Shown: positions 1 to 64,000 of the stretch, piece after piece
Layout: the number at the start of each line of letters is the position of its first letter
Position numbering within the stretch: position 1 is the first letter of the stretch
Source of the DNA: Balneolales bacterium ANBcel1
Lineage (GTDB): Bacteria > Bacteroidota > Rhodothermia > Balneolales > Natronogracilivirgulaceae
Assembly (NCBI GenBank): GCA_029688905.1
Contig: JARULB010000007.1
Span: 1-64,000 of the forward strand
Length of the DNA stretch: 64,000 nucleotides
Reading direction: 5' to 3'
The notes under the pieces: generated by a model
Databases searched by the model: none
What the model saw: only the letters and a program-made list of their open reading frames with translations
What the model was told of the DNA's origin: nothing
Program-made: the position numbers and the translations under genes

Positions 1-32
1 TATATCAATAATAATATTGAATCTGTTTCATT

Positions 33-1310
33 ATGGTTACTTCAACAAATAATATCAATCTCGACATACGCTCACTCGCCGAACAGAATGAACAACCTAT
101 TGTTAATTATCTGATTGATCAGGTTCGTGGCCCTTTTAAAAACAAGGCAGCTCTGTTTGCCGTTTGTCCGAACTCGGAAACGGTGACACGTGCTGCCCTT
201 GAGGCCTCAAAAGAGGCGGACGCCCCATTATTATTTGCAGCGACTCTCAACCAGGTGGATACCGATGGCGGCTATACCGGATGGACTCCCCGGGCACTGG
301 TCGATTTTATTTCCGAATACAGCGAGAAAATCGGCCTGGAAAGTCCGGTGATGCCCTGTCTGGATCATGGTGGCCCCTGGCTGAAAGATAGCCATACACG
401 CGATAACCTTTCTTTTGATGAGACAATGGCCGCCGTTAAAGTGTCGCTTGAAGCCTGCATTGATGCCGGTTATGATTTGTTACACATTGACCCTACGGTT
501 GACAGAACCATTCCCGGAGATGACCCTGTACCCATTGATCTTGTGGCCGATCGCACACAGGATCTGATCATTCATTCCGAAAACTATCGTTCGTCCAGGG
601 GATATCCGAGAATTGCCTATGAAGTCGGTACCGAAGAGGTACATGGCGGCCTGGCCAATAAAGACAGCTTTAATAAATTCCTCTCCCTCCTGGATACAGG
701 CCTGAAAAAGGCTAACATGGAGTATGCCTGGCCATGCTTTGTGGTTGGCAAAGTAGGCACCGATCTTCATACCACCTATTTCGAGCCATCCATGGCCCGC
801 GACCTGACTTCTCAAACAGAAGTGTACGGTGCCGCAATTAAAGGCCATTATTCAGATTATGTAGATAATCCGGAAGATTACCCGCTTAGTGGCATGGGAG
901 GAGCCAATGTGGGTCCTGAATTTACCGAAGAGGAATTTCTTGCCCTGATGGATCTGATGAAACTTGAAAAAAAGATCGGCAAGCAATCGGGGTTATACGA
1001 AGCTCTTGAACATGCTGTCCTCACCAGCAATCGATGGCAAAAATGGCTTCAGAAAGATGAAACCGGTGCTGACTTCCAGGATCTTACTCAATCCCGAAGA
1101 GAGTGGCTGATGAGGACCTGCAGCCGATATATCTGGACACATCCCGATGTTCTCGATACCCGCAAAAAGCTTTACAACAACCTCTCCGGCTATCGGGATG
1201 CCGACAGTTATGTGAAGTGGTCCATAAAAAAATCGATGCATAAATATTTCCATTGTTTTAATCTCATTCACTTTAACCAACGATTAACACAACAAGAGAT
1301 CCCTGCCTAA
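33..1310 (+). CDS. D-tagatose-bisphosphate aldolase subunit GatZ/KbaZ-like
   Basis: The 425-residue product matches the GatZ/KbaZ family in length and character, with the conserved segments PCLDHGGPW (about residues 108-116), LLHIDPT and EVGTEEVHGG. In enterobacteria this protein is the non-catalytic partner that stabilises the class II tagatose-1,6-bisphosphate aldolase GatY/KbaY in galactitol or N-acetylgalactosamine breakdown. No GatY-like gene lies in the window, but upstream sequence is cut off 32 bases before the start, so it may lie just outside. The ATG at 33 has no strong Shine-Dalgarno site. A GH31 glycosidase follows 181 bases downstream on the same strand, which fits a sugar-use locus. 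Family assignment is firm; substrate is inferred. Confidence 0.88.
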   Translation: MVTSTNNINLDIRSLAEQNEQPIVNYLIDQVRGPFKNKAALFAVCPNSETVTRAALEASKEADAPLLFAATLNQVDTDGGYTGWTPRALVDFISEYSEKIGLESPVMPCLDHGGPWLKDSHTRDNLSFDETMAAVKVSLEACIDAGYDLLHIDPTVDRTIPGDDPVPIDLVADRTQDLIIHSENYRSSRGYPRIAYEVGTEEVHGGLANKDSFNKFLSLLDTGLKKANMEYAWPCFVVGKVGTDLHTTYFEPSMARDLTSQTEVYGAAIKGHYSDYVDNPEDYPLSGMGGANVGPEFTEEEFLALMDLMKLEKKIGKQSGLYEALEHAVLTSNRWQKWLQKDETGADFQDLTQSRREWLMRTCSRYIWTHPDVLDTRKKLYNNLSGYRDADSYVKWSIKKSMHKYFHCFNLIHFNQRLTQQEIPA

Positions 1311-1323
1311 CCTATCATACCCG

Positions 1324-1344
1324 CGTTACATATTCCCTGTAACG
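1324..1344 (+). terminator. Hairpin just after gatZ-like stop
   Basis: CGTTACA (1324-1330) pairs perfectly with TGTAACG (1338-1344) around a seven-base loop, 14 bases after the stop codon. There is no clear T-run, so it may be a transcript end stabiliser rather than an intrinsic terminator. Confidence 0.4.
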
Positions 1345-1383
1345 AGCTAAAGCTGACGATATCACACATGCATTCTCAGCACT

Positions 1384-1463
1384 GTCTGAATCTTTGAACG
1401 GATTCAGACTATTCTCCTCTCATGGAATCCATTCACCCATTATTCTCCACCGGAATGGATTCC
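1384..1463 (+). promoter_or_regulatory. Two adjacent perfect inverted repeats upstream of the GH31 gene
   Basis: The first hairpin pairs 1384-1392 with 1401-1409 (nine bases, arm GTCTGAATC). The second pairs 1424-1434 with 1453-1463 (eleven bases, arm GGAATCCATTC) and is followed by GTTTAATAAA. The 3' arm of the first (GGATTC, 1400-1405) can also pair with the 5' arm of the second (GAATCC, 1425-1430), so the two could be alternatives. They lie between the gatZ-like gene and GH31 and may be a terminator pair or an attenuator. Confidence 0.5.
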
Positions 1464-1491
1464 GTTTAATAAACCCTTAATCCTGAAAACC

Positions 1492-3066
1492 ATGCAAGCC
1501 AAAATCTGCTTAATCCTCTTTTTTGTCATGATTGTTGGTTGTAGTAACCAAAAATCCGGCATTACCAAAGTAGAAGCACTGGAAAATGAACACTGGTGGA
1601 TTGGAATTGTGAATCACGGGCACTATATGCCTCTGCAAGATACTTACCAAGCCGACCTTTACGGCTACCTTTATGAGAATCAGGCCCAGCCTCTGATGGT
1701 TTCCAGCAAGGGGCGCTATATATGGTCATCAGAGCCTTTTCGTGTTTCCTGGGATAAGAATCTCATCCAATTGGAAAAGCCTGAAGGAGAGTTTCTTCTC
1801 TATGATCAGGGAGAAACGTTGCGGGAAGCCTATCTGGCAGCTAGTAACCGTCACTTCCACCCCACCGGAACCATGCCTGATGAGCGCCTGTTCCGCAAAC
1901 CACAATACAATACATGGATCGAACTCCTTTACGATCAGAATCAGAATGATATTCTGAAATATGCCCATGCCATTATCGAAAATGGCCTTCCTCCCGGAAT
2001 TATCATGATTGATGATAACTGGCAGCGAAGCTACGGCGACTGGCAGTTCAGGAGCGAACGTTTTGATGATCCAAAAGCCATGGTCGATGAACTTCATGAA
2101 CTGGGTTTTACCGTCATGCTTTGGGTATGTCCTTTTGTAAGTCCCGATACCGAAGTTTATCGTTTTCTGCGGGACCAGGATCTGCTTCTGAAAGACGAAA
2201 CAGGTCAACCAAAGGTCATCCACTGGTGGAATGGCCAAAGTGCTCTGCTGGATCTGACGCATCCGGAAGCCGGAACATGGTTTCATGAACAGCTTCACTA
2301 TTTGATGGATACCTACGGAGTAGACGGCTTCAAGCTGGACGCCGGTGATGCCGAATATTATGTGGATACCTATGCATACAAAGATGTAACACCGAATGAA
2401 CATTCCCGACTATTTGCTGAAATCGGACTCAAATACCCCCTCAACGAGTACCGGGCAACCTGGAAGATGGGGGGACAGCCACTGGCACAGCGCCTTCGGG
2501 ACAAAGGACACTCCTGGGAAGATCTGAATCAGTTAGTCCCGCACATACTCACGCAAGGCCTGGCAGGATATGCTTTCACCTGTCCTGATATGATCGGGGG
2601 GGGATTGATGGGCTCTTTCATCAATCTCGATGAAGTCGATCAGGAACTTGTCGTCAGATCGACGCAAACTCATGCTTTGATGCCGATGATGCAGTTTTCT
2701 GTTGCTCCATGGAGAGTTCTTGATGATGAACATTTTCAAGCCGTTTTGAAGGCTACCGAATTACGCTCATTATTCGAAGAGTATATTGTTGAACTTGCCG
2801 AACATGCCGCCATTAGCGGCGAACCCGTTGTTCGCTATATGGAGTATGTTTTCCCAAATGAGGGTTACGCAAACATCACCGATCAATTCCTTTTGGGGGA
2901 CTCTGTACTGGTTGCTCCGGTGATGCAAGCCGGCCAACGCTCAAGGGAAGTCGTACTTCCTCGGGGAACCTGGAAAAACACACAAGGAGATCTCTTCACA
3001 GGCCCCGTTACCATAGTTACCGATGCCGCTTTGGATGAACTTCCGTATTTTGTTCAGGTGCCATAA
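1492..3066 (+). CDS. GH31 family glycoside hydrolase, lipoprotein
   Basis: The N-terminus (hydrophobic stretch ending in IVGCSNQ) is a lipoprotein signal, so the enzyme is probably membrane-anchored outside the cytoplasm. A reduced beta-sandwich (about residues 25-130) is followed by a GH31 barrel. DGFKLDAGD carries the likely nucleophile D283, and CPDMIGGG carries the likely acid/base D366. LHELGFTVMLWVCPF is also typical. At 524 residues it is shorter than most GH31 enzymes (650-800), and the sequence resembles the MYORG/alpha-galactosidase-like branch more than classical alpha-glucosidases. Galactoside cleavage would fit the tagatose-pathway neighbour, but that is inference. ATG at 1492 is chosen because it gives a complete signal peptide. 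Confidence 0.85.
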   Translation: MQAKICLILFFVMIVGCSNQKSGITKVEALENEHWWIGIVNHGHYMPLQDTYQADLYGYLYENQAQPLMVSSKGRYIWSSEPFRVSWDKNLIQLEKPEGEFLLYDQGETLREAYLAASNRHFHPTGTMPDERLFRKPQYNTWIELLYDQNQNDILKYAHAIIENGLPPGIIMIDDNWQRSYGDWQFRSERFDDPKAMVDELHELGFTVMLWVCPFVSPDTEVYRFLRDQDLLLKDETGQPKVIHWWNGQSALLDLTHPEAGTWFHEQLHYLMDTYGVDGFKLDAGDAEYYVDTYAYKDVTPNEHSRLFAEIGLKYPLNEYRATWKMGGQPLAQRLRDKGHSWEDLNQLVPHILTQGLAGYAFTCPDMIGGGLMGSFINLDEVDQELVVRSTQTHALMPMMQFSVAPWRVLDDEHFQAVLKATELRSLFEEYIVELAEHAAISGEPVVRYMEYVFPNEGYANITDQFLLGDSVLVAPVMQAGQRSREVVLPRGTWKNTQGDLFTGPVTIVTDAALDELPYFVQVP

Positions 3067-3225
3067 TTGACCCGGTCGCACTGATTCGGGTTGCCTGCTG
3101 CACGATCGATGTACTACAGTCAGGTATATTTTCAAAGATCCCGGTTAAATGGCTTTGAAGGTTTTGTTTCATAAAGCTGTGCTTGCGGATCCCTTTTATT
3201 ATTGTGACAGGCATTTTCAGAAGGC

Positions 3226-3258
3226 GGAGCCTCCCGATCCACATATCAGGGAGGCTCC
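3226..3258 (+). terminator. Hairpin downstream of GH31 gene
   Basis: GGAGCCTCCC (3226-3235) pairs perfectly with GGGAGGCTCC (3249-3258) around a 13-base loop, followed by CTTGTTT. It is a weak intrinsic-terminator candidate about 160 bases after the GH31 stop. Confidence 0.4.
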
Positions 3259-3277
3259 CTTGTTTACATCGCTTTGA

Positions 3278-3580
3278 CCATCTTCCACTAAAGCTGATCA
3301 AGAATCTGGCAGTCTCTTCAATACACCCGTCCGTTACGACTATTCCTCACAATGGATGGGTACAATATTCCGAATTGTGCTCTACACCGAAGATGAGCAA
3401 CTTGCATCAGAGGCTGCTGATTCTGCTTTTCAAAAGGCGTACTATCTGAACTCGGTATTCACCGATTAAGACCCAAACAGTGAGCTCTGCTGTCTGTCGG
3501 CAACGGCAGGCAACGGACAAGCTGTTGCGGTCAGTGACGCTCTGTTTGAAACTATCTCTCTTCAAAATATTTTTACAAAA
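3278..3580 (+). pseudogene. ApbE-like FAD:protein FMN transferase fragment
   Basis: Translating from 3278 gives a stretch containing RYDYSSQWMGTIFRIVLY, then AFQKAYYLNSVFTD, an in-frame TAA at 3467-3469, then DPNSELCCLSATAGNGQAVAVSDALF in the same frame. This is the N-terminal ApbE pattern (aMGT.f.i.ly, then fsdydpnSEl.rL, then vs..L). The stop sits exactly where family members have Tyr, suggesting a TAT-to-TAA change. A second in-frame stop (TGA, 3275-3277) lies just before. After about 3580 the similarity fades, and the later flavin-binding motifs are absent before nuoN. ApbE attaches FMN to proteins such as NqrB, NqrC and RnfG; none of these is in the window. The gene is a decayed remnant. 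Confidence 0.72.
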
Positions 3581-3809
3581 TCCGAAAGCTCGACATCCTC
3601 ATCAGATACCCTTTTGCCGGTCTCAGCAGAACAACCGATAATCTTACCTGTGAGAAATAGTGATATTAATAATCGCAATATCAAGCCGCTTTTCGAATGC
3701 CGTTTTACTTAAAGCCGAAACATGGTTCATCCGCAATCATAACCCCATGATAGCAAATAATAACAAAAGACCCCTTGATGAACTTTATGCTTCTTCCAGA
3801 AAAATTATA

Positions 3810-5303
3810 TTATAATCCGAACATGACTACCGCGTCGCGCGCCCAGGCAACGATCGGCGAGAACCAGATGCCCAGCAGCAGCACCGGAATCAGCAGTGCG
3901 ATCAGAATCGCCATGGTACCGCGGTCGAAGCGTATCATACCGGACGCGCCCTCCGCCGGTTCGGCAAGGAACATATTGCGGACCACCCGGATATAATAGA
4001 AAAGCGAAATGATGGTTGCGAGTCCGGCAACGGCCACCAGCCAAATCCACCCCGCGCTTATCGTAGCGCCGAATATATAGACTTTCGCGATGAAGCCGGC
4101 TGTCGGAGGAAATCCTGCCAGCGCAACCAGGAAAATGGCCATGGTTACAGCCAGGAAAGGCGATCGCTGTCCGAGCCCCTCATAGTCGCTGACCAGCTCG
4201 GTGTCCAGTTTGTTGGACACCAGCATGACCACATAAAACGCGCCCATGTTCATGAACAGGTAGATGGCCAGGTAGATCATCATGGCGCTGATCCCCTCAT
4301 CGGTCAACAGTGCCAGACCCATCAAAATAAAACCCGCGTGCGCGATGCTGGAGTAGGCCAGCAGGCGTTTGATATTTTCCTGCCACAGCGCCATCAGGTT
4401 GGCGGCCAGCATGGTAACCGCCGCAAGTACGGCCAGCAGCACATTCCAGGGTACAATGGCCAGCACACCGTCAAAGCCGGGCACGGTGAGGGCGCCCGAC
4501 TCCATGAACGAAACGCGGAAAAAGCGAATCATCATGGCGAAACCGGCGATTTTGGATGCGGTTGCCAGGAAGGTGGTGATGGTGACCGGCGCGCCGTGAT
4601 ACACATCCGGCGCCCAGAAATGGAACGGGACCACCGTTATCTTGTAGCTGAACCCGACGATAATCATGATGACCGCCAGGTAGAGGGCGGCGGTCTGCTC
4701 TACCCCGGCCTGGAGCGCGTCACGCACCCCGTAGATATCAATGGCGCCGGTGATGCCGATCAGCAGGGATAATCCGTACAGCAGAAAACCCGAAGAAACA
4801 GCGCCGAAGATGATGTACTTCATCGAGGCTTCGGCCGACTTGCGCAGATTTTTGGTAAATCCGGCAAGCACATAGGAGCTGATGCTCGTCATTTCGAACA
4901 CCAGATACATCATCAGCAGGTTGGTGGCGCCGACCATCAGGAACATGCCGAGCAGCACCCCGGTAAGCAGCATGTAGTATTCCCCGATCCGGGTGCTGTT
5001 ATGCTCCAGTTCGCGGCTCTTAACCGAAAACAGCACGATGAATACCCCGGCCACGACAAGCAGCATCTTGAAGAACACGGCGAACGGATCCACCGCTACG
5101 GTGTCGCTGAAAATCGAGACATTCCAGCCTGCCTGCTGCCAAACCAGAATGGCGGTAACAGCCAGACCCGCCAGCACAACCCAGGCCACGTTCCTGTTTC
5201 GGTCCTTCAGTATCAGATCCGCGACAATTGCCGCCACAAGCGTCACCGTCAGCGCGATCTCGGGAAGAAACCGGAAAATACTTTCTATAATATGTTCTGC
5301 CAT
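3810..5303 (-). CDS. nuoN: NADH-quinone oxidoreductase subunit N
   Basis: This 497-residue protein has about 14 predicted membrane helices and belongs to the antiporter-like subunits of complex I, which couple electron transfer to proton (or sodium) movement. The NuoN-type core is clear: STRIGEYYMLL, TSISSYVLAGF with the conserved glutamate just before it (YLVFEMTS), PFHFWAPDVYHGAP, and the lysine of NIKRLLAYSSIAHAGF. It is the last gene of the nuo run; 62 bases separate it from nuoM. No clear terminator hairpin was seen before the ApbE remnant. Confidence 0.97.
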   Translation of the reverse strand: MAEHIIESIFRFLPEIALTVTLVAAIVADLILKDRNRNVAWVVLAGLAVTAILVWQQAGWNVSIFSDTVAVDPFAVFFKMLLVVAGVFIVLFSVKSRELEHNSTRIGEYYMLLTGVLLGMFLMVGATNLLMMYLVFEMTSISSYVLAGFTKNLRKSAEASMKYIIFGAVSSGFLLYGLSLLIGITGAIDIYGVRDALQAGVEQTAALYLAVIMIIVGFSYKITVVPFHFWAPDVYHGAPVTITTFLATASKIAGFAMMIRFFRVSFMESGALTVPGFDGVLAIVPWNVLLAVLAAVTMLAANLMALWQENIKRLLAYSSIAHAGFILMGLALLTDEGISAMMIYLAIYLFMNMGAFYVVMLVSNKLDTELVSDYEGLGQRSPFLAVTMAIFLVALAGFPPTAGFIAKVYIFGATISAGWIWLVAVAGLATIISLFYYIRVVRNMFLAEPAEGASGMIRFDRGTMAILIALLIPVLLLGIWFSPIVAWARDAVVMFGL

Positions 5304-5365
5304 ACCTTTGTCAGATTATCAAAAACCGTGTATTTCCAAATGTTTTTTGTGATTCAGCTCACCTG

Positions 5366-6949
5366 TTACCGGACGCCCGCACCTACAAAATCGACCAGAT
5401 GGCTCAGTGAGGCGTTCATAAGTTCGATAGCCGGACCCGGATAGACCCCCAGCAGTATTACGATGATCAGCAGGGGCACGAACATGAGCAGCTCGCGGCC
5501 GGTCAGGTCGGCCAGGCTTTTGTGCTCATCACCCAGTTCACCGAGGAACACCCGCTGGATGGTCCAGAGGATGTAAGCGGCGGTCAGCACAATTCCGATC
5601 ACCGAAATAATGGTGATCCAGCGGAAGGCGGCGAACGCTCCGAGGAACGAGAACAGCTCGCTCACGAACCCGCTGAGGCCGGGCAGGCCGAGCGCCGCGA
5701 ACATGGCCACCATGGCGATGCCGGTGTATTTCGGCATCTGATTGGCGATACCACCGAAATCGTACAGGCCGCGTTTGCCGGTCCGGTCATACAGTACGCC
5801 GACGATAAGGAAGAGCATGGCGGTGATGGTTCCGTGGTTGAACATCTGCAGTACCGCGCCAACGGTTCCCTGGTTGGTGAGCGAAGCCATCCCCAGCATC
5901 ACGATACCCATGTGGCTAATCGACGAATAGGCGATGAGTTTTTTGAAGTCCTCCTGCGCCATGGCGCAAAGCGCTCCGTAGATGATGCTGATCATGCCGA
6001 GGAACGCCATCAGGTACATGAAGTAGACCGTACCGTCGGGCAGAATCGGGTACATGATACGCAACATGCCGTAGGTCCCGAGTTTCAGCAGCACTCCGGC
6101 CAGGATCACCGATATCGGTGTCGGCGCCTCAACGTGGGCGTCGGGAAGCCAGGTGTGGAACGGGAAAAGCGGCACCTTGATCGCGAAGCTTATGAACAGC
6201 GCTACCCAGGCCACATAGCGCCAGGTGGTGTCGAGGCCATACAGGATGGAGCCTTCCACGAAGTTCGCAGAATTCATCATATGCAGCAGGTTAAATGTAT
6301 GGACCTGCTCACCGGCACCGTTGGTGTAGGCCACGCTGAAGTAGAGTGCCAGCATCACCAGAAGCATCAGCACACCGCCGGCGAAAGTATAGATAAAGAA
6401 CTTGATGGCGGCGTACTCACGGCGGGGCCCACCCCAGATCCCGATCAGGAAATACATCGGCAGGAGCATCACCTCCCAGAAGATGAAGAACAGGAAGAAG
6501 TCGAGTGCCACAAACACACCCATCATGCCGGTAACCAGCAGCAGATAGAGGGCGAAATAGCCTTTCACCTTCTTTTCAATGCTCCAGGAAGAGACGACGC
6601 CGATCACACTGATGAGCGCGGTGAGCAGCACCATCAGCACGCTGAGTCCGTCGATACCGAGGAAGTACATGATTTCGATTCTGCCGACCCAGGGCACCGC
6701 CTCAACGATGATCCATTCGAACTGTTCCACAAACTGGAAACTGCTCGCGTCGTTGATGCCCAGGGCGGTGCGGTCAAACATGGCCAGGACCACCACCGCC
6801 AGCAGCAGCTGGATGCCCGTAACACCTGCCGCAGTCCAGCGGATGGCATTTTTCTGTTCACCGGGAATCAGTAGAACAATGAGCATCCCGACAATGGGGA
6901 GGAATACGATCCAGGTGAGAATACCGATGCCGAATATTGATAATTCCAT
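5366..6949 (-). CDS. nuoM: NADH-quinone oxidoreductase subunit M
   Basis: Antiporter-like membrane subunit of complex I, 527 residues and about 14 helices. Key motifs are FFIFWEVMLLPMYFLIGIWGG (conserved Glu of helix 5), FPFHTWLPDAHVEAPTPISVILAG, and the lysine-bearing DFKKLIAYSSISHMG. Length is normal for NuoM. It lies between nuoL (39 bases upstream) and nuoN in one minus-strand operon. Confidence 0.97.
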   Translation of the reverse strand: MELSIFGIGILTWIVFLPIVGMLIVLLIPGEQKNAIRWTAAGVTGIQLLLAVVVLAMFDRTALGINDASSFQFVEQFEWIIVEAVPWVGRIEIMYFLGIDGLSVLMVLLTALISVIGVVSSWSIEKKVKGYFALYLLLVTGMMGVFVALDFFLFFIFWEVMLLPMYFLIGIWGGPRREYAAIKFFIYTFAGGVLMLLVMLALYFSVAYTNGAGEQVHTFNLLHMMNSANFVEGSILYGLDTTWRYVAWVALFISFAIKVPLFPFHTWLPDAHVEAPTPISVILAGVLLKLGTYGMLRIMYPILPDGTVYFMYLMAFLGMISIIYGALCAMAQEDFKKLIAYSSISHMGIVMLGMASLTNQGTVGAVLQMFNHGTITAMLFLIVGVLYDRTGKRGLYDFGGIANQMPKYTGIAMVAMFAALGLPGLSGFVSELFSFLGAFAAFRWITIISVIGIVLTAAYILWTIQRVFLGELGDEHKSLADLTGRELLMFVPLLIIVILLGVYPGPAIELMNASLSHLVDFVGAGVR

Positions 6950-6988
6950 ACCGTTTTTTTCTGTTTATGATGTTTCTGCCGGAATAAT

Positions 6989-9055
6989 TTAAATCGAGAG
7001 TAGCACAATGGTGATAATCAAAAAGCCGAACAGGGCGAAAACCAGGTAGTGCTGAATACTGCCGGTTTGAATGCGGCGAACCTTCATGCCGATGCGCCCG
7101 GTAATATTCGCCAGGAAGTTCACCAGACCGTCGACAAAGGTGTTGTCGATCCATCCGCTGATGCGGGAGACCCCGCGGGTAACCGTTCCTGCACCGTTCA
7201 CGATGCCGTCGATAATGTTAAAATCGAACCAGTTGGAAATGCGGGTAAGCGACAGGGTGCCGTTGACGAACACCGCCTGGTACATTTCATCGAAATACCA
7301 TTTGTTGCGTGAGCCCCGGTACAGCGGACCCATGGCGGATGCCATTTTATCTGCGCTGAACGACCGTTTTTCATAGACCATCCAGGCAAAGGCCAGGCCG
7401 GCAACGGCAATCACGATCGAAAGGATCATCACCAGGGTATGCACCCGGCTGATAGCTTCGTAAAGGGTTGCCCAGGTGGCCGGGGCAATGGCTTCGGGCA
7501 CAACGCTCGCGGGCCTTTCCAGCGCCTGGAACAGCCAGCCTGACGCTGCGCCGAACGGGTTAAAACTGAAGAAAATGAACGTGGATAACGCTGCAAGGAC
7601 AATCAGCGGAACGGCCATCACGCCGGGCACTTCGCGAATCAGTGAAAGTCGCTCGGGGTCGGCGGGCTTGCCATGGAAGGTCAGTATCACAAGCCGGAAC
7701 ATGTAGAAGGCGGTCATACCGGCCACGGCGAACGCGATGAGCGGCAGCAGCCAGTGTCCGCTGAGCGTGCTGAAGGCCAGGGTACCGGCAAGAATTTCAT
7801 CCTTGCTGAGGAAGCCGGAGGTGAGCGGGATGCCGGAGATTGCCAGGGTAAAGATCAGGAAGGTCCAGTAGGTTACCGGCATTTTGCCGCGCAGGCCCCC
7901 CATGTTGCGGATGTCCTGGGCGTCGGTGTCGTGGTCGTGCTGTTTGTGCAAAGCGACATGCATGGCGTAGATCACCGCGCCTGAGCCAAGAAACAGTCCG
8001 GCTTTGAACATGGCGTGGGTAACCAGGTGCATGAATCCGGCGGCGTAAGCGCCGACGCCAAGCGCCATAATCATGTAGCCGAGCTGACTGATAGTGGACC
8101 AAGCCAGCACTTTTTTGATGTCGTACTGGGTGATGGCGATGGTTGCGGCCAGCAGGGCGGTAAACGCGCCGACATAAGCGATCACCAGCAGGGCGTCGGC
8201 CGTGAAGAGCGGGAACAGGCGCGCTACCAGGAACACACCTGCGGCAACCATTGTGGCGGCGTGGATGAGTGCGCTGACCGGTGTCGGGCCCTCCATCGCG
8301 TCCGGCAACCAGACATGCAGCGGGAACTGGGCCGATTTGCCGATCGCTCCGCAGAAAATCAGAACCCCCGCGGCGGTGAGCCATGCCTGGCTTTCAAACG
8401 GCAGGTTGCCGGCGGCTACCGCGCTGAAGATGGCGTCGAACGAAAAGGTCGAGAAATGCACGAAAATGATCATGATGCCGATGAACATCCCGGCATCGCC
8501 CACCCGGTTGACGATAAACGCCTTCATGGCGGCATTGGACGCCGACTTCTTTTCATACCAGTGTCCGATGAGCAGGTAGGAGCTCAGCCCCACCAGCTCC
8601 CAGAATATGTACATCATCAGCAGGTTGTGCGTAAGCACGATGCCCATCATCGAAAAGGTAAAGATGCCCAGATAGGCAAAATACCGGGAGTAGCGCACAT
8701 CCCCCTTCAGATACCCCATCGAGAAAAAATGCACCAGGGTGCTGATGAGGGCCACTACGACCAGCATCACCGCCGAGAGGTTGTCGATCAGAATGCCGAG
8801 CTCCACGGTGACCTCCCCGATGCCGGGAATGCCGCCGAACTGCGCCCAGGTCCAGCTTGCCGTAACCGTTTCCGGTGTGGCCAGCTTTGCAAACATGATG
8901 AAAAGCGAGAGTATCAGTGTCACCGATACTATCCCGGTTCCGAGCCAGTCGCCCTGCCGGGGCAGGCGCTTGCCGAAGAAAATCAGCAGCACAAAACCGG
9001 CCAGCGGCAGAAATAGCGCGATCAATGAAAACAGTATCAAAGTATCCAATCCCAT
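6989..9055 (-). CDS. nuoL: NADH-quinone oxidoreductase subunit L
   Basis: Largest antiporter-like subunit of complex I, 688 residues. It shows the NuoL signature: MYIFWELVGLSSYLLIG, GAIGKSAQFPLHVWLPDAMEGPTPVSALIHAATMVAAG, then DIKKVLAWSTISQLGYM. The C-terminal part (from about residue 560) carries the long lateral helix region and ends in a final membrane helix. It starts only six bases after nuoK, so the two are probably translationally linked. Confidence 0.97.
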   Translation of the reverse strand: MGLDTLILFSLIALFLPLAGFVLLIFFGKRLPRQGDWLGTGIVSVTLILSLFIMFAKLATPETVTASWTWAQFGGIPGIGEVTVELGILIDNLSAVMLVVVALISTLVHFFSMGYLKGDVRYSRYFAYLGIFTFSMMGIVLTHNLLMMYIFWELVGLSSYLLIGHWYEKKSASNAAMKAFIVNRVGDAGMFIGIMIIFVHFSTFSFDAIFSAVAAGNLPFESQAWLTAAGVLIFCGAIGKSAQFPLHVWLPDAMEGPTPVSALIHAATMVAAGVFLVARLFPLFTADALLVIAYVGAFTALLAATIAITQYDIKKVLAWSTISQLGYMIMALGVGAYAAGFMHLVTHAMFKAGLFLGSGAVIYAMHVALHKQHDHDTDAQDIRNMGGLRGKMPVTYWTFLIFTLAISGIPLTSGFLSKDEILAGTLAFSTLSGHWLLPLIAFAVAGMTAFYMFRLVILTFHGKPADPERLSLIREVPGVMAVPLIVLAALSTFIFFSFNPFGAASGWLFQALERPASVVPEAIAPATWATLYEAISRVHTLVMILSIVIAVAGLAFAWMVYEKRSFSADKMASAMGPLYRGSRNKWYFDEMYQAVFVNGTLSLTRISNWFDFNIIDGIVNGAGTVTRGVSRISGWIDNTFVDGLVNFLANITGRIGMKVRRIQTGSIQHYLVFALFGFLIITIVLLSI

Positions 9056-9061
9056 AGGTTT

Positions 9062-9391
9062 CTACTCCTTTAACTCGCTGATTTGTTCGACATCTACCGA
9101 CCCGAACCGGTTGTAGATATTGAGAGCGATGGCCAGTGCCACGGCCGCCTCCGCCGCGGCGATGATGATGACAAACAGGGCGATCATGTGGCCGTCAAGC
9201 GACAGGGCGCCGTACCGGCTGAACGCCACAAAGTTGAGGTTGGCGGAGTTGAGAATCAGTTCGATTCCCATCAGAACCATGATGATGTTCCTTCTGGAGA
9301 TGACGGCAAGTAATCCGAGCGAAAACAGAAGGGCACTGACCACCAGGAAGTGGTTCAGGCCGGGTTCTGCAAGCCATTCGGGTAAGACCAT
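9062..9391 (-). CDS. nuoK: NADH-quinone oxidoreductase subunit K
   Basis: Small three-helix membrane subunit (109 residues) forming part of the proton path near the quinone module. The family core RRNIIMVLMGIELILNSANLNFVAF contains the conserved glutamate of helix 2, and the helix 3 glutamate is in IIAAAEAAVALAIALNIY. An acidic C-terminus (about 12 residues, ending ISELKE) is a little longer than typical. It sits between nuoJ and nuoL. Confidence 0.97.
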   Translation of the reverse strand: MVLPEWLAEPGLNHFLVVSALLFSLGLLAVISRRNIIMVLMGIELILNSANLNFVAFSRYGALSLDGHMIALFVIIIAAAEAAVALAIALNIYNRFGSVDVEQISELKE

Positions 9392-9456
9392 ATCAGTTTC
9401 AGTTTACAATGTTGTGATTTCGAGCTGCTGATTGCAGAGCAAAAAGTTTAAAAGAT

Positions 9457-9963
9457 TCAGGAGTCCGGGGTGCGTGTCCGGGCCGCCATGAGCACCGCGC
9501 CGATGATGGCCAGCAGCAGAAGTACGCCCGACACCTGGAACGGGAGCATGAAGTCGGTGAGCAGCAGTTCGCCGAGGCCCGTCATGGTGGCTGCGCCGTC
9601 TTCCATCGGTGCCAGCACCCACTCGGTGGTAACGAATACCCCGATCAGCAGCACAGCGATGATGGCGGCGAACAGAGTCGCCGGCAGCAGGTTGACGGTG
9701 CGGGTCCGGACTTTCTCAAAAAAGCCCTGGGTGGTGAGCATCACTCCGAAAAGGATGAGCACCAGAATCCCCCCCACATAAACCAGCAGCTGGGTAACGG
9801 CAACAAAACCGGCGTAGAGCAATGCGTAGAAAGCGGCCAGTCCGCCGAGGGTGAACATGAGCGCGAACGCCGAGTGCACGATGTTCCTGGAGAACACCAT
9901 AAATGCGGCGCTGCCGATGATCAGGATCGCAAATACATAAAAGGCTATCGCAGACAGATCCAT
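9457..9963 (-). CDS. nuoJ: NADH-quinone oxidoreductase subunit J
   Basis: Five-helix membrane subunit of complex I, 168 residues. The segment FSRNIVHSAFALMFTLGGLAAFY and the following LLYAGFVAVTQLLVYVGGILVLILFGVML are the family signature (helix 3 with its pi-bulge). Length is normal. It lies 75 bases after nuoI and 65 bases before nuoK on the minus strand. Confidence 0.96.
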   Translation of the reverse strand: MDLSAIAFYVFAILIIGSAAFMVFSRNIVHSAFALMFTLGGLAAFYALLYAGFVAVTQLLVYVGGILVLILFGVMLTTQGFFEKVRTRTVNLLPATLFAAIIAVLLIGVFVTTEWVLAPMEDGAATMTGLGELLLTDFMLPFQVSGVLLLLAIIGAVLMAARTRTPDS

Positions 9964-10038
9964 AAGTTTTCTATACCCGTATGTTCAATAGTTTCCAATT
10001 TTGCGGGAGTGCCATACCCTCCCGCGGCATCATACTGT

Positions 10039-10758
10039 TCAATCTTCCGATTTCTTTTTGGCTTCGCGTTCCGCTTTTCTGGCGGCTCTGCGTGCTTCAC
10101 GTTCGGCCCGGCGGGCCTCCTTTGCGGCTTCGGCGTCGGTATCTCCGCCACCGCCGGTTCCCTCCTTCGCCTCCGCACTGCCTTCGTTCGCCTCACCGGC
10201 CTCCGCTGCTTCCGCGGCCTTCTTCATCTCTTTGGCCTTTCGGGCTTCCTCCTTCTTGCGTTTTTTCTCCTCTTCCTCCTGCTCGAGCTTGACCTGTGCC
10301 GCCTCTATCTGTTCCGGAGTCATGTCTGAAAACGAGAAAATCAGGTCGTTCCGGTCGTAGGACGAATATTCGTAATCCTCGACCATGGTGATGCAATCGG
10401 TCGGGCACGGGTGCACGCAAAGCTCGCAGTAGCAGCATTTTGCCATATCGATATCGAACTCGTTGACCCACAGCTTCTTTTTGTGGCCGGTGGATGTCTC
10501 CCCGAGATCGTCGTCGTCGGTGGATTTGATCGTGCCGATGGTGATGCACTCCACCGGACAGGCCCGTTCACACAGCCGACAGCCGATACAGTCGTCCATA
10601 TTGACATCCAGTTTGAGCCGCACCCGCTGTGGAAGCACGTCTCGCACTTCCGGGTACTGCACCGTCACCGATCGCCGGAACAGGTGCCCCCAGGTGATTC
10701 CCATCCCGGTGAATATCGTTTTGAAGGTTGTGTAGGTGTCATTGAGTAGTTTAACCAT
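10039..10758 (-). CDS. nuoI: NADH-quinone oxidoreductase subunit I with long charged C-terminal tail
   Basis: This subunit carries two [4Fe-4S] clusters (N6a/N6b) that pass electrons toward NuoB. Both motifs are intact: CIGCRLCERACPVECI (about residues 57-72) and CCYCELCVHPCPTDCI (about 109-124). The core ends near residue 150. The remaining 80-90 residues form an unusual tail rich in Lys, Glu, Ala and Arg (EEEEKKRKKEEARKAKE, then ARRAEREARRAARKAERE), with a Gly-rich hinge between two charged blocks. Usual NuoI length is 160-180 residues; this one has 239. The tail is predicted helical or coiled-coil and sits in a place where it could stand in for missing peripheral subunits, which is inference. 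Confidence 0.96.
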   Translation of the reverse strand: MVKLLNDTYTTFKTIFTGMGITWGHLFRRSVTVQYPEVRDVLPQRVRLKLDVNMDDCIGCRLCERACPVECITIGTIKSTDDDDLGETSTGHKKKLWVNEFDIDMAKCCYCELCVHPCPTDCITMVEDYEYSSYDRNDLIFSFSDMTPEQIEAAQVKLEQEEEEKKRKKEEARKAKEMKKAAEAAEAGEANEGSAEAKEGTGGGGDTDAEAAKEARRAEREARRAARKAEREAKKKSED

Positions 10759-10779
10759 AAAGCGTACCTCTGATACGAA

Positions 10780-11814
10780 TTAAAAAATCATCTCCCAAAG
10801 CGCGATCAGCACCAGATTCACGAACGAAAGCGGAATCAGGTACTTCCAGCACAGGTTCATCAGCTGATCCACGCGCAGCCTCGGCAGGGTCCAGCGCAGC
10901 CACATCATCACAAAGACCACGATCATGCCCTTGAGCAGCATCCAGAAGGCGCCCCAGAGCGGGCCGTCCATGAAGGAGCCGAACGGACTGTTCCAGCCGC
11001 CGAAGAACAGCGCGGCCGTAACCAGCGATAAAAGCAGCATGTCGGCGTATTCGGTGAGCATGAACAGGCCCCAGCGCATGCCGGAGTACTCGGTCTGGTA
11101 TCCGCCCACCAGCTCCGATTCCGATTCGGGAAGGTCGAACGGCACCCGGTGCGACTCCGCCAGTATCGCGATGAAAAAGATCACAAACGCGATGACCATG
11201 AACGGGCTGTGGAAGATCATCCAGTTGGGCAGAAAACCGAGAAACCCGTTGCCCGACTGCATTTCGGTGACTTCCATCAGGTTGAGCGTACCGGTGGCCA
11301 CGATCACCGACAGGATGGTGGCGATGGTCGGCACCTCGTAACTGACCGTCTGCGCAGCGGTTCGCATCGCCCCCAGAAGCGACCATTTGTTGTTCGAGGC
11401 CCATCCCCCCATAATAATACTGATGGAGAGCAGCGAGGTGATGGCGACGATGTAGAAAACGCCCACATCGATCATACTGCCGATATAGGCACTGCTGAAG
11501 GGGATCGCCACAAAAGCGGCATATGAGGCACCGAATGCGATAAACGGCGCCATTTTGAAGAAAAACCGGTCGGCTTTGGCCGGCACAATATCCTCTTTCT
11601 GGAGCATTTTGACCAGGTCGGCGATGGTCTGCGACCATCCGTGCCATCCGCCGGTACGCATCGGGCCCAGGCGATCCTGGATATGGCCCGCCACCTTGCG
11701 TTCCAGCCAGATCGCAAACAGCGCATAAACCAGAATGATGGTAAGCGGCACGATGGAAAAGAGAAAGACAGCCAGGGGAGCGGCCGGCAGCAAATTTTCC
11801 AGATATTCCAGCAT
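10780..11814 (-). CDS. nuoH: NADH-quinone oxidoreductase subunit H
   Basis: The 344-residue NuoH joins the membrane and peripheral arms and forms much of the quinone-binding channel. Conserved segments are AIWLERKVAGHIQDRLGPMRTG, the AESHRVPFDLPESESELVGGYQTEYSG loop rich in acidic residues, and MWLRWTLPRLRVDQLM. About eight helices. Length is normal. It lies between nuoD and nuoI. Confidence 0.97.
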   Translation of the reverse strand: MLEYLENLLPAAPLAVFLFSIVPLTIILVYALFAIWLERKVAGHIQDRLGPMRTGGWHGWSQTIADLVKMLQKEDIVPAKADRFFFKMAPFIAFGASYAAFVAIPFSSAYIGSMIDVGVFYIVAITSLLSISIIMGGWASNNKWSLLGAMRTAAQTVSYEVPTIATILSVIVATGTLNLMEVTEMQSGNGFLGFLPNWMIFHSPFMVIAFVIFFIAILAESHRVPFDLPESESELVGGYQTEYSGMRWGLFMLTEYADMLLLSLVTAALFFGGWNSPFGSFMDGPLWGAFWMLLKGMIVVFVMMWLRWTLPRLRVDQLMNLCWKYLIPLSFVNLVLIALWEMIF

Positions 11815-11849
11815 AATAATTTTTATATAATTAGTTGGGCAATAATCGG

Positions 11850-13031
11850 TTAACGATCAACTTCGCCGAGTACAATATCAACACTTCCGATAATAGCCAC
11901 CATATCGGCCACCATGGCGCCGATGGAGATGGCGGGTAATACACTGAGATTCACAAAACTGGGGGCACGGGCCTTGACCCGGTACGGAGTGGTCTTTTTA
12001 TCGCTGATGATGTAGTAGCCCAGTTCCCCGCGCGGCGTTTCGGTCCGGCAGTAGATTTCGCCGGCAGGCGGACGCACTTTTTTGGGGATGGCCTCTTGCA
12101 CATCACCTTCATCCGGCATACTGTCGAGGGCCTGTTCAATTATTTTGAGGCTCTCTTCCATCTCCCAGACGCGGACGATGTAGCGGTCCCAGCAGTCGCC
12201 CAGAGTTCCCATCCGGCCTTCGCCGACAATCACATCGAAATCGAACCGGTCGTAGATAGAGTAGGGGTCGTCGCGGCGCAGGTCCCATTTGACACCGGAG
12301 CCTCGCAAACTGGGTCCGGAGACGCCGTAATTGATCGCCACTTTCGCCGGCAGCACTCCGACATTGGCGGTACGCTCGACAAAAATCTTGTTGTCGGAGA
12401 GCAGGTCGTTAAGCTCCTTGATCTTGGGGCGGAACGAGGTGACGAATGCGGCGGTATCGGTTTTAAAATCGTCGGGCACATCGTTCATGAGTCCGCCGAT
12501 CCAGATATAATTATAGAGCAGGCGCGCTCCGCTCGCTTTTTCAAAGATGTCGAGAACCTTTTCCCTTTCGATGAAACAGTAGAGAAACGGAGTAAAGGCG
12601 CCGATATCGAGGCCGAAGGTTCCGAGCGCCAGCAGGTGGCTGGCTATGCGCTGCAGTTCGCACATGATCACCCGGATGTGCTCCACCCGGTCGTTGACCT
12701 GGATGTCCATCATGCGCTCCATGGCGATGGCGAAGCCGAGTTCGTTGTTCATGGCGGCGACATAGTCCATCCGATCCACATAGGGGATGACTTTCGGGTA
12801 TTCGTTCATCTCCTCGCTGTGCTTTTCAAAACAGCGGTGCAGATAGCCGATGTGGGGAACCGCTTTGGTCACGATTTCGCCGTCGAGGGTCAGTTCCACC
12901 CGGAGCACTCCGTGTGTGGAGGGGTGCTGCGGACCCATATTGATGACCATCTCCTGGGTCTTGAGTCCGTTTCCGGCACTTTTCGGGGGAGTAAACGTTA
13001 CTTCGGGCTTTTTTTCTCTGGTTGTTGTCAT
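11850..13031 (-). CDS. nuoD: NADH-quinone oxidoreductase subunit D
   Basis: The 49-kDa-type subunit that, with NuoB, shapes the quinone reduction site. Family motifs are [14 protein letters not shown] (about residues 31-44), [15 protein letters not shown], and the C-terminal [10 protein letters not shown]...[12 protein letters not shown]. At 393 residues it is a stand-alone NuoD, not a NuoCD fusion. The C-terminus lacks the NiFe cysteines, as expected for complex I rather than hydrogenase. It follows nuoC after 81 bases. Confidence 0.97.
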
Positions 13032-13112
13032 GTGCGATTATTCCGGATCAAAATCTTTTCCTTGCATTGCGGGGCAGCGGGGCTGTATGCCGCTCCCCGG
13101 CCTGTTCCATCA

Positions 13113-13607
13113 TCAATACTCCACTTTCATTCCGCGGTAAAATTCCTGGACCTTGTAATCCTTTCTCAGCGGGTAGCCTTCCCAGTCGTCGGGACAGAGG
13201 ATGCGCCGGTGGTCGGGGTGGCCATCGAACCGGATACCAAACATATCGTAGGCTTCCCGCTCGTGCCAGTCGGCCGTTTTCCAGACCTGTTCGACAGTGG
13301 GGAGATGCGCATCGTCCTGGGGCATAAGCACCTTGAGGGTCAGTTTATGCCTTTCGGTGGTCGAGTCGAGGTGGTAGGTGACTCCAAGCTGCTCCTCCTT
13401 CTGGTAATGAACCCCGCTGAGACACATCAGGGAGTCGAAACGGAGTCCGGGTTCGTCGCGCAGAAACTTCGCGATGTCCGCGATTTTGTCTACTCTCACC
13501 ACAATCCAGGGGTCGACCTTCTCGTCGGGTTTCAGCTCGATCACATCCTCACCGAATTTTTCTGTCAGGATGCCGGTAATCTCTTCAATAGGTTTCATGG
13601 TGTCCAT
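13113..13607 (-). CDS. nuoC: NADH-quinone oxidoreductase subunit C
   Basis: The 30-kDa-type peripheral subunit, 164 residues. The signature HEREAYDMFGIRFDGHPDHRRILCPDDWEGYPLRKDY is at about residues 116-152. It has no catalytic cofactor and supports assembly of the NuoB-D core. It lies between nuoB and nuoD in the operon. Confidence 0.97.
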   Translation of the reverse strand: MDTMKPIEEITGILTEKFGEDVIELKPDEKVDPWIVVRVDKIADIAKFLRDEPGLRFDSLMCLSGVHYQKEEQLGVTYHLDSTTERHKLTLKVLMPQDDAHLPTVEQVWKTADWHEREAYDMFGIRFDGHPDHRRILCPDDWEGYPLRKDYKVQEFYRGMKVEY

Positions 13608-13636
13608 TCAATGATTTGCATGCTTCGCCTGATATC

Positions 13637-14263
13637 TCACGCTCCCTGCTGCTTTTTCTGCACATCCTGCTGCGGGAAGTCGATCTGTGCCTTTTTGTGC
13701 TCTTCGGTTTCATCGACATTTTTTACGGAGAGGTTTTCACCGCCCTTGTCTTCAATCACCACCGCTTTTGTCGGATCGACGCCTTCCACCTGGCTCTCGT
13801 TCATGATCTTGTTCTGCAGGTGAAGAAAGCCTTCAAGCAGAGCTTCGGGACGGGGCGGGCAGCCCGGCACATAGACATCCACCGGAACCACACGGTCAAC
13901 GCCCTTGAGCACATGATAGCCGTGTTCCCAGTAGGGGCCGCCGCAATTGGAACAGGAACCCATGCTGATCACATAGCGCGGTTCCGACATCTGCTCGTAG
14001 AGCCGCTGGATGCGGGTCGCCATTTTGAGGGTCACTGTTCCGGCCACGATCATCACATCGGCCTGACGTGGTGAGGATCGCGGGATGATGCCGAACCGGT
14101 CGAGGTCGTATCGGGAAGCGGCCGCGGCCATCATCTCGATGGCGCAGCAGGCAAGGCCGAACTGCATGTACCAGAGCGAGCTTTTGCGTGCCCAGTTGAG
14201 CGCTTTTTCAAGCGATACAATGATGATGTTGCTGTCTTTGTATTTGGTGTCGAGATAACCCAT
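13637..14263 (-). CDS. nuoB: NADH-quinone oxidoreductase subunit B with extended C-terminus
   Basis: NuoB holds cluster N2, which hands electrons to quinone. All four ligand cysteines are present: C39 and C40 (LACCAIEMM), C104 (SMGSC) and C135 ([11 protein letters not shown]). The core ends near residue 155. A further 50 or so polar residues follow (ending [11 protein letters not shown]), longer than most NuoB proteins (160-190 residues in total). It lies between nuoA and nuoC. Confidence 0.97.
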
Positions 14264-14355
14264 AGGTGTACTGTTACAAATCGTGATAAATCATGCGCGA
14301 ACAGCCGGGCGAAGCCTGCAATGTGTCATTCCGGCCCGGTGAAGCCATTCTTTTG

Positions 14356-14994
14356 TCATTTTCCGTCGTTTTTGCCGGTGCCGGCCTGGTCGTCGTTCGG
14401 TGATTCCTGCCGGATATCGGTTTCGGAGCCGGCGGAACCTTCCTCCGGTTTGTTGGCTGCCGCCTCCCCGCTTCCGGATCCGGACAATCCGCCTGCCGGT
14501 GGTTCTGACGCAGCCGCAGCCGTTTGTGCCGCTTCCGGTTCGGCTTTCGTACCATTACCGTTAACCGCGGCAGGCTCCCGCCAATCGGCCGGAACCACGC
14601 CAACACCCTCCACGTATCGGGGAACGGCGGGCCGGGGCTTGTCCCACTGCAGGTCTCCCTTGCCAAGCTCATAAAGAAAACCGACAAAAATCAGGGAGAC
14701 AAAGACGATCATGGCCCAGAATGCGTACCAGCCCATGCTCTGGAAGACGGTCGCCCAGGGAAAAAGCAGTACAACCTCCACCTCGAAAATGAGAAACATC
14801 AGGGCGATCACATAAAAACGGTTGTTATACTGGATCCAGGCGGAACCGACGGGATCCTCTCCGCATTCGTAGGTGGTGAGCTTTCCTTCACTGGGACGGT
14901 TGGGCCGAAGCAGCCATGCAACCAGCAGTGTGATGCCGGCAAATACTGCGCCATTGACCAGAAAGAGTAATACGAACCCGTAATCAGCAAGCAT
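14356..14994 (-). CDS. nuoA: NADH-quinone oxidoreductase subunit A with low-complexity tail
   Basis: The first about 130 residues are a normal three-helix NuoA: TTYECGEDPVGSAWIQYNNRFYVIALMFLIFEVEVVLLFPWA is the quinone-channel loop with its conserved cysteine. The remaining 75-80 residues are a Pro/Ala/Gly/Glu-rich, apparently disordered tail (for example AAQTAAAASEPP, GLSGSGSGEAAANKPEEG) not found in typical 120-140-residue homologues. It is the first nuo gene, 92 bases before nuoB, and 140 bases after the dihydroorotate-dehydrogenase-like gene. Confidence 0.95.
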   Translation of the reverse strand: MLADYGFVLLFLVNGAVFAGITLLVAWLLRPNRPSEGKLTTYECGEDPVGSAWIQYNNRFYVIALMFLIFEVEVVLLFPWATVFQSMGWYAFWAMIVFVSLIFVGFLYELGKGDLQWDKPRPAVPRYVEGVGVVPADWREPAAVNGNGTKAEPEAAQTAAAASEPPAGGLSGSGSGEAAANKPEEGSAGSETDIRQESPNDDQAGTGKNDGK

Positions 14995-15083
14995 AAGGCA
15001 GCGTATTTAGGAATAATAATATTAAGGTTATGGGTAAAGCTAATAATTACAGAGACAAATCTCATCCGGAGCCGATGACCGGG

Positions 15084-15128
15084 TGCGGCGCCTCCCGGGG
15101 TTCATGCGAATCCGGGAGCGAAGCCGCA
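15084..15128 (-). terminator. Strong nested hairpin between DHOD-like gene and nuoA
   Basis: TGCGGC (15084-15089) pairs with GCCGCA (15123-15128), and inside it CTCCCGG (15092-15098) pairs with CCGGGAG (15112-15118). It begins seven bases after the stop codon of the DHOD-like gene on the minus strand. There is no T-run, so it may end or stabilise that transcript, or lower read-through into nuoA. Confidence 0.5.
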
Positions 15129-15134
15129 TACCGT

Positions 15135-16142
15135 TTACCTGAGCCCTTTGGTGTCGTAGCTTTGAAGGATGCGGATGTAATTGGCCCGCTCAAACGTCGA
15201 CGCGTCACCGACCGAAGCGGCGCTCATAGCACCTTTCATCTCCTCAACAGACTCATATTCGTTTTCTTCCATCCATGTTTTCATGTCGGAAGCGATGGTC
15301 TGCAGCTTGCCGCTGCCCTCGCGGAGCAGTGCGGAGGCCAGCATGGTTACATCGGCACCGACCAGCAGCATTTTGATGACATCCTCGGCCGAATGGATGC
15401 CGGTTGTGGCGGCCAGACTGGCTTTGAGATGCGGACGCAGCATGGCGATCCAGCGCAGGGGCAATCGTTTTTCAAACGAGTTGCTGAGTTCCAGCGTCGG
15501 CGCGACCTCCTTCGTTTCCAGATCGATATCCGGCTGATAAAAACGGTTGAACAGTACGAGTCCGTCGGCGCCGGCCTTCTCCAGGCGCTTCGCCATATTG
15601 CCGAAAGCACTGAAATAGGGGCCGAGTTTGATCGATACGGGAATCGAAACCGACTGTTTGACCGCCTTCAGATCGTTGATGTACATTTTTTCCACTTCCT
15701 CGGAGGTCATTTCGGGATCGCCCGCGATGTAGTAGACATTCAGCTCCAGCGCATCGGCGCCGGCATCCTGCATTTTCTTCGCGTACTCCATCCAGCCGCC
15801 TTTGGAAGCGCCGTTCAGACTGGCGATAATCGGAATATCTACCGCGCTTTTCAGCTTTTTGATCTGCTCGAGGTACTCCTCGGCTTCCAGGTTGTGATAT
15901 TCATGCGGCTCCGGGAAATAGCTCAGCGCTTCCGCATAGCTTTCGGCGGACACATTCATGAAGTGATCCAGCGCCTTGTTCTCCCTGGTGATCTGCTCTT
16001 CGAACAGGGAGTACATCACAATTGCGGAGGCCCCGGCATCTTCCAGGCGCCTGACCAGCGACACATCGCTGCTCATCGGCGAGGCGGAAGGGACCAGCGG
16101 ACTTTTCAGTTTTAATCCTAAATAATTGGTTTCCAGATTCAT
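15135..16142 (-). CDS. Dihydroorotate dehydrogenase-like flavoprotein
   Basis: A 335-residue TIM-barrel protein of the dihydroorotate-dehydrogenase-like group that is commonly found beside pyruvate:ferredoxin oxidoreductase. Barrel motifs seen are NYLGLKLKSPLVPSASP at the start, IPIIASLNG, ALELNVYYI, PVSIKLGPYFS, and the FMN phosphate-binding region ATTGIHSAEDVIKMLLVGAD. It departs from true PyrD in the active-site regions, so a role in pyrimidine synthesis should not be assumed. It sits 213 bases after the PFOR gene and 140 before nuoA, all on one strand. Its reaction is unknown to me. Confidence 0.85.
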   Translation of the reverse strand: MNLETNYLGLKLKSPLVPSASPMSSDVSLVRRLEDAGASAIVMYSLFEEQITRENKALDHFMNVSAESYAEALSYFPEPHEYHNLEAEEYLEQIKKLKSAVDIPIIASLNGASKGGWMEYAKKMQDAGADALELNVYYIAGDPEMTSEEVEKMYINDLKAVKQSVSIPVSIKLGPYFSAFGNMAKRLEKAGADGLVLFNRFYQPDIDLETKEVAPTLELSNSFEKRLPLRWIAMLRPHLKASLAATTGIHSAEDVIKMLLVGADVTMLASALLREGSGKLQTIASDMKTWMEENEYESVEEMKGAMSAASVGDASTFERANYIRILQSYDTKGLR

Positions 16143-16355
16143 AGATTCGATCGTATGGGGTAATAATTAAATAACAGAATACTCTCGGGACACACTTTCC
16201 GGTGTTGGCTCTTCGTCTTTCCTCTGGTACATCGAGCCTTTACACCGTTTGTGACCGGACAGCTTCACCGGAGTCGTTCCCGGCGCGGCAATCCGAAGGG
16301 AGATCCGGCTCCGGCGACCGCGATAACGGCCTGCCGGAACTATCCTCCATAATTC

Positions 16356-19300
16356 CTACGCTTCTTCCTCTTTGCTTTCCGGCTCGTAGAGCTTCACCAT
16401 GTGCTCATACTGACGCCAGCGTTCATTCACATCTTCCTGGGCCTGCTTCATGAACTTCGCGGCAGCCTCGGGATGGGATTTCGAAAGCATCAGATAACGC
16501 ATTTCGTTGTATGCGTAATCTTTAAATGCCGTTTTCGGCGGCTTGGAGTCGAGCGAGAACGGGTTCTTGCCTTCACTGACCAGTGACGGGTTGAACCGGA
16601 ACAGCGGCCAATAGCCGGAGTCCACTGCCAGTTTCTGCTGATCCAGACCGTACTTCATATTATAGCCATGAGCGATACAGTGGCTGTAGGCAATGATTAT
16701 CGACGGACCGGGATACGCTTCGGCTTCCATGATCGCGCGGATGGTCTGGGTATCGTTGGATCCCATGGCCACGCGTGCCACATAAGCACCGCCGCCGGAT
16801 ACGGCAATCAGGCCGAGATCCTTCTTGGCGGTCTCCTTGCCCGCTGCGGCAAATTTGGCAACGGCCCCGAGCGGAGTTGCCTTGGAGCGCTGCCCGCCGG
16901 TGTTGGAATAGACCTCGGTATCGAGAACCAGGATGTTGACATCGCGCCCGGAAGCGAGCACGTGATCGAGTCCGCCGTAACCGATATCATACGCCCATCC
17001 GTCACCGCCGAAGATCCAGACGCTCTTGCGCACCAGGTAATCGGCAAGACTCTTGAGCCGTTTCGAGTTTTCATCCCCGGCCGACTGCTCCAGAATTTTC
17101 TTGAGCTCGGCCACACGTTCGCGCTGCTCAAAAATTCCGGGTTCGTCCGACTGATCAGCGTCCAGGATCGCTTCCTTGAGCTTGCCGGGAACCGAGCCGT
17201 TGACCTCCTGCAGCAGGCGCTGCGCCTGTTCGGCTTGCTTGTCGATCGTCAGGCGGAATCCGAGACCGAATTCGGCATTATCCTCAAACAGGGAGTTGGA
17301 CCACGCCGGACCGAGTCCGTGCTCGTTTTTCGTGTAGGGCGTTGTCGGCAGGTTTCCGCCGTAGATGGAAGAACAGCCGGTCGCGTTGGCGATAACCATC
17401 CGGTCGCCGTAGAGCTGGGTAACCAGTTTTACATAGGGTGTCTCGCCGCAGCCGGCACAGGCTCCGGAAAATTCGAAGAGCGGCTGCAGGAACTGCGATC
17501 CTTTCACCGTGCCCGCCTTCAGCTTTGAACGGTCGTACTCCGGAATCTTCAGGAAGAAGTCCCAGTTCTCCTTCTCGTTTTCGAGATGCGGCTCGATGCT
17601 GTCCATGTTGAGCGCTTTGCGGCCCACCTCCTTGCGGTTTTTGGCGGGGCACACTTCCACACAGAGTTCGCAGCCGGTGCAATCCTCGGGGGATACCTGG
17701 ATGCTGACCATGGTGTCGTCCGGCCACTCCCGGCCTTTGGCTTTCATGGACTTGAAGGTCGGCGGGGCGTCTTCAAGCAGCTCCTTGTCGAACGCCTTGA
17801 TCCGGATGACCGAATGCGGGCACACCATCGCGCACTTGCCGCACTGGATACAGACATCCGGATCCAGCACCGGGATATCCTGGGCGATGTTCCGCTTCTC
17901 AAAGCAGGTGGTTCCGGTCGGGAATGTGCCGTCGACCGGGAAGGCGCTGACCGGCAGGTCGTCTCCGTTTCCGGCGATGATTTCACTGATCACATCATCC
18001 ACAAACTCGGGGGTCTCCAGTCCGGCAACCGGTGAAACCGGGCTGAGCATCGATTTTTTGGAGGTCACCTTGCCGGGCACTTCCACCTCAAACAGATATT
18101 CGAGGGCGTTGTCCACGGCGGCGTAGTTGCTTTTCAGGACGGCCTCGCCCTTTGCGCCGTAGGTTTTTTTGATGGCATCCTTGATGGCGGCCACCGCTTT
18201 CTCTTTCGGGAGGATGTCGGAGATGGCAAAATAGCAGACCTGCATCACGGTGTTGATCCGGTTGCCCATGCCGCTTTCCTTTGCCACTTTGTAGCCGTCA
18301 ATGGAGAACAGGCGGATGTTTTTGTCCACGATCTGCTGCTGCACCTTGTCGGGCAGGTTGTCCCAGAGCTCCTCTTTTTCGTAATGGGTATTGATCAGGA
18401 AGGTTGCACCATCGGCGGCATGGCGAAGCATATCCATTCGCTCCACAAATCGGAACTGGTGGCAGGCGATGAAATCGGCCTTGTCAATCAGGTACGCGGA
18501 ACGGATCGGATTGGGGCCGAATCGCAGGTGCGAGGTGGTCATGGCTCCGGATTTTTTGGAGTCATACACAAAATAGCCCTGCGCAAAATAATCGGTGTTT
18601 TCGCCGATAATCTTGATCGAGTTTTTGTTGGCGCTAACCGTACCGTCGGCTCCGAGTCCGTAGAACATGGCCTGGAAGGTTTTGCCCTCCTTGTCGGCAC
18701 CGCCTTTGCCGGCGGATACCGTTTCGGTTTTCGCTGAGCCGTTGGTTGCGAAACCGTTCTGCCAATCGAGGCTGGAGTGGGTCACATCGTCGTTGATACC
18801 GATGGTGAAGTGATTTTTCGGCGTGATTTCCTTGAGCTGGTCAAACACGGCGGTGACCATCGGCGGGGTAAACTCCTTGGAGGAGAGTCCGTAGCGTCCG
18901 GCAATCACACGCGGCTCATCGGCAAATTTGTGGAAACCGGCAGTGCGGTTTTCCTGCAGCGCGGTAAGCACATCCTGGTACAGCGGCTCACCGGCACTTC
19001 CCGGCTCCTTGGTTCGGTCTAGTACGGCAATGCTGTGCACTGTTTTTGGGATAGCCTTGACAAGCGCCTCCATGTCCAGCGGGCGGAACAGCCGCACTTT
19101 CAGGATGCCGACCTTTTCGCCGTCGGCATTCATCCGGTCGACGGTTTCATGAGCGGTCTCGGCACCGGAGCCCATCAGCACGATCAGCCTTTCGGCGTCG
19201 GCATGACCGTGGTAGTCAAACAGATGATACTGGCGGCCTGTCAGTTCGGCAAAGCGGTCCATGGTTTTCTGGACGATGCGCGGACAGTTGTCGTAGAAGG

Positions 19301-20000
19301 TATTGGCGGCTTCACGCGACTGGAAAAAGACATCCGGATTTTGCGCGGTTCCGCGAATCAGCGGGTTGTCGGGGGTCAGCGCGCGTTCGCGATGCTGAAT
19401 CACCCAGTCGTAGTCGATCATCGCCCGCATGTCGTCGAAGGTGACCTCCTCGATTTTCTGCACTTCATGCGAGGTGCGGAAACCGTCAAAAAAGTGAATG
19501 AAGGGGATTCGTGACTCCAGTGTGGCAGCGTGGGAAATCATGGCCATATCCATGGACTCCTGCACGCTGTTGGAGCAGAGCATCGCCATGCCGGTCATAC
19601 GCATGGCCATCACATCGCTGTGGTCTCCGAAAATGGAGAGGGCGTGCCCAGCGACCGTTCGCGCTGCGACATGTATAACGGTGGGAGTCAGTTCACCGGA
19701 AATTTTGTAGAGGTTGGGCATCATCAGCAACAGGCCCTGCGAGGCGGTAAACGTCGTGGAGAGCGCTCCCGACTGAAGGGCTCCGTGAACCGTACCGGCG
19801 GCGCCGCCTTCACTTTGAAGTTCCACGACATCGGGAACGGTGCCCCAGATATTTTTTTTGCCGGCCATGGCCCAGGCGTCGGCCCACTCTCCCATGGGAG
19901 ATGCCGGTGTAATGGGGTAGATGGCAATAACTTCATTCAGGTGATGTGCGATATACGATGCGGCTTCGTTGGCATCAATAGTTACTTGCGGGCGTTTCAT
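16356..20000 (-). CDS. nifJ: Pyruvate:ferredoxin (flavodoxin) oxidoreductase
   Basis: This 1214-residue single-chain enzyme oxidises pyruvate with CoA to acetyl-CoA and CO2 while reducing ferredoxin or flavodoxin. Domain order is normal: pyruvate-binding domain I ([26 protein letters not shown] at the start), the CoA and linker domains, a two-cluster ferredoxin domain with [16 protein letters not shown] (from about residue 708) and [12 protein letters not shown] (from about 764), and the C-terminal thiamine-diphosphate domain with [16 protein letters not shown] and [20 protein letters not shown]. No truncation is visible. It heads the minus-strand run leading to the DHOD-like gene and nuo operon, so reduced ferredoxin is the likely link between the two. 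Confidence 0.97.
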   Translation of the reverse strand: [1214 protein letters not shown]

Positions 20001-20676
20001 GTATTTAAAAATTTAGATTAAGCGGACACATGCAATTCCATGACCGGTTTTAATCATTCGGCTGTGTGTCCTGACACCAGCCCGGTCATGATTATTTCAT
20101 CTGCATACGTTCCAATTCTGATTAATAAGTTCAGGAGATACATCCACAGGGATAATCCGCATCCGTTCTGCAGCAGTTTTCATTTTAACAGCACCACCGT
20201 CCGTTTTCCGGTCCGGCATGATCGCTAAAACGTCTCAACTACTTTATCTGCAATGCTTTTTCCATGGATGTCTCATTTTAATAATGCGATCTAAAAAGGT
20301 TTGAGGTAAATAATTGTGGTATAAAAACAGTTTCGTGCAAGAGCGACCAGGTTTCCATGAAAAGCTGAACACTTAACCGGTTTCGTCAGGTCTCCTTTGT
20401 GAAGAGAAAAAAGTTACAGAATGGAGCGGGAAAGGGTGCCCCTTTCCGGCGCTTTTGCCTTTCAGCCTTAATTTAACTCTATAATTAATAATAAAAAAAG
20501 GGCTTTTCTGTAATAATCCTGTCTTTGACCTGTCGTCTGCACCCGCTAAAGATATTATTTATTTTGAAAAGGGGGAATAGCAGATTGCATTTCATTGCAT
20601 GTTTCCTCAATATACTGGGATTCATGCCTTTATTATCCATGCGACGGGTTTGCCGCACAAAATAATCCGAATCACA
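20001..20676. other. Gene-free region upstream of PFOR
   Basis: No convincing coding sequence was found. It holds a 9-base inverted repeat (CATGACCGG 20039-20047 with CCGGTCATG 20082-20090, enclosing a smaller GTGTC/GACAC hairpin) in the PFOR leader, and a GC-rich hairpin (GGAAAGGG 20429-20436 with CCCTTTCC 20440-20447). It should contain the promoters of both flanking genes, but I could not identify them with confidence. Confidence 0.5.
20039..20090 (-). promoter_or_regulatory. Inverted repeat in PFOR leader
   Basis: Perfect nine-base arms CATGACCGG and CCGGTCATG lie 39-90 bases before the PFOR start, with a nested five-base stem. It may be an operator or a leader RNA hairpin. No T-run follows. 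Confidence 0.35.
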
Positions 20677-20994
20677 ATGGCCAAGATGATGGTTTTACTG
20701 CTCTTGACAGCAGCTGCGGGGCTATCACTGACCGATGACCGGGGCATGGTGAAGTGCTGGGAAGGAACCTTGCAACTTGTCGGGAATGAGCCTTTCACCC
20801 ATGTGGTGCTGGTCACGGACGACCGCGAACACTGGTATCTTGAAATGGAGCGTGACGAAATGCTACGGCTCTGGCGCGACAACCGGGGCCGCATCCGCAT
20901 TACCGGCACTCCGGTCAGCAAGGAGTTCCGGGGCAGTCTGGAGAGTTTCATTGTGGTCCGGTCGTATGAGTGGCTGAATGAACAGAGAGAATGA
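20677..20994 (+). CDS. Small exported protein, probable OB-fold
   Basis: From the ATG at 20677 the product has about 105 residues with a short signal peptide (MAKMMVLLLLTAAAG). An upstream ATG at 20599 would add 26 residues without a sensible signal, so the later start is preferred. The body (WEGTLQLVGNEPFTHVVLV, WYLEMERDEMLRLW, GRIRITGTPV) alternates short strands and looks like a single small beta-barrel of the OB type. I do not recognise the family. The DUF2207 gene follows after 62 bases on the same strand, and they may share a transcript. Confidence 0.6.
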   Translation: MAKMMVLLLLTAAAGLSLTDDRGMVKCWEGTLQLVGNEPFTHVVLVTDDREHWYLEMERDEMLRLWRDNRGRIRITGTPVSKEFRGSLESFIVVRSYEWLNEQRE

Positions 20995-21056
20995 AGCGCA
21001 GAAGCGCCCCTGCCTCCGACCCTTTCACAAAACCGGTTATCCCAATCTGAGTGATC

Positions 21057-22796
21057 ATGAATCGTTTCCCGGCCCTGATAGTATTGCTGCTCTTCCTCCC
21101 GCCAACTCTGGTTGCGCGTGATTACGACATCCCTGAAATCGGCATTCAGGCGGAAATCACCCCGGACGGAACCATCCGGTATATTGAGGAACGGACGTAC
21201 CAGTTCGACGGAACCTACAGTTTTGTCTACTATACCCTTGCCCTGGATGGTTTTGAGTCCGTCAGCCGCATCCGGGTCCGTGAAGATGGAAGAGCCCTGG
21301 TCAACGACAACAGCGGCGAACCCGGTACCTTTACCGTGGAGCGAAGCGACAGCGAGCTGCGCATCACCTGGTATATCGAGACCGAGGGGGTCACCGAACG
21401 GCGCTATACAATTCAGTATAACCTTGCGGAAGCGCTCGTGATCGGACCCGAGCACACCGAGTGGTTCTGGACGTTCCTGTCGGACCGCCTGGACCGCACC
21501 CCTCGTCACGTGCAGGTGCGTATCGCCCTGCCTGAGCGCATTGAGCCGGCGGAGTGGCACATCTGGTACCGCGACACCCCAGAGCATGTAACCCATACTG
21601 CCGAAGGCAACCTCCTGATTCTGGAAGGGGAAGGATTCCGCAGCTCCGATGTGATTCGTCCCAGAATTCTGTTTCCAACCGGGGTACTGGCGGATGCCGA
21701 TGTAACTGACCGGAGACTCACGCTCGAGCGGGTGGAAGCGGAAGAAATGGCAAGAATTGAGGCTCGCAAACGGGATGAGCAGCTGCGGATGGTGGGCATC
21801 GGGTTGATGGCGGTTCTGATCCCTGCTTCGCTGCTGCTCTACATCTGGTTCTACCGTCGTTATGGGCGCCGCCACAAAACGCCGTCCGTCAAACGCGTTC
21901 CACGCTACACGGTGCCTTCCGACCATCCCCCCGCCATGATCAGAGTGCTGCTGCTCGGACCGCTATACAAGGAACCCGACCAGCTCAGTCTCGGCATCAC
22001 GCTCTTTGACCTGGCACGGCGGGGCTATTTCCGGATCGTTGAAAAAAAGGGCAAGAAGAAGTTTCTGAGTACCGAAACTCCCGAATATCATCTGGAAAAG
22101 ACCGGCAAGAAACCGGCGGAAGATCTCACCGAATGGGAGGTTCAGCTGATCGATAAAGTCAACCTGCGCCTCGATGAGGGCGTGACCGCCATGGGCAAAA
22201 TCCTGGAACTCTCCGACAAAAAGGGCTGGAAATGGTGGAAACAGTGGCGCAAGGTATTCAAAAAAGCGCTGCGGGAGAAAGGCTGGTTTGATCCGGTTGC
22301 CTACCGGGCCATGGCTTTTCACTTGTTGGCCCAGCTGCCGATACTGGCGGCCATGGTCGGCGTCATCTTCCTTGCAGGGCCGGCCGGTGTAATCGGACTG
22401 ATTTTCACGGTGTTGATGATGATGCTCAGTACAACGCTTCCCAAAACCAGTGAAGAGGGCGCTCGCCTGGCTGCGGAGTGGCGGAATTACCGCAAGGCGC
22501 TAAAAAAGGGTCCGAACAACTCCTTTAACCGGGACGAAATGGGGCGTCACTTCGTCAATGCGATCGCCCTGGGCCTCACCCAAAAGCAGCTGGAAAAGCG
22601 GCTTTCGGACCTGCCGCCCAACAGCCCGATTTTTCTCTGGGTGATTCCGCTGACGATGGGATCGAGTCCGGCGGACATCGCTTCGGGCCTCAGCACCCTG
22701 GCTTCAAGCGGTACCAGCAGCTTCAGCGGGGTTTCGGGAGTTGGCGGGGCAAGCGCGGGATCGGCCGGGGGCGGATCCGGGGGCGGCGCCGGGTGA
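21057..22796 (+). CDS. DUF2207 domain membrane protein
   Basis: The ATG at 21057 gives a clean signal peptide (MNRFPALIVLLLFLPPTLVA); the GTG at 21051 is less likely. An extracytoplasmic DUF2207-type domain follows to about residue 240 (IQAEITPDGTIRYIEERTYQF; VSRIRVREDGRAL; RYTIQYNL). Next come one membrane helix (GIGLMAVLIPASLLLYIWFY), a cytoplasmic region with a winged-helix-like part (LSLGITLFDLARRGYFRIVEKKGKKKF), two more helices near residues 420-470, and a Gly/Ser tail. The tail (SAGGGSGGGAG) is typical of the family. Function is not established; it is a general membrane protein of wide distribution. Confidence 0.85.
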   Translation: MNRFPALIVLLLFLPPTLVARDYDIPEIGIQAEITPDGTIRYIEERTYQFDGTYSFVYYTLALDGFESVSRIRVREDGRALVNDNSGEPGTFTVERSDSELRITWYIETEGVTERRYTIQYNLAEALVIGPEHTEWFWTFLSDRLDRTPRHVQVRIALPERIEPAEWHIWYRDTPEHVTHTAEGNLLILEGEGFRSSDVIRPRILFPTGVLADADVTDRRLTLERVEAEEMARIEARKRDEQLRMVGIGLMAVLIPASLLLYIWFYRRYGRRHKTPSVKRVPRYTVPSDHPPAMIRVLLLGPLYKEPDQLSLGITLFDLARRGYFRIVEKKGKKKFLSTETPEYHLEKTGKKPAEDLTEWEVQLIDKVNLRLDEGVTAMGKILELSDKKGWKWWKQWRKVFKKALREKGWFDPVAYRAMAFHLLAQLPILAAMVGVIFLAGPAGVIGLIFTVLMMMLSTTLPKTSEEGARLAAEWRNYRKALKKGPNNSFNRDEMGRHFVNAIALGLTQKQLEKRLSDLPPNSPIFLWVIPLTMGSSPADIASGLSTLASSGTSSFSGVSGVGGASAGSAGGGSGGGAG

Positions 22797-22901
22797 TATC
22801 ACCTCACAGCTCTGTTCCCTCCTTTGGGTCAGGTCGCTGCCGTTCTGTAAGCCCGGAGGCCACTTTCGTTTCGTTCCGCCGAACCGGTTTCCGTCTCGCG
22901 G

Positions 22902-24164
22902 CTATTCCTTGATCTGGCCGTTACCGGTAACCACATATTTATAGGTCGTGAGCTCTTCCAGCGCAACCGGTCCGCGCGCGTGCAGCCGGTCGGTACTGAT
23001 CCCGATCTCCGCGCCCATTCCGAATTCCGCGCCATCGGTGAACCGGGTGGATGTGTTAATATAGACCGCAGCCGAATCCACCATACGGCCGAATCGCTGC
23101 TGCCGCTCTCTGTTTTCGGTGACAATCGCATCGGAATGTCCCGACCCGTAGTGGTTGATGTGGCCAATCGCCTCGTCGAGCCCGTCCACAACACGAACCG
23201 AGAGAATCAAATCCAGATACTCGGTGTGCCAGTCCTCTTCGGCAGCCGGTTTCATCGCAGGCACAAGAGCGCGAGCCTGTTCATCGCCGCGCAGCTCAAC
23301 ACCGCTCTTCTGCAGGATCTCCGCCATTTTGGGCAACCAGTCGGCGGCAATCGCCGCATCCACAAGCAGGGTCTCGGCGGCGTTGCAGACCCCCGGTCGC
23401 TGGCATTTGGCGTTTTCCGTTATGCTCCATGCCTTGATCGGGTCGGCTTCACCATCCACATACACATGACAGATACCCTCGTAATGCTTGAGAACCGGGA
23501 CGGTCGCATTTTCAGCAACGGCTCGGATCAGTCCCTCTCCACCCCTGGGGATGATCACATCCACGAACTCGTCCATGGTAATAAGGGCCGTCACCGCTTC
23601 TCGGTCGCGTACGGGGACCAGCTGAACCGCGTTCGCCGGGAGTTTTGTGGCCGCGCCCCCCTCCTGAAGCGCGTGCGCGATGGCCTGGTTGCTGCGCAGC
23701 GCCTCCGAACCGCCCCGGAGGATGATGGCGTTGGACGCTTTCAGGCAGAGCGCCGCCGCGTCTCCGGTTACATTGGGACGTGATTCGTAAATCATGCCGA
23801 TCACCCCGATAGGTACGGCCGTTTTTTCCAGGTGCAGGCCGTTGTCCTTGTCCCATGCCTTGAGTACGCGACCCACCGGGTCGGGAAGCTTTGCGATATC
23901 CCGAAAGCCCTGAATCATGGCAGCCATTCGCTGGTCATTCAGCACAAGCCGGTCCACCATCGCATCCGACAACCCGTTCTCTTTCGCTTCGGCAACATCG
24001 AGTGCATTCTGTTCCTGGATGTCACTTTTCCTCCGCTCAAGCGCATCGGCCATCGCATTCAGGGCGTCGTTTTTCTGTGCGGTATCCAGGGCCATCAACT
24101 CCCGCGACGCCTTGCGCGCATTCCGGCCCAGTTCCCTGATTTGATTTTTGATGGATTCACTCAT
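22902..24164 (-). CDS. proA: Gamma-glutamyl phosphate reductase
   Basis: The 420-residue ProA reduces gamma-glutamyl phosphate with NADPH to glutamate semialdehyde, the second step of proline synthesis. Family marks are MIYESRPNVTGDAAALCLKASNAIILRGG, IPRGGEGLIRAV, and the catalytic cysteine in QRPGVCNAAETLLVD. Length is normal. It is the last gene of the run proB, small membrane protein, proA; 48 bases separate it from the middle gene. Confidence 0.96.
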   Translation of the reverse strand: MSESIKNQIRELGRNARKASRELMALDTAQKNDALNAMADALERRKSDIQEQNALDVAEAKENGLSDAMVDRLVLNDQRMAAMIQGFRDIAKLPDPVGRVLKAWDKDNGLHLEKTAVPIGVIGMIYESRPNVTGDAAALCLKASNAIILRGGSEALRSNQAIAHALQEGGAATKLPANAVQLVPVRDREAVTALITMDEFVDVIIPRGGEGLIRAVAENATVPVLKHYEGICHVYVDGEADPIKAWSITENAKCQRPGVCNAAETLLVDAAIAADWLPKMAEILQKSGVELRGDEQARALVPAMKPAAEEDWHTEYLDLILSVRVVDGLDEAIGHINHYGSGHSDAIVTENRERQQRFGRMVDSAAVYINTSTRFTDGAEFGMGAEIGISTDRLHARGPVALEELTTYKYVVTGNGQIKE

Positions 24165-24212
24165 GGTATATGGGGTTACAGTCCTTTGGTACGGTTACGT
24201 TCTTTGGTACGG

Positions 24213-24587
24213 CTATAAATATGTCAGCAGACAGATCACGATTCCGGTTGCTAAGGTCGCCAGCCCTGCCCAGCGAGCCATCTTTTGCGCCATTTCCAGG
24301 CCCAGCCAATCTACCGTTTCGGGTGTGGCAAAGGGAAAACGCATGATCAGAACACCCATGACAACGGTTATTCCTCCGACCCCAAACAAAATGACGGAAT
24401 GGGAAACCGGGAAAATGAACGGTAACAATGTCACCGTCAGAAGCAAAACCACCAGCCCCAAAATGCCCAGAAAAAAGGGGCGGGCATAACGGACAAACCG
24501 CCGGTGAAACGCCAAAAATTGCTGCTCATATTCCGGAAGCACATGAAATGTTTTCTCTTCCGGAACTGTAAACCGGTTCAGGGACAT
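24213..24587 (-). CDS. Small membrane protein between proB and proA
   Basis: From the ATG at 24587 the product has about 124 residues. Longer starts add a Pro/His-rich stretch that looks non-coding. An N-terminal soluble part (VPEEKTFHVLPEYEQQFLAFHRRFVRYARP) leads into two close hydrophobic segments (FFLGILGLVVLLLTVTLLPFIF and SVILFGVGGITVVMGVLIMRF) and a third at the C-terminus. I do not recognise the family. Its place inside the proline operon suggests co-expression, not necessarily a proline role. Confidence 0.65.
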   Translation of the reverse strand: MSLNRFTVPEEKTFHVLPEYEQQFLAFHRRFVRYARPFFLGILGLVVLLLTVTLLPFIFPVSHSVILFGVGGITVVMGVLIMRFPFATPETVDWLGLEMAQKMARWAGLATLATGIVICLLTYL

Positions 24588-24736
24588 CAGTGTAACGGAT
24601 GTGACCCGCGGGTCGTGCCGGCCGGTCCAGATGCATTTTTGTTTGGTTTGATGTGCCACAGGATGCCGTTTTATGTGATGCCCCAAATGCCGCATTTGCT
24701 GAAAATGAGGCTGGGGAATCGTTGGGGTTCAAATCG

Positions 24737-25930
24737 TTATTTCATCAAAACCATATTGTCGCGATGGACGACCTCCTTGTAGTGGCGTTCGCCCAGCACA
24801 AAGGGGATGTCGGCGGAGCGGCGCTGTTTGATCCGCTCGATATCGTCACAGCTGTATGCCGTGAGTCCGCGCGCAATGGTTTTACCATCGGCGGTACGGA
24901 TTTTGACAAGCGCCCCGGCGCGGAACTTGCCATCGGTGCCGACTACTCCCACCGGCAACAGGCTGTGCCCCTTGTCCATAATCGCTTTTCCCGCACCATC
25001 ATCGACATAGATGCTGCCCTGGGTGCGGTGGAAAAACGCGATCCACTTCTTCCGTGCCCTCAATTTCTGCTGATGCGGTGAACCGGTAATCAGGGTCCCC
25101 ACATCCTCGCCGTTCAGCACGCTCCGGAGTATCTGTTCCCGGTGCCCGTTCGCAATAACCACAGGCGTTCCGGCCCGGATGGCCCGGTCGGCCGACTGCA
25201 GTTTCGAGCCCATCCCGCCGGATGACCAGCCGCTTCCCTTGCCTTGCGCCATGGCCAGGGTTTCGTCGGTAATATCGTGCAGCAGCGGGATCCGTTCCAC
25301 CAGCCGTCCTTTCTCGGAGCGAAACAGGCCGTCGGACGTTGTCAGCAGCACCAGCAGGTCGGCATCGATGAGGGTCGATACCATGGCTGCCAGCAGGTCA
25401 TTGTCGCCGAAGCGGATCTCATCCACAGCCACCACGTCATTTTCATTCACTACGGGGATAATCCGGTTGCGGAGCATGGCCATGATGGTGTTGCGCGCGT
25501 TCAGATGGCGGATGCGGTCGTTCAGGTCGGCATGGGTAAGCAGCACCTGGCCCAGGCGGCAGTCGTAACGCGCCAGCTGCTCCGAGTAGAGGTTGAGCAG
25601 CACTCCCTGTCCGATTGCGGCGGCCATCTGCAGATCGGGCAGGTTTACGGGCCTTTGCGGCCAGCCCAGCGACTGCACGCCGGCGGCAATGGCGCCGGAC
25701 GAGACGAATATCACCTCGTAGTTTTGCTGCTGAAGTTCGGCGATTTGCGCAACAAGCGCTGCGATCCGCTCGGGGTCGGGCCGCCCCCTGCCATCGACCA
25801 GCACGCGGCTGCCGACCTTTACTACCAACCTCCTTGTATTCTCAGGCAGCCCCGCACGGGACCCTTTCTTTTCAGTCACTTCCTTGTGTTTCGGTTCCAT
25901 GCCGGAATATAACACAATCCCGCCGTCCAT
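24737..25930 (-). CDS. proB: Glutamate 5-kinase with PUA domain
   Basis: ProB phosphorylates glutamate, the first and usually feedback-inhibited step of proline synthesis. The amino-acid kinase domain shows VVKVGSRVLVD, VSSGAIAAGVQSLGW, and NENDVVAVDEIRFGDNDLLAAMVS. The C-terminal 100 or so residues (from about 290: RKKWIAFFHRTQGSIYVDDGAGKAI) form the PUA domain. The ATG at 25930 gives 397 residues; the ATG at 25900 (residue 11) is equally possible and nearer the usual length. It lies 46 bases after the siroheme reductase gene on the same strand. Confidence 0.95.
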   Translation of the reverse strand: MDGGIVLYSGMEPKHKEVTEKKGSRAGLPENTRRLVVKVGSRVLVDGRGRPDPERIAALVAQIAELQQQNYEVIFVSSGAIAAGVQSLGWPQRPVNLPDLQMAAAIGQGVLLNLYSEQLARYDCRLGQVLLTHADLNDRIRHLNARNTIMAMLRNRIIPVVNENDVVAVDEIRFGDNDLLAAMVSTLIDADLLVLLTTSDGLFRSEKGRLVERIPLLHDITDETLAMAQGKGSGWSSGGMGSKLQSADRAIRAGTPVVIANGHREQILRSVLNGEDVGTLITGSPHQQKLRARKKWIAFFHRTQGSIYVDDGAGKAIMDKGHSLLPVGVVGTDGKFRAGALVKIRTADGKTIARGLTAYSCDDIERIKQRRSADIPFVLGERHYKEVVHRDNMVLMK

Positions 25931-25976
25931 TCATGCCGGATAAATACCGAAATGGTTCGAAATCGGCTAAGCGCAC

Positions 25977-28148
25977 TCATGCGACAGTTTCGCCGCTGAG
26001 ACCTTTCTCCGCTTCCCGGCAGACTTCATAAAACTCCCGGGCCATCTCCAGCATCGCTCTGGCGTGTTCTTCGGTCGGTTCCTGCCGAATGGCATCCTCC
26101 AGTTTTCGGTGGATGTCGAGCCACCGGTCATCCACCTCGCCGGTCCGGACAAACAGGTTTTCAAACTCCCAGGTGGTCTGCGCCGGAGTAAACGGATCGA
26201 CCAGTTTGGAGTAGAGCGGCACATGAGCCGCATTGGCCATCGCGTGGTAGGATTCCAGCACCGACACTTCGTAATCTTTGTGGATGAGATGTGCTTCGGC
26301 CTGTTGCAGCGATGCTTCGGCCTCACCGAACGACGGCTCCTTCTCTTCCACCGTTGCGCCGGCACACTCACCTTTCACGCCGGTCAGCAGCTCAAACGAC
26401 TCATCCTCATGTCCCCAGTCCTTGTAAAACTCCGGGGCTTGCTCAAACGACGGAACATGCGTGAACTCCTCCAGTTCCGATTTCAGCCGTTCCTTTCCCA
26501 GCCGGCTCATGGCCTCATTGAACGATTCGCCGTTCTGGCGTTCGCCGTCGTACAGAATCAGGAGTTTTTCCACCACTTTGGGTGCATTTCGAGTAGGTAT
26601 TTTTATGATGGATTCGGCCAGGGTCGTTTCGCTGCCCTGAAGCGCTCCGCCTACATACACCATTTCGGATGGCACCCGCCGCCCGTCTTTGGTGGTCGCC
26701 GCTCCCTGAAAGCCGATATTGGATGAGGTGTGCTGGGCGCATGCGTTGGGGCATCCGGAGATCTTGATCTTGAGATCACGCGCCATTTCTGCGTATTTGC
26801 CGAGGCCGTTCCGGAAGGATTGATCAAGCGCGGTGGCCAGGCCCTTGGCCGAGGTGATCCCCAGGCGGCAGGTATCGGCGCCCGGGCAGGCGGTGATATC
26901 GGTGATGGTCTCGGCGCCCACACGATCGAGCCCGGCATCCCGCAGGGCGACAAACAGCGAGGGCAAAGCCTGAAGCGGCACTCCTCGCAGCACCAGGTTC
27001 TGATGGATGGTGATACGGATATCGCCGCCGGAAAAGGTTTCGGCGATGTCGGCCACTTTTCTGGCGTCATCGGAAGGGAGATCGCCGTTGTGGACAAGCA
27101 GCTGGACCAGTGCGTGGCCGCCTGTATTTTGCGGCGTGACCGCCGTTCCCTTCCAAAGCAGATACTGCGGATCGTCTTCCACTCTCGCCCCGGCCTCCGG
27201 GACAGCGTCGGCTTCGGCCGCGGGAATACCGGGATTGTGCGCCTCTTTCAGATACGCATTCCAGGAGGAATCCACATCCAGCGCTTTCCGCTCCGCTTCA
27301 ACCAGAGAGCGGAACTTGTCCATGCCGAGTTTTTTGATCAGAAACTTCATGCGAGCCTTCATCCGGCTTTTTCGTTCCCCGTAGCGATCAAAAATCCGGA
27401 CTACCGCCGCTGAAAACGGGATCAGCTCCTCTTCGGGGAGGAAGTCGGTCCACAGATGGCCCAGCATGGGGCTGGAACCGAGTCCGCCGCCTACCCAGAC
27501 CTGGAACCCGCGTTTCGGCCGGCCTCCGACTTCGAGGATTTGCGCACGAAATCCGAGGTCATGAATTCGCAGCCCGGCATCGTCTTTCACACCGCTGCTT
27601 TCGAAGGCGACCTTGAACTTGCGACCCATATTCTGGCAGATGGGGTTTCGCAGCATGAACTGAACAAACGCGTCCGCGTAGGGTGTCACATCAAACACAT
27701 CGTCGGGAGAAGTGCCGGAAAACGGGCTGGCCGTCACATTGCGGATGGTGTTTCCGCACGCTTCCCTGGTGGTGATGCCGGCATCAGCCAGTTCGCGCAT
27801 CATGTTGGGTACGGTTTCCAGCAGGATGTAGTAGAGCTGGACATCCTGCCGGGTCGTCAGATGCATGAACCCGCTGGCGTATTTATCGGCAGCGTAGGCC
27901 AGGCGGCGCAATTTGGCGGGAGTCAGTTCACCGTAGGGAATTTTGATCCGCTGCATCTGTACACCGGGCTGGCGCTGGGCGTAGGTTCCAAGCTGCAGCC
28001 GGATTTTCTGCATTTTAATATCACCGATCTGCCCTTTTCGAAAATCCTTGATCTGCTGCTCGTACTCATCGAGCTCTTCACGCACCACGGCCGGTAGATG
28101 TTGTACCAATTCCTCCGGCAGCGGGTCAAATCTGCTGTTGTTCGTCAT
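25977..28148 (-). CDS. Ferredoxin-dependent nitrite/sulfite reductase with C-terminal HEPN-like domain
   Basis: The first about 590 residues are a siroheme/[4Fe-4S] reductase with duplicated ferredoxin-like and catalytic halves. The cluster ligands are in ACPGADTCRLG (about residue 419) and SGCPNACAQH (about 464). It reduces nitrite or sulfite by six electrons, most likely from ferredoxin; which substrate cannot be fixed from sequence. The last about 115 residues (SLQQAEAHLIHKDYEVSVLE, then SYHAMANAAHVPLYSKLV) are an all-helical extension resembling HEPN domains. No cysNDH-type assimilation genes are present nearby. It heads a probable operon with proB. Confidence 0.9.
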   Translation of the reverse strand: MTNNSRFDPLPEELVQHLPAVVREELDEYEQQIKDFRKGQIGDIKMQKIRLQLGTYAQRQPGVQMQRIKIPYGELTPAKLRRLAYAADKYASGFMHLTTRQDVQLYYILLETVPNMMRELADAGITTREACGNTIRNVTASPFSGTSPDDVFDVTPYADAFVQFMLRNPICQNMGRKFKVAFESSGVKDDAGLRIHDLGFRAQILEVGGRPKRGFQVWVGGGLGSSPMLGHLWTDFLPEEELIPFSAAVVRIFDRYGERKSRMKARMKFLIKKLGMDKFRSLVEAERKALDVDSSWNAYLKEAHNPGIPAAEADAVPEAGARVEDDPQYLLWKGTAVTPQNTGGHALVQLLVHNGDLPSDDARKVADIAETFSGGDIRITIHQNLVLRGVPLQALPSLFVALRDAGLDRVGAETITDITACPGADTCRLGITSAKGLATALDQSFRNGLGKYAEMARDLKIKISGCPNACAQHTSSNIGFQGAATTKDGRRVPSEMVYVGGALQGSETTLAESIIKIPTRNAPKVVEKLLILYDGERQNGESFNEAMSRLGKERLKSELEEFTHVPSFEQAPEFYKDWGHEDESFELLTGVKGECAGATVEEKEPSFGEAEASLQQAEAHLIHKDYEVSVLESYHAMANAAHVPLYSKLVDPFTPAQTTWEFENLFVRTGEVDDRWLDIHRKLEDAIRQEPTEEHARAMLEMAREFYEVCREAEKGLSGETVA

Positions 28149-28273
28149 AACCGATCCTTCGTTTTTAAATATGCACCGGGGGCGATGCTTCTACAGTCTT
28201 TTTATCAAGATAAGCCCGTAATAATATGTTTTTTTATCACATATGCAAGGCTGAAAAAAAAACAGGGCGATGC

Positions 28274-28498
28274 TCAGCGTTCCTCTTTGCCGGATTCCGG
28301 TGTTTCTTTTTCCGGTTTGGCGGGAGTGATAATATTGCCGAAAAGTCCGCCCATGATCGCTCCGTATCCGGTGGCGTGATACCAGATCGAGGTAATCGGA
28401 CAGGAGCCGGTATTACAGCCAATAAAATACCAGTAGGCATAGCCGCCCAGGGCGCCCAGGAGCGCTCCACCGAGGATAAAATAAATTGATTTTGACAT
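28274..28498 (-). CDS. DUF6132 family small membrane protein
   Basis: The 74-residue product has two membrane segments with a short loop bearing the pattern [11 protein letters not shown], which marks DUF6132 proteins. The two cysteines six residues apart in a membrane-facing loop suggest a metal or sulfur link, but the function is unknown. The C-terminus is charged ([16 protein letters not shown]). It is 125 bases upstream of the siroheme reductase gene on the same strand, so it may be part of that transcript. A run of nine T follows its stop without a clear hairpin. Confidence 0.85.
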
Positions 28499-28579
28499 GA
28501 TACGGGCCCATCTTTAAAAGTTCGGATACAGAAATCAAACACTAGCAGAAACGGGAAACGTTCACCTTTCAAGCGTATT

Positions 28580-30223
28580 ATGGCTATCCACGAATTTGCC
28601 GGCAAAAAGGCGCCTTACCAGTTACTCGACAACATACCCAGGCTGGTGTCGGCCTACTACACCTATCAGCCCGATCCGGACAACCCGGTCCACAGAGTGC
28701 AATTCGGCACTTCCGGACACCGGGGCTCCTCCCTGAAGCACACATTCAATGAGCCGCATATTCTGGCCGTATCCCAGGCGCTGGCCGGCTACAGGAAGCA
28801 GGCCGGCATCAACGGACCGCTTTTCATCGGCATGGACACTCACGCGCTCTCCGAACCGGCACTGATGACCGCCATCGAGGTTCTGGCCGCCAACGGTGTC
28901 GAAATCAGATATCAGCAGGGGTTCGGCTATACGCCCACGCCGGTCATTTCACACTCCATTCTCGGTTTCAACCGGGCTCACAAAGATATTTCTGCCGACG
29001 GCGTGGTCATTACGCCGTCCCATAATCCACCATCCGACGGCGGCTTCAAATACAATCCTCCCACCGGCGGACCGGCCGGCACCGATATCACCAAATCCAT
29101 CCAGGATGAGGCCAACCGGCTACTGGCAGACGGACTCGCCTCGGTCAAACGCATCCCCCTGGAACAGGCTCTGAAAAAAGACCATGTCAGAGCGGAAGAC
29201 CTCATGATGCCGTATGTGAGGGATTTGAAGCAGGTGGTTGATATGGAGGCGATCCGTAGTTCCGGGCTGCGCATCGGTGTGGATCCGATGGGTGGATCGG
29301 GTGTGGAGTACTGGGAACCCATCGCCGGCGAATACGATATCCATCTGGAAGTGGTGAATCCGGACGTGGACCCCAGGTTCGCGTTCATGACGGTCGACAG
29401 GGACGGAAAGATCCGTATGGATTGCTCGTCTCCCTACGCCATGGCAAGCTTGATCGGACTCAAGGAGCGGTTTGATATCGCCTTCGGCAACGACCCTGAT
29501 TTTGACCGTCACGGAATTGTGACGCGCAGCGCCGGGTTGATGAATCCCAACCATTACCTGGCCGCAGCCATCCACTATCTGTTCCAAAACCGCCCGAAAT
29601 GGCGGAATGACGCGGCGATCGGTAAAACGCTGGTGTCAAGCAGCATGATTGACCGGGTCGCAAAGTCGCTCAACAGGCCGCTGGCCGAAGTGCCGGTCGG
29701 GTTCAAGTGGTTTGTCGACGGTTTGCTGGACGGATCGTACGGCTTTGGAGGCGAGGAGAGTGCCGGTGCATCCTTCCTGAGGTTTGACGGCACGGCATGG
29801 TCCACCGACAAGGACGGCATCATCCTGAACCTGCTGGCCGCGGAAATCACGGCCAAAACCGGCAAGGATCCGGCCGCCCACTACGGGGACCTCGAAAAGC
29901 AGTTTGGCCGCCCGGTTTACGAGCGCATTGACGCTCCGGCCTCACCGGAAGAGAAGTCGATCCTGGCAAACCTGTCACCGCAGCAGATCAAAGCCGAGAG
30001 TATGGCCGGCGAACCGATCCTCAGAAAACTCACCAGGGCGCCCGGGAATGATGCTGCAATCGGCGGACTCAAGGTGGAGACCGAAAACGGCTGGTTCGCG
30101 GCGCGGCCCTCCGGAACCGAGGATATCTACAAAATCTACGCCGAGAGTTTCAGGGACGAAAGTCACCTCAAGAAAATTCAGGAAGAAGCGGTGGCCATCG
30201 TCAAGGATGCGCTTTCGGGTTGA
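28580..30223 (+). CDS. pgm: Phosphoglucomutase (alpha-D-glucose)
   Basis: The 547-residue enzyme interconverts glucose-1-phosphate and glucose-6-phosphate. The active serine is S147 in TPSHNPP; the metal loop is DPDFDRHG; the sugar-binding loop is GGEESAGAS; the phosphate-binding end has [16 protein letters not shown]. Length and order match the bacterial Pgm of this class. Its 3' end overlaps the convergent P-type ATPase gene by 46 bases. It could supply glucose-1-phosphate for glycogen, matching the branching enzyme elsewhere in the window. Confidence 0.96.
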
Positions 30224-32157
30224 GTTTCGACGTGATGATACCCGAGCAGGCGAAGCGCGTTCATGACCACGACCAGCGTTGAACCTTCGTGCAACAGCAC
30301 GGCTATGCCCATACCGGCGTAGCCGAACAGCACGAACGGTACCAGGAACGCGATCATCCCGAGGCTGATAAAGATATTCTGCCGGATAATCTGTCGGGTG
30401 CGACGGCTGAGGCCGACGACAACGGGAAGCTTGCCAAGATCATCCGCCATCAGTGCCACATCGGCCGTTTCCAGGGCGACATCCGAACCGGCCGCTCCCA
30501 TGGCGATTCCAACCGTGGCATGGGCCATGGCGGGTGCGTCATTGACGCCGTCGCCGACCATCGCCACTTCGCCCTCCTGCTCCATCAGCTTACGCACCGC
30601 ATCCACTTTCTGTTCGGGAAGCAGATCTCCCCAGGCCTCATCCACCCGTAATTGCGAGCCGATGGTGCCGGCCACCCGCTGATGATCCCCGGACAGCATC
30701 ACCATCCGGCGGATCCCCATGGTGCGCAGGCTCTCAATTACCCCGGAAGCACCTGCTCTCGGCATATCCATCAGGCCGATTATACCGGTAAAATGCTCTC
30801 CCTCCCTGACCAGAACCGTAGTGCGGCCCTTGTTCTGAAGCTCCTCCACCCGGCTTGCGACATTGTCCGGCATTTTGGAGTTAAACAGCCCGGGCTGCCC
30901 GATTGCAATCTGTTTTCCATCGATGACGCCGGTGATTCCTTTTCCGGCAATCATTTTTACCTCAGACACTTCCGGGATATCGGGAGAATCCATCCACTCG
31001 GGCGCTCCCTTCACAATGGCCCTGGCCAGCGGGTGGTCGCTCCGCTGCTCGATAGCGACGGCCGCCTGCATCAGTCCGTTGACATCCTTGCCGTTAAGGG
31101 GGAGCACATCGGTAACACGCGGCCGGCCTTCGGTCAGGGTTCCCGTTTTGTCGAACGCCAGGGCGCGCAGGCCGCCGAGTTGTTCCAGCGGACGCCCCCC
31201 TTTCACCAGTACGCCGAGCCTGGCGGCACGGGCCACCCCGCTCAAAATGGCACTGGGCGTGGAGATGGCTAAAGCGCATGGACTTGCGGCTACAAGCACG
31301 GCCATGGCCCGGTAGAACGAATCGGCGAACGGTTCATCCAGCACAACCCATGCAAAATGCAGCAGCGCGACAAACAGAAGAATCACCGGCACAAAATAGC
31401 GTTCGAACTTTTCTGCAAAACGCTGGGTAGGTGACTTCTGCGTTTCCGCTTCATTGACCATGCGGATGACACGGGCCAGGGTGCTGTCTTCGGCGCGGCT
31501 GGTCACTTCTACCTCCATCACCGCGTCGCCGTTAATGGTACCGGCGAAAATCCGGTGCTCGGATGCCAGGCCGGACAGCTCCTTCCTCGTCTCTTTGGCG
31601 GATGCCACCGATTGCTTGTCGACCGGCACGCTTTCTCCGGTGATCGGAGCCTGATTGACACTGCTCTCTCCCTTTACGACAAACCCATCCGACGGAAACC
31701 GCTCTCCGGGCCGCACGATGATCACCTCGCCGGGCACAAGCTCTTCAACCGGCACGCTCACTTCCCTGTCGCCACGCCGGACGACGGCCTCGGTGGGCGC
31801 CAGTTCCGACAGAGCGCGGATCGCCTTGCGCGCCCGGCCCATCGCGTAATCTTCAAGGGCATGGCCCAGGCTGAACAGGAACAGCAGCAGGGCGCCTTCG
31901 GCCCAGGCACCCAGGACAGCCGCACCGGTGGCGGCAATCAACATCAGAAAATCGATGTCGAACTGCTTGCGCCGCAGGCTGTGAATCATGTGAAAAAATG
32001 CGAAATATCCGCCGAAAAAGTATGACAACAGATAGACAGCAATGGGCCTTGCGGCACCATCGGCCGAAAGCATCTCGCTGGTCCAGGCGCCGGCAAGCAA
32101 GCCGCCGCACAGCAGCGCAAACAATAACTCCCGGTGCTCAACTACTTTCTTCCACAT
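30178..32157 (-). CDS. P1B-type metal-transporting ATPase, P1B-4-like
   Basis: From the ATG at 32157 (preceded by GGAAGAA) the product has about 659 residues. Longer starts add a segment unlike the family. It has the phosphorylation motif DKTGTLTEG (about residue 333), [19 protein letters not shown], and the helix motif SPC (ASPCALAIS, about 292). The last helix has HEGST followed by [11 protein letters not shown] with HEGxT is the P1B-4 pattern, associated with Co, Fe(II) or Zn export, and no N-terminal metal-binding domain is present. The true metal is not determinable here. It is convergent with pgm. Confidence 0.92.
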
Positions 32158-32651
32158 GATTTCTTCCAACGATTTCAGGTTCGCAGAACCCGGGCCAGCT
32201 CTAACCGGGACGGCGACATCCCGTCCCGAATTGCAGCGGGGCGATATGTCTGACACATGGCCATCCGCAAATTTAAAAGATAGCGGATTGGCGCCGCAAA
32301 TTTACGCTCTGCAATAATTTAAAAGCAGTCTACATCCATGATATCCTTTTCCCGGTATAACGCACATGCACGATCAGTTCACGACTTCAATTCACTATCA
32401 GGTATCCGGGGTGTCATGGCCCCTCATGAATGGCCCGGCCGAGTATCCGCCAATGCAGCCCGGTATTCCGGCAAGTCAGGGTATGGATGACCCATTTCAT
32501 CCCGCTGTGCAAATTCCTATATTCACACCATGTCAATTCCGGTGATCATACCAGGTCATTGATTTGATAAATCCCGCACCATTACATATTTTTACATAGA
32601 TTAATAAAGGCTACTACCCCATTTACAGCGCGATACTATTCCACCGTGCCC
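32158..32651. other. Divergent intergenic region
   Basis: It lies between the metal ATPase and the kinase gene. No strong hairpin or known element was seen. A 59-codon reading frame at 32366-32545 is not supported by any family likeness or ribosome binding site. It should contain both divergent promoters. Confidence 0.4.
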
Positions 32652-33806
32652 ATGCAAAAAAGTCTGATCCTGATTGTTGATGACTACAGCAAGAATCTGC
32701 AGCTGATGGAGACTATACTTCAAAGAAAAGGCTACGATACGGTATTGGCTTCCAATGGCAGAGAAGCCATTGACATTCTAAGAAACACAAAACCCGACCT
32801 GGTGCTTCTGGATATAATGATGCCTGAGATGGACGGCTATGAAACGTGCAGAGTCATTAAGTCGGATGAGCGGGTCGCCTCGATTCCGGTAATTTTTCTG
32901 ACCGGTAAAAATGATACGGAAGATGTTGTCAAGGGGCTGAAAATCGGAGCCAGCGACTATATTACCAAACCGTTCAATACAACCGAGCTTTTGCTTCGGG
33001 TGGACACGCAGGTCAGGTTGAAAAAGTCGCAGGACGAGCTTATCGAAAAGAACCAGGAGCTCCAACAGCTTAACACCAGCAAGGACAAATTTTTCTCGAT
33101 CATTTCGCACGATCTGAAAAGTCCGTTTCAGGGTCTGATCGGCCTTACCGAGCTGCTCTATGAGGATATCGAACAGATGGGGAAAGAGGATATTCACGAA
33201 TTCGCGAAGATGATCAATGAATCGTCCCGCAATCTGCTGAATCTGTTGGAAAACCTGCTGGAATGGTCGGTATTGGAGCGGAACAAGGAAGTGTTTGAAG
33301 CTGAGACCACCGACCTAAATCCGGTGCTCGAAAGGAATGTCCGCCTGTTCGAAGCAAGTTGCAGCAAAAAGAAGATCACCCTGAAGAACAACGCCTCCGG
33401 GCCGGTCACGGCCTGGTGCGACAAGAACATGGTGGACACGGTGATTCGCAACCTGGTATCCAACGCCATCAAGTACACCCCGGAAGGCGGAACCATCACC
33501 CTGGAAAGCGAAGCGGATAAAGAAACCGCAACGGTACGTGTTCGCGACAGCGGAATCGGCATGGATGAACAGACCCGCAATAACCTCTTTCGCATCGATG
33601 AGATGAAATCGCGGCCGGGCACCAACCAGGAAAAGGGGACCGGCCTCGGCCTTCTCATTTGCAAAGAGCTGATGGAGAAGAACGACGGAGAGATTTCTGT
33701 GGAAAGCGCCCCCGGCAAAGGATCGGTGTTCACAATCCGGCTTCCGGTCAGCGAAAACAAACAACACCAACTAGCAGCGAGCGAAGAATCGAATGACAAA
33801 ATCTGA
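32652..33806 (+). CDS. Response regulator-histidine kinase fusion
   Basis: Residues about 5-120 are a receiver domain with phospho-acceptor D54 (LVLLDIMMPEM), the LTGK threonine/lysine pair and DYITKPF. A short coiled-coil (QDELIEKNQELQQLNTSKDK) leads to a dimerisation/phosphotransfer domain with H153 (SIISHDLKSPFQG), and an ATPase domain with NLVSNAIKYTP, DSGIGM and GTGLGLLICKELM. There is no sensor domain and no membrane helix, so it probably takes phosphate or a protein signal in the cytoplasm. The ATG at 32652 is preferred to the GTG at 32646. Its stop overlaps the carbonic anhydrase start by 14 bases. Confidence 0.93.
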   Translation: MQKSLILIVDDYSKNLQLMETILQRKGYDTVLASNGREAIDILRNTKPDLVLLDIMMPEMDGYETCRVIKSDERVASIPVIFLTGKNDTEDVVKGLKIGASDYITKPFNTTELLLRVDTQVRLKKSQDELIEKNQELQQLNTSKDKFFSIISHDLKSPFQGLIGLTELLYEDIEQMGKEDIHEFAKMINESSRNLLNLLENLLEWSVLERNKEVFEAETTDLNPVLERNVRLFEASCSKKKITLKNNASGPVTAWCDKNMVDTVIRNLVSNAIKYTPEGGTITLESEADKETATVRVRDSGIGMDEQTRNNLFRIDEMKSRPGTNQEKGTGLGLLICKELMEKNDGEISVESAPGKGSVFTIRLPVSENKQHQLAASEESNDKI

Positions 33807-34428
33807 AATTTTATCCGGTTTGCATCAGGCAAACGCCGAATGGTCGAAAAACAAAACGGCCGAAGACCCCGTTTTTTTCAAGCGCCATCTGGCCGGCCAG
33901 CAGCCCGAATACCTCTGGATCGGATGCGCCGACAGCCGGGTTCCTGTCAGGGAAATGACACAATCCGGCCCCGGGGAAGTATTTGCGCATCTCAATATTG
34001 CCAATCTGGTGCATAACCATGACATGAGCTTCCTTTCCGTGCTGCAGTATGCCGTTGATGTACTCAAGGTGAAAAAAATTGTTGTGTGCGGCCACCATTC
34101 CTGCGGCGGTGTGAAGGCCTCCATGGAGCAGGCCGATTATGGTCTGGTCGGTCACTGGATACGGCCGGTCAAACAGGTCTATGAAGATCACAGGGAGGAG
34201 ATTGATGCGCTGCCCGAGGAGGAGCGGGCCGACCGGCTCTCCGAATGGAATGCCCGGGAACAGGCGGCCAATGTTGCGCGCACTTCCATTGTTCAAAACG
34301 CCTGGAAACGGAATCAGGAGCTGTCGGTTCATGGAGTCGTCTACCGCATGAAAGACGGGAAGCTACTGGATCTGGACTGCCACATCCGAAAACCCGAGGA
34401 TCTGCCCGCCATTTACCACATCCGGTGA
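33793..34428 (+). CDS. can: Beta-class carbonic anhydrase
   Basis: The 211-residue enzyme interconverts CO2 and bicarbonate. Zinc ligands C45, H101 and C104 and the D47-R49 dyad are present (WIGCADSRVP; VVCGHHSCGGV). Length is normal. The start overlaps the kinase gene by 14 bases in another frame, which implies translational coupling. The AbgT transporter gene follows after 106 bases behind a structured leader. Confidence 0.95.
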   Translation: MTKSEILSGLHQANAEWSKNKTAEDPVFFKRHLAGQQPEYLWIGCADSRVPVREMTQSGPGEVFAHLNIANLVHNHDMSFLSVLQYAVDVLKVKKIVVCGHHSCGGVKASMEQADYGLVGHWIRPVKQVYEDHREEIDALPEEERADRLSEWNAREQAANVARTSIVQNAWKRNQELSVHGVVYRMKDGKLLDLDCHIRKPEDLPAIYHIR

Positions 34429-34467
34429 TTCATTTTTTCACTTGCATGAGTCGCAGGATTTCGATAT

Positions 34468-34527
34468 CTCTAAAGCATTTATTTTAGGGGATGGTCTCCC
34501 CCTGATTCTTCTAAATTCCCTTTAGAG
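34468..34527 (+). promoter_or_regulatory. Structured leader of AbgT gene
   Basis: CTCTAAAG (34468-34475) pairs perfectly with CTTTAGAG (34520-34527), closing over a TTTAG/CTAAA stem and a GGGGA/TCCCC hairpin. The 3' arm lies seven bases before the ATG and contains the only purine-rich candidate ribosome binding site (TAGAG). It may control translation of the transporter. Confidence 0.4.
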
Positions 34528-34534
34528 TAACGAT

Positions 34535-36070
34535 ATGAGTGAAAACAGTCAGCCGGGCATGCTCGGCAGGTTTCTGGACATCATTGAGCGGGCCGGCAAC
34601 AAGCTTCCCGATCCCGCTATTCTCTTTTTTCTGTTGATGGTTTTTGTGTGGATACTGTCCGCGCTGCTCTCCCCTTTTGATTTTGGCGAGGTCGATCCGC
34701 GGACAGGCGAGACGCTTCACATCGTCAACCTGCTCACTGCCACTCAGCTGGCCTCCTTCCTGGCGAACATGACCGAGACATTCATCACGTTCGCGCCCCT
34801 GGGAATTGTGCTGCTGGCCATGCTGGGCGTGGGCGCGGCAGAACACTCCGGGTATATCAACGCCGGACTCAAGTACATCCTTGGTGTAACCCCTCAATCG
34901 CTGCTCACCCCGATGCTGATCATGGTGGCCATTGTGAGTCATACTGCGGCCGATGCCGGGTATGTACTGGTTATCCCGCTGGGCGGTGTGATTTTCTACG
35001 CCGCAGGCAGGCATCCGCTGGCGGGGATCGCGGCGGCATTCGCCGGTGTTTCCGGCGGTTTCAGCGCCAACTTCGTTCCTTCGGGCATCGACCCGCTTCT
35101 TCAGGGGTTCACCCAGTCGGCCGCTCAGATCATACAGCCCGACATGCTCATCAACCCGCTGAACAACTACTTCTTCACCGCTATCTCCAGTATTCTGATT
35201 ATCAGTGTGGGATGGTGGATTACCGATCGCATTGTTGAGCCCCGGCTGGCCAAAACCAAAGTGGATGCCGACGAGGACGACCTACCGCAAATGGAGCGGC
35301 TCAACAAACAGGAGATCCGCGCTTTCTGGATTGCCACCATGGTGATGCTCGGCGGAATTATCGCTCTGATTCTCTGGACCATTCCCGGTGACTCCGCGAT
35401 GCGGTCGCCCGATGGTGAAGTAACCGCGTTCGACGCCCCGATCATGCAATCGATCGTGCCGCTCATTTTCCTGCTGTTCGTGATTCCGGGCGTCCTGTAC
35501 GGCTACCTTTCCGGAACATTCAAAAATTCCAAGGACATGATCGGCAGCATGAGCAAAGCGATGAGCAGCATGGCCTATTACATTGTGATGGCCTTTTTCT
35601 GCGCTCTGTTTATCGATGCCTTCGGCAACTCCAACATCGGCGTACTGCTTGCACTGAAAGGCGCGGGCTTCCTGGAGAGCCTGGCCATGCCCGGAGCGCT
35701 GACGATTGTCGGTATAATCCTGCTTACGGCCGTAGTGAACCTTCTCGTGGGTTCGGCTTCCGCGAAATGGGCGCTTATCAGTCCGATTTTCGTACCCATG
35801 CTGATGGGAATCGGCATCTCCCCCGACCTGACCCAGGCCGCCTACCGGGTCGGTGATTCGGTGTCCAACATCATCACCCCGCTGCTACCCTACTTCCCGC
35901 TGGTCGTGGTCTTCTGCCAGAGATACGTTAAAAATACAGGAATTGGAACGCTGGTCTCCATGATGCTGCCGTACTTCTTCATCTTCCTGATTGTCTGGAC
36001 CATTTTCCTGCTGCTGTACTGGACGATTGGAATTCCGCTCGGCCTGCAGGCATCCTACACGTTCCCGTAA
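34535..36070 (+). CDS. AbgT family transporter
   Basis: A 511-residue membrane protein with about 12 helices of the AbgT family (p-aminobenzoyl-glutamate importers and sulfonamide exporters). Conserved parts are AGNKLPDPAILFFLLMVFVWI at the start, VSHTAADAGYVLVIPLGG, FSANFVPSGIDPLLQGFTQSAA and the C-terminal VGDSVSNIITPLLPYFPLV. The last 30 residues include a final helix. Substrate is not determinable. It is co-directional with carbonic anhydrase, but a functional link is not evident. Confidence 0.92.
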   Translation: MSENSQPGMLGRFLDIIERAGNKLPDPAILFFLLMVFVWILSALLSPFDFGEVDPRTGETLHIVNLLTATQLASFLANMTETFITFAPLGIVLLAMLGVGAAEHSGYINAGLKYILGVTPQSLLTPMLIMVAIVSHTAADAGYVLVIPLGGVIFYAAGRHPLAGIAAAFAGVSGGFSANFVPSGIDPLLQGFTQSAAQIIQPDMLINPLNNYFFTAISSILIISVGWWITDRIVEPRLAKTKVDADEDDLPQMERLNKQEIRAFWIATMVMLGGIIALILWTIPGDSAMRSPDGEVTAFDAPIMQSIVPLIFLLFVIPGVLYGYLSGTFKNSKDMIGSMSKAMSSMAYYIVMAFFCALFIDAFGNSNIGVLLALKGAGFLESLAMPGALTIVGIILLTAVVNLLVGSASAKWALISPIFVPMLMGIGISPDLTQAAYRVGDSVSNIITPLLPYFPLVVVFCQRYVKNTGIGTLVSMMLPYFFIFLIVWTIFLLLYWTIGIPLGLQASYTFP

Positions 36071-36090
36071 ATCATTGGCGCTGAATATAC

Positions 36091-36129
36091 CCCTGCTGCG
36101 GCATTCTCGACATACTGATTGCAGCAGGG
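36091..36129 (+). terminator. Hairpin after AbgT gene
   Basis: CCCTGCTGC (36091-36099) pairs perfectly with GCAGCAGGG (36121-36129), starting 21 bases after the stop. There is no T-run right after, so termination is only likely, not certain. Confidence 0.45.
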
Positions 36130-36318
36130 AAATGGTGCCACCGATACTGGTATCAAAAGACGGGCGCAACCCGACCTGACGGTATCCCGTGAGACTCCAG
36201 TCCAGTTTTTTTGAATCTTTTTTTACAGAGATTAAGATTTTCAGAGTTACCTTATTGCTAAAGCTGAGCAGTTTCATTAGACTAACAACAATACCACCTT
36301 CATAACAATTATTTAACG

Positions 36319-37029
36319 ATGGACATGAACAAGGCAGTGCTATTTGTCATGCTTGCCCTGATGGGGGCAGCCGTTGCATCGTGCGGCAACAGTGAGGAAC
36401 TGGAACGACTGCAGCGGGTCAACGCCGACTTGCGCAGCCAGAACCGCGAATTACAGCAACGTATCAACGTCATCAACCAGGAAATGGAAGAACATAAAGC
36501 TGCCGAAGAACGCATGGCGTTCCTTGCCGATCAGATGAAAGATGTCAAGGCACGCATACACACCAACCACGGAGAGATAGAACTGGAGTTTCTGTCCAAT
36601 CTTGCCCCGATTCATGTGTTCAACTTTGTGACCCGGGCGGAGAGCGGATTCTACAACGGAACCAAGTTCCATCGCGTCATCCCCGGTTTCATGATTCAGG
36701 GAGGGGATCCCAACACGCGTGGTGATGATCGTAGAACCTATGGCAGCGGCGGGCCGCTGATCTCCATCCCCCATGAATTCAACCGCATCACGCATGAGCC
36801 CGGTGTGTTGTCCATGGCACGGGTGTCAGACGTATCGGCAGGAGCCGGCTCCCAGTTCTTCATCATGCACGGCAACAATCCGTCGCTTGACAATCAGTAT
36901 ACGGCGTTTGGAAGGGTCACACGGGGAATGGATGTGGTGAACAGTATTGCTCAAACCGATATCAGCCGGGAGTACAGAGACCAGCCGGTTGAAGATGTGA
37001 TCATCGAACGTATCGAAGTGTACCGCTGA
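36319..37029 (+). CDS. Cyclophilin-type peptidyl-prolyl isomerase, lipoprotein
   Basis: A lipoprotein signal (FVMLALMGAAVASC, lipid cysteine at about residue 22) is followed by a coiled-coil of roughly 40 residues (SEELERLQRVNADLRSQ, then ELQQRINVINQEMEEH) and a small cyclophilin domain from about residue 80. The active-site stretch is FYNGTKFHRVIPGFMIQGGD, and FGRVTRGMDVV closes it. It likely folds proteins in the periplasm, held to a membrane by the lipid. It has 236 residues. The glycerophosphodiesterase gene follows 39 bases later. Confidence 0.93.
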   Translation: MDMNKAVLFVMLALMGAAVASCGNSEELERLQRVNADLRSQNRELQQRINVINQEMEEHKAAEERMAFLADQMKDVKARIHTNHGEIELEFLSNLAPIHVFNFVTRAESGFYNGTKFHRVIPGFMIQGGDPNTRGDDRRTYGSGGPLISIPHEFNRITHEPGVLSMARVSDVSAGAGSQFFIMHGNNPSLDNQYTAFGRVTRGMDVVNSIAQTDISREYRDQPVEDVIIERIEVYR

Positions 37030-37068
37030 TGTAATATTCAATATCCGATTTTTATGGGGAGGGGGACA

Positions 37069-38055
37069 ATGAAACAACGGGTATATCGATGCATCCTGAT
37101 TCCCGGAATGCTTTTATCAATATTCATGATTACCGGATGTACAAACCGCGGACCCGAGCTGCCCCATTGTTTTGACCTTCAGGGGCACCGGGGTGCCATG
37201 GGACTGAAGCCCGAGAACACCATTGCCTCTTTTTTGAAAGCCGCCGAACTCGGTGTTAATACCATTGAATTCGATCTTGCCGTCACACGCGAACACAAAC
37301 TGGTGGTTTCGCATGAGCCCTGGTTCCGATCCGACATATGCCTGCGGCCCGACGGCTCCCCCATCCCCCGGCAACAGGAGCGGTCGTTCCGGCTCTATGA
37401 GCTTTCCTATGTGGAAATCGCCGAATATGACTGCGGCTCCATTCAGCACCCCGCCCATCCCGAACAGAAAACCAAACCGGCGGCAAAACCGTTGATGATC
37501 GACGCCATTGAAGCCGTGGATCGTCACACCCGAAAACTTGGCCGGGAACCGGTACGGTTCAACATCGAAATAAAATCCGATCCGGCCTGGGATAACACCC
37601 TGACTCCGCCACCGGAGGTCTTTGCCCGACTGCTCCACGAAGAACTGCTGAAACTGAAGAATCAACTTGATAAAAACATCTTCCGGCGTGTCAATGTGCA
37701 GTCTTTTGATCCAAGGGCACTAAAAGCGTTCCGATCCATCGCCCCTAATGTACCGGTCGCCATTCTGACCTATCAGGAGGGAACCGTGGATGACCATATA
37801 GAGTACTTCGGTTTTCTTCCCGAAATATACTCACCCAATTTTGGGCTGCTGACCGAAGCACACGTAGAGAGAACCCGGGAGCTGGGGATGCGGGTCGTGC
37901 CATGGACAGTAAATCGCAAAGAGGACATGACGCAGATGATCCGGCTTGGTGTCGACGGCCTGATCACCGATTATCCTGGCAGGTTCAACGAACTCTACGG
38001 CCGCAGGGTCCGGTGCGACAACAAGCGTTACAAGTCTCCGCAGCAAGGAACCTGA
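37069..38055 (+). CDS. Glycerophosphodiester phosphodiesterase, lipoprotein
   Basis: It begins at the ATG at 37069, which is preceded by the strong purine site GGGGAGGGGG; the earlier ATG at 37054 falls in this site. The signal ends in FMITGCTN, a lipobox. The barrel carries the two GDPD marks QGHRGAMGLKPENTIASFLKAAELGVNTIEFDLAVTREHKLVVSHEPW and FNIEIKSDP. The C-terminus has PWTVNRKEDMTQMIRLGVDGLITDYP. It releases glycerol-3-phosphate from phospholipid head-group esters in the periplasm. Length (about 328 residues) is normal. Confidence 0.93.
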   Translation: MKQRVYRCILIPGMLLSIFMITGCTNRGPELPHCFDLQGHRGAMGLKPENTIASFLKAAELGVNTIEFDLAVTREHKLVVSHEPWFRSDICLRPDGSPIPRQQERSFRLYELSYVEIAEYDCGSIQHPAHPEQKTKPAAKPLMIDAIEAVDRHTRKLGREPVRFNIEIKSDPAWDNTLTPPPEVFARLLHEELLKLKNQLDKNIFRRVNVQSFDPRALKAFRSIAPNVPVAILTYQEGTVDDHIEYFGFLPEIYSPNFGLLTEAHVERTRELGMRVVPWTVNRKEDMTQMIRLGVDGLITDYPGRFNELYGRRVRCDNKRYKSPQQGT

Positions 38056-38077
38056 ACACCGGTCTACGTCAGGAATA

Positions 38078-38443
38078 CTACGCCGCTTTTCGGGCGTCTA
38101 TAAACGACTTCACGGCAAGACCGATGTAGCCGATGCAGAGCAGTGCCATGAGCGAGCGAACCAGTACTGCCATCGCGGGGGCCTCAGTACTGCCGGTCAA
38201 CAGTCCGCCAAGCTGCAACAATCCGGTAAAGGAACCGAAAAGACCGATCAGGGCGAGCAGAACTGCGACATGCATAACATGCTTACGGATCGACTCTTTT
38301 TCCGCGAGCCTTCCGAGAAGAATGAATACGACACCAAAAAAGGCCGGGATCAAAGCGGTGATACTGGCCGCGCCGGAAGCCACATATCCGATGATACCAA
38401 TCAGGGTGAGGATAATACCAAATAGCCGGGTAGTCTTTGCCAT
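38078..38443 (-). CDS. Small four-helix membrane protein, unknown
   Basis: A 121-residue protein with four hydrophobic segments: FGIILTLIGIIGYVASG, ALIPAFFGVVFILLG, HVMHVAVLLALIGLFGSF and VLVRSLMALLCIGYIGLAV. Loops carry short charged runs (RLAEKESIRKH). I do not recognise the family. It is convergent with the glycerophosphodiesterase gene and lies 69 bases after the next minus-strand gene, with which it may be co-transcribed. Confidence 0.72.
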   Translation of the reverse strand: MAKTTRLFGIILTLIGIIGYVASGAASITALIPAFFGVVFILLGRLAEKESIRKHVMHVAVLLALIGLFGSFTGLLQLGGLLTGSTEAPAMAVLVRSLMALLCIGYIGLAVKSFIDARKAA

Positions 38444-38512
38444 AACAAAACGGTTTTAGGAGTAAAAAAAATGTGAGAGATAACGGGATTTCCGACCGAT
38501 TGCAGATGTCCT

Positions 38513-38755
38513 CTACTCAGGCACAATTTGTCCGGTCGGCGTAATTCGTTCTCCCTCCCTGGGCGGCCGGGTCGGAAAGTCGCTGATCGGGACATTCGGA
38601 TCACGGTCGTGCGGCACATAATGGCTGTGATTGCCATGCGGAACTTCCCGATAGGGCCTGGAGTCAAATACGCCAAGAGAATCCGCAACGACGAAGATCG
38701 TCAGCATTACCGCCAACGCTATAAACAGGATACGTATGATCTTTCGTTTCCCCAT
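38513..38755 (-). CDS. Small single-helix membrane protein, unknown
   Basis: An 80-residue product with one N-terminal helix (IIRILFIALAVMLTIFVVADSL) and a His/Pro-rich outside part (HGNHSHYVPHDRDPNVP, then PTRPPREGERITPTG). Codon use resembles neighbours. I do not recognise it. The His pattern could bind metal, which is a guess. Confidence 0.6.
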   Translation of the reverse strand: MGKRKIIRILFIALAVMLTIFVVADSLGVFDSRPYREVPHGNHSHYVPHDRDPNVPISDFPTRPPREGERITPTGQIVPE

Positions 38756-39416
38756 AAACTGTCTGTTTTAATGGTGCACCGGGAAAACACAAAATAGGCA
38801 CACTGCGCCACTTTTCCCACAGCGGCTGCCGTTTCGCTCCACCAGAAAATCCCGATGACGCCTCCCATCGCTACCGCATTGGAACTATTGCCGCCTAATT
38901 AATCCGGCTCTCATATACTGAACGGTACCGGATGATGTAAGAGGAGTTTGTAGCACGATGATTTCAGAGTTAGTTGCCGGTGATGTCGGAGTTTGCTGCC
39001 GGGCGGTGCGGTGAGTCCGCCGGGTAGACGAAAATCCACATACCATTCCATTATGGAGGTGCAAATCATTACGGATACGCTTTTTGGAAAATATTAATCA
39101 CTTGATTGGAACGATTTTCACCGGATTATGAATTTCAATGGATTGTTTACAGCGGGCAGTGGTCTGTAGTACAGAGTTGCCTCTGACCGGTGACAAAACC
39201 CGTTGCACCCCCGGCTTACGGCACTGAACCGCAGAACGGCGTTGCCCCGGACGGATCATTTAATTCATGGCAGCATGGATGACCACGATGAAAAACTCTC
39301 ATAATATCTTTAGCGGTATTGCCGCAATGTGTGCCCCATTAAAAAGCAGTTTTAGTGCCACTGCTCAGAGTCCCGGGCCGGTAGTCGGGTTGGCCGTTAC
39401 TCTCCGGCAGATTTCG
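38756..39416. other. Gene-free region before the TonB receptor
   Basis: Contains three weakly similar GAGTTxG units at about 38944, 38967 and 38989 (spacing 22-23 bases), the last two extending to TGCCGG. No known riboswitch pattern was found, including the cobalamin type. Part of it (39267 onward) is an in-frame extension of the receptor gene that I regard as untranslated. Confidence 0.35.
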
Positions 39417-41930
39417 ATGCCATCAGATGCCGGCAGGCGTAGTGCCGTGCGATTTGTGATCGCTGCTTTGCTGTTGTTAGCTTTGACAGGCCTGACGGCT
39501 ACCGCTGAGGCCCGGGCCAATACGGCCGAAAGCGCATTTTCCGTTGCCGCAGTCGACACCTCCTCAGAGGAGGGGCGCGGCATCATCTACGGAACCATCC
39601 GCGATGCTAACGACGGTATGACCCTGCCGTTTGCCAACGTGCTGGTGGAAGGCACCAATTTCGGAACCAGCGCCAACGAAGACGGAGAGTACGAACTTCG
39701 CAATATCCCGCCGGGGAGATACAATCTTCGGTTCAGCTATGTCGGTTACCAGAGCCAGACGGTATACGAGGTCCATATCCGCCGCAACCGTGATATCCGT
39801 GTGGATGTAGGCCTTGAACCGGATGCCGCGCAACTGGGCGAAATCGTCATCCGCCCGTCCCCCTTCAACCGAACCGACGAAAGTCCCATCTCCGTGCGAA
39901 CGGTGAGTACCTCGGAGATTGAGCGGGCGCCCGGCGGCAACCGTGACATCTCCCGTGTCGTACAATCCCTGCCCGGTGTGGCTTCCGGTGTGGAAGGATT
40001 CCGCAACGACCTGCTGGTTCGCGGCGGCGCCCCCGGTGAAAACACCTTTTATCTGGACGGCATCGAAGTTCCGACGATCAACCACTTCAGTACACAGGGA
40101 GCATCCGGCGGACCCGTCGGACTCATCAACGTCGACTTTATCCGTGAAGTCGATTTCTATACCGGCGCCTTCCCCGCCAGCCGCGGCAATGCGCTCAGCT
40201 CGGTAATGGAGCTGCGGCAACGCAGTGCCGGCGACAATTTCGGCTTTACCGCCACCGTCGGCGCCAGTGACCTGGGACTCACCGCCGAAGGACCCCTGGG
40301 AGAAAGATCCGACTTCATCCTCTCGGTCAGACGCTCCTACCTCCAGTTTCTTTTTGAAGTACTCGAACTGCCGTTTCTACCCATATACAACGATATACAG
40401 TTTCGATACAGGTACCGACCATCCGTCAACCATGAGTTCACACTCATTGGGCTTGGCGCAATTGATGATTTTTCACTCAATACCAGTGCCAACGACACCG
40501 AGCGCCAACGCTACATTCTCGGCTATCTCCCTGTGAACGAACAGTGGAATTATACCGGAGGACTACGATACCGAAATTTCGGTGACAATCGCACCACCAC
40601 CGTAGTCGTCAGCCGCAACAAGCTGAACAACCGTGCTTTCAAATACGAGGACAACGACGACAGTTCTCCGGAGAATTTGTTGCTGGATTACTCCTCCACA
40701 GAAACCGAAAACAAGGTACGTGTTGAAAATGAGTACCGTCTGTCCGGTTATCGCGTCTCATTCGGAGCGAACTACGAACACGCCCTGTTCACCAACGACA
40801 CCTTTGACCGCGTATCGATTCCCGGCGAAGAGGCCGTGCGCATCATCGATTTTGAATCCGAGCTCAGGCTGAACCAGTGGGGATTTTTTGGGCAGGCCAG
40901 TTCCCGCTATTTCAACGGTCGTCTGGCCCTGTCGGCCGGTTTCCGGATGGATGCAGCCGATTACTCCAGCGCCACAAACAACCCGCTGGATCAGTTTTCT
41001 CCCCGTGCCTCCCTCTCATGGTTTCTCAGGAGCAACCTCAGTTTTAACGCCAATACCGGCATATACTATCAGCTTCCTCCCTATACGGTACTCGGTTACC
41101 GCGACGGTGACGGCACACTGGCCAACCGTGATAACGGAATCGGCTATATCCGAGCCAATCACTATGTAGCAGGCTTCGAATATCTGCCTCGCGAGAGTCT
41201 CATCTTCACTGTTGAAGGCTTTCTGAAGCAGTACCGCGACTACCCCTTCCTCACCCGAAATCAGGTATCGCTTGCCAACCTGGGCAGCGACTTCGGCGTG
41301 ATCGGCAACGAACCCGCGATTCCGACCTCCCGTGGACGCTCGTATGGCATTGAGCTATTGGCCCAGCAAATACTCTACCGCGATTTCTACGGAATTCTCT
41401 CCTACACCCTGTTCTGGAGTGAATTTGAGGACGCTTCGGGGCGGTATGTCCCCTCGGCCTGGGATAACCGTCATCTTCTCACCGTCACTGCAGGCAAGCA
41501 GTTTTCCCGTGGATGGGATGTCGGCTTCCGGTGGCAGCTGCTCGGCGGCGCCCCTTTCACCCCCTACGATGTCGAACGCTCATCCCGTCAGGATGTCTGG
41601 GATGCCAACAGCCAGGGTTTGCCGGATTTTACCCGACTCAATGAAGAGCGACTGGGCACATACCATCAGCTTGACATACGGGTTGACAAACGCTTCTATT
41701 TCGACCGCTTCAATCTCACTGCCTATCTGGATATCCAGAATGTGTACGCGTTCGAAGTCGAAGGCCGTCCGTTCCTGAATGTAAGGCGGGATGAATTCGG
41801 CCGCCCGATTCCGGCGGGCACGGACCACAACCCGGAATTCCGGCCCGGACGCGACTATTACCAGACCTATCCGCTGGAAAACACCTCCGGAACCGTACTG
41901 CCCACCCTCGGAATTATTTTCGAGTGGTAA
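39417..41930 (+). CDS. TonB-dependent receptor with carboxypeptidase-regulatory domain
   Basis: The ATG at 39417 begins a good signal peptide (GRRSAVRFVIAALLLLALTG); the ATG at 39267 would add 50 residues before it. After the signal comes a carboxypeptidase-D regulatory-like domain (about residues 57-140: GTIRDANDGMTLPFANVLVEG), a plug (SRVVQSLPGVASG...NDLLVRGGAPGENTFYLDGIEVP) and a 22-strand-type barrel ending in FEW, an aromatic C-terminus as in outer-membrane barrels. The substrate is unknown. No SusD partner lies beside it, so glycan uptake is not indicated. It stands alone on its strand. Confidence 0.9.
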   Translation: MPSDAGRRSAVRFVIAALLLLALTGLTATAEARANTAESAFSVAAVDTSSEEGRGIIYGTIRDANDGMTLPFANVLVEGTNFGTSANEDGEYELRNIPPGRYNLRFSYVGYQSQTVYEVHIRRNRDIRVDVGLEPDAAQLGEIVIRPSPFNRTDESPISVRTVSTSEIERAPGGNRDISRVVQSLPGVASGVEGFRNDLLVRGGAPGENTFYLDGIEVPTINHFSTQGASGGPVGLINVDFIREVDFYTGAFPASRGNALSSVMELRQRSAGDNFGFTATVGASDLGLTAEGPLGERSDFILSVRRSYLQFLFEVLELPFLPIYNDIQFRYRYRPSVNHEFTLIGLGAIDDFSLNTSANDTERQRYILGYLPVNEQWNYTGGLRYRNFGDNRTTTVVVSRNKLNNRAFKYEDNDDSSPENLLLDYSSTETENKVRVENEYRLSGYRVSFGANYEHALFTNDTFDRVSIPGEEAVRIIDFESELRLNQWGFFGQASSRYFNGRLALSAGFRMDAADYSSATNNPLDQFSPRASLSWFLRSNLSFNANTGIYYQLPPYTVLGYRDGDGTLANRDNGIGYIRANHYVAGFEYLPRESLIFTVEGFLKQYRDYPFLTRNQVSLANLGSDFGVIGNEPAIPTSRGRSYGIELLAQQILYRDFYGILSYTLFWSEFEDASGRYVPSAWDNRHLLTVTAGKQFSRGWDVGFRWQLLGGAPFTPYDVERSSRQDVWDANSQGLPDFTRLNEERLGTYHQLDIRVDKRFYFDRFNLTAYLDIQNVYAFEVEGRPFLNVRRDEFGRPIPAGTDHNPEFRPGRDYYQTYPLENTSGTVLPTLGIIFEW

Positions 41931-41956
41931 GCGGATAGCTCCACGATCCTAGACGG

Positions 41957-42044
41957 GCACAGGTCCGCATCTTTTGATTTAAGCTTTATTTTTCGGCGAG
42001 TACCGGGTACCGGAAAAAAAGCACAGGTCCGCATCTTTTGATTT
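41957..42044. repeat. Pair of 24-base direct repeats
   Basis: Two identical 24-base copies, 41957-41980 and 42021-42044, each starting GCACAGGTCCGC and ending TTTTGATTT, are spaced 64 bases apart and each followed by (A or C)AGCT. They lie between the TonB receptor stop and the thioesterase start. Confidence 0.85.
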
Positions 42045-42146
42045 CAGCTCTGCAAGATATCCATGCAGGTTGCCTCATGACAGAACAGGCGCGGGAAAAA
42101 AGCTCTTTTTCTGGCTTCCTCAGTTCAGAATCGTATTTTAGGGCGG

Positions 42147-42908
42147 ATGAATTTCTCACCATTACAGAATAAAATGACCTTCACCCGAACCTACGATATT
42201 CCCTATTTCAATGTGGGAGCCGACCGCAAGCTCCGAATCACCTCTTTGATGCAATACCTCGAGGATATGGCCATCCGGCACAGTGAGGAATGCGGAATAG
42301 GTCTCGACTTTTATGAAGAGAACAAGGTGGCATGGGTGCTGGCCAAGTGGGATATCGAGGTGCTTGAATATCCGGTATTCAACCAGAAGATCACCATCAC
42401 CACCGAGCCCAGTTCGTTTCGCAGTTATTTTGGATTTCGTCGTTATGAGGTGCGTGATGCCGATGGCGAATTGCTGGCCAGGGCCGCCACCCTGTGGATT
42501 TATGTCGACATGCGACGCAAGCGACCCATCCCGGTTACGGAGGAGATCATAAAGGCATTCGGAGTATCGCCAGACAGCAAGCGGCCCATTCCTTTGAAAG
42601 CGCCTGAACCGCCCGAAACCGCCCGCTATGAGACCCACTACCCGATCCGTCTGGGTGATATCGATACCAACCGCCATGTCAACAACATTCGGTATGTCGA
42701 ATGGGCGCTGGAGACACTTCCACCGGACTTCAGCGAGGGAAAGCGTGTTACGCGCGTGATGGTCGACTACCGAAAGGAGCTGGTTTACGGCGAGGAGGTA
42801 CTTGCCGTGGCGGATGTCGTTTCAGGAGAAGATGGAGCCACACGTTCCCGCCATCGCGTGGGCAACGGAGACAAGGATGCCTGTTTGGCTACCTTTGAGT
42901 GGAGTTAG
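42147..42908 (+). CDS. Acyl-ACP thioesterase
   Basis: A 253-residue protein with two hotdog folds, of the FatA/FatB-type family. The second hotdog has LGDIDTNRHVNNIRYVEWALE, matching the Asn-His active segment of plant and bacterial acyl-ACP thioesterases. The first has RTYDIPYFNVGADRKLRITSLMQYLEDMAIRHSE and AWVLAKWDIEV. It hydrolyses acyl-ACP to free fatty acid. The start could be 42147 or the ATG at 42174 (residue 10), the latter giving a more usual N-terminus. Confidence 0.92.
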   Translation: MNFSPLQNKMTFTRTYDIPYFNVGADRKLRITSLMQYLEDMAIRHSEECGIGLDFYEENKVAWVLAKWDIEVLEYPVFNQKITITTEPSSFRSYFGFRRYEVRDADGELLARAATLWIYVDMRRKRPIPVTEEIIKAFGVSPDSKRPIPLKAPEPPETARYETHYPIRLGDIDTNRHVNNIRYVEWALETLPPDFSEGKRVTRVMVDYRKELVYGEEVLAVADVVSGEDGATRSRHRVGNGDKDACLATFEWS

Positions 42909-42964
42909 TCACTCCGGTGCATCCGTCGCGATGACGGTATTTGTGCAGTATCCGCATGAATATA

Positions 42965-43708
42965 TCAGCGCAATGGTGAGGGGGTCCAGGCGATACCGCC
43001 GGTAACGCCCATTCCGCTGCTATGCCTGCTGAAGCTATTTCCGTAGGTGAGGTCCACTTCAAGCAAACCAGGGATAACTTCAATGCGCAGGCCGCCCTGA
43101 AAATCCGGGGTGTCGCCGTTGGCGCCGAACACTTCACCCAGTAGCCAAAAGGGACCGTGCAGATTGAGATCGGCTCGGCCGCCCCATATAAACAGATGGT
43201 CTTCATGGCTATGGGTGTGGTCACCGTGGGCTACATCGTACCGGGCCAGTGCGTACCCGAGATTTGCATGCAGCATCAGACGTTCATCCAGAACGGGAAG
43301 TGTGGCCGGAACAAATGCATAGAACTCCTCAAAAAGAGCCATCAACGCACCGGTCACCAGCGCGAAACCGGGTGTATTCGGACCCGGAGCGCGGAACATA
43401 TACTTGAGTTCTCCCACGAAGTAGGTTTCATCGTCCGAAAAAACAGCACCGGCACCTACTTCCAGGTTTCTAACCGGACTGAATGCCGGCAGGATCCAGG
43501 ATTCTTCGCTGCCCAGCCAGGCCTCCAGCTGAAAAGCCCGGAAATCGGTGATATCCGCATCATCAACTACCATTTGTTGTCCGTTGGCCGACTGAAACAG
43601 TCCGCCGGAAAGGATGAGAAACAGCACCAGCAGAATCAGGTAGCTGATAAGGGAGACGATAAACTGGAGATAATTCCCGGAGTTGCTGTAAGAGATTTTT
43701 TTGCACAT
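42965..43708 (-). CDS. Probable outer-membrane beta protein with His-rich loop
   Basis: A signal-like hydrophobic stretch (IVSLISYLILLVLFLILSGG, cleavage likely near SANGQQM) is followed by alternating strands typical of a small outer-membrane barrel (RNLEVGAGAVFSDDETYFVGELKYMF; LEVDLTYGNSFSR). Between strands lies HGDHTHSHEDH, a loop rich in His and Asp. I do not recognise the family. It is 174 bases downstream of the mgtE region on the same strand. Confidence 0.65.
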   Translation of the reverse strand: MCKKISYSNSGNYLQFIVSLISYLILLVLFLILSGGLFQSANGQQMVVDDADITDFRAFQLEAWLGSEESWILPAFSPVRNLEVGAGAVFSDDETYFVGELKYMFRAPGPNTPGFALVTGALMALFEEFYAFVPATLPVLDERLMLHANLGYALARYDVAHGDHTHSHEDHLFIWGGRADLNLHGPFWLLGEVFGANGDTPDFQGGLRIEVIPGLLEVDLTYGNSFSRHSSGMGVTGGIAWTPSPLR

Positions 43709-43882
43709 GACATACCTCTGCTAAAAGCATTTTAAAAGATACTGATTCAACGATTTACGGTGCCTCCTGGTTCCATGGCGGATCGCCTGCAAGGTCGGTT
43801 CCACACGATATTACTGGTGGAAGCGGGCAGCAGAGAGTCCTACGTCATGGCGCACGGAGGCGAAGACTTTGGGTCGTTCGGT

Positions 43883-44458
43883 TTACACGCCAATCAGGGT
43901 GCCAACCAGAAAGAAGTAGAGCGCCAGGCCTGTAAAGTCTTTAATGGTGGTGATGAACGGATCGGCTCCTGGCGCGTGATCCCAGCCCATCTTGAGAAGC
44001 AGCCACGGCAGGAAAAAACCAAGAAACGTTGCCAGCGGAATAACAATGGCCAGTGAAAGTCCGACTGCAACGCCGATCTGCGGTACCTCGTTGGGTGCGC
44101 CTTGCCAGAGCCAGGCGACAAAACCACCGAGGATGCCCAGAAGCACTCCCATGATCATGCCGATCGAAACTTCTCTTCGGATGTGTTTCCACATCCCGTT
44201 GATGTTCACCTGTCCCAGAGCCAGCCCCCGGGCGAAGATTGTCGTCGACTGGGTCCCCACGTTTTCTCCCATATCCATGATAACCGGGATGAAAATTGCG
44301 GCGACTAGTACGGCGCCAAGGACTTCCTCAAAATATTCGATGACACCGCCGACCAGGAATCCTCCGGTAAGAGTGACCATAAGAAAAGCCATTCTGAGCT
44401 TGATGGGGTAGGTCAGTGATCCTTCGAACATGCGCCGGCTGAACTGCATATCCCACAT
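43883..44458 (-). CDS. mgtE: MgtE-like transmembrane domain (downstream part of split mgtE)
   Basis: This frame encodes the five-helix MgtE channel domain: RMAFLMVTLTGGFLVGGVIEYFEEVLGAV, then DMGENVGTQSTTIFARGLALG, then helices to the end. The family usually has GGNxGTQ here; GEN is unusual. The frame extends upstream to 44506, but that part is the other gene's DNA read out of frame. Translation could begin at ATG 44458, inside the upstream gene. No CBS domain precedes it. Whether it makes a working channel, pairs with the upstream product, or is a remnant is open. Confidence 0.6.
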   Translation of the reverse strand: MWDMQFSRRMFEGSLTYPIKLRMAFLMVTLTGGFLVGGVIEYFEEVLGAVLVAAIFIPVIMDMGENVGTQSTTIFARGLALGQVNINGMWKHIRREVSIGMIMGVLLGILGGFVAWLWQGAPNEVPQIGVAVGLSLAIVIPLATFLGFFLPWLLLKMGWDHAPGADPFITTIKDFTGLALYFFLVGTLIGV

Positions 44459-44966
44459 AAATGGTCTCCCGATCTGTGGCTGTCTTTCTGGCTGTTTCCA
44501 GCGCATCGGCGACGGTAAACTCTGCCTTCAGCTCCAGCAAGTCGGTTGTCATGATCGATCCTGCCTTACCTTCGGGATACTCTTCAAGTTTTCGGATATC
44601 CGCCTGTTCGCTTGCAGGCAGGCTTTTGAGAATGGCCTCGGCGGTATTCTCGTCGAGAAGATGAAGCGAGTCGACACGATCGTCGTGCGACATATTGGAA
44701 AAAACGGCGGCGGTTGTTTCGGTATCCATAAATCCGAGCAGTTTGCCCCGGTAGTCGGCATCCATATGGCCAATCATGTCGGCCGCCAGGTGATGCTCCA
44801 GTTTTGTAACGATATTTGCGCCAATGTGCGGTTCGCAGAACCGGACCAGTTGTTCGGCGGCCATCGCCGGATGATGGTTCCGGATCAGCGAAATGGTACG
44901 GTCGTCCGATACTCCATGGATCAGACGTTCCTCCAGTTCCAGAATAAGTTTTTGCTCTTTGGTCAT
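44328..44966 (-). CDS. mgtE: MgtE N-terminal domain with truncated CBS (upstream part of split mgtE)
   Basis: Residues 1-130 form the helical MgtE N domain (FSNMSHDDRVDSLHLLDENTAEAILKSL; IRKLEEYPEGKAGSIMTTD). A CBS1 domain begins (FTVADALETARKTATDRETIYVGYAV, to about residue 175) and then breaks off; the last 37 residues after that are another frame. A whole MgtE would continue for about 95-100 residues of CBS before the channel. So an internal loss, plus a frame change, has joined CBS1 to the channel domain. The ribosome binding site (GAGGTG) lies in a leader hairpin. Confidence 0.65.
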   Translation of the reverse strand: MTKEQKLILELEERLIHGVSDDRTISLIRNHHPAMAAEQLVRFCEPHIGANIVTKLEHHLAADMIGHMDADYRGKLLGFMDTETTAAVFSNMSHDDRVDSLHLLDENTAEAILKSLPASEQADIRKLEEYPEGKAGSIMTTDLLELKAEFTVADALETARKTATDRETIYVGYAVQPAHVRRITDLPHQAQNGFSYGHSYRRIPGRRCHRIF

Positions 44967-45064
44967 GGTTTCACCTCAGAATTCAGGGCGCCTGGGGAAG
45001 GCGTTGCAGCGCCCAGGTGAAACCGGGATATCACATCAGGTGAAGCGTCTCTGCACGTGTGATA
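44967..45064 (-). promoter_or_regulatory. Structured mgtE leader that covers the ribosome binding site
   Basis: On the minus strand GGTTTCACCT (45024-45015) pairs perfectly with AGGTGAAACC (44976-44967), which directly precedes the ATG and includes the ribosome binding site. Next to it GGGCGC pairs with GCGCCC (45014-45009 with 44991-44986). Upstream a second hairpin, TATCACA with TGTGATA (45064-45058 and 45035-45029), shows in its loop another TTCACCTG, also complementary to the ribosome binding site. It does not match the M-box magnesium riboswitch as far as I can see. Confidence 0.6.
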
Positions 45065-45373
45065 CCGTTTCAACAAGGCACGACAAGCGCCCGCTCAGGC
45101 GCGAGTTTGAATAGCTACATAAATGACTGATGTCGTCCATGTCGGTATTGTTTAGTTGTTGATTGGCAAACAAAAATGAATCTGTTCGCGGCTTAACGAC
45201 GTTCCGGGCATTTTATTTTGGTATTACCCGGCTGATTCTGTCGCCCGCTGACCAATGTCTATTGTGATGACAACCGGCCGCCGGCAGGATGACTGCCTGA
45301 TCAAATATCGGGCAAGTCCCTGAAAAGCAGGCCAAAGGTAGGCTTTTACGCGCAAGCATGTCAATTTTTTTTC
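45065..45373. other. Gene-free region between mgtE leader and first uppP
   Basis: No coding sequence seen. On the minus strand, just after the first uppP stop, AAAAGC (45323-45328) and GCTTTT (45342-45347) form a small AT-rich hairpin, and GCGCC/GGCGC stems lie near 45080-45100. It should hold the mgtE promoter. Confidence 0.35.
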
Positions 45374-46231
45374 TTAAAAAAAGTAATTTCCTATCAGGAT
45401 GACCGCGGCCAGGCACCACACATAGTAGGAGAAAAAACGAAACTTCGCCTGATAAAGCAGGTGTACGACCAGGTAAAGCGCCGCGATGCCCACCAGTGCG
45501 GAAACGACAAAACCGATGGCCAGTGCCGGAAAGCCGATAGCCAGGGTGCCGCTGTAGCGGAACACCTCGATCGACTGGAGCAGTGTTGCACCCAGAATTG
45601 TCGGAAACGCGATAAAAAAGCTGTATTCAGCTGCCCACCGGCGTTTAAGTCCTGCAAAAAGGGCAAAAGCGATCGTAAGGCCGCTGCGGCTCAGACCGGG
45701 CATCAGCGCCAGCCCCTGGCCGATTCCGATGGCTATGGCGACTCCAATCCCGATTTGACGCAAGCCAATTTTTCGATCGGGCAGGATGTCGGTCCACCAA
45801 AGCAGCAATCCCGTGATCACAAGCGTCACGCTCATAAGAGTAGGGTGAGCGAAAACATTCTCAAACTGAGATTTCAATGGCAGTCCGATAATGGCTGTAA
45901 CGGCCACGGAAAACAGGCCCAGCAGTGTCAGTTTGATGAAAAGCCGGTCCTTTGGCGAGGTGTCACGTCTGGCCGCCGCCAGAAATCCTCTGGAGGCATC
46001 CCGCAAAAAACGACTCAGACTTTTACGAAAAACGACTGCAATGGATACCAGTGTACCGACATGCACAACCAGATCAAACAGAATCATCTCGGCAGAATTC
46101 GGCGCCGGAATTTCCTGGCCCATCCAGATAAAGAAATGCTGTGCAAGCGCCAGATGGCTTGTAGAACTCACCGGAAAAAACATGAATATTCCCTGGATGA
46201 TCCCAAGGATGATGACTACCCAAATTGCCAT
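45374..46231 (-). CDS. UppP-like protein with changed active-site motif
   Basis: A 285-residue membrane protein of the BacA/UppP family, which recycles the wall lipid carrier by removing a phosphate from undecaprenyl diphosphate. The motif PGLSRSGLT is intact and FFPVSSTSHLAL is close to standard. But the Glu-rich motif (ExxxE, often QxxxE) reads Q13 and M17 here: GIIQGIFMFFP. The second glutamate, needed in E. coli, is missing. It may be inactive, have another role, or use another residue. It follows the intact paralogue by 207 bases on the same strand. Confidence 0.85.
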   Translation of the reverse strand: MAIWVVIILGIIQGIFMFFPVSSTSHLALAQHFFIWMGQEIPAPNSAEMILFDLVVHVGTLVSIAVVFRKSLSRFLRDASRGFLAAARRDTSPKDRLFIKLTLLGLFSVAVTAIIGLPLKSQFENVFAHPTLMSVTLVITGLLLWWTDILPDRKIGLRQIGIGVAIAIGIGQGLALMPGLSRSGLTIAFALFAGLKRRWAAEYSFFIAFPTILGATLLQSIEVFRYSGTLAIGFPALAIGFVVSALVGIAALYLVVHLLYQAKFRFFSYYVWCLAAVILIGNYFF

Positions 46232-46438
46232 AAGTTATCTGTTGGTGATGATGCCGATACTGGAGGTATGAAAACGGATCCCGTTCCGGGTGTCGTGCGG
46301 CCGGTGGCCGTCGTCTTCCCGTGTCGATGGGATGGGCCGGAATCTGCAGCCGTGACCCCGGCTGGCAGAAGTCTTGAAAATACAGGATTTAAAGGAATCG
46401 CGCGACTGCCTGCCTCATCCCGATACCGTTTTGGTTTT

Positions 46439-47254
46439 CTAATAAAAATAGACGATTCCGATGATTCCAACCGTCCAGCAGTAAAACGCGAAATAGTGAA
46501 ATTTCTCTCGTTTGAGCAGTATGATGAGGTACTTCAGAGCGATATACCCGGAGACGAAGGAGGTCAGGAATCCGGCGAATAGGCTAATTACCGCTGCGGT
46601 TTCGATGCCGGTTTCGGCAACTTCCATCATTTCGAGCAACATGGCCCCGGCCAGTACCGGCAAAACCATCAGAAAAGAGAAGTTGGCGGCGTTTTCCCGG
46701 CTCATCCCGCTGAAAAGGCTGACCGATATGGTGGATCCGGAGCGGCTGATGCCGGGAATGATGGCGAAAGCCTGAGCCACCCCGACCAGAAGTCCTCGTC
46801 CCGTGTCGACATCCCCGGCCGGTTTGCCCATAAATTTTGTGGCGTACAGAAGACTGCCGGTAATCAGCAGCATGCATGAGACAAAAAACGGATTCAGGAA
46901 AAGCGCCTCAATGGCATCCTTCATGGTAAAACCGACGATTCCTGCAGGAATCATACTCAGCAAAATGATGTAGCTGAGGCGGGTGTTGCTGTCGGTAACA
47001 AACCGTTTGCTTTTGATGCCGGCGGGAGAAAAGCTCTTGAACAGATCGGTGAGTATTTCCAGAATTCTTTTCCGGAAATAGACGGCGATACTGCAGAAGG
47101 AGCCGAAATGCACCACAATTTCGAAGGTAATTCCCGGCTCCAGGTCACGGCCGAGCAGTGCGCGGCCCAGTGCCAGATGGCCGGAGCTGCTCACCGGCAA
47201 AAATTCCGTAATCCCCTGAAGCAGTCCCAGCAAAATCGCATGTAGCAGATCCAT
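46439..47254 (-). CDS. uppP: Undecaprenyl-diphosphate phosphatase
   Basis: A 271-residue membrane enzyme with the full motif set: QGITEFLPVSSSGHLALG (Q13, E17), and IPGISRSGSTISVSLFSGM with the catalytic arginine. It frees phosphate from undecaprenyl diphosphate for another round of wall synthesis and is a bacitracin-resistance factor in the family. Length is normal. The paralogue directly downstream lacks E17, so this is the likely functional copy. Confidence 0.95.
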   Translation of the reverse strand: MDLLHAILLGLLQGITEFLPVSSSGHLALGRALLGRDLEPGITFEIVVHFGSFCSIAVYFRKRILEILTDLFKSFSPAGIKSKRFVTDSNTRLSYIILLSMIPAGIVGFTMKDAIEALFLNPFFVSCMLLITGSLLYATKFMGKPAGDVDTGRGLLVGVAQAFAIIPGISRSGSTISVSLFSGMSRENAANFSFLMVLPVLAGAMLLEMMEVAETGIETAAVISLFAGFLTSFVSGYIALKYLIILLKREKFHYFAFYCWTVGIIGIVYFY

Positions 47255-47597
47255 CCCGATAAATATTTTCAGTTTTTGTTATGACACATGATCGGGCCTG
47301 AGGAACAACGGGTGAAGCCAGGACCGCTCCGTCCGATCATCATCCGGATACTGCAAAATGGCCACCTGACCCGGAAACTGGCTCAAGATATTGATTCGGA
47401 GTGGAATAAAGAAATTATGCCTTGTTAATGAACCCGGGCGGAGGACCAGACTCTGCCCCCCGGCCGCCGCACAACATGTACCTGGCAGAGATACACGAAA
47501 CCGGAAAAACCATGCCGGGATAATATCCCGCCATCCAATGCCGAAAAGCATTTACCGGCGGCAATATCCTCCGAAACATCAAATATCTGACCGGCCG
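47255..47597. other. Gene-free region between slipin and uppP
   Basis: No gene seen. It holds the 15-base palindrome CGGGATAATATCCCG at 47516-47530, a possible operator about 270 bases before the uppP start on the minus strand, and nothing else recognised. Confidence 0.35.
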
Positions 47598-48578
47598 CTA
47601 TTTTTCTGAGTCTTTGGATTTTCCACCGGACTTTCCTCCGCTTTTTCTTCCACCTGACCTGGAGCTTCCGGATTTTCCGCTTCCGGATTTTCCGCCGCCG
47701 GATTGCCCCTTACCCGAAGAACTGCCGGAACTGTCTTCCAGTCCGGGATCGTCCAAATCCACATCCCCGGGATCGACGCTTGCAGTTGCTTTTCGACCAG
47801 AGCTGTCCTGAATAGTGGGTTTGAACGCTTCCAGGAAGTTCATGGGGATAGGCAGGAAGGTATGAGTTGAGCTCTCATCACCGATTTCCGACATGGTTTG
47901 CAGGAAGCGCAACTGCAGGGCCACCGGTGTTCCTTCAATCATTTTTCCGGCTTCCACGAGTTTTGCAGCGGCCTGGAATTCTCCCTGCGCATTGATGATT
48001 TTCGCACGGCGCTCCCGTTCCATTTCTGCCTGACGCGCCATGGCCCGCTGCATCGATTCGGGCAGCGTGACATCACGCACTTCAACGGTTACCACCTTGA
48101 TACCCCACGGATCGGTATGCTGATCGATGATTTCCTGGATCTGCTTGTTGATTTTATCCCGTTCGGAGAGCAGTTCATCCAGCTCGGCCTGTCCAAGTAC
48201 ACTCCTGAGCGTAGTCTGTGCCAGCCAGGAGGTTGCTGAAAGATAATGTTCCACGTTGATCACCGCTTTTTCGGCATCCACTACACGGAAAAAGGTGATC
48301 GCGTCGACATGCACGGTGACATTATCTTTGGTTATCACCTCCTGCTTGTCCACATTGATGGTGAGAACCCGGAGGTCCACCCGCTCGATCTTATCAATAA
48401 AGGGTATCAGTATGATCAGACCGGGCCCTTTGGTCATGTGAAATTTTCCAAGCCGGAATACCACCGCCCGTTCGTACTCCCGCATGATTTTGAACATCTG
48501 GGGAAGTACGATTCCGAGAAATATGGCGATCACAATTACCCAGGTAATAATGTCGGTAACTCCAAATAGTGTATCCAT
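47598..48578 (-). CDS. Slipin (stomatin-like SPFH protein) with Lys/Gly/Ser tail
   Basis: A 326-residue protein. One N-terminal membrane helix ([17 protein letters not shown]) leads to an SPFH domain ([51 protein letters not shown]) and an alpha-helical segment rich in Glu, Arg and Ala. The last 50 or so residues are low-complexity [12 protein letters not shown]-type repeats ending KSKDSEK. Slipins form membrane scaffolds. It follows an NfeD-type protease gene after 161 bases, the standard partner, so the two probably act together in membrane protein quality control. Confidence 0.92.
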
Positions 48579-48739
48579 AACAGTAGATTGGTTTGGGGTT
48601 GCATGATACTTTCGTAATGATTCAGAATAATCGCGTCATTAAATTCGGTTGCAGAAGTTGATTCTCAGGGCCGAATACCGGTAGCTGACCGCGCCTGCCG
48701 GCCGAACGGCCGGAACAGCCATGGCTTGGGGTAATGGTA

Positions 48740-50164
48740 TTACGGCTTTTCTTTCCGGCTTTTATTCACCGGTTTCACTCGTAAAGTGAGTCCTTCGACC
48801 GCCGTCACTTCACACCATTCACCCTTTTTAACGGGGTGATCGCTGCGAGCGCTCCAGTATTCGCCCTGAATCATGACGCGCCCTTTATCTGCGTCAATTT
48901 TTTCCAGAGCCCTGGTATTCTGCCCCACCAGGGTCTGCACACCGGTGCGCGTGGAGCCGAACTGCGCCCGGAGACCATAATAGACCACCCATCCAAAAAA
49001 CAGAACGGTGATGACAGTAGCGGGGATGAGCCAAGCCAACGACAATTGCATATCCTGTGGCAGGTCCTGAAACAGCATGAGGGCGCCGAGGAAAAAAGCG
49101 ACGGCTCCCCCGCCGAGCAGGAGTCCGAACGTAGGAGTAAAAGCTTCCATAACAAACAGAATAATGGCCAGTGCGATCAGGATGAAGCCCGCCACGTTGA
49201 TGGGCATGGCGGCCACTCCAAAAAGCAGCAATACCAGTGAAATGACCCCGGCTACACCCGGCACGATGGCTCCGGGATTACTGATCTCACCCAGGATACC
49301 GTAAATTGCGACCAGGGTCAAAATCAGCAATATTTCGGGCCTCATCAAAAAGCCGAAGAAGCGTTCGGCCAGGTTGGGGTCGATTCGGTTGACTTCCGCG
49401 TCACTGGTCACCAGTTTGTGCCCTTCCACTTCAAAACCGTGCATCTGCTCCAGGAGATCCTGCAGGTCTTCGGCCAGGAAATTAATGACATTGATTTCGA
49501 TCGCTTCACTGCTGGTGATGGAGGCTCCGTCCCGCACAGCCGACTTTGCCCACTCAACGTTGCGATCGCGACGCTCGGCAACACTCTCAATGAAACTCTC
49601 GGCGTAATTGAAAACCTTCTGTTGCTGGACGGTATCGGCCTCCCCGCCGCCCATGGTTACCGGCGAAGCCGCTCCGATGCTGGTAGCTGGTGCCATGGCT
49701 GCCACATGTGCCGCGAGTGTGATGAATGTGCCGGCACTTCCGGCGTTGGCCCCCTGTGGGGAGACATACACGGCAATTGGCAACTCGGAGGCGAGCATCA
49801 TCTGCACCAGGTCCTGGGTCACGTTCAGCAGCCCGCCGGGGGTATCCAGTTCAATAATGAGCATTTCATCCTCCCGCTCCCGGGCCTCGTCAAGTGACCG
49901 TGAGACGTAGTTGCTGACCGTAGGCCCGATGGAGCCTTCGACACGGATCACGCTCACCGTGGTTTTCGCTTCCCGAGTCACATCATTTTGCTCTCCGCCA
50001 TCAAGTAAAACCGAAAATATTCCAGAAGATGTCTCTCCTGTCCGGCTCATCTCCGGCACGCTTCTGTCCCCACCGGCAAGCACCAATCCGGCACCCGCTA
50101 GAAAGAGCATCAATGCTATGGCATGAATCTGTTTCATACTATCAGAAATGCCTGAGGTTTTCAT
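48740..50164 (-). CDS. NfeD family membrane-bound serine protease
   Basis: ATG 50164 (preceded by AAGGA) gives a signal peptide (IALMLFLAGAGLVLAGG); the longer frame upstream is not needed. Residues about 60-240 form a ClpP-like serine protease domain with S143 (NAGSAGTFITLAAHVAAM) and the probable lysine in VQQQKVFNYAESF. Several membrane helices follow (from about 290) and a C-terminal OB-like NfeD domain (LVGQNTRALEKIDADKGRVMIQGEYWSAR). Homologues cleave stomatin-type proteins. It lies upstream of the slipin gene on the same strand. Confidence 0.9.
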   Translation of the reverse strand: MKTSGISDSMKQIHAIALMLFLAGAGLVLAGGDRSVPEMSRTGETSSGIFSVLLDGGEQNDVTREAKTTVSVIRVEGSIGPTVSNYVSRSLDEAREREDEMLIIELDTPGGLLNVTQDLVQMMLASELPIAVYVSPQGANAGSAGTFITLAAHVAAMAPATSIGAASPVTMGGGEADTVQQQKVFNYAESFIESVAERRDRNVEWAKSAVRDGASITSSEAIEINVINFLAEDLQDLLEQMHGFEVEGHKLVTSDAEVNRIDPNLAERFFGFLMRPEILLILTLVAIYGILGEISNPGAIVPGVAGVISLVLLLFGVAAMPINVAGFILIALAIILFVMEAFTPTFGLLLGGGAVAFFLGALMLFQDLPQDMQLSLAWLIPATVITVLFFGWVVYYGLRAQFGSTRTGVQTLVGQNTRALEKIDADKGRVMIQGEYWSARSDHPVKKGEWCEVTAVEGLTLRVKPVNKSRKEKP

Positions 50165-50299
50165 AAGGTTCCTTTCCAAGGTACGAAAAACGCAAACATT
50201 GTAAACTTGAGGGCGTGGCAGCCACAAAACTGAACATTTATAATGCCATTGCCTCACTTGCCGGCATGTTCGTAATGCAGGCCCGGCCCTTTCCCACTT

Positions 50300-52204
50300 T
50301 CACCCCAGCGTCAATATAAGCGCGCTGTAGGGAGCAATGCTGAGTTCGGCCTGTGCCGGCAGTCCGTCACGAGACTTCCCTTCGGCCTGCACGCGATCGC
50401 TTCCGAAATCTCGGTATCCGGAATCATAAAACCGGCTGTCGGAGTTAAAACGGACGATCCATTCGCCGACATGAGGGAAGCCGATATTGTAACGTTCATG
50501 TTTATTCCGCGAAAAATTGGCAACCACGACCACACTGTCACCGGCTCCTCCACTATCCCAGCGGTGATAGGCAATCAGTTTGTCGGCATTATTGACATGG
50601 AAGACGTTGACCTCCTGCCCCGTCAGCCCTTTCGCCTTCCCGGTCTTGTTAAGCCTCAGGCCGATGAGGTTGCGGTAAAGCTGCAGAATGCCGGCATAGG
50701 TCTCCTTTTTGGTCCAGTCTATGGGATCCTGATCATGAAACCAGTCATCTTCCAGAAACTCCTGGCCCTGAAACATCATGGGGATTCCGGGCGAGGTAAA
50801 CATGATTGTCGCACCAAGTGTGGATCGCTTTTTGGCTTCCCATGATGACGCGCTTCCCGGGTCTATTTCTTCGGGCACCCGCGCCTTGCCGTTGGCGACT
50901 TCGTCATGTGATTCGGTGTATATGACCCTTTCAAAGGCATTCAGATAGTAGCGGTGCAGCACCGCATCTCGGACGGCTTCCATATCACGATCTGCGTCAT
51001 CAGCTACAATTAGCGCGTCACGCACGGCATGGACGAAGGGTGCGGCCCACTGGCTGTCAAAACCCGCACCGAAATCATCGGTCTTCTTGGTTAGATAGGG
51101 ATTTCCTTGCAGGTCTTCCGCAATGGTAATCGCCTCCGGTTTGACGCGCCTGATTTCCTCATTCACCCATTGCATCAGGCTCCATCCGTCAGGCAGGTCG
51201 TTGTGCGGATCATTGTTACGACCGTATACATTACGGATGAAGGCTGTCATATCCCAGCGAAGGCCGTCTATGTCATACTCCTCAAACCACATCAGGGCAT
51301 TGTCCCGAATGTAGTTTCGAACCTCCTGCCGGCCGTAGTCCGGGCGTGTATCACCCCAGGGGGTATTCGCCCGATCGTCATTATAGAAATAGATACCTCC
51401 CATATTGTTTTCGTGCCAGCCGTCGAACTGCCAGAGGTCCAGGTCACTCGGCCCAAAGTGGTTGTACACGACATCCAGTATCACAGCCATTCCCAGCCGG
51501 TGCGCCTTGTTCACGAACTCCCGAAATGACCGCGGGGTGCCGTAATCGCTTTCGACGGCAAAGATATGCGCCGGGTTGTATCCCCACGAGTATCCCCCGG
51601 CAAACTCGGCCAGCGGCATTATTTCTATCACATTGACACCCAACTCCTTGAGATACGACAGTCGATCGATGGCGACATCGAGGGTACCTGGTCCGTCATG
51701 GCCGTCCATCTTGCCGAAAGTACCGATATGCAGCTCATAGATGATCCATTCATTCAAAGGGGGCAGTCTGAAGTCAATGCGCTTTTTACAGTGGGGATAT
51801 TTGATGATGGTATTGCCCACGCTGTTGGTCACTCTGCGCGCATAAGGATCAATCCGGAGCAGCTCTTTTCCATGTTTGTCGGTGCCGTTTCCGGGATCGC
51901 TTTTGCTCCCATCGCCCTGTTTCCCCGGCCTCCCTTTTTTGTGACTTCGGCTTTCCCCGCCGTTTTCATCGGCTTCGCCGGCATCCTCCTTTCCATGAAT
52001 AATCCGGTATCGGTATTCGTCACCTGCTTTTGCTCCCCTGATCGTCAGGCTCCACACTCCGTCTCCTTCCGGTTTCATGGGATGTGACGTTTTGTCCCAG
52101 TCGTTGAAGGTGCCGACGATGAACACCTCATCGGCATGCGGGGCCCAGACTCTGAAACGGTATCCGCCCTTTACGGGAGATGCACCAAGATTTTTTTTTT
52201 TCAT
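50300..52204 (-). CDS. 1,4-alpha-glucan branching enzyme-like GH13 protein
   Basis: CBM48 domain at about residues 10-80 (YRFRVWAPHADEVFIVGTFNDWD), then a 40-45-residue charged insert (EADENGGESRSHKKGRPGKQ and so on), then a GH13 barrel. Conserved regions are DVVYNHFGPSD, GLRWDMTAF (nucleophile about D318), AEDLQG (acid) and ESHDEVAN. The SHDEV form is typical of branching enzymes. Total 634 residues, short for GlgB but matching shorter homologues. It likely acts on glycogen-like glucan; pgm elsewhere in the window feeds the same pathway. The alternative is a general alpha-amylase-family enzyme. Confidence 0.82.
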   Translation of the reverse strand: MKKKNLGASPVKGGYRFRVWAPHADEVFIVGTFNDWDKTSHPMKPEGDGVWSLTIRGAKAGDEYRYRIIHGKEDAGEADENGGESRSHKKGRPGKQGDGSKSDPGNGTDKHGKELLRIDPYARRVTNSVGNTIIKYPHCKKRIDFRLPPLNEWIIYELHIGTFGKMDGHDGPGTLDVAIDRLSYLKELGVNVIEIMPLAEFAGGYSWGYNPAHIFAVESDYGTPRSFREFVNKAHRLGMAVILDVVYNHFGPSDLDLWQFDGWHENNMGGIYFYNDDRANTPWGDTRPDYGRQEVRNYIRDNALMWFEEYDIDGLRWDMTAFIRNVYGRNNDPHNDLPDGWSLMQWVNEEIRRVKPEAITIAEDLQGNPYLTKKTDDFGAGFDSQWAAPFVHAVRDALIVADDADRDMEAVRDAVLHRYYLNAFERVIYTESHDEVANGKARVPEEIDPGSASSWEAKKRSTLGATIMFTSPGIPMMFQGQEFLEDDWFHDQDPIDWTKKETYAGILQLYRNLIGLRLNKTGKAKGLTGQEVNVFHVNNADKLIAYHRWDSGGAGDSVVVVANFSRNKHERYNIGFPHVGEWIVRFNSDSRFYDSGYRDFGSDRVQAEGKSRDGLPAQAELSIAPYSALILTLG

Positions 52205-52392
52205 GCCGTCTGTATCATTTCCGTTTTTTAATAGCGATTACATATCGCAGAATCACTCACCTGTTCCGAAGGTACATCACACGTGCTGTCAAACCAAGCA
52301 ATGGCATAGCTAAAGATAACGATCTGTACAACATATCCGCGCCGGAAGATCCGACCAGCAGATTAGCTCACGGTTGAAAAAACGGTTCCTGA

Positions 52393-53058
52393 TCAATCTT
52401 CATCCGCGGCCCTTCCGGCCTGGCGCATCACATTTCCCGCAGTGACGGCATACACCGGGGTAATCGGCACTCCTGCCGCCCGCAACGCCCTGGCGGTAAA
52501 CACATTGGATGTCTTTGGAATATAATAGCGGCCCCGGGCCTTGAAAAAGGCACTGGCACCATACCGGCCATAGCTGTGATAGATCGGCTGATTGGAGTCA
52601 TCTGTACGGAAATATCCCACAAGAAAGTCCGTCATCTCCTGCATGCCCTCTTCCGAAATATGCAGTGTAATCACATCGGAGCCGGGAAAGTACCGCTCCA
52701 CAGGCACATCCATACCCACTACATGCAGCACACTCCGGCTGGGCCAGAAGATCGCCCTCAGGAGCACCCAGAACGATGGATCCGAATCCGGATAATACTT
52801 GTCGTCACCCCAGCCGATTTTCAATCGCTCGCCATCGGGCATGTACTCATGATCGGGAAACGCATCGCCAAGATGTTCGGATTCCACCACCAGGCCGGCA
52901 TGCCATCCCACTTTAACGATATGAACCGGCACCGGCCGTTCGTCCCGATCATCAGGGTAGAGTTCGGCTACCGGTCCCAGGCATCCTGTGCAGGCCCAGA
53001 CCGCCAAAACGGCCAGCAATCCGTTGCGGATATGCAAGTGCGGGGTAATATCGGCCAT
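52393..53058 (-). CDS. DUF2459 family lipoprotein
   Basis: ATG 53058 is preferred because the product then starts with a lipoprotein signal (NGLLAVLAVWACTGC, lipid cysteine in CTGC). The body matches DUF2459 (TIGR02117): HIVKVGWHAGLVVESEHL, then IGWGDDKYYPDSDP and WPSRSVLHVVGM. The function of the family is unknown, though its fold resembles hydrolases. It is divergent from the LLM oxidoreductase gene. It has 222 residues. Confidence 0.82.
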   Translation of the reverse strand: MADITPHLHIRNGLLAVLAVWACTGCLGPVAELYPDDRDERPVPVHIVKVGWHAGLVVESEHLGDAFPDHEYMPDGERLKIGWGDDKYYPDSDPSFWVLLRAIFWPSRSVLHVVGMDVPVERYFPGSDVITLHISEEGMQEMTDFLVGYFRTDDSNQPIYHSYGRYGASAFFKARGRYYIPKTSNVFTARALRAAGVPITPVYAVTAGNVMRQAGRAADED

Positions 53059-53309
53059 CTGCAATGATTTACTGTTTTCGGTTGTTCTTGATGCAAAATA
53101 ACAATCTGCCGGTGAACTGCCTGAAAAGTTCATGAATCCGTCGGATTCTCGCTGCATCGCGAGGCCTGGCGCCCTGCAATGCGCGGAAGATTCTTTCTGC
53201 AGCCGGGATAACGTCAGACTTCTGCGGCCCTGACAACAGACTGTTCAGGTACAAAAGGCTACCGGCAGCAGATCGGAAAATATCCTTGTAACAACAAGCA
53301 CAGCATCCC

Positions 53310-54338
53310 ATGGAATTTGGCATATATACCTTTGTAGAAAATACTCCATTGGCCGGCAGCGGCCAAACGCTCACACCGCAGGAACGGATCCGTAACCTGA
53401 TGGAAGAGGCGGAACTGGCAGACCAGGCGGGCCTCGATGTTTTTGCCGTCGGTGAGCATCATCGACCGGAATACATCTCGTCAACACCGCCGTTGTTACT
53501 TGCGGGAGCTGCGGAACGGACCCGGGACATCCGGCTGAGCAGCGCCGTTACCGTTCTTGGCTCGGAGGATCCCGTGCGCGTACATCAGCAGTACGCCACC
53601 CTTGACCTTCTTTCGGGTGGCCGGGCCGAAATTATGGCGGGTCGCGGATCCTTCATCGAATCTTTTCCCCTTTTCGGGCAGGAGCTCGACAAATATGACG
53701 AGATTTTCGCTGAGAAGCTGCAGCTTCTGCTGGCGTTACGGGAGTCGGAGCGTATCACCTGGGAAGGCAGCCACCGGCCGGCCATCGACAATCGCGGGGT
53801 GTATCCACGGCCGTTGCAGGAACAACTTCCCGTCTGGGTGGCGGTAGGTGGCACACCGCAGTCGGCGGTACGTACCGGTTCGCTGGGCCTGCCGATGGCC
53901 ATCGCCATCATTGGAGGCAATCCCGCACAATTTGCGCCACTCGCCCGGCTGCATCGTGAGGCGGCGCTGGAAGCCGGGCATCCTGTTCCGGCGCTCAGCA
54001 TCAATTCCCACGGATTTCTTGCCGACGATTCACAGCAGGCGAAAGAGGAGGCCTACCCCGCGTTCAAAGTTACCATGGACCGGATCGGGCGCGAGCGCGG
54101 CTGGCCGCCGATGACACGTGAGCAGTTCGATGCTTCCTGCACAATGTACGGTGCGAATGCGGTTGGGAGTTCGCAGGAAGTGATCGAGAAAGTGCTGGCT
54201 CAGCATGAGATTTTCGGGCACCAGCGATTTATGCTGCAGTTGACGGTGGGCAGCATTCCGCATGATAAAGTGATGCGCGCCATTGAACTACTGGGAAGCG
54301 AAGTAGCGCCTGCAGTGAACAAGGCACTGGGAACCTGA
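53310..54338 (+). CDS. LLM class flavin-dependent oxidoreductase
   Basis: A 342-residue luciferase-like barrel enzyme. Family marks include the FMN/flavin region [52 protein letters not shown], and the C-terminal [18 protein letters not shown]. Such enzymes use reduced FMN or F420 to oxidise diverse substrates; no partner or substrate is suggested here. A tandem 41-base repeat follows its stop. Confidence 0.92.
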
Positions 54339-54577
54339 CAGAGTTCCGGCTTGCAAATTGGGCCGGCGGCATACCTGAAAATGGCTTCGGCCTTCAAATG
54401 GGGCCGGTGACATACCTGAAAACTTTCGGCACCATTGATTTGTGTGGTTCTGCAGCCTTACACGGACCGGCGCAGACTGCCCCTGTCCGTGGCACATCAG
54501 AACGCGTCAATCCATAGAACGCGTCAACCCTCCCCGCAAAAACAGAAGCCGCAAGCCGATGCAATTATCAAACCGTC
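54339..54577. repeat. Region with two imperfect 28-base units, period 41
   Basis: Units 54354-54381 and 54395-54422 share the pattern CAAATxGGGCCGG and CATACCTGAAAA, differing at three positions, with period 41. No gene is visible here. Confidence 0.65.
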
Positions 54578-54611
54578 AAAAAAAAAGGGAAGCCTCACAT
54601 TGAAGCTTCCC
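54578..54611 (-). terminator. Intrinsic terminator of FKBP gene
   Basis: On the minus strand GGGAAGC (54611-54605) pairs with GCTTCCC (54593-54587) around a short loop, then a run of nine T. This is the clearest Rho-independent terminator in the window and lies about 60 bases after the FKBP stop. Confidence 0.85.
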
Positions 54612-54670
54612 AGCTAATTCTTTGCCGGCATGAAAAGAGCCGGCGCAGCTCCGGTAATGTTGCAAACGGG

Positions 54671-55099
54671 TCAGGCTACTTCAACTACTTCGATCTCGAA
54701 AATCAGCTCCTGACCGGCCAGCGGATGGTTGGCATCCAGCTTGACGGTGTCGTCGGTAACATCGGTTATTACCACCGGGATGGCCCCGCCGTCCTGCTGC
54801 TGAATTTGCAGCTGCTGTCCTACTTCCGGCTTTATATCCTCCGGAATCTGGTTCTTTTCAACGTCAACGATCATATCGTCGCGTTTTTCGCCATACGCTT
54901 CCTGAGTCGGGATGGTGACCGTATTGGTGTCGCCGACATTCATACCGACAACCGCCTTTTCAAATCCCGGAATCAGCTTTCCTTCACCTATGGTGAACTC
55001 AAGCGGCTCCCGTTCCCTGGAAGTATCAAATACGGTTCCGTCTGCGACTTTTCCTGTGTAATGTACCTTTACGGTATCGCCTTCTTTTATAGTAGCCAA
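54671..55099 (-). CDS. FKBP-type peptidyl-prolyl isomerase, SlyD-like
   Basis: A 142-residue cytoplasmic isomerase and chaperone. The FKBP fold is split by an insert-in-flap domain: VKVHYTGKVADGTVFDTSRE, then LIPGFEKAVVGMNVGDTNTV, the flap (EAYGEKRDDMIVDVEKNQIP), and ending DANHPLAGQELIFEIEVVEV, the SlyD signature. The metal-binding C-terminal tail of E. coli SlyD is absent. An intrinsic terminator follows. Confidence 0.93.
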   Translation of the reverse strand: MATIKEGDTVKVHYTGKVADGTVFDTSREREPLEFTIGEGKLIPGFEKAVVGMNVGDTNTVTIPTQEAYGEKRDDMIVDVEKNQIPEDIKPEVGQQLQIQQQDGGAIPVVITDVTDDTVKLDANHPLAGQELIFEIEVVEVA

Positions 55100-55287
55100 T
55101 ATCTTGCTCGTTTTTGATTCGTAATTATCACGTACTCCTGTAAACTAATAAAAACAGGAGATATTATGCACTTTATTCCAATAGTACACTGATCGGGGCC
55201 ACAGCGTTCAGAGCTGTAAACACGGCACGTCCGCGATCACTCCGACCGCACCAGGCGGCGAATCTGTTACACGTAACTCTGACGGGT

Positions 55288-56763
55288 TCAGGCATCTTCC
55301 GGATTCCAGGACTTCATCCTGTCACGAATCACCTGTCCTGCCTTATCGATGCCGATCCGTTCCTGCTTCATGGAGTCCCGGTCGCGGATAGTCACGGTAT
55401 TGTCTTCCAGCCCATCAAAATCCACTGTAATACAGAACGGTGTTCCCGCTTCGTCCAGACGTCGGTATCTCTTGCCGATGGACCCCTTTTCATCGTACTG
55501 CACCTTGTAGTCTTCCGAGAGTTCGTCGGTGATTTTCCGCGCCACTTCCTGCAGTTCCGGCTTTTTGATAAGCGGGAAAACTCCCGCGGTGATCGGTGCC
55601 AGTTTGGGGTGCATTTTGAGCACGGTTCGGGTTTCCACGGTTCCTTCCTTGTCACCGGGCACCTCTTCCTCGCGAAACGCGTCGCAGAGAACCATAAGCA
55701 GGCAGCGGTCAAGTCCGATGGACGTTTCCACCACATAGGGGATAAAACGCTCCTGGCTGCGCGGATCGAAATACTCCATTTTTTTGCCGGAGTGCTCCTG
55801 ATGCGCTCCCAGGTCGAAGTCTGTTCGATTGTGGATACCTTCGACTTCCTGCCATCCGATCGGAAACTCGTACTGCACATCCACCGCCTCTTTGGCGTAG
55901 TGGGCAAGCTTGTCTTCGGGATGGTCGTGGAACCGCAGCTTTGACGGCCTGATTCCTATGCTTTTGTGCCAGGCAAACCGCTCTTCCCTCCAGCGGGCGT
56001 ACTCGTCGGAGTCGGTTCCGGGCTTGACAAAATACTGCATTTCCATCTGTTCGAATTCCCGCATGCGAAACACGAACTGCCTGGCCACCACCTCATTGCG
56101 AAACGCCTTGCCGATTTGCGCGATCCCGAACGGCACCTGCTGACGCGTGGTATTCAATACGTTGGTAACATTGACAAAAATCCCCTGTGCGGTCTCCGGA
56201 CGAATATACACCTCTGATTCCTCACTGGATGCCGTGGCACCAAACTGTGTTTTGAACATCAGATTGAACTGGCGCACTTCGGTCCAGTCAAACGCGCCGC
56301 TGTCCGGCCCCTTGATCTGTTCCTCCATGATGATATCGTACAAATCCTCATTGAGGGATTTTCGGGTTCCGGAGCTATCGAGCAGTTGCTGGATGTTATC
56401 GGCGTGCGCGTCATCCCCTTTTTCTCGCAGTTTCTGGATGTGGACTTCGATGAGGATATCCGCCCGGTAGCGCATTTTGGACTGTTTGTCATCGATCATG
56501 GGATCGCTGAAGCTGTCGACATGGCCGCTGGCTTTCCACACTTTGGGATGCATGAGGATGGCGGCATCCAGACCGACGATATTATCGTGCTTCTGGGTCA
56601 TGGCCGCCCACCATGCCTGATTCAGCTTTCGTTTGAGCTCCACCCCCAGCGGACCGTAATCATAGACGGCGCTGAGTCCGCCGTAAATCTCGGATGATTG
56701 AAATATGAAACCCCGCGCCTTTGAAAGGGATACGATTTTATCCAGTCGGTTTTTTGATGCCAT
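55288..56763 (-). CDS. glyQS: Glycine--tRNA ligase (single-chain type)
   Basis: A 491-residue class II synthetase of the single-subunit dimeric type. Class II motifs seen are ARGFIFQSSEIYGGLSAVYDYGPLG, the motif 2 region KAFRNEVVARQFVFRMREFEQMEMQYF, and motif 3 PYVVETSIGLDRCLLMVL. The C-terminal anticodon domain has KLAPITAGVFPLI and RRLDEAGTPFCITVDFDG. It charges tRNA-Gly. It stands alone; no leader of the T-box type was seen. Confidence 0.96.
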   Translation of the reverse strand: MASKNRLDKIVSLSKARGFIFQSSEIYGGLSAVYDYGPLGVELKRKLNQAWWAAMTQKHDNIVGLDAAILMHPKVWKASGHVDSFSDPMIDDKQSKMRYRADILIEVHIQKLREKGDDAHADNIQQLLDSSGTRKSLNEDLYDIIMEEQIKGPDSGAFDWTEVRQFNLMFKTQFGATASSEESEVYIRPETAQGIFVNVTNVLNTTRQQVPFGIAQIGKAFRNEVVARQFVFRMREFEQMEMQYFVKPGTDSDEYARWREERFAWHKSIGIRPSKLRFHDHPEDKLAHYAKEAVDVQYEFPIGWQEVEGIHNRTDFDLGAHQEHSGKKMEYFDPRSQERFIPYVVETSIGLDRCLLMVLCDAFREEEVPGDKEGTVETRTVLKMHPKLAPITAGVFPLIKKPELQEVARKITDELSEDYKVQYDEKGSIGKRYRRLDEAGTPFCITVDFDGLEDNTVTIRDRDSMKQERIGIDKAGQVIRDRMKSWNPEDA

Positions 56764-57260
56764 AAGTATACGTTTCCGGGTAGGTTACTGAGTAATAATG
56801 TTGATTGAGAGGATGAAACGGATTGCCAGGAACAAATGCGGCAGCTTGCACTGCCGTCCCGGGATTCGATAAGAGCGTGCTGACGTAATGCGCAGATCAA
56901 CCGCACCCCGGTGCAGGCAAACCTCAAATATACCAGATTTTTAAGGCGGATGAAACTCGGCGGCCGGAACCCTGCCGACGGCAACTGTTGCATATTCCTG
57001 TAATATCCAGACTGGCAAAATTGGCTCTATGCCACTTCTGATGTTTTCAGGGGTGTCGAAACCGTACCTGGCAGACACTGAAACAAGAAACAATCCCTCT
57101 AATAATGAAGCGCTTATAGGTTTTGCAAAACCATTTTGATATTTTCAGCGCATATAGGATCCTCTCCCGCCATCATGTTTTACTATTGTGTTTTTCCTCC
57201 GACATGAATTGCGGGATATTTCGATGAAAACAAAACCACAGAATTAAAAAATCAGATATC
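56764..57260. other. Divergent region between glyQS and asd
   Basis: No gene seen. It holds a CGGCAG/CTGCCG hairpin (56839-56844 with 56851-56856), the palindrome GGTTTTGCAAAACC at 57119-57132 and a pair of near-identical 12-base repeats around it. It should contain both promoters. Confidence 0.45.
57109..57158. promoter_or_regulatory. Palindrome flanked by direct repeats upstream of asd
   Basis: AGCGCTTATAGG (57109-57120) and AGCGCATATAGG (57147-57158) differ by one base and lie 38 apart. The first runs straight into a perfect 14-base palindrome (57119-57132), two bases overlapping. They are about 100 bases before the asd start and look like binding sites for a regulator. Confidence 0.45.
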
Positions 57261-58316
57261 ATGGCTGAATATCGTGTTGGTGTACTTGGAGCTACCGGAG
57301 CGGTAGGACAAAAATTTATTCATTTGCTGCGTGATCACCCCTGGTTCAAGGTTACCGCGCTTGGGGCATCGGACCGCAGTGCCGGAAAAACGTATCGTGA
57401 TGCCGCAAACTGGCTGGAATCGACTGAAATACCGGAAGATGTAGCCGGACAGACGGTGACGACCTGCGAGCCCGGAAATATGGATGTCGATTTTGTATTC
57501 TCCGGACTCGATTCGGCGGTTGCGACCGATATCGAGCTCTCTTTTGCCAAAGCAGGTATCCCCGTAATATCCAATGCCCGCAATTACCGACAGCACGAGA
57601 CCGTACCTTTGATGGTGGCTGAAGTGAACCCGGACCACGCTGAGCTTATAAAGGACCAGAAGTTCGACCCGAACGGCCGCGGATTCATTGTTACCAACCC
57701 GAATTGCGTGTGCATCCCCCTGGTGATGGCACTCAAGCCGATTTATGACGCTTTTGGAGTTGAGGAAATTATTCTGACATCCGTCCAGGCTGTCTCCGGT
57801 GCCGGTTATCCGGGGGTTCCCAGTCTGGATATCCTCGGCAACATCCTGCCCTATATCGGCGGTGAAGAGGAAAAAATTGGCCTGGAGCCGTTGAAACTGC
57901 TCGGCAAACTCGAAAATGGGAAAGTAGAATTTGAGAAAATTCCGATTCAGGCGACTTCATTTCGTGCTCCGGTAATCGACGGACACCTTCTCTCGATTGC
58001 CGCCAAACTCTCCAAAAAGCCCGGCAGCATTGACGAAGTTAAAGAGGTCGTCCGCAACTGGAAGAATCCGATTGCCGACCTGAAGCTGCCATCCAGTCCG
58101 GAGAAACCGGTTCGGCTGTACGATGACTTCCGTTACCCGCAACCTCGCCATCATGCCCTTGCCGAGAAAGGAATGCAGGTGGGGATGGGCCGCATGCGCG
58201 AATCCCAGGTGTTCGATATAGCTTTCACCGCACTGGGCCACAACACCATTCGCGGCGCCGCAGGATGCTCCATCCTGAACGCGGAACTGCTGGTTTCAAA
58301 AGGCTACATCAAATAA
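57261..58316 (+). CDS. asd: Aspartate-semialdehyde dehydrogenase, archaeal/fungal-like type
   Basis: The 351-residue enzyme reduces aspartyl phosphate to aspartate semialdehyde for threonine, methionine, lysine and diaminopimelate. NADP-binding start is VGVLGATGAVGQKFI; catalytic C149 is in VTNPNCVCIPL; the histidine is in VIDGHLLSIAAKL. The segment SGAGYPGVPSLDILGNILPYIGGEEEKI marks the branch found in archaea, fungi and some bacteria rather than the E. coli type. No aspartokinase is near. Confidence 0.94.
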   Translation: MAEYRVGVLGATGAVGQKFIHLLRDHPWFKVTALGASDRSAGKTYRDAANWLESTEIPEDVAGQTVTTCEPGNMDVDFVFSGLDSAVATDIELSFAKAGIPVISNARNYRQHETVPLMVAEVNPDHAELIKDQKFDPNGRGFIVTNPNCVCIPLVMALKPIYDAFGVEEIILTSVQAVSGAGYPGVPSLDILGNILPYIGGEEEKIGLEPLKLLGKLENGKVEFEKIPIQATSFRAPVIDGHLLSIAAKLSKKPGSIDEVKEVVRNWKNPIADLKLPSSPEKPVRLYDDFRYPQPRHHALAEKGMQVGMGRMRESQVFDIAFTALGHNTIRGAAGCSILNAELLVSKGYIK

Positions 58317-58329
58317 AACCGCTTCATGT

Positions 58330-58356
58330 TCCGGGATATCAACAAGATATCCCGGA
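58330..58356 (+). terminator. Hairpin after asd
   Basis: CCGGGATATC (58331-58340) pairs perfectly with GATATCCCGG (58346-58355), plus one outer pair, around AACAA. It starts 13 bases after the asd stop. There is no T-run, but the position suggests it ends the asd transcript. Confidence 0.55.
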
Positions 58357-58634
58357 TGCTGCGGAATCTCATCAAGGGCCGCAGTTTGAGTCCCGGGTAA
58401 ACATAATCAGCAAATCGCCTGTTACTTTGCGAAAAAGCGCTTTTATCCTTGCATTAAACATCCGGCCGCTTTACCTTGATGCAAACATTTAAGCAATCCT
58501 GGATTGCATACTGATTATTTGCTCTTTCGATTATTTGTAAGGATTTGACGCCCCGATTATCTGTATAACCGAACAGATTTAACACCAACCGACCTATTCA
58601 TTGGGGAGTCGTGAAGGCGCATTTCTACAGTCCT

Positions 58635-58668
58635 ATGGGGTTGCGGGGTGACCACCTCGTAACCCTAT
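58635..58668 (+). promoter_or_regulatory. Strong leader hairpin before the large surface protein gene
   Basis: Positions 58635-58649 pair with 58654-58668, with three G-U pairs, around a GACC loop, followed by TTTTATCC. A second stem (GAGGCAGC with GCTGCCTC) lies at about 58684-58712. They stand about 110-180 bases before the preferred start and could be a terminator or attenuator. Confidence 0.5.
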
Positions 58669-58817
58669 TTTATCCTTGCAAAAGCCGAGGCAGCCACTGT
58701 CCCGTAGCTGCCTCCGAATCAGATAATCCTGAAAATCTGCCCGGCAGGACCGTTCTTATTCCTGATTCTGCGGTTATACCCGGAAAGCGCAAGTACCCGG
58801 GGGATTGTGCCTCCCGG

Positions 58818-61800
58818 ATGACCGGCAAAAAAACCGATTCGGTGCCATTGCTACGGTTCTTTTTCGTAAAGGTCGCTTTTGCCATGTTTGCGGGCCAGGG
58901 AATGGCACAGCCGGATCAACCCGTGTTTTCTCCGGACTTTTCGACTCCCCTGTCCGGTTCGGAATGGTCCGGTGACCTTGTGGACTTCCGGCCGGATTTT
59001 GCCGAAACGCCTCCCCTTCTGCGCCTTGACGCCCCAGCGGATCAGCAGGCATCATCCATTGCCACCCTGGAAAAGTTTGAACCGGTCTACTGGGAATGGT
59101 ATATCCGACAGGATTTTGCCCCCTCCAACAACAACCGGACCCATGTGTTTCTCAACGCGAGCCATCCCGAACTGGACGATGACGCGGACGGAATCGCACT
59201 CAGAACAGGCGAAAACGGAACACCAAAACATTTCCGCCTGATTGAATTTGCCTCCGGAGCCGCGGTGGGAGAACTGCTGAGCAGCGATGTGGAGATCGAG
59301 TCCGGCACCGGATACCGCATCCGGGTTATTCGCTCGCCCGACAACGAACTGCACCTTTATGTCGCTTCCGAAAGAACGTCGACACCACTTCTGCAATCCG
59401 CTACCCACACACTGAATTCGCCTGCTGATATGCGGGCCGGCCATTTTGGAATTCTGACCCGCTTCACCTCCACCCGGCGTGATTTGACGCGCTACGGCGA
59501 CATCACTATCCATAATCAATTGCCCGAACCAGGCATTCGGGCAGTCACCGTGTCTGATAGAATGAGCCGTTCCCCAGAAAATAACCACCAGGCTGCAACC
59601 GGGCTTTCTGTTGAGATGGTTCGCGATGATGCCATAAAAGCGGAAGTGCCACGCAATTCGCACCTGCGGGCGAATCTGCCTGCAGCAGCGGATGAGCTTG
59701 AGACGGTGATCGAAGTTGTTTTCAATGTTCCGCTTTCAGACCCGGTGAATGCTGCCGATCTCTTCCGGCTTGAGAACGGGCGAATTCCGGATTTCGTCCG
59801 CTGTGACCATCCCCAGATATGCACACTGGAGTTCCGCCAGCCCCTGGCAAGCGGCACCAGAACCCTGAGCATCACGTCCTATATGACGATTTACAACCAA
59901 TTTTCCGAACCGGAAGAGCGGTCATTTCGGATAGCGGATCACGCCTTTCCGGGGGATATCGTCATCAATGAATTCATGTACCGGCCACCGGAAGGAATCC
60001 CCCCTTATGTCGAGCTTTTCAACCATACCGGCAAACTTCTGAACCTGCGGAACTGGCGGCTTCAGCGACGGCCGCTATCAACCGAACCGGAGCGCATCAT
60101 CACAGAAAGCGATCTGTTCATTGAACCCGGTGAAAAGCTGGTACTCACCTCCGACCGCCAGATGCTGGAGTCAGGCATGCAAACCCGGAATGTGTATGAA
60201 ATGGAGCGTTTCCCCAGGCTCAACGTTGCTTCGGCGGACAAGCTCCGGCTTTTTTCGGCGGATGACGTACTGATTGACTCACTGCACTACCACCCCGCCG
60301 ACTGGGGCGGATTCGAGGTGGCTCTGGAAAGAAGGGCTCCGACCATACCGGGATGGCTGACTGTCAACTGGAAAGAGTCAACCCATCCGCAAGGCGGAAC
60401 TCCCGGATTCCCCAACACCGCGCAGCCTCCGTCCGGCCCTCCATCTCTGGTTGGAGTGGATTATTCCGATCGGGATACGATTTCCATCCACTTTGACCGT
60501 GTAATGAAAGACCCTCCATCCCCCCTTTCCATTCGGCTCTTTTTGATGAGTGACGCGCATGATAACGCACATATTGCAGCTTATAAAACGGTTGGAGCAT
60601 ATCAAAAGCTTCATTCTTCGTCTTCTTCCGAACAGGGAACTCTCCCAAAAAATGCTTCCAAAACCGGTGAGCTGGAAATCAATGCTCTTTTCGCCGCCGC
60701 CAATATGATTCGGTTGATACCCGCGCAGCCACTGCAGCATGATACCGGGTATTTGTTACTAATCGAAGCTGCAGCGGATGTTTTCGGCAATGAACTGTGG
60801 GACGTGAGGTTCCCGTTTCGCTACTTCACCGTCGAGACAGCGGTTGCCGGAGATGTGGTCATTAATGAAGTGCTGTATCGAGCCGGGATGACCGTACGTT
60901 TTGTGGAGCTGCTGAACCGAAGTGAAAAGGTATTCGATGTGCGTCATTGGCGCATCGGAAGATCCACAGGAAGCCCGGTACCCCTGTTTACGGAAGTTCC
61001 GGTATTTCCCGTACATCTGCAGCCAGGCGAACTGGTCGTCATTTCCGAGCCGGACATGCCCCCTCTCATTGCAGGTGTACTCCATTTTTCCTTGCCGAAT
61101 TTTCCGCCGTATTCCCGAACCGGAGATGCGATCACCATTCATGAACCCGGGGAGCTGCTAATCGACAGCCTGTTTTACCACCCTTCCTGGGGAGGAAACA
61201 GAGACGGGGTATCTCTGGAGCGGATCAACCCCGACGGTGCGACACTGGATCCATCAAACTGGCGGGAACATCCGGATGGCCACACTGCCGGCATCGGTAA
61301 CTATCATTACAATCCGGCTCCGGATCCCCCGGAGGCCGTCTATGCGGAACTCACCACAGAGGGCATGGTCAAAGTGGTGTTCAATCGATTCATTCGAAAC
61401 ACCGGCCTGCATGATGTATCGCTGAACGGACGAAACCTGACTCCGGTTTCTTCAAGGCGGATGCAAGGAGAACAGCGCCTGCAATCCTCCGTACGGACCG
61501 TTCCATATGCCCTGTCAAATATTGATTCCGGAACAGGCGCTGCGGCCGGTACGGAAGATGGCTCCGGACCGCTGCTGCCGGCCATGGCCTCAGAGTATTA
61601 CTTCAGGCCGGATGCACCGGTTGAACGCAAGTACAAGGAGGTGGCCATTCCGGCTGTTATGGATGCTGCGGGGCTGGTGGGCACTCCTCACCTGATACCG
61701 CTCGCTTTCTCACCTGTAGGCGGTGATCTGGTGTTCAATGAAATCATGTTTCAGCCGATCAGTGACCGCTACGGCGTAATGCCCGATCAAAGTGAATACG

Positions 61801-62615
61801 TGGAATTTGTCAACCGTTCCGGCCTGGCGCTGCAGTTGTACGGAATTCGGATTCATGACCGCACGGACAAACACGGACAGGTTCGATCCATCACACCGGA
61901 AGGCTCCCGGAACACCATGCTGCTGCCAGAGTCATACCTGGTGATCTACCCGGATACCAGTGAAGAGCTCAGCCATTCAAGGCTCGGCAGAGCGTTTTCG
62001 GTTTCTGAGGACTCCGAAAGCGTCTTCCTTCGCGCCGACCGGCTGACGCTGGGCCTGCCCTCAGGGGGTGATGCGGTGTATCTGGGTTTCGGTGACCATC
62101 CGCCGGTCGACTCCCTGGTATACCGGCCCCACTGGCATAATCCCAATCTCATCGACACTCGTGGAATAAGCCTTGAGCGGATACTTCCCGGGGGAATCTC
62201 CGGAGACGATAGCAACTGGACCTCCAGCACACACCCGGATGGCGGCACACCGGGGTTCCGGAACTCGGTCAGTGTACTGGAAACGGAACCCGCTGCTTCG
62301 GGAATCACCCTGTCACCGAACCCGTTTTCCCCCAATGGCGACGGACGCGATGACCATCTGATTATTCACTATGCACTCGATGATCCGGACTATCTGTTAC
62401 GGGTCCGCATTTTTGACCGAAGCGGCAGGCTGGTTCGCACCCTGGCCGATGGCAGCAGTGCCGGCCGTGAAGGCCAACTGATCTGGGACGGGCGTACCGA
62501 TGACGGGATCATGAATCGTGTGGGGCTTTATATCATCCATCTGAAAGCGCAAAACCGGTCGACAGGCAACTCTCTCATTTTCCGGGAGATTGCCGTACTG
62601 GCACGGCCTCTTTAA
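58818..62615 (+). CDS. Large surface protein with three lamin-tail domains
   Basis: From ATG 58818 the product has about 1265 residues with a signal (LRFFFVKVAFAMFAGQGMAQ). The N-terminal third is a beta-rich region (EWYIRQDFAPSNNNRTHVF). Three lamin-tail domains begin near residues 377 (GDIVINEFMYRPP), 676 (GDVVINEVLYRAG) and 968 (GDLVFNEIMFQP). Ig-like parts lie between (VIEVVFNVPLSDP; ISIHFDRVMKDP; MVKVVFNRFIRN). The C-terminus (SPNPFSPNGDGRDDHLIIHY; RIFDRSGRLVRTL; LIWDGRTDDG) is the FlgD/CHU-type domain. It is probably exported and cell-surface, possibly through type IX-like secretion, which is not shown. The longer start at 58611 has no signal directly after it. Confidence 0.85.
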   Translation: MTGKKTDSVPLLRFFFVKVAFAMFAGQGMAQPDQPVFSPDFSTPLSGSEWSGDLVDFRPDFAETPPLLRLDAPADQQASSIATLEKFEPVYWEWYIRQDFAPSNNNRTHVFLNASHPELDDDADGIALRTGENGTPKHFRLIEFASGAAVGELLSSDVEIESGTGYRIRVIRSPDNELHLYVASERTSTPLLQSATHTLNSPADMRAGHFGILTRFTSTRRDLTRYGDITIHNQLPEPGIRAVTVSDRMSRSPENNHQAATGLSVEMVRDDAIKAEVPRNSHLRANLPAAADELETVIEVVFNVPLSDPVNAADLFRLENGRIPDFVRCDHPQICTLEFRQPLASGTRTLSITSYMTIYNQFSEPEERSFRIADHAFPGDIVINEFMYRPPEGIPPYVELFNHTGKLLNLRNWRLQRRPLSTEPERIITESDLFIEPGEKLVLTSDRQMLESGMQTRNVYEMERFPRLNVASADKLRLFSADDVLIDSLHYHPADWGGFEVALERRAPTIPGWLTVNWKESTHPQGGTPGFPNTAQPPSGPPSLVGVDYSDRDTISIHFDRVMKDPPSPLSIRLFLMSDAHDNAHIAAYKTVGAYQKLHSSSSSEQGTLPKNASKTGELEINALFAAANMIRLIPAQPLQHDTGYLLLIEAAADVFGNELWDVRFPFRYFTVETAVAGDVVINEVLYRAGMTVRFVELLNRSEKVFDVRHWRIGRSTGSPVPLFTEVPVFPVHLQPGELVVISEPDMPPLIAGVLHFSLPNFPPYSRTGDAITIHEPGELLIDSLFYHPSWGGNRDGVSLERINPDGATLDPSNWREHPDGHTAGIGNYHYNPAPDPPEAVYAELTTEGMVKVVFNRFIRNTGLHDVSLNGRNLTPVSSRRMQGEQRLQSSVRTVPYALSNIDSGTGAAAGTEDGSGPLLPAMASEYYFRPDAPVERKYKEVAIPAVMDAAGLVGTPHLIPLAFSPVGGDLVFNEIMFQPISDRYGVMPDQSEYVEFVNRSGLALQLYGIRIHDRTDKHGQVRSITPEGSRNTMLLPESYLVIYPDTSEELSHSRLGRAFSVSEDSESVFLRADRLTLGLPSGGDAVYLGFGDHPPVDSLVYRPHWHNPNLIDTRGISLERILPGGISGDDSNWTSSTHPDGGTPGFRNSVSVLETEPAASGITLSPNPFSPNGDGRDDHLIIHYALDDPDYLLRVRIFDRSGRLVRTLADGSSAGREGQLIWDGRTDDGIMNRVGLYIIHLKAQNRSTGNSLIFREIAVLARPL

Positions 62616-62720
62616 TCGAAAAAACGGCTTCAGAAACCAATATGGCAAAGTTTTGCTTTGCAAATTTACAGGAAGTTCCTATTCTGCTGTTTCATCACGA
62701 ATACGGCTCCTGTTACCATT

Positions 62721-63539
62721 ATGACTCTCTCTAAAAACTCTCCTGTTGGAATATTTGACTCTGGAATTGGCGGACTGACGGTTGTGCAATCGGTGATGAA
62801 TGCCCTTCCGGGAGAAGACATAATCTATTTCGGAGATACCGCACGCGTTCCGTACGGCATCAAATCCACGGATACCATCCGTAAATATGCACTGCAGATT
62901 ACCCACTTTCTGCTCAAGAGAAATGTAAAGATTATACTTGTTGCTTGTAATTCCGTAGCGGCAGCGGCAAGAAATGAGATCAAGAAAGAGTGCGGGAGTA
63001 TTCCCGTTCTGGACGTGATTGAGGCGGGGACACAGGCGGCCATCCGTCAATCGGGTGAGAACCGGCATATCGGAGTAATCGGGACTCTGGCTACCATTGG
63101 CTCCGGCGCCTACGAAACGGCGTTGGCCAAACTGGACAAGGACATCCAGGTGTTTTCACGAGCCTGCCCCCTCCTGGTGCCGCTCGCCGAGGAGGGATGG
63201 CATGAAAATCACATTGCCGATGACGTTCTGCGCGAATATCTCTCCGATTTCAAAGACAAGAATCTTGGAGCCATGATCCTGGGTTGTACGCACTATCCGC
63301 TGTTTAAAAACGGGATTCAGCGGGTACTTGGGGATCAAATTGAGATCATTGACTCGGCGGAATCGATTGCCGACATGACCAAAAAGCATCTCGACAGCAC
63401 AGGCATGCGAAACCCCCAGAAAGAAGGGGGTTCCTTCGACTGCTTTGTGAGCGACAAGCCGCAACGTTTCAAGGTGCTGGCGGAACGATTTCTCGGTCAA
63501 AAGCTCAACCGGGTGGAGATCGTCAACCTGAAAAACTGA
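62721..63539 (+). CDS. murI: Glutamate racemase
   Basis: ATG 62721 gives 272 residues beginning with the family start (SPVGIFDSGIGGLTVVQSV). Both catalytic cysteines are present: VACNSVAAAA and LGCTHYPLF. It makes D-glutamate for peptidoglycan. The extension from 62658 adds 21 residues without family likeness. It is convergent with the SpoU gene, with 22 bases between stops. Confidence 0.95.
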   Translation: MTLSKNSPVGIFDSGIGGLTVVQSVMNALPGEDIIYFGDTARVPYGIKSTDTIRKYALQITHFLLKRNVKIILVACNSVAAAARNEIKKECGSIPVLDVIEAGTQAAIRQSGENRHIGVIGTLATIGSGAYETALAKLDKDIQVFSRACPLLVPLAEEGWHENHIADDVLREYLSDFKDKNLGAMILGCTHYPLFKNGIQRVLGDQIEIIDSAESIADMTKKHLDSTGMRNPQKEGGSFDCFVSDKPQRFKVLAERFLGQKLNRVEIVNLKN

Positions 63540-63561
63540 TTGGCGATGCACGGGCATTACC

Positions 63562-64000
63562 CTAATCGGCGGCCAACCGGGCCATAACGATAGCAGCCGC
63601 CACCGAGGCGTTGAGGCTCTCAATCCCGTCTTCATTTCGGAACATCTCTTGCGGCTTTCCTTCGTTCCTGCGCCGAGCATCAGCTCCCTCGGTATCACCG
63701 TTCTGGTTACTGTCGCCATCAGGATCCCTGCTGACCTTCGGCTCATCTACCCGCTGTTCCGAGGCCGACATACTTCCCGGAACCCGGTCAATCCGGATTC
63801 GCCCGAAATCCTGTCGGAGAATAGCTTCATCAATTCCATTTGCCTCATTCCCGACGACAATCATTTGCCGCTTCCCTTTTTTTACCGACTGATACGACAC
63901 CGATCGGTCACCGGCGTCCAGCACAAGCACCTGCCAACCCATTTGGGCAGCATCCAACAAAAACGGGGGCAAGTCAGCCTCCACCCAATCCAGAATACCG
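63562..64000 (-). CDS. SpoU/TrmH family RNA methyltransferase, partial
   Basis: Only the C-terminal part lies in the window; the 5' end runs off the right edge, and the frame is open to 64000. The SPOUT motifs are clear: QMIVVGNEANGID, RIRIDRVPG and ESLNASVAAAIVMARL, which form the S-adenosylmethionine-binding knot. Between the second and third lies an added charged segment of about 47 residues (SEQRVDEPKVSRDPDGDSN and so on) that common family members lack. It probably 2'-O-methylates a tRNA or rRNA site; the target cannot be given. Confidence 0.85.
   Translation of the reverse strand, partial: GILDWVEADLPPFLLDAAQMGWQVLVLDAGDRSVSYQSVKKGKRQMIVVGNEANGIDEAILRQDFGRIRIDRVPGSMSASEQRVDEPKVSRDPDGDSNQNGDTEGADARRRNEGKPQEMFRNEDGIESLNASVAAAIVMARLAAD

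Follow-up and report, generated by a model that had tools for sequence, protein, structure and literature searches.

A putative uORF-coupled attenuator with an acidic leader peptide upstream of mgtE in Balneolales

The mgtE locus

We analyzed a window of 64,000 nucleotides from Balneolales bacterium ANBcel1 (contig JARULB010000007.1, positions 1 to 64,000). On its minus strand lies a gene for the Mg2+ channel MgtE (43883–44966), preceded by a structured leader. As already stated in the initial annotation the leader precedes mgtE; a frame break within the gene had however been missed. In comparison to the ortholog of the relative L006, 320 nt are missing, out-of-frame and comprising most of the CBS region. 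Since 320 is not a multiple of three, the N-domain and the membrane part are located in different frames: a frame of 212 aa containing MgtE_N (PF03448; 44328–44966, minus strand) is ended by the break, and the transmembrane part (MgtE, PF01769; 43883–44506, minus strand) was assigned in another frame by Pfam and by the comparison with L006. The gene may have decayed to a pseudogene recently, or the assembly may be faulty at this point. Because of this disruption the leader may be a relic at this locus, or it may precede a misassembled gene. The genome contains a second mgtE, which is intact, belongs to another subfamily and has no attenuator-type leader. Upstream of the leader we noticed two adjacent uppP/BacA-like genes of the undecaprenyl-diphosphatase family (45374–46231 and 46439–47254, minus strand), the former confirmed by Pfam. 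Between 44950 and 45420 neither an intrinsic terminator nor a sigma-70 promoter was found, the scan model for the latter not covering Bacteroidota-type promoters.

A conserved stem at the ribosome binding site of mgtE

Reading the minus strand, GGTTTCACCT (45024–45015) is the exact complement of AGGTGAAACC (44976–44967), which contains the Shine-Dalgarno (SD) sequence of mgtE and adjoins the ATG (44966–44964) with its 3’ end. The stem is extended by 6 bp between GGGCGC (45014–45009) and GCGCCC (44991–44986). We refer to the anti-RBS arm as segment 2 (45009–45024; 2a GGTTTCACCT, 2b GGGCGC), to GCGCCC, the partner of 2b, as 3a (44986–44991) and to the RBS up to the ATG, the partner of 2a, as 3b (44967–44976). 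By simple arithmetic, the chance of an exact 10-mer complement at most about 90 nt upstream is roughly 1e-4. Folding the leader recovered this stem as well as a second hairpin further upstream, with −39.1 kcal/mol compared to a mean of −31.7 for shuffled sequences (z = −2.3; equal stability in 2 of 200 shuffles). The initial annotation had described the ten-base stem and its six-base GC extension, and both are exact in the sequence and fold as claimed.

The closest comparison is offered by three genomes from another genus of the same family (L006–L008), whose MgtE orthologs are about 55% identical at the protein level; the named relatives of the window are MAGs of Balneolales recovered from soda lakes and comparable sites. 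When the leaders are aligned the arms hold: 15 of the 16 closed-stem pairs are invariant in all three relatives, and the 16th is T-A in the window and C/A in the relatives. In all four leaders segment 3a is unchanged, as are 9 of the 10 pairs between 2a and 3b. This conservation is stronger evidence for the stem than the chance arithmetic. The 10-bp plus 6-bp stem at the mgtE ribosome site is confirmed. The whole element is larger than the 44967–45064 span first described and extends upstream to 45140.

An upstream ORF with an acidic head

The additional sequence contains an unannotated upstream ORF (uORF) of 34 codons on the minus strand (45036–45140), MDDISHLCSYSNSRLSGRLSCLVETVSHVQRRFT followed by a stop. 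It starts with an ATG at 45140 and ends with a stop codon at 45038–45036, encoding MDDISHLC...RRFT. In L006–L008 the uORF is conserved (MDDSSHLC..., 33 aa) and ends at the same place, the frames reading MDDSSHLCSHSTRRPDRLGSFRVETVSRISPSA or similar, followed by a stop. The leaders of the window and of the three relatives align over about 175 nt, with conservation starting at the uORF ATG. The only indel within the uORF comprises 3 nt, i.e. one codon, and indels of 1–2 nt are found exclusively 3’ of its stop. Across the Balneolales leaders with such a head, bases 1 and 2 of the acidic codons are fixed and base 3 is variable. Past approximately codon 8 substitutions are spread evenly over the three codon positions and amino acids are not conserved, so only the head, the frame and the end of the uORF seem to be constrained. 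As for Salmonella mgtQ, a short frame is conserved upstream of a Mg2+ transporter gene and its first codons are acidic (M-D-D in the window). A clear SD sequence for the uORF was not found in the Balneolales leaders. In several of these the start codon of the uORF seemingly lies within a small hairpin (CAACTA...TAGTTG in L047 and ACAAC...GTTGT in L042, for instance), which may tune uORF initiation.

The end of the uORF coincides with hairpin 1 (TATCACA/TGTGATA, 45064–45058/45035–45029; 45029–45064, minus strand), where the relatives have TATCT/AGATA. Its loop contains a second copy of TTCACCTG (45044–45037), as initially reported. The proposal that this copy acts as an additional anti-RBS element did not hold: it is missing in all three relatives, which carry CTTCTGCCTG, TAGCTGCCTG and CATTTGCCTG at this position, and it represents the last codons of the previously overlooked uORF (TTC ACC TGA).

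Competing folds in dependence on ribosome position

The 3’ arm of the closed stem has an upstream copy inside the uORF, with its parts in the same order: GCGCCT or GCGCCC, then TTGAAAC. Segment 1a (GCGCCT, 45097–45102, minus strand) mimics 3a and can pair with 2b as an outer anti-sequestor. This pairing is kept in all four leaders, the last pair being G-U in the window and C-G in the relatives. Segment 1b (TTGAAAC, 45067–45073, minus strand) mimics 3b, and its TGAAAC can pair with GTTTCA of 2a as an inner anti-sequestor; the six pairs are kept in the window, L006 and L007, and in L008 with one mismatch. Arm 1 can hence pair with arm 2 around hairpin 1, segment 2 being common to both alternative folds. 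The minimum free energy structure of the full-length window leader is the open form with TTGAAAC pairing. The leader is therefore switch-like, as had been suspected, but the conserved competitor is the upstream copy of the lock’s 3’ arm and not a second anti-RBS copy.

We simulated a translating ribosome by treating the leader as covered as far as the uORF end. With this mask the calculated cost of opening the mgtE start in the window rose from 6.6 to 13.0 kcal/mol (+6.4), a rise equalled by 1 of 100 shuffles; all energies refer to 37 °C and standard salt, which differ from the conditions in a haloalkaliphile cell. Among the leaders of this folding test, which were picked for having a uORF, the mgtE start closed by at least 6 kcal/mol in 12 of 15 from Balneolales including the window (matched by no more than 2 of 100 shuffles per leader) and in none of 67 other mgtE leaders, where the largest value was 3.0. 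In most leaders closure appeared once the simulated ribosome reached the last uORF codons. According to these calculations the leaders share with mgtQ competing 1:2 and 2:3 stems, an RBS hidden in 2:3 and a switch depending on ribosome position.

No switch was obtained for L031, L040 and, with the standard mask, L048, for which the outcome varies with the mask. For L031 a mismatch in arm 1b is a plausible reason. Weaker closure of 3–5 kcal/mol under some masks was found for L051, L053 and two of three gammaproteobacterial leaders. The uORF of L040, which is identical to L066, reads IEEPPDCYCHIIDIKTYCYEAIIL with ATA in place of ATG, and this leader is possibly a decayed copy.

Leaders of this kind occur in two mgtE subfamilies of Balneolales and are absent from the group’s other mgtE subfamilies. 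In the paralogous leaders L037–L042 the arms (GGCATGAGA, TCTCATGCC and TGAGACAG) are unrelated to those of the window, however the three-arm 1:2/2:3 layout is kept. For the 1:2 state of this group six pairs are changed on both sides, with a covariation score of 0.42 versus 0.20 in shuffles (reached in 0 of 500), and for the 2:3 state two pairs are changed on both sides. What the subfamilies have in common is the acidic head of the uORF and the logic of the arms, not the sequence.

Proposed mechanism and alternative explanations

We consider it likely that the leader attenuates mgtE translation in a uORF-coupled manner, with an acidic leader peptide and low Mg2+ as the likely trigger. Arm 2 would have two alternative partners. 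Pairing with arm 1 within the uORF would leave the mgtE start open, and pairing with arm 3, the mgtE ribosome site, would close it. A ribosome translating the complete uORF would strip arm 1, so that 2:3 could form and mgtE would be off; early loss of the ribosome would allow 1:2 to form and mgtE would be on. The ribosome would probably itself be the sensor of low Mg2+, the acidic start of the nascent chain destabilizing it (intrinsic ribosome destabilization). Our analysis shows the sequences and how they are conserved, the alternative pairings, the computed opening and closing and the enrichment of acidic uORFs; from these we infer that the uORF is translated, that ribosomes are lost when Mg2+ is low and in which direction mgtE responds.

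The short mgtQ uORF of Salmonella contains acidic residues that abort its translation, so that stem 1:2 forms and the mgtB RBS is freed from 2:3 (PMC8092293). Our leader resembles mgtQ-mgtB in its short uORF with early acidic residues (Asp2 and Glu5 in mgtQ) and in competing 1:2 and 2:3 stems, the latter covering the RBS of a gene for a Mg2+ transporter. Complete translation of the uORF as the off state and aborted translation as the on state would be a further parallel (PMC8092293). The two differ in transporter (MgtE, not MgtB) and phylum and have no sequence relation; moreover mgtQ is very short and is flanked by mgtC and mgtB within one operon, while the mgtE leader opens with a uORF of 19–50 codons. 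In mgtL ribosomes fall off at EPDP under low Mg2+ (PMC11282234). The mgtL-mgtA leaders of E. coli and Salmonella likewise place an acidic head, in this case the acidic/proline EPDP, before a Mg2+ transporter gene, but mgtL acts on a Rho-dependent terminator (PMC11282234) and the visible output here is the mgtE RBS. With the same anatomy as mgtQ/mgtL before a different Mg2+ transporter, a Mg2+-sensing translational attenuator would be the simplest account. The open-access literature yielded nothing on point for mgtE combined with ribosome destabilization or for leader peptides in Bacteroidota.

A ribosome could also stall on the leader peptide for another cause, such as a scarce charged tRNA (e.g. 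for Cys), proline or an antibiotic, making the leader a classical attenuator. A Cys codon at position 7–8 recurs in many Balneolales leaders, and arm 1 would be left free by any stalled or lost ribosome. However, Cys is lacking there in L037, L048 and the gammaproteobacterial leaders, and the common feature is the acidic head in front of a Mg2+ channel gene, which makes this explanation unlikely. We regard a direct riboswitch, in which binding of Mg2+ or another metal flips the folds and the uORF is incidental, as quite unlikely. Alternative folds upstream of a Mg2+ channel gene would suit it, and in Thioalkalivibrio a structured RNA linked to mgtE has been proposed as a strong riboswitch candidate (PMC11109978). 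Yet no Rfam family matched in the window, even at E values up to 5. The M-box (RF00380) was detected neither in the window at gathering score nor on 44900–45300 up to E 5, in agreement with the missing M-box pattern noted initially, while the same scan readily detected M-boxes in soda-lake Bacillota (11 matches in 8 loci as positive control). In addition, the subfamilies have no conserved aptamer core in common, and the calculated switching tracks the position of the ribosome.

Melting of the RBS stem with heat, as in an RNA thermometer, is highly improbable. The closed stem does coincide exactly with the RBS, but according to the fold its 16 mostly G-C rich pairs would be too stable for gradual melting in the growth range, and a thermometer could do without both arm 1 and the conserved uORF. 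ROSE, fourU and similar families gave no match, and the RBS helix is perfect and G-C rich, not weak or U-rich. The initial annotation had offered an undescribed magnesium-responsive leader or a thermometer. The leader does appear to be undescribed at this place, but it is most likely ribosome-driven, not an RNA-alone riboswitch or a thermometer; as a whole the earlier interpretation is partly supported.

Acidic uORFs upstream of mgtE in other groups

Uncovering an attenuator driven by the uORF would be of wider interest, as ribosome-based Mg2+ sensing via acidic leader peptides has so far been described for a few genes of enterobacteria (mgtL, mgtQ). If our reading is true, the same logic would operate at mgtE, a Mg2+ channel family widespread in bacteria, across phyla and sequences that are unrelated, and would amount to a general way of controlling Mg2+. 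An acidic head combined with a ribosome-dependent RBS lock would provide a search recipe for such leaders.

M[DE][DE] uORFs were present in 14 of 23 target leaders and in none of 65 other mgtE of the class (Fisher p ~1.3e-10). The heads of target leaders read MDD, MDE, MED or MEE, with P, S and C frequently coming next, and in L034 and L035 DPEPEP or DPDPEP is found further into the uORF. An acidic uORF was not found in the same-subfamily members L032, L033, L036, L050, L203 and L205. In a mixed, largely Bacillota set with mgtE assigned by BLAST, acidic uORFs led by an SD sequence preceded 18 of 57 mgtE versus 1 of 124 other genes from the same loci (p ~1.6e-9), breadth-survey counts that ignore kinship among the genomes. 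Five gammaproteobacterial mgtE relatives (L270–L274) have a uORF of 26–27 aa, M[DE]DPSSR...PA before the stop, and two more gammaproteobacterial mgtE leaders encode MPDEPEPGPSL... and MPAPEDDDPGSS... Three further Bacteroidota mgtE uORFs start with MPDSKEPGAS, MHSQDEPGAR and MSKSDDPGSW.

Whether these leaders belong to one class of acidic leader peptides before mgtE, be it shared or convergent, with the ribosome as Mg2+ sensor, acting in series with the M-box in Bacillota and with the orphan “mgtE motif” of Thioalkalivibrio as one member, we regard as evenly balanced. Head examples are MDEPGSC, MDDPSSR, MPDEPEPGPS, MSDDPGS and MESDSDVP. The phyla such a class would span, with the chances for and against about equal, are Balneolota, other Bacteroidota, Gammaproteobacteria, Bacillota, Spirochaetota and probably Actinomycetota. 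Like our element, the Thioalkalivibrio motif SRC-65-1, an orphan riboswitch candidate, is a structured mgtE leader of bacteria from soda lakes, and its large stem carries SD and AUG at the base; unlike for the window leader, no uORF is reported in the accessible part of the text (PMC11109978). The M-box (ykoK leader) is a Mg2+-responsive leader also found at mgtE, but its aptamer RNA is not present in the window leader. In Mycobacterium uORFs lie near Mg2+ transporter genes as well, there together with M-boxes; the M-box controls the SD of the uORF itself, and the accessible parts of these papers report neither an acidic head nor abortive translation (PMC12810186, PMC4974804). Such a logic would also hint at a second sensor, based on translation, concealed in some of the orphan mgtE “riboswitch candidates” and in some M-box leaders.

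Most of the eight Bacillota leaders described below match the M-box where scanned, and several SD-led acidic uORFs of the mixed set are located 3’ of an M-box. M-box and uORF may therefore operate in series, with the acidic uORF as a possible second Mg2+ sensor.

The MgtE homologs of L270–L274 do not have the N domain, and their conserved uORF is located 200–300 nt upstream. In the Bacillota mgtE leaders L070, L073, L078, L081, L088, L089, L096 and L100 a strong SD sequence is followed by an acidic uORF, e.g. MESDSDVP or VANDDDDSVP, and several of these uORFs overrun the mgtE start in another frame.
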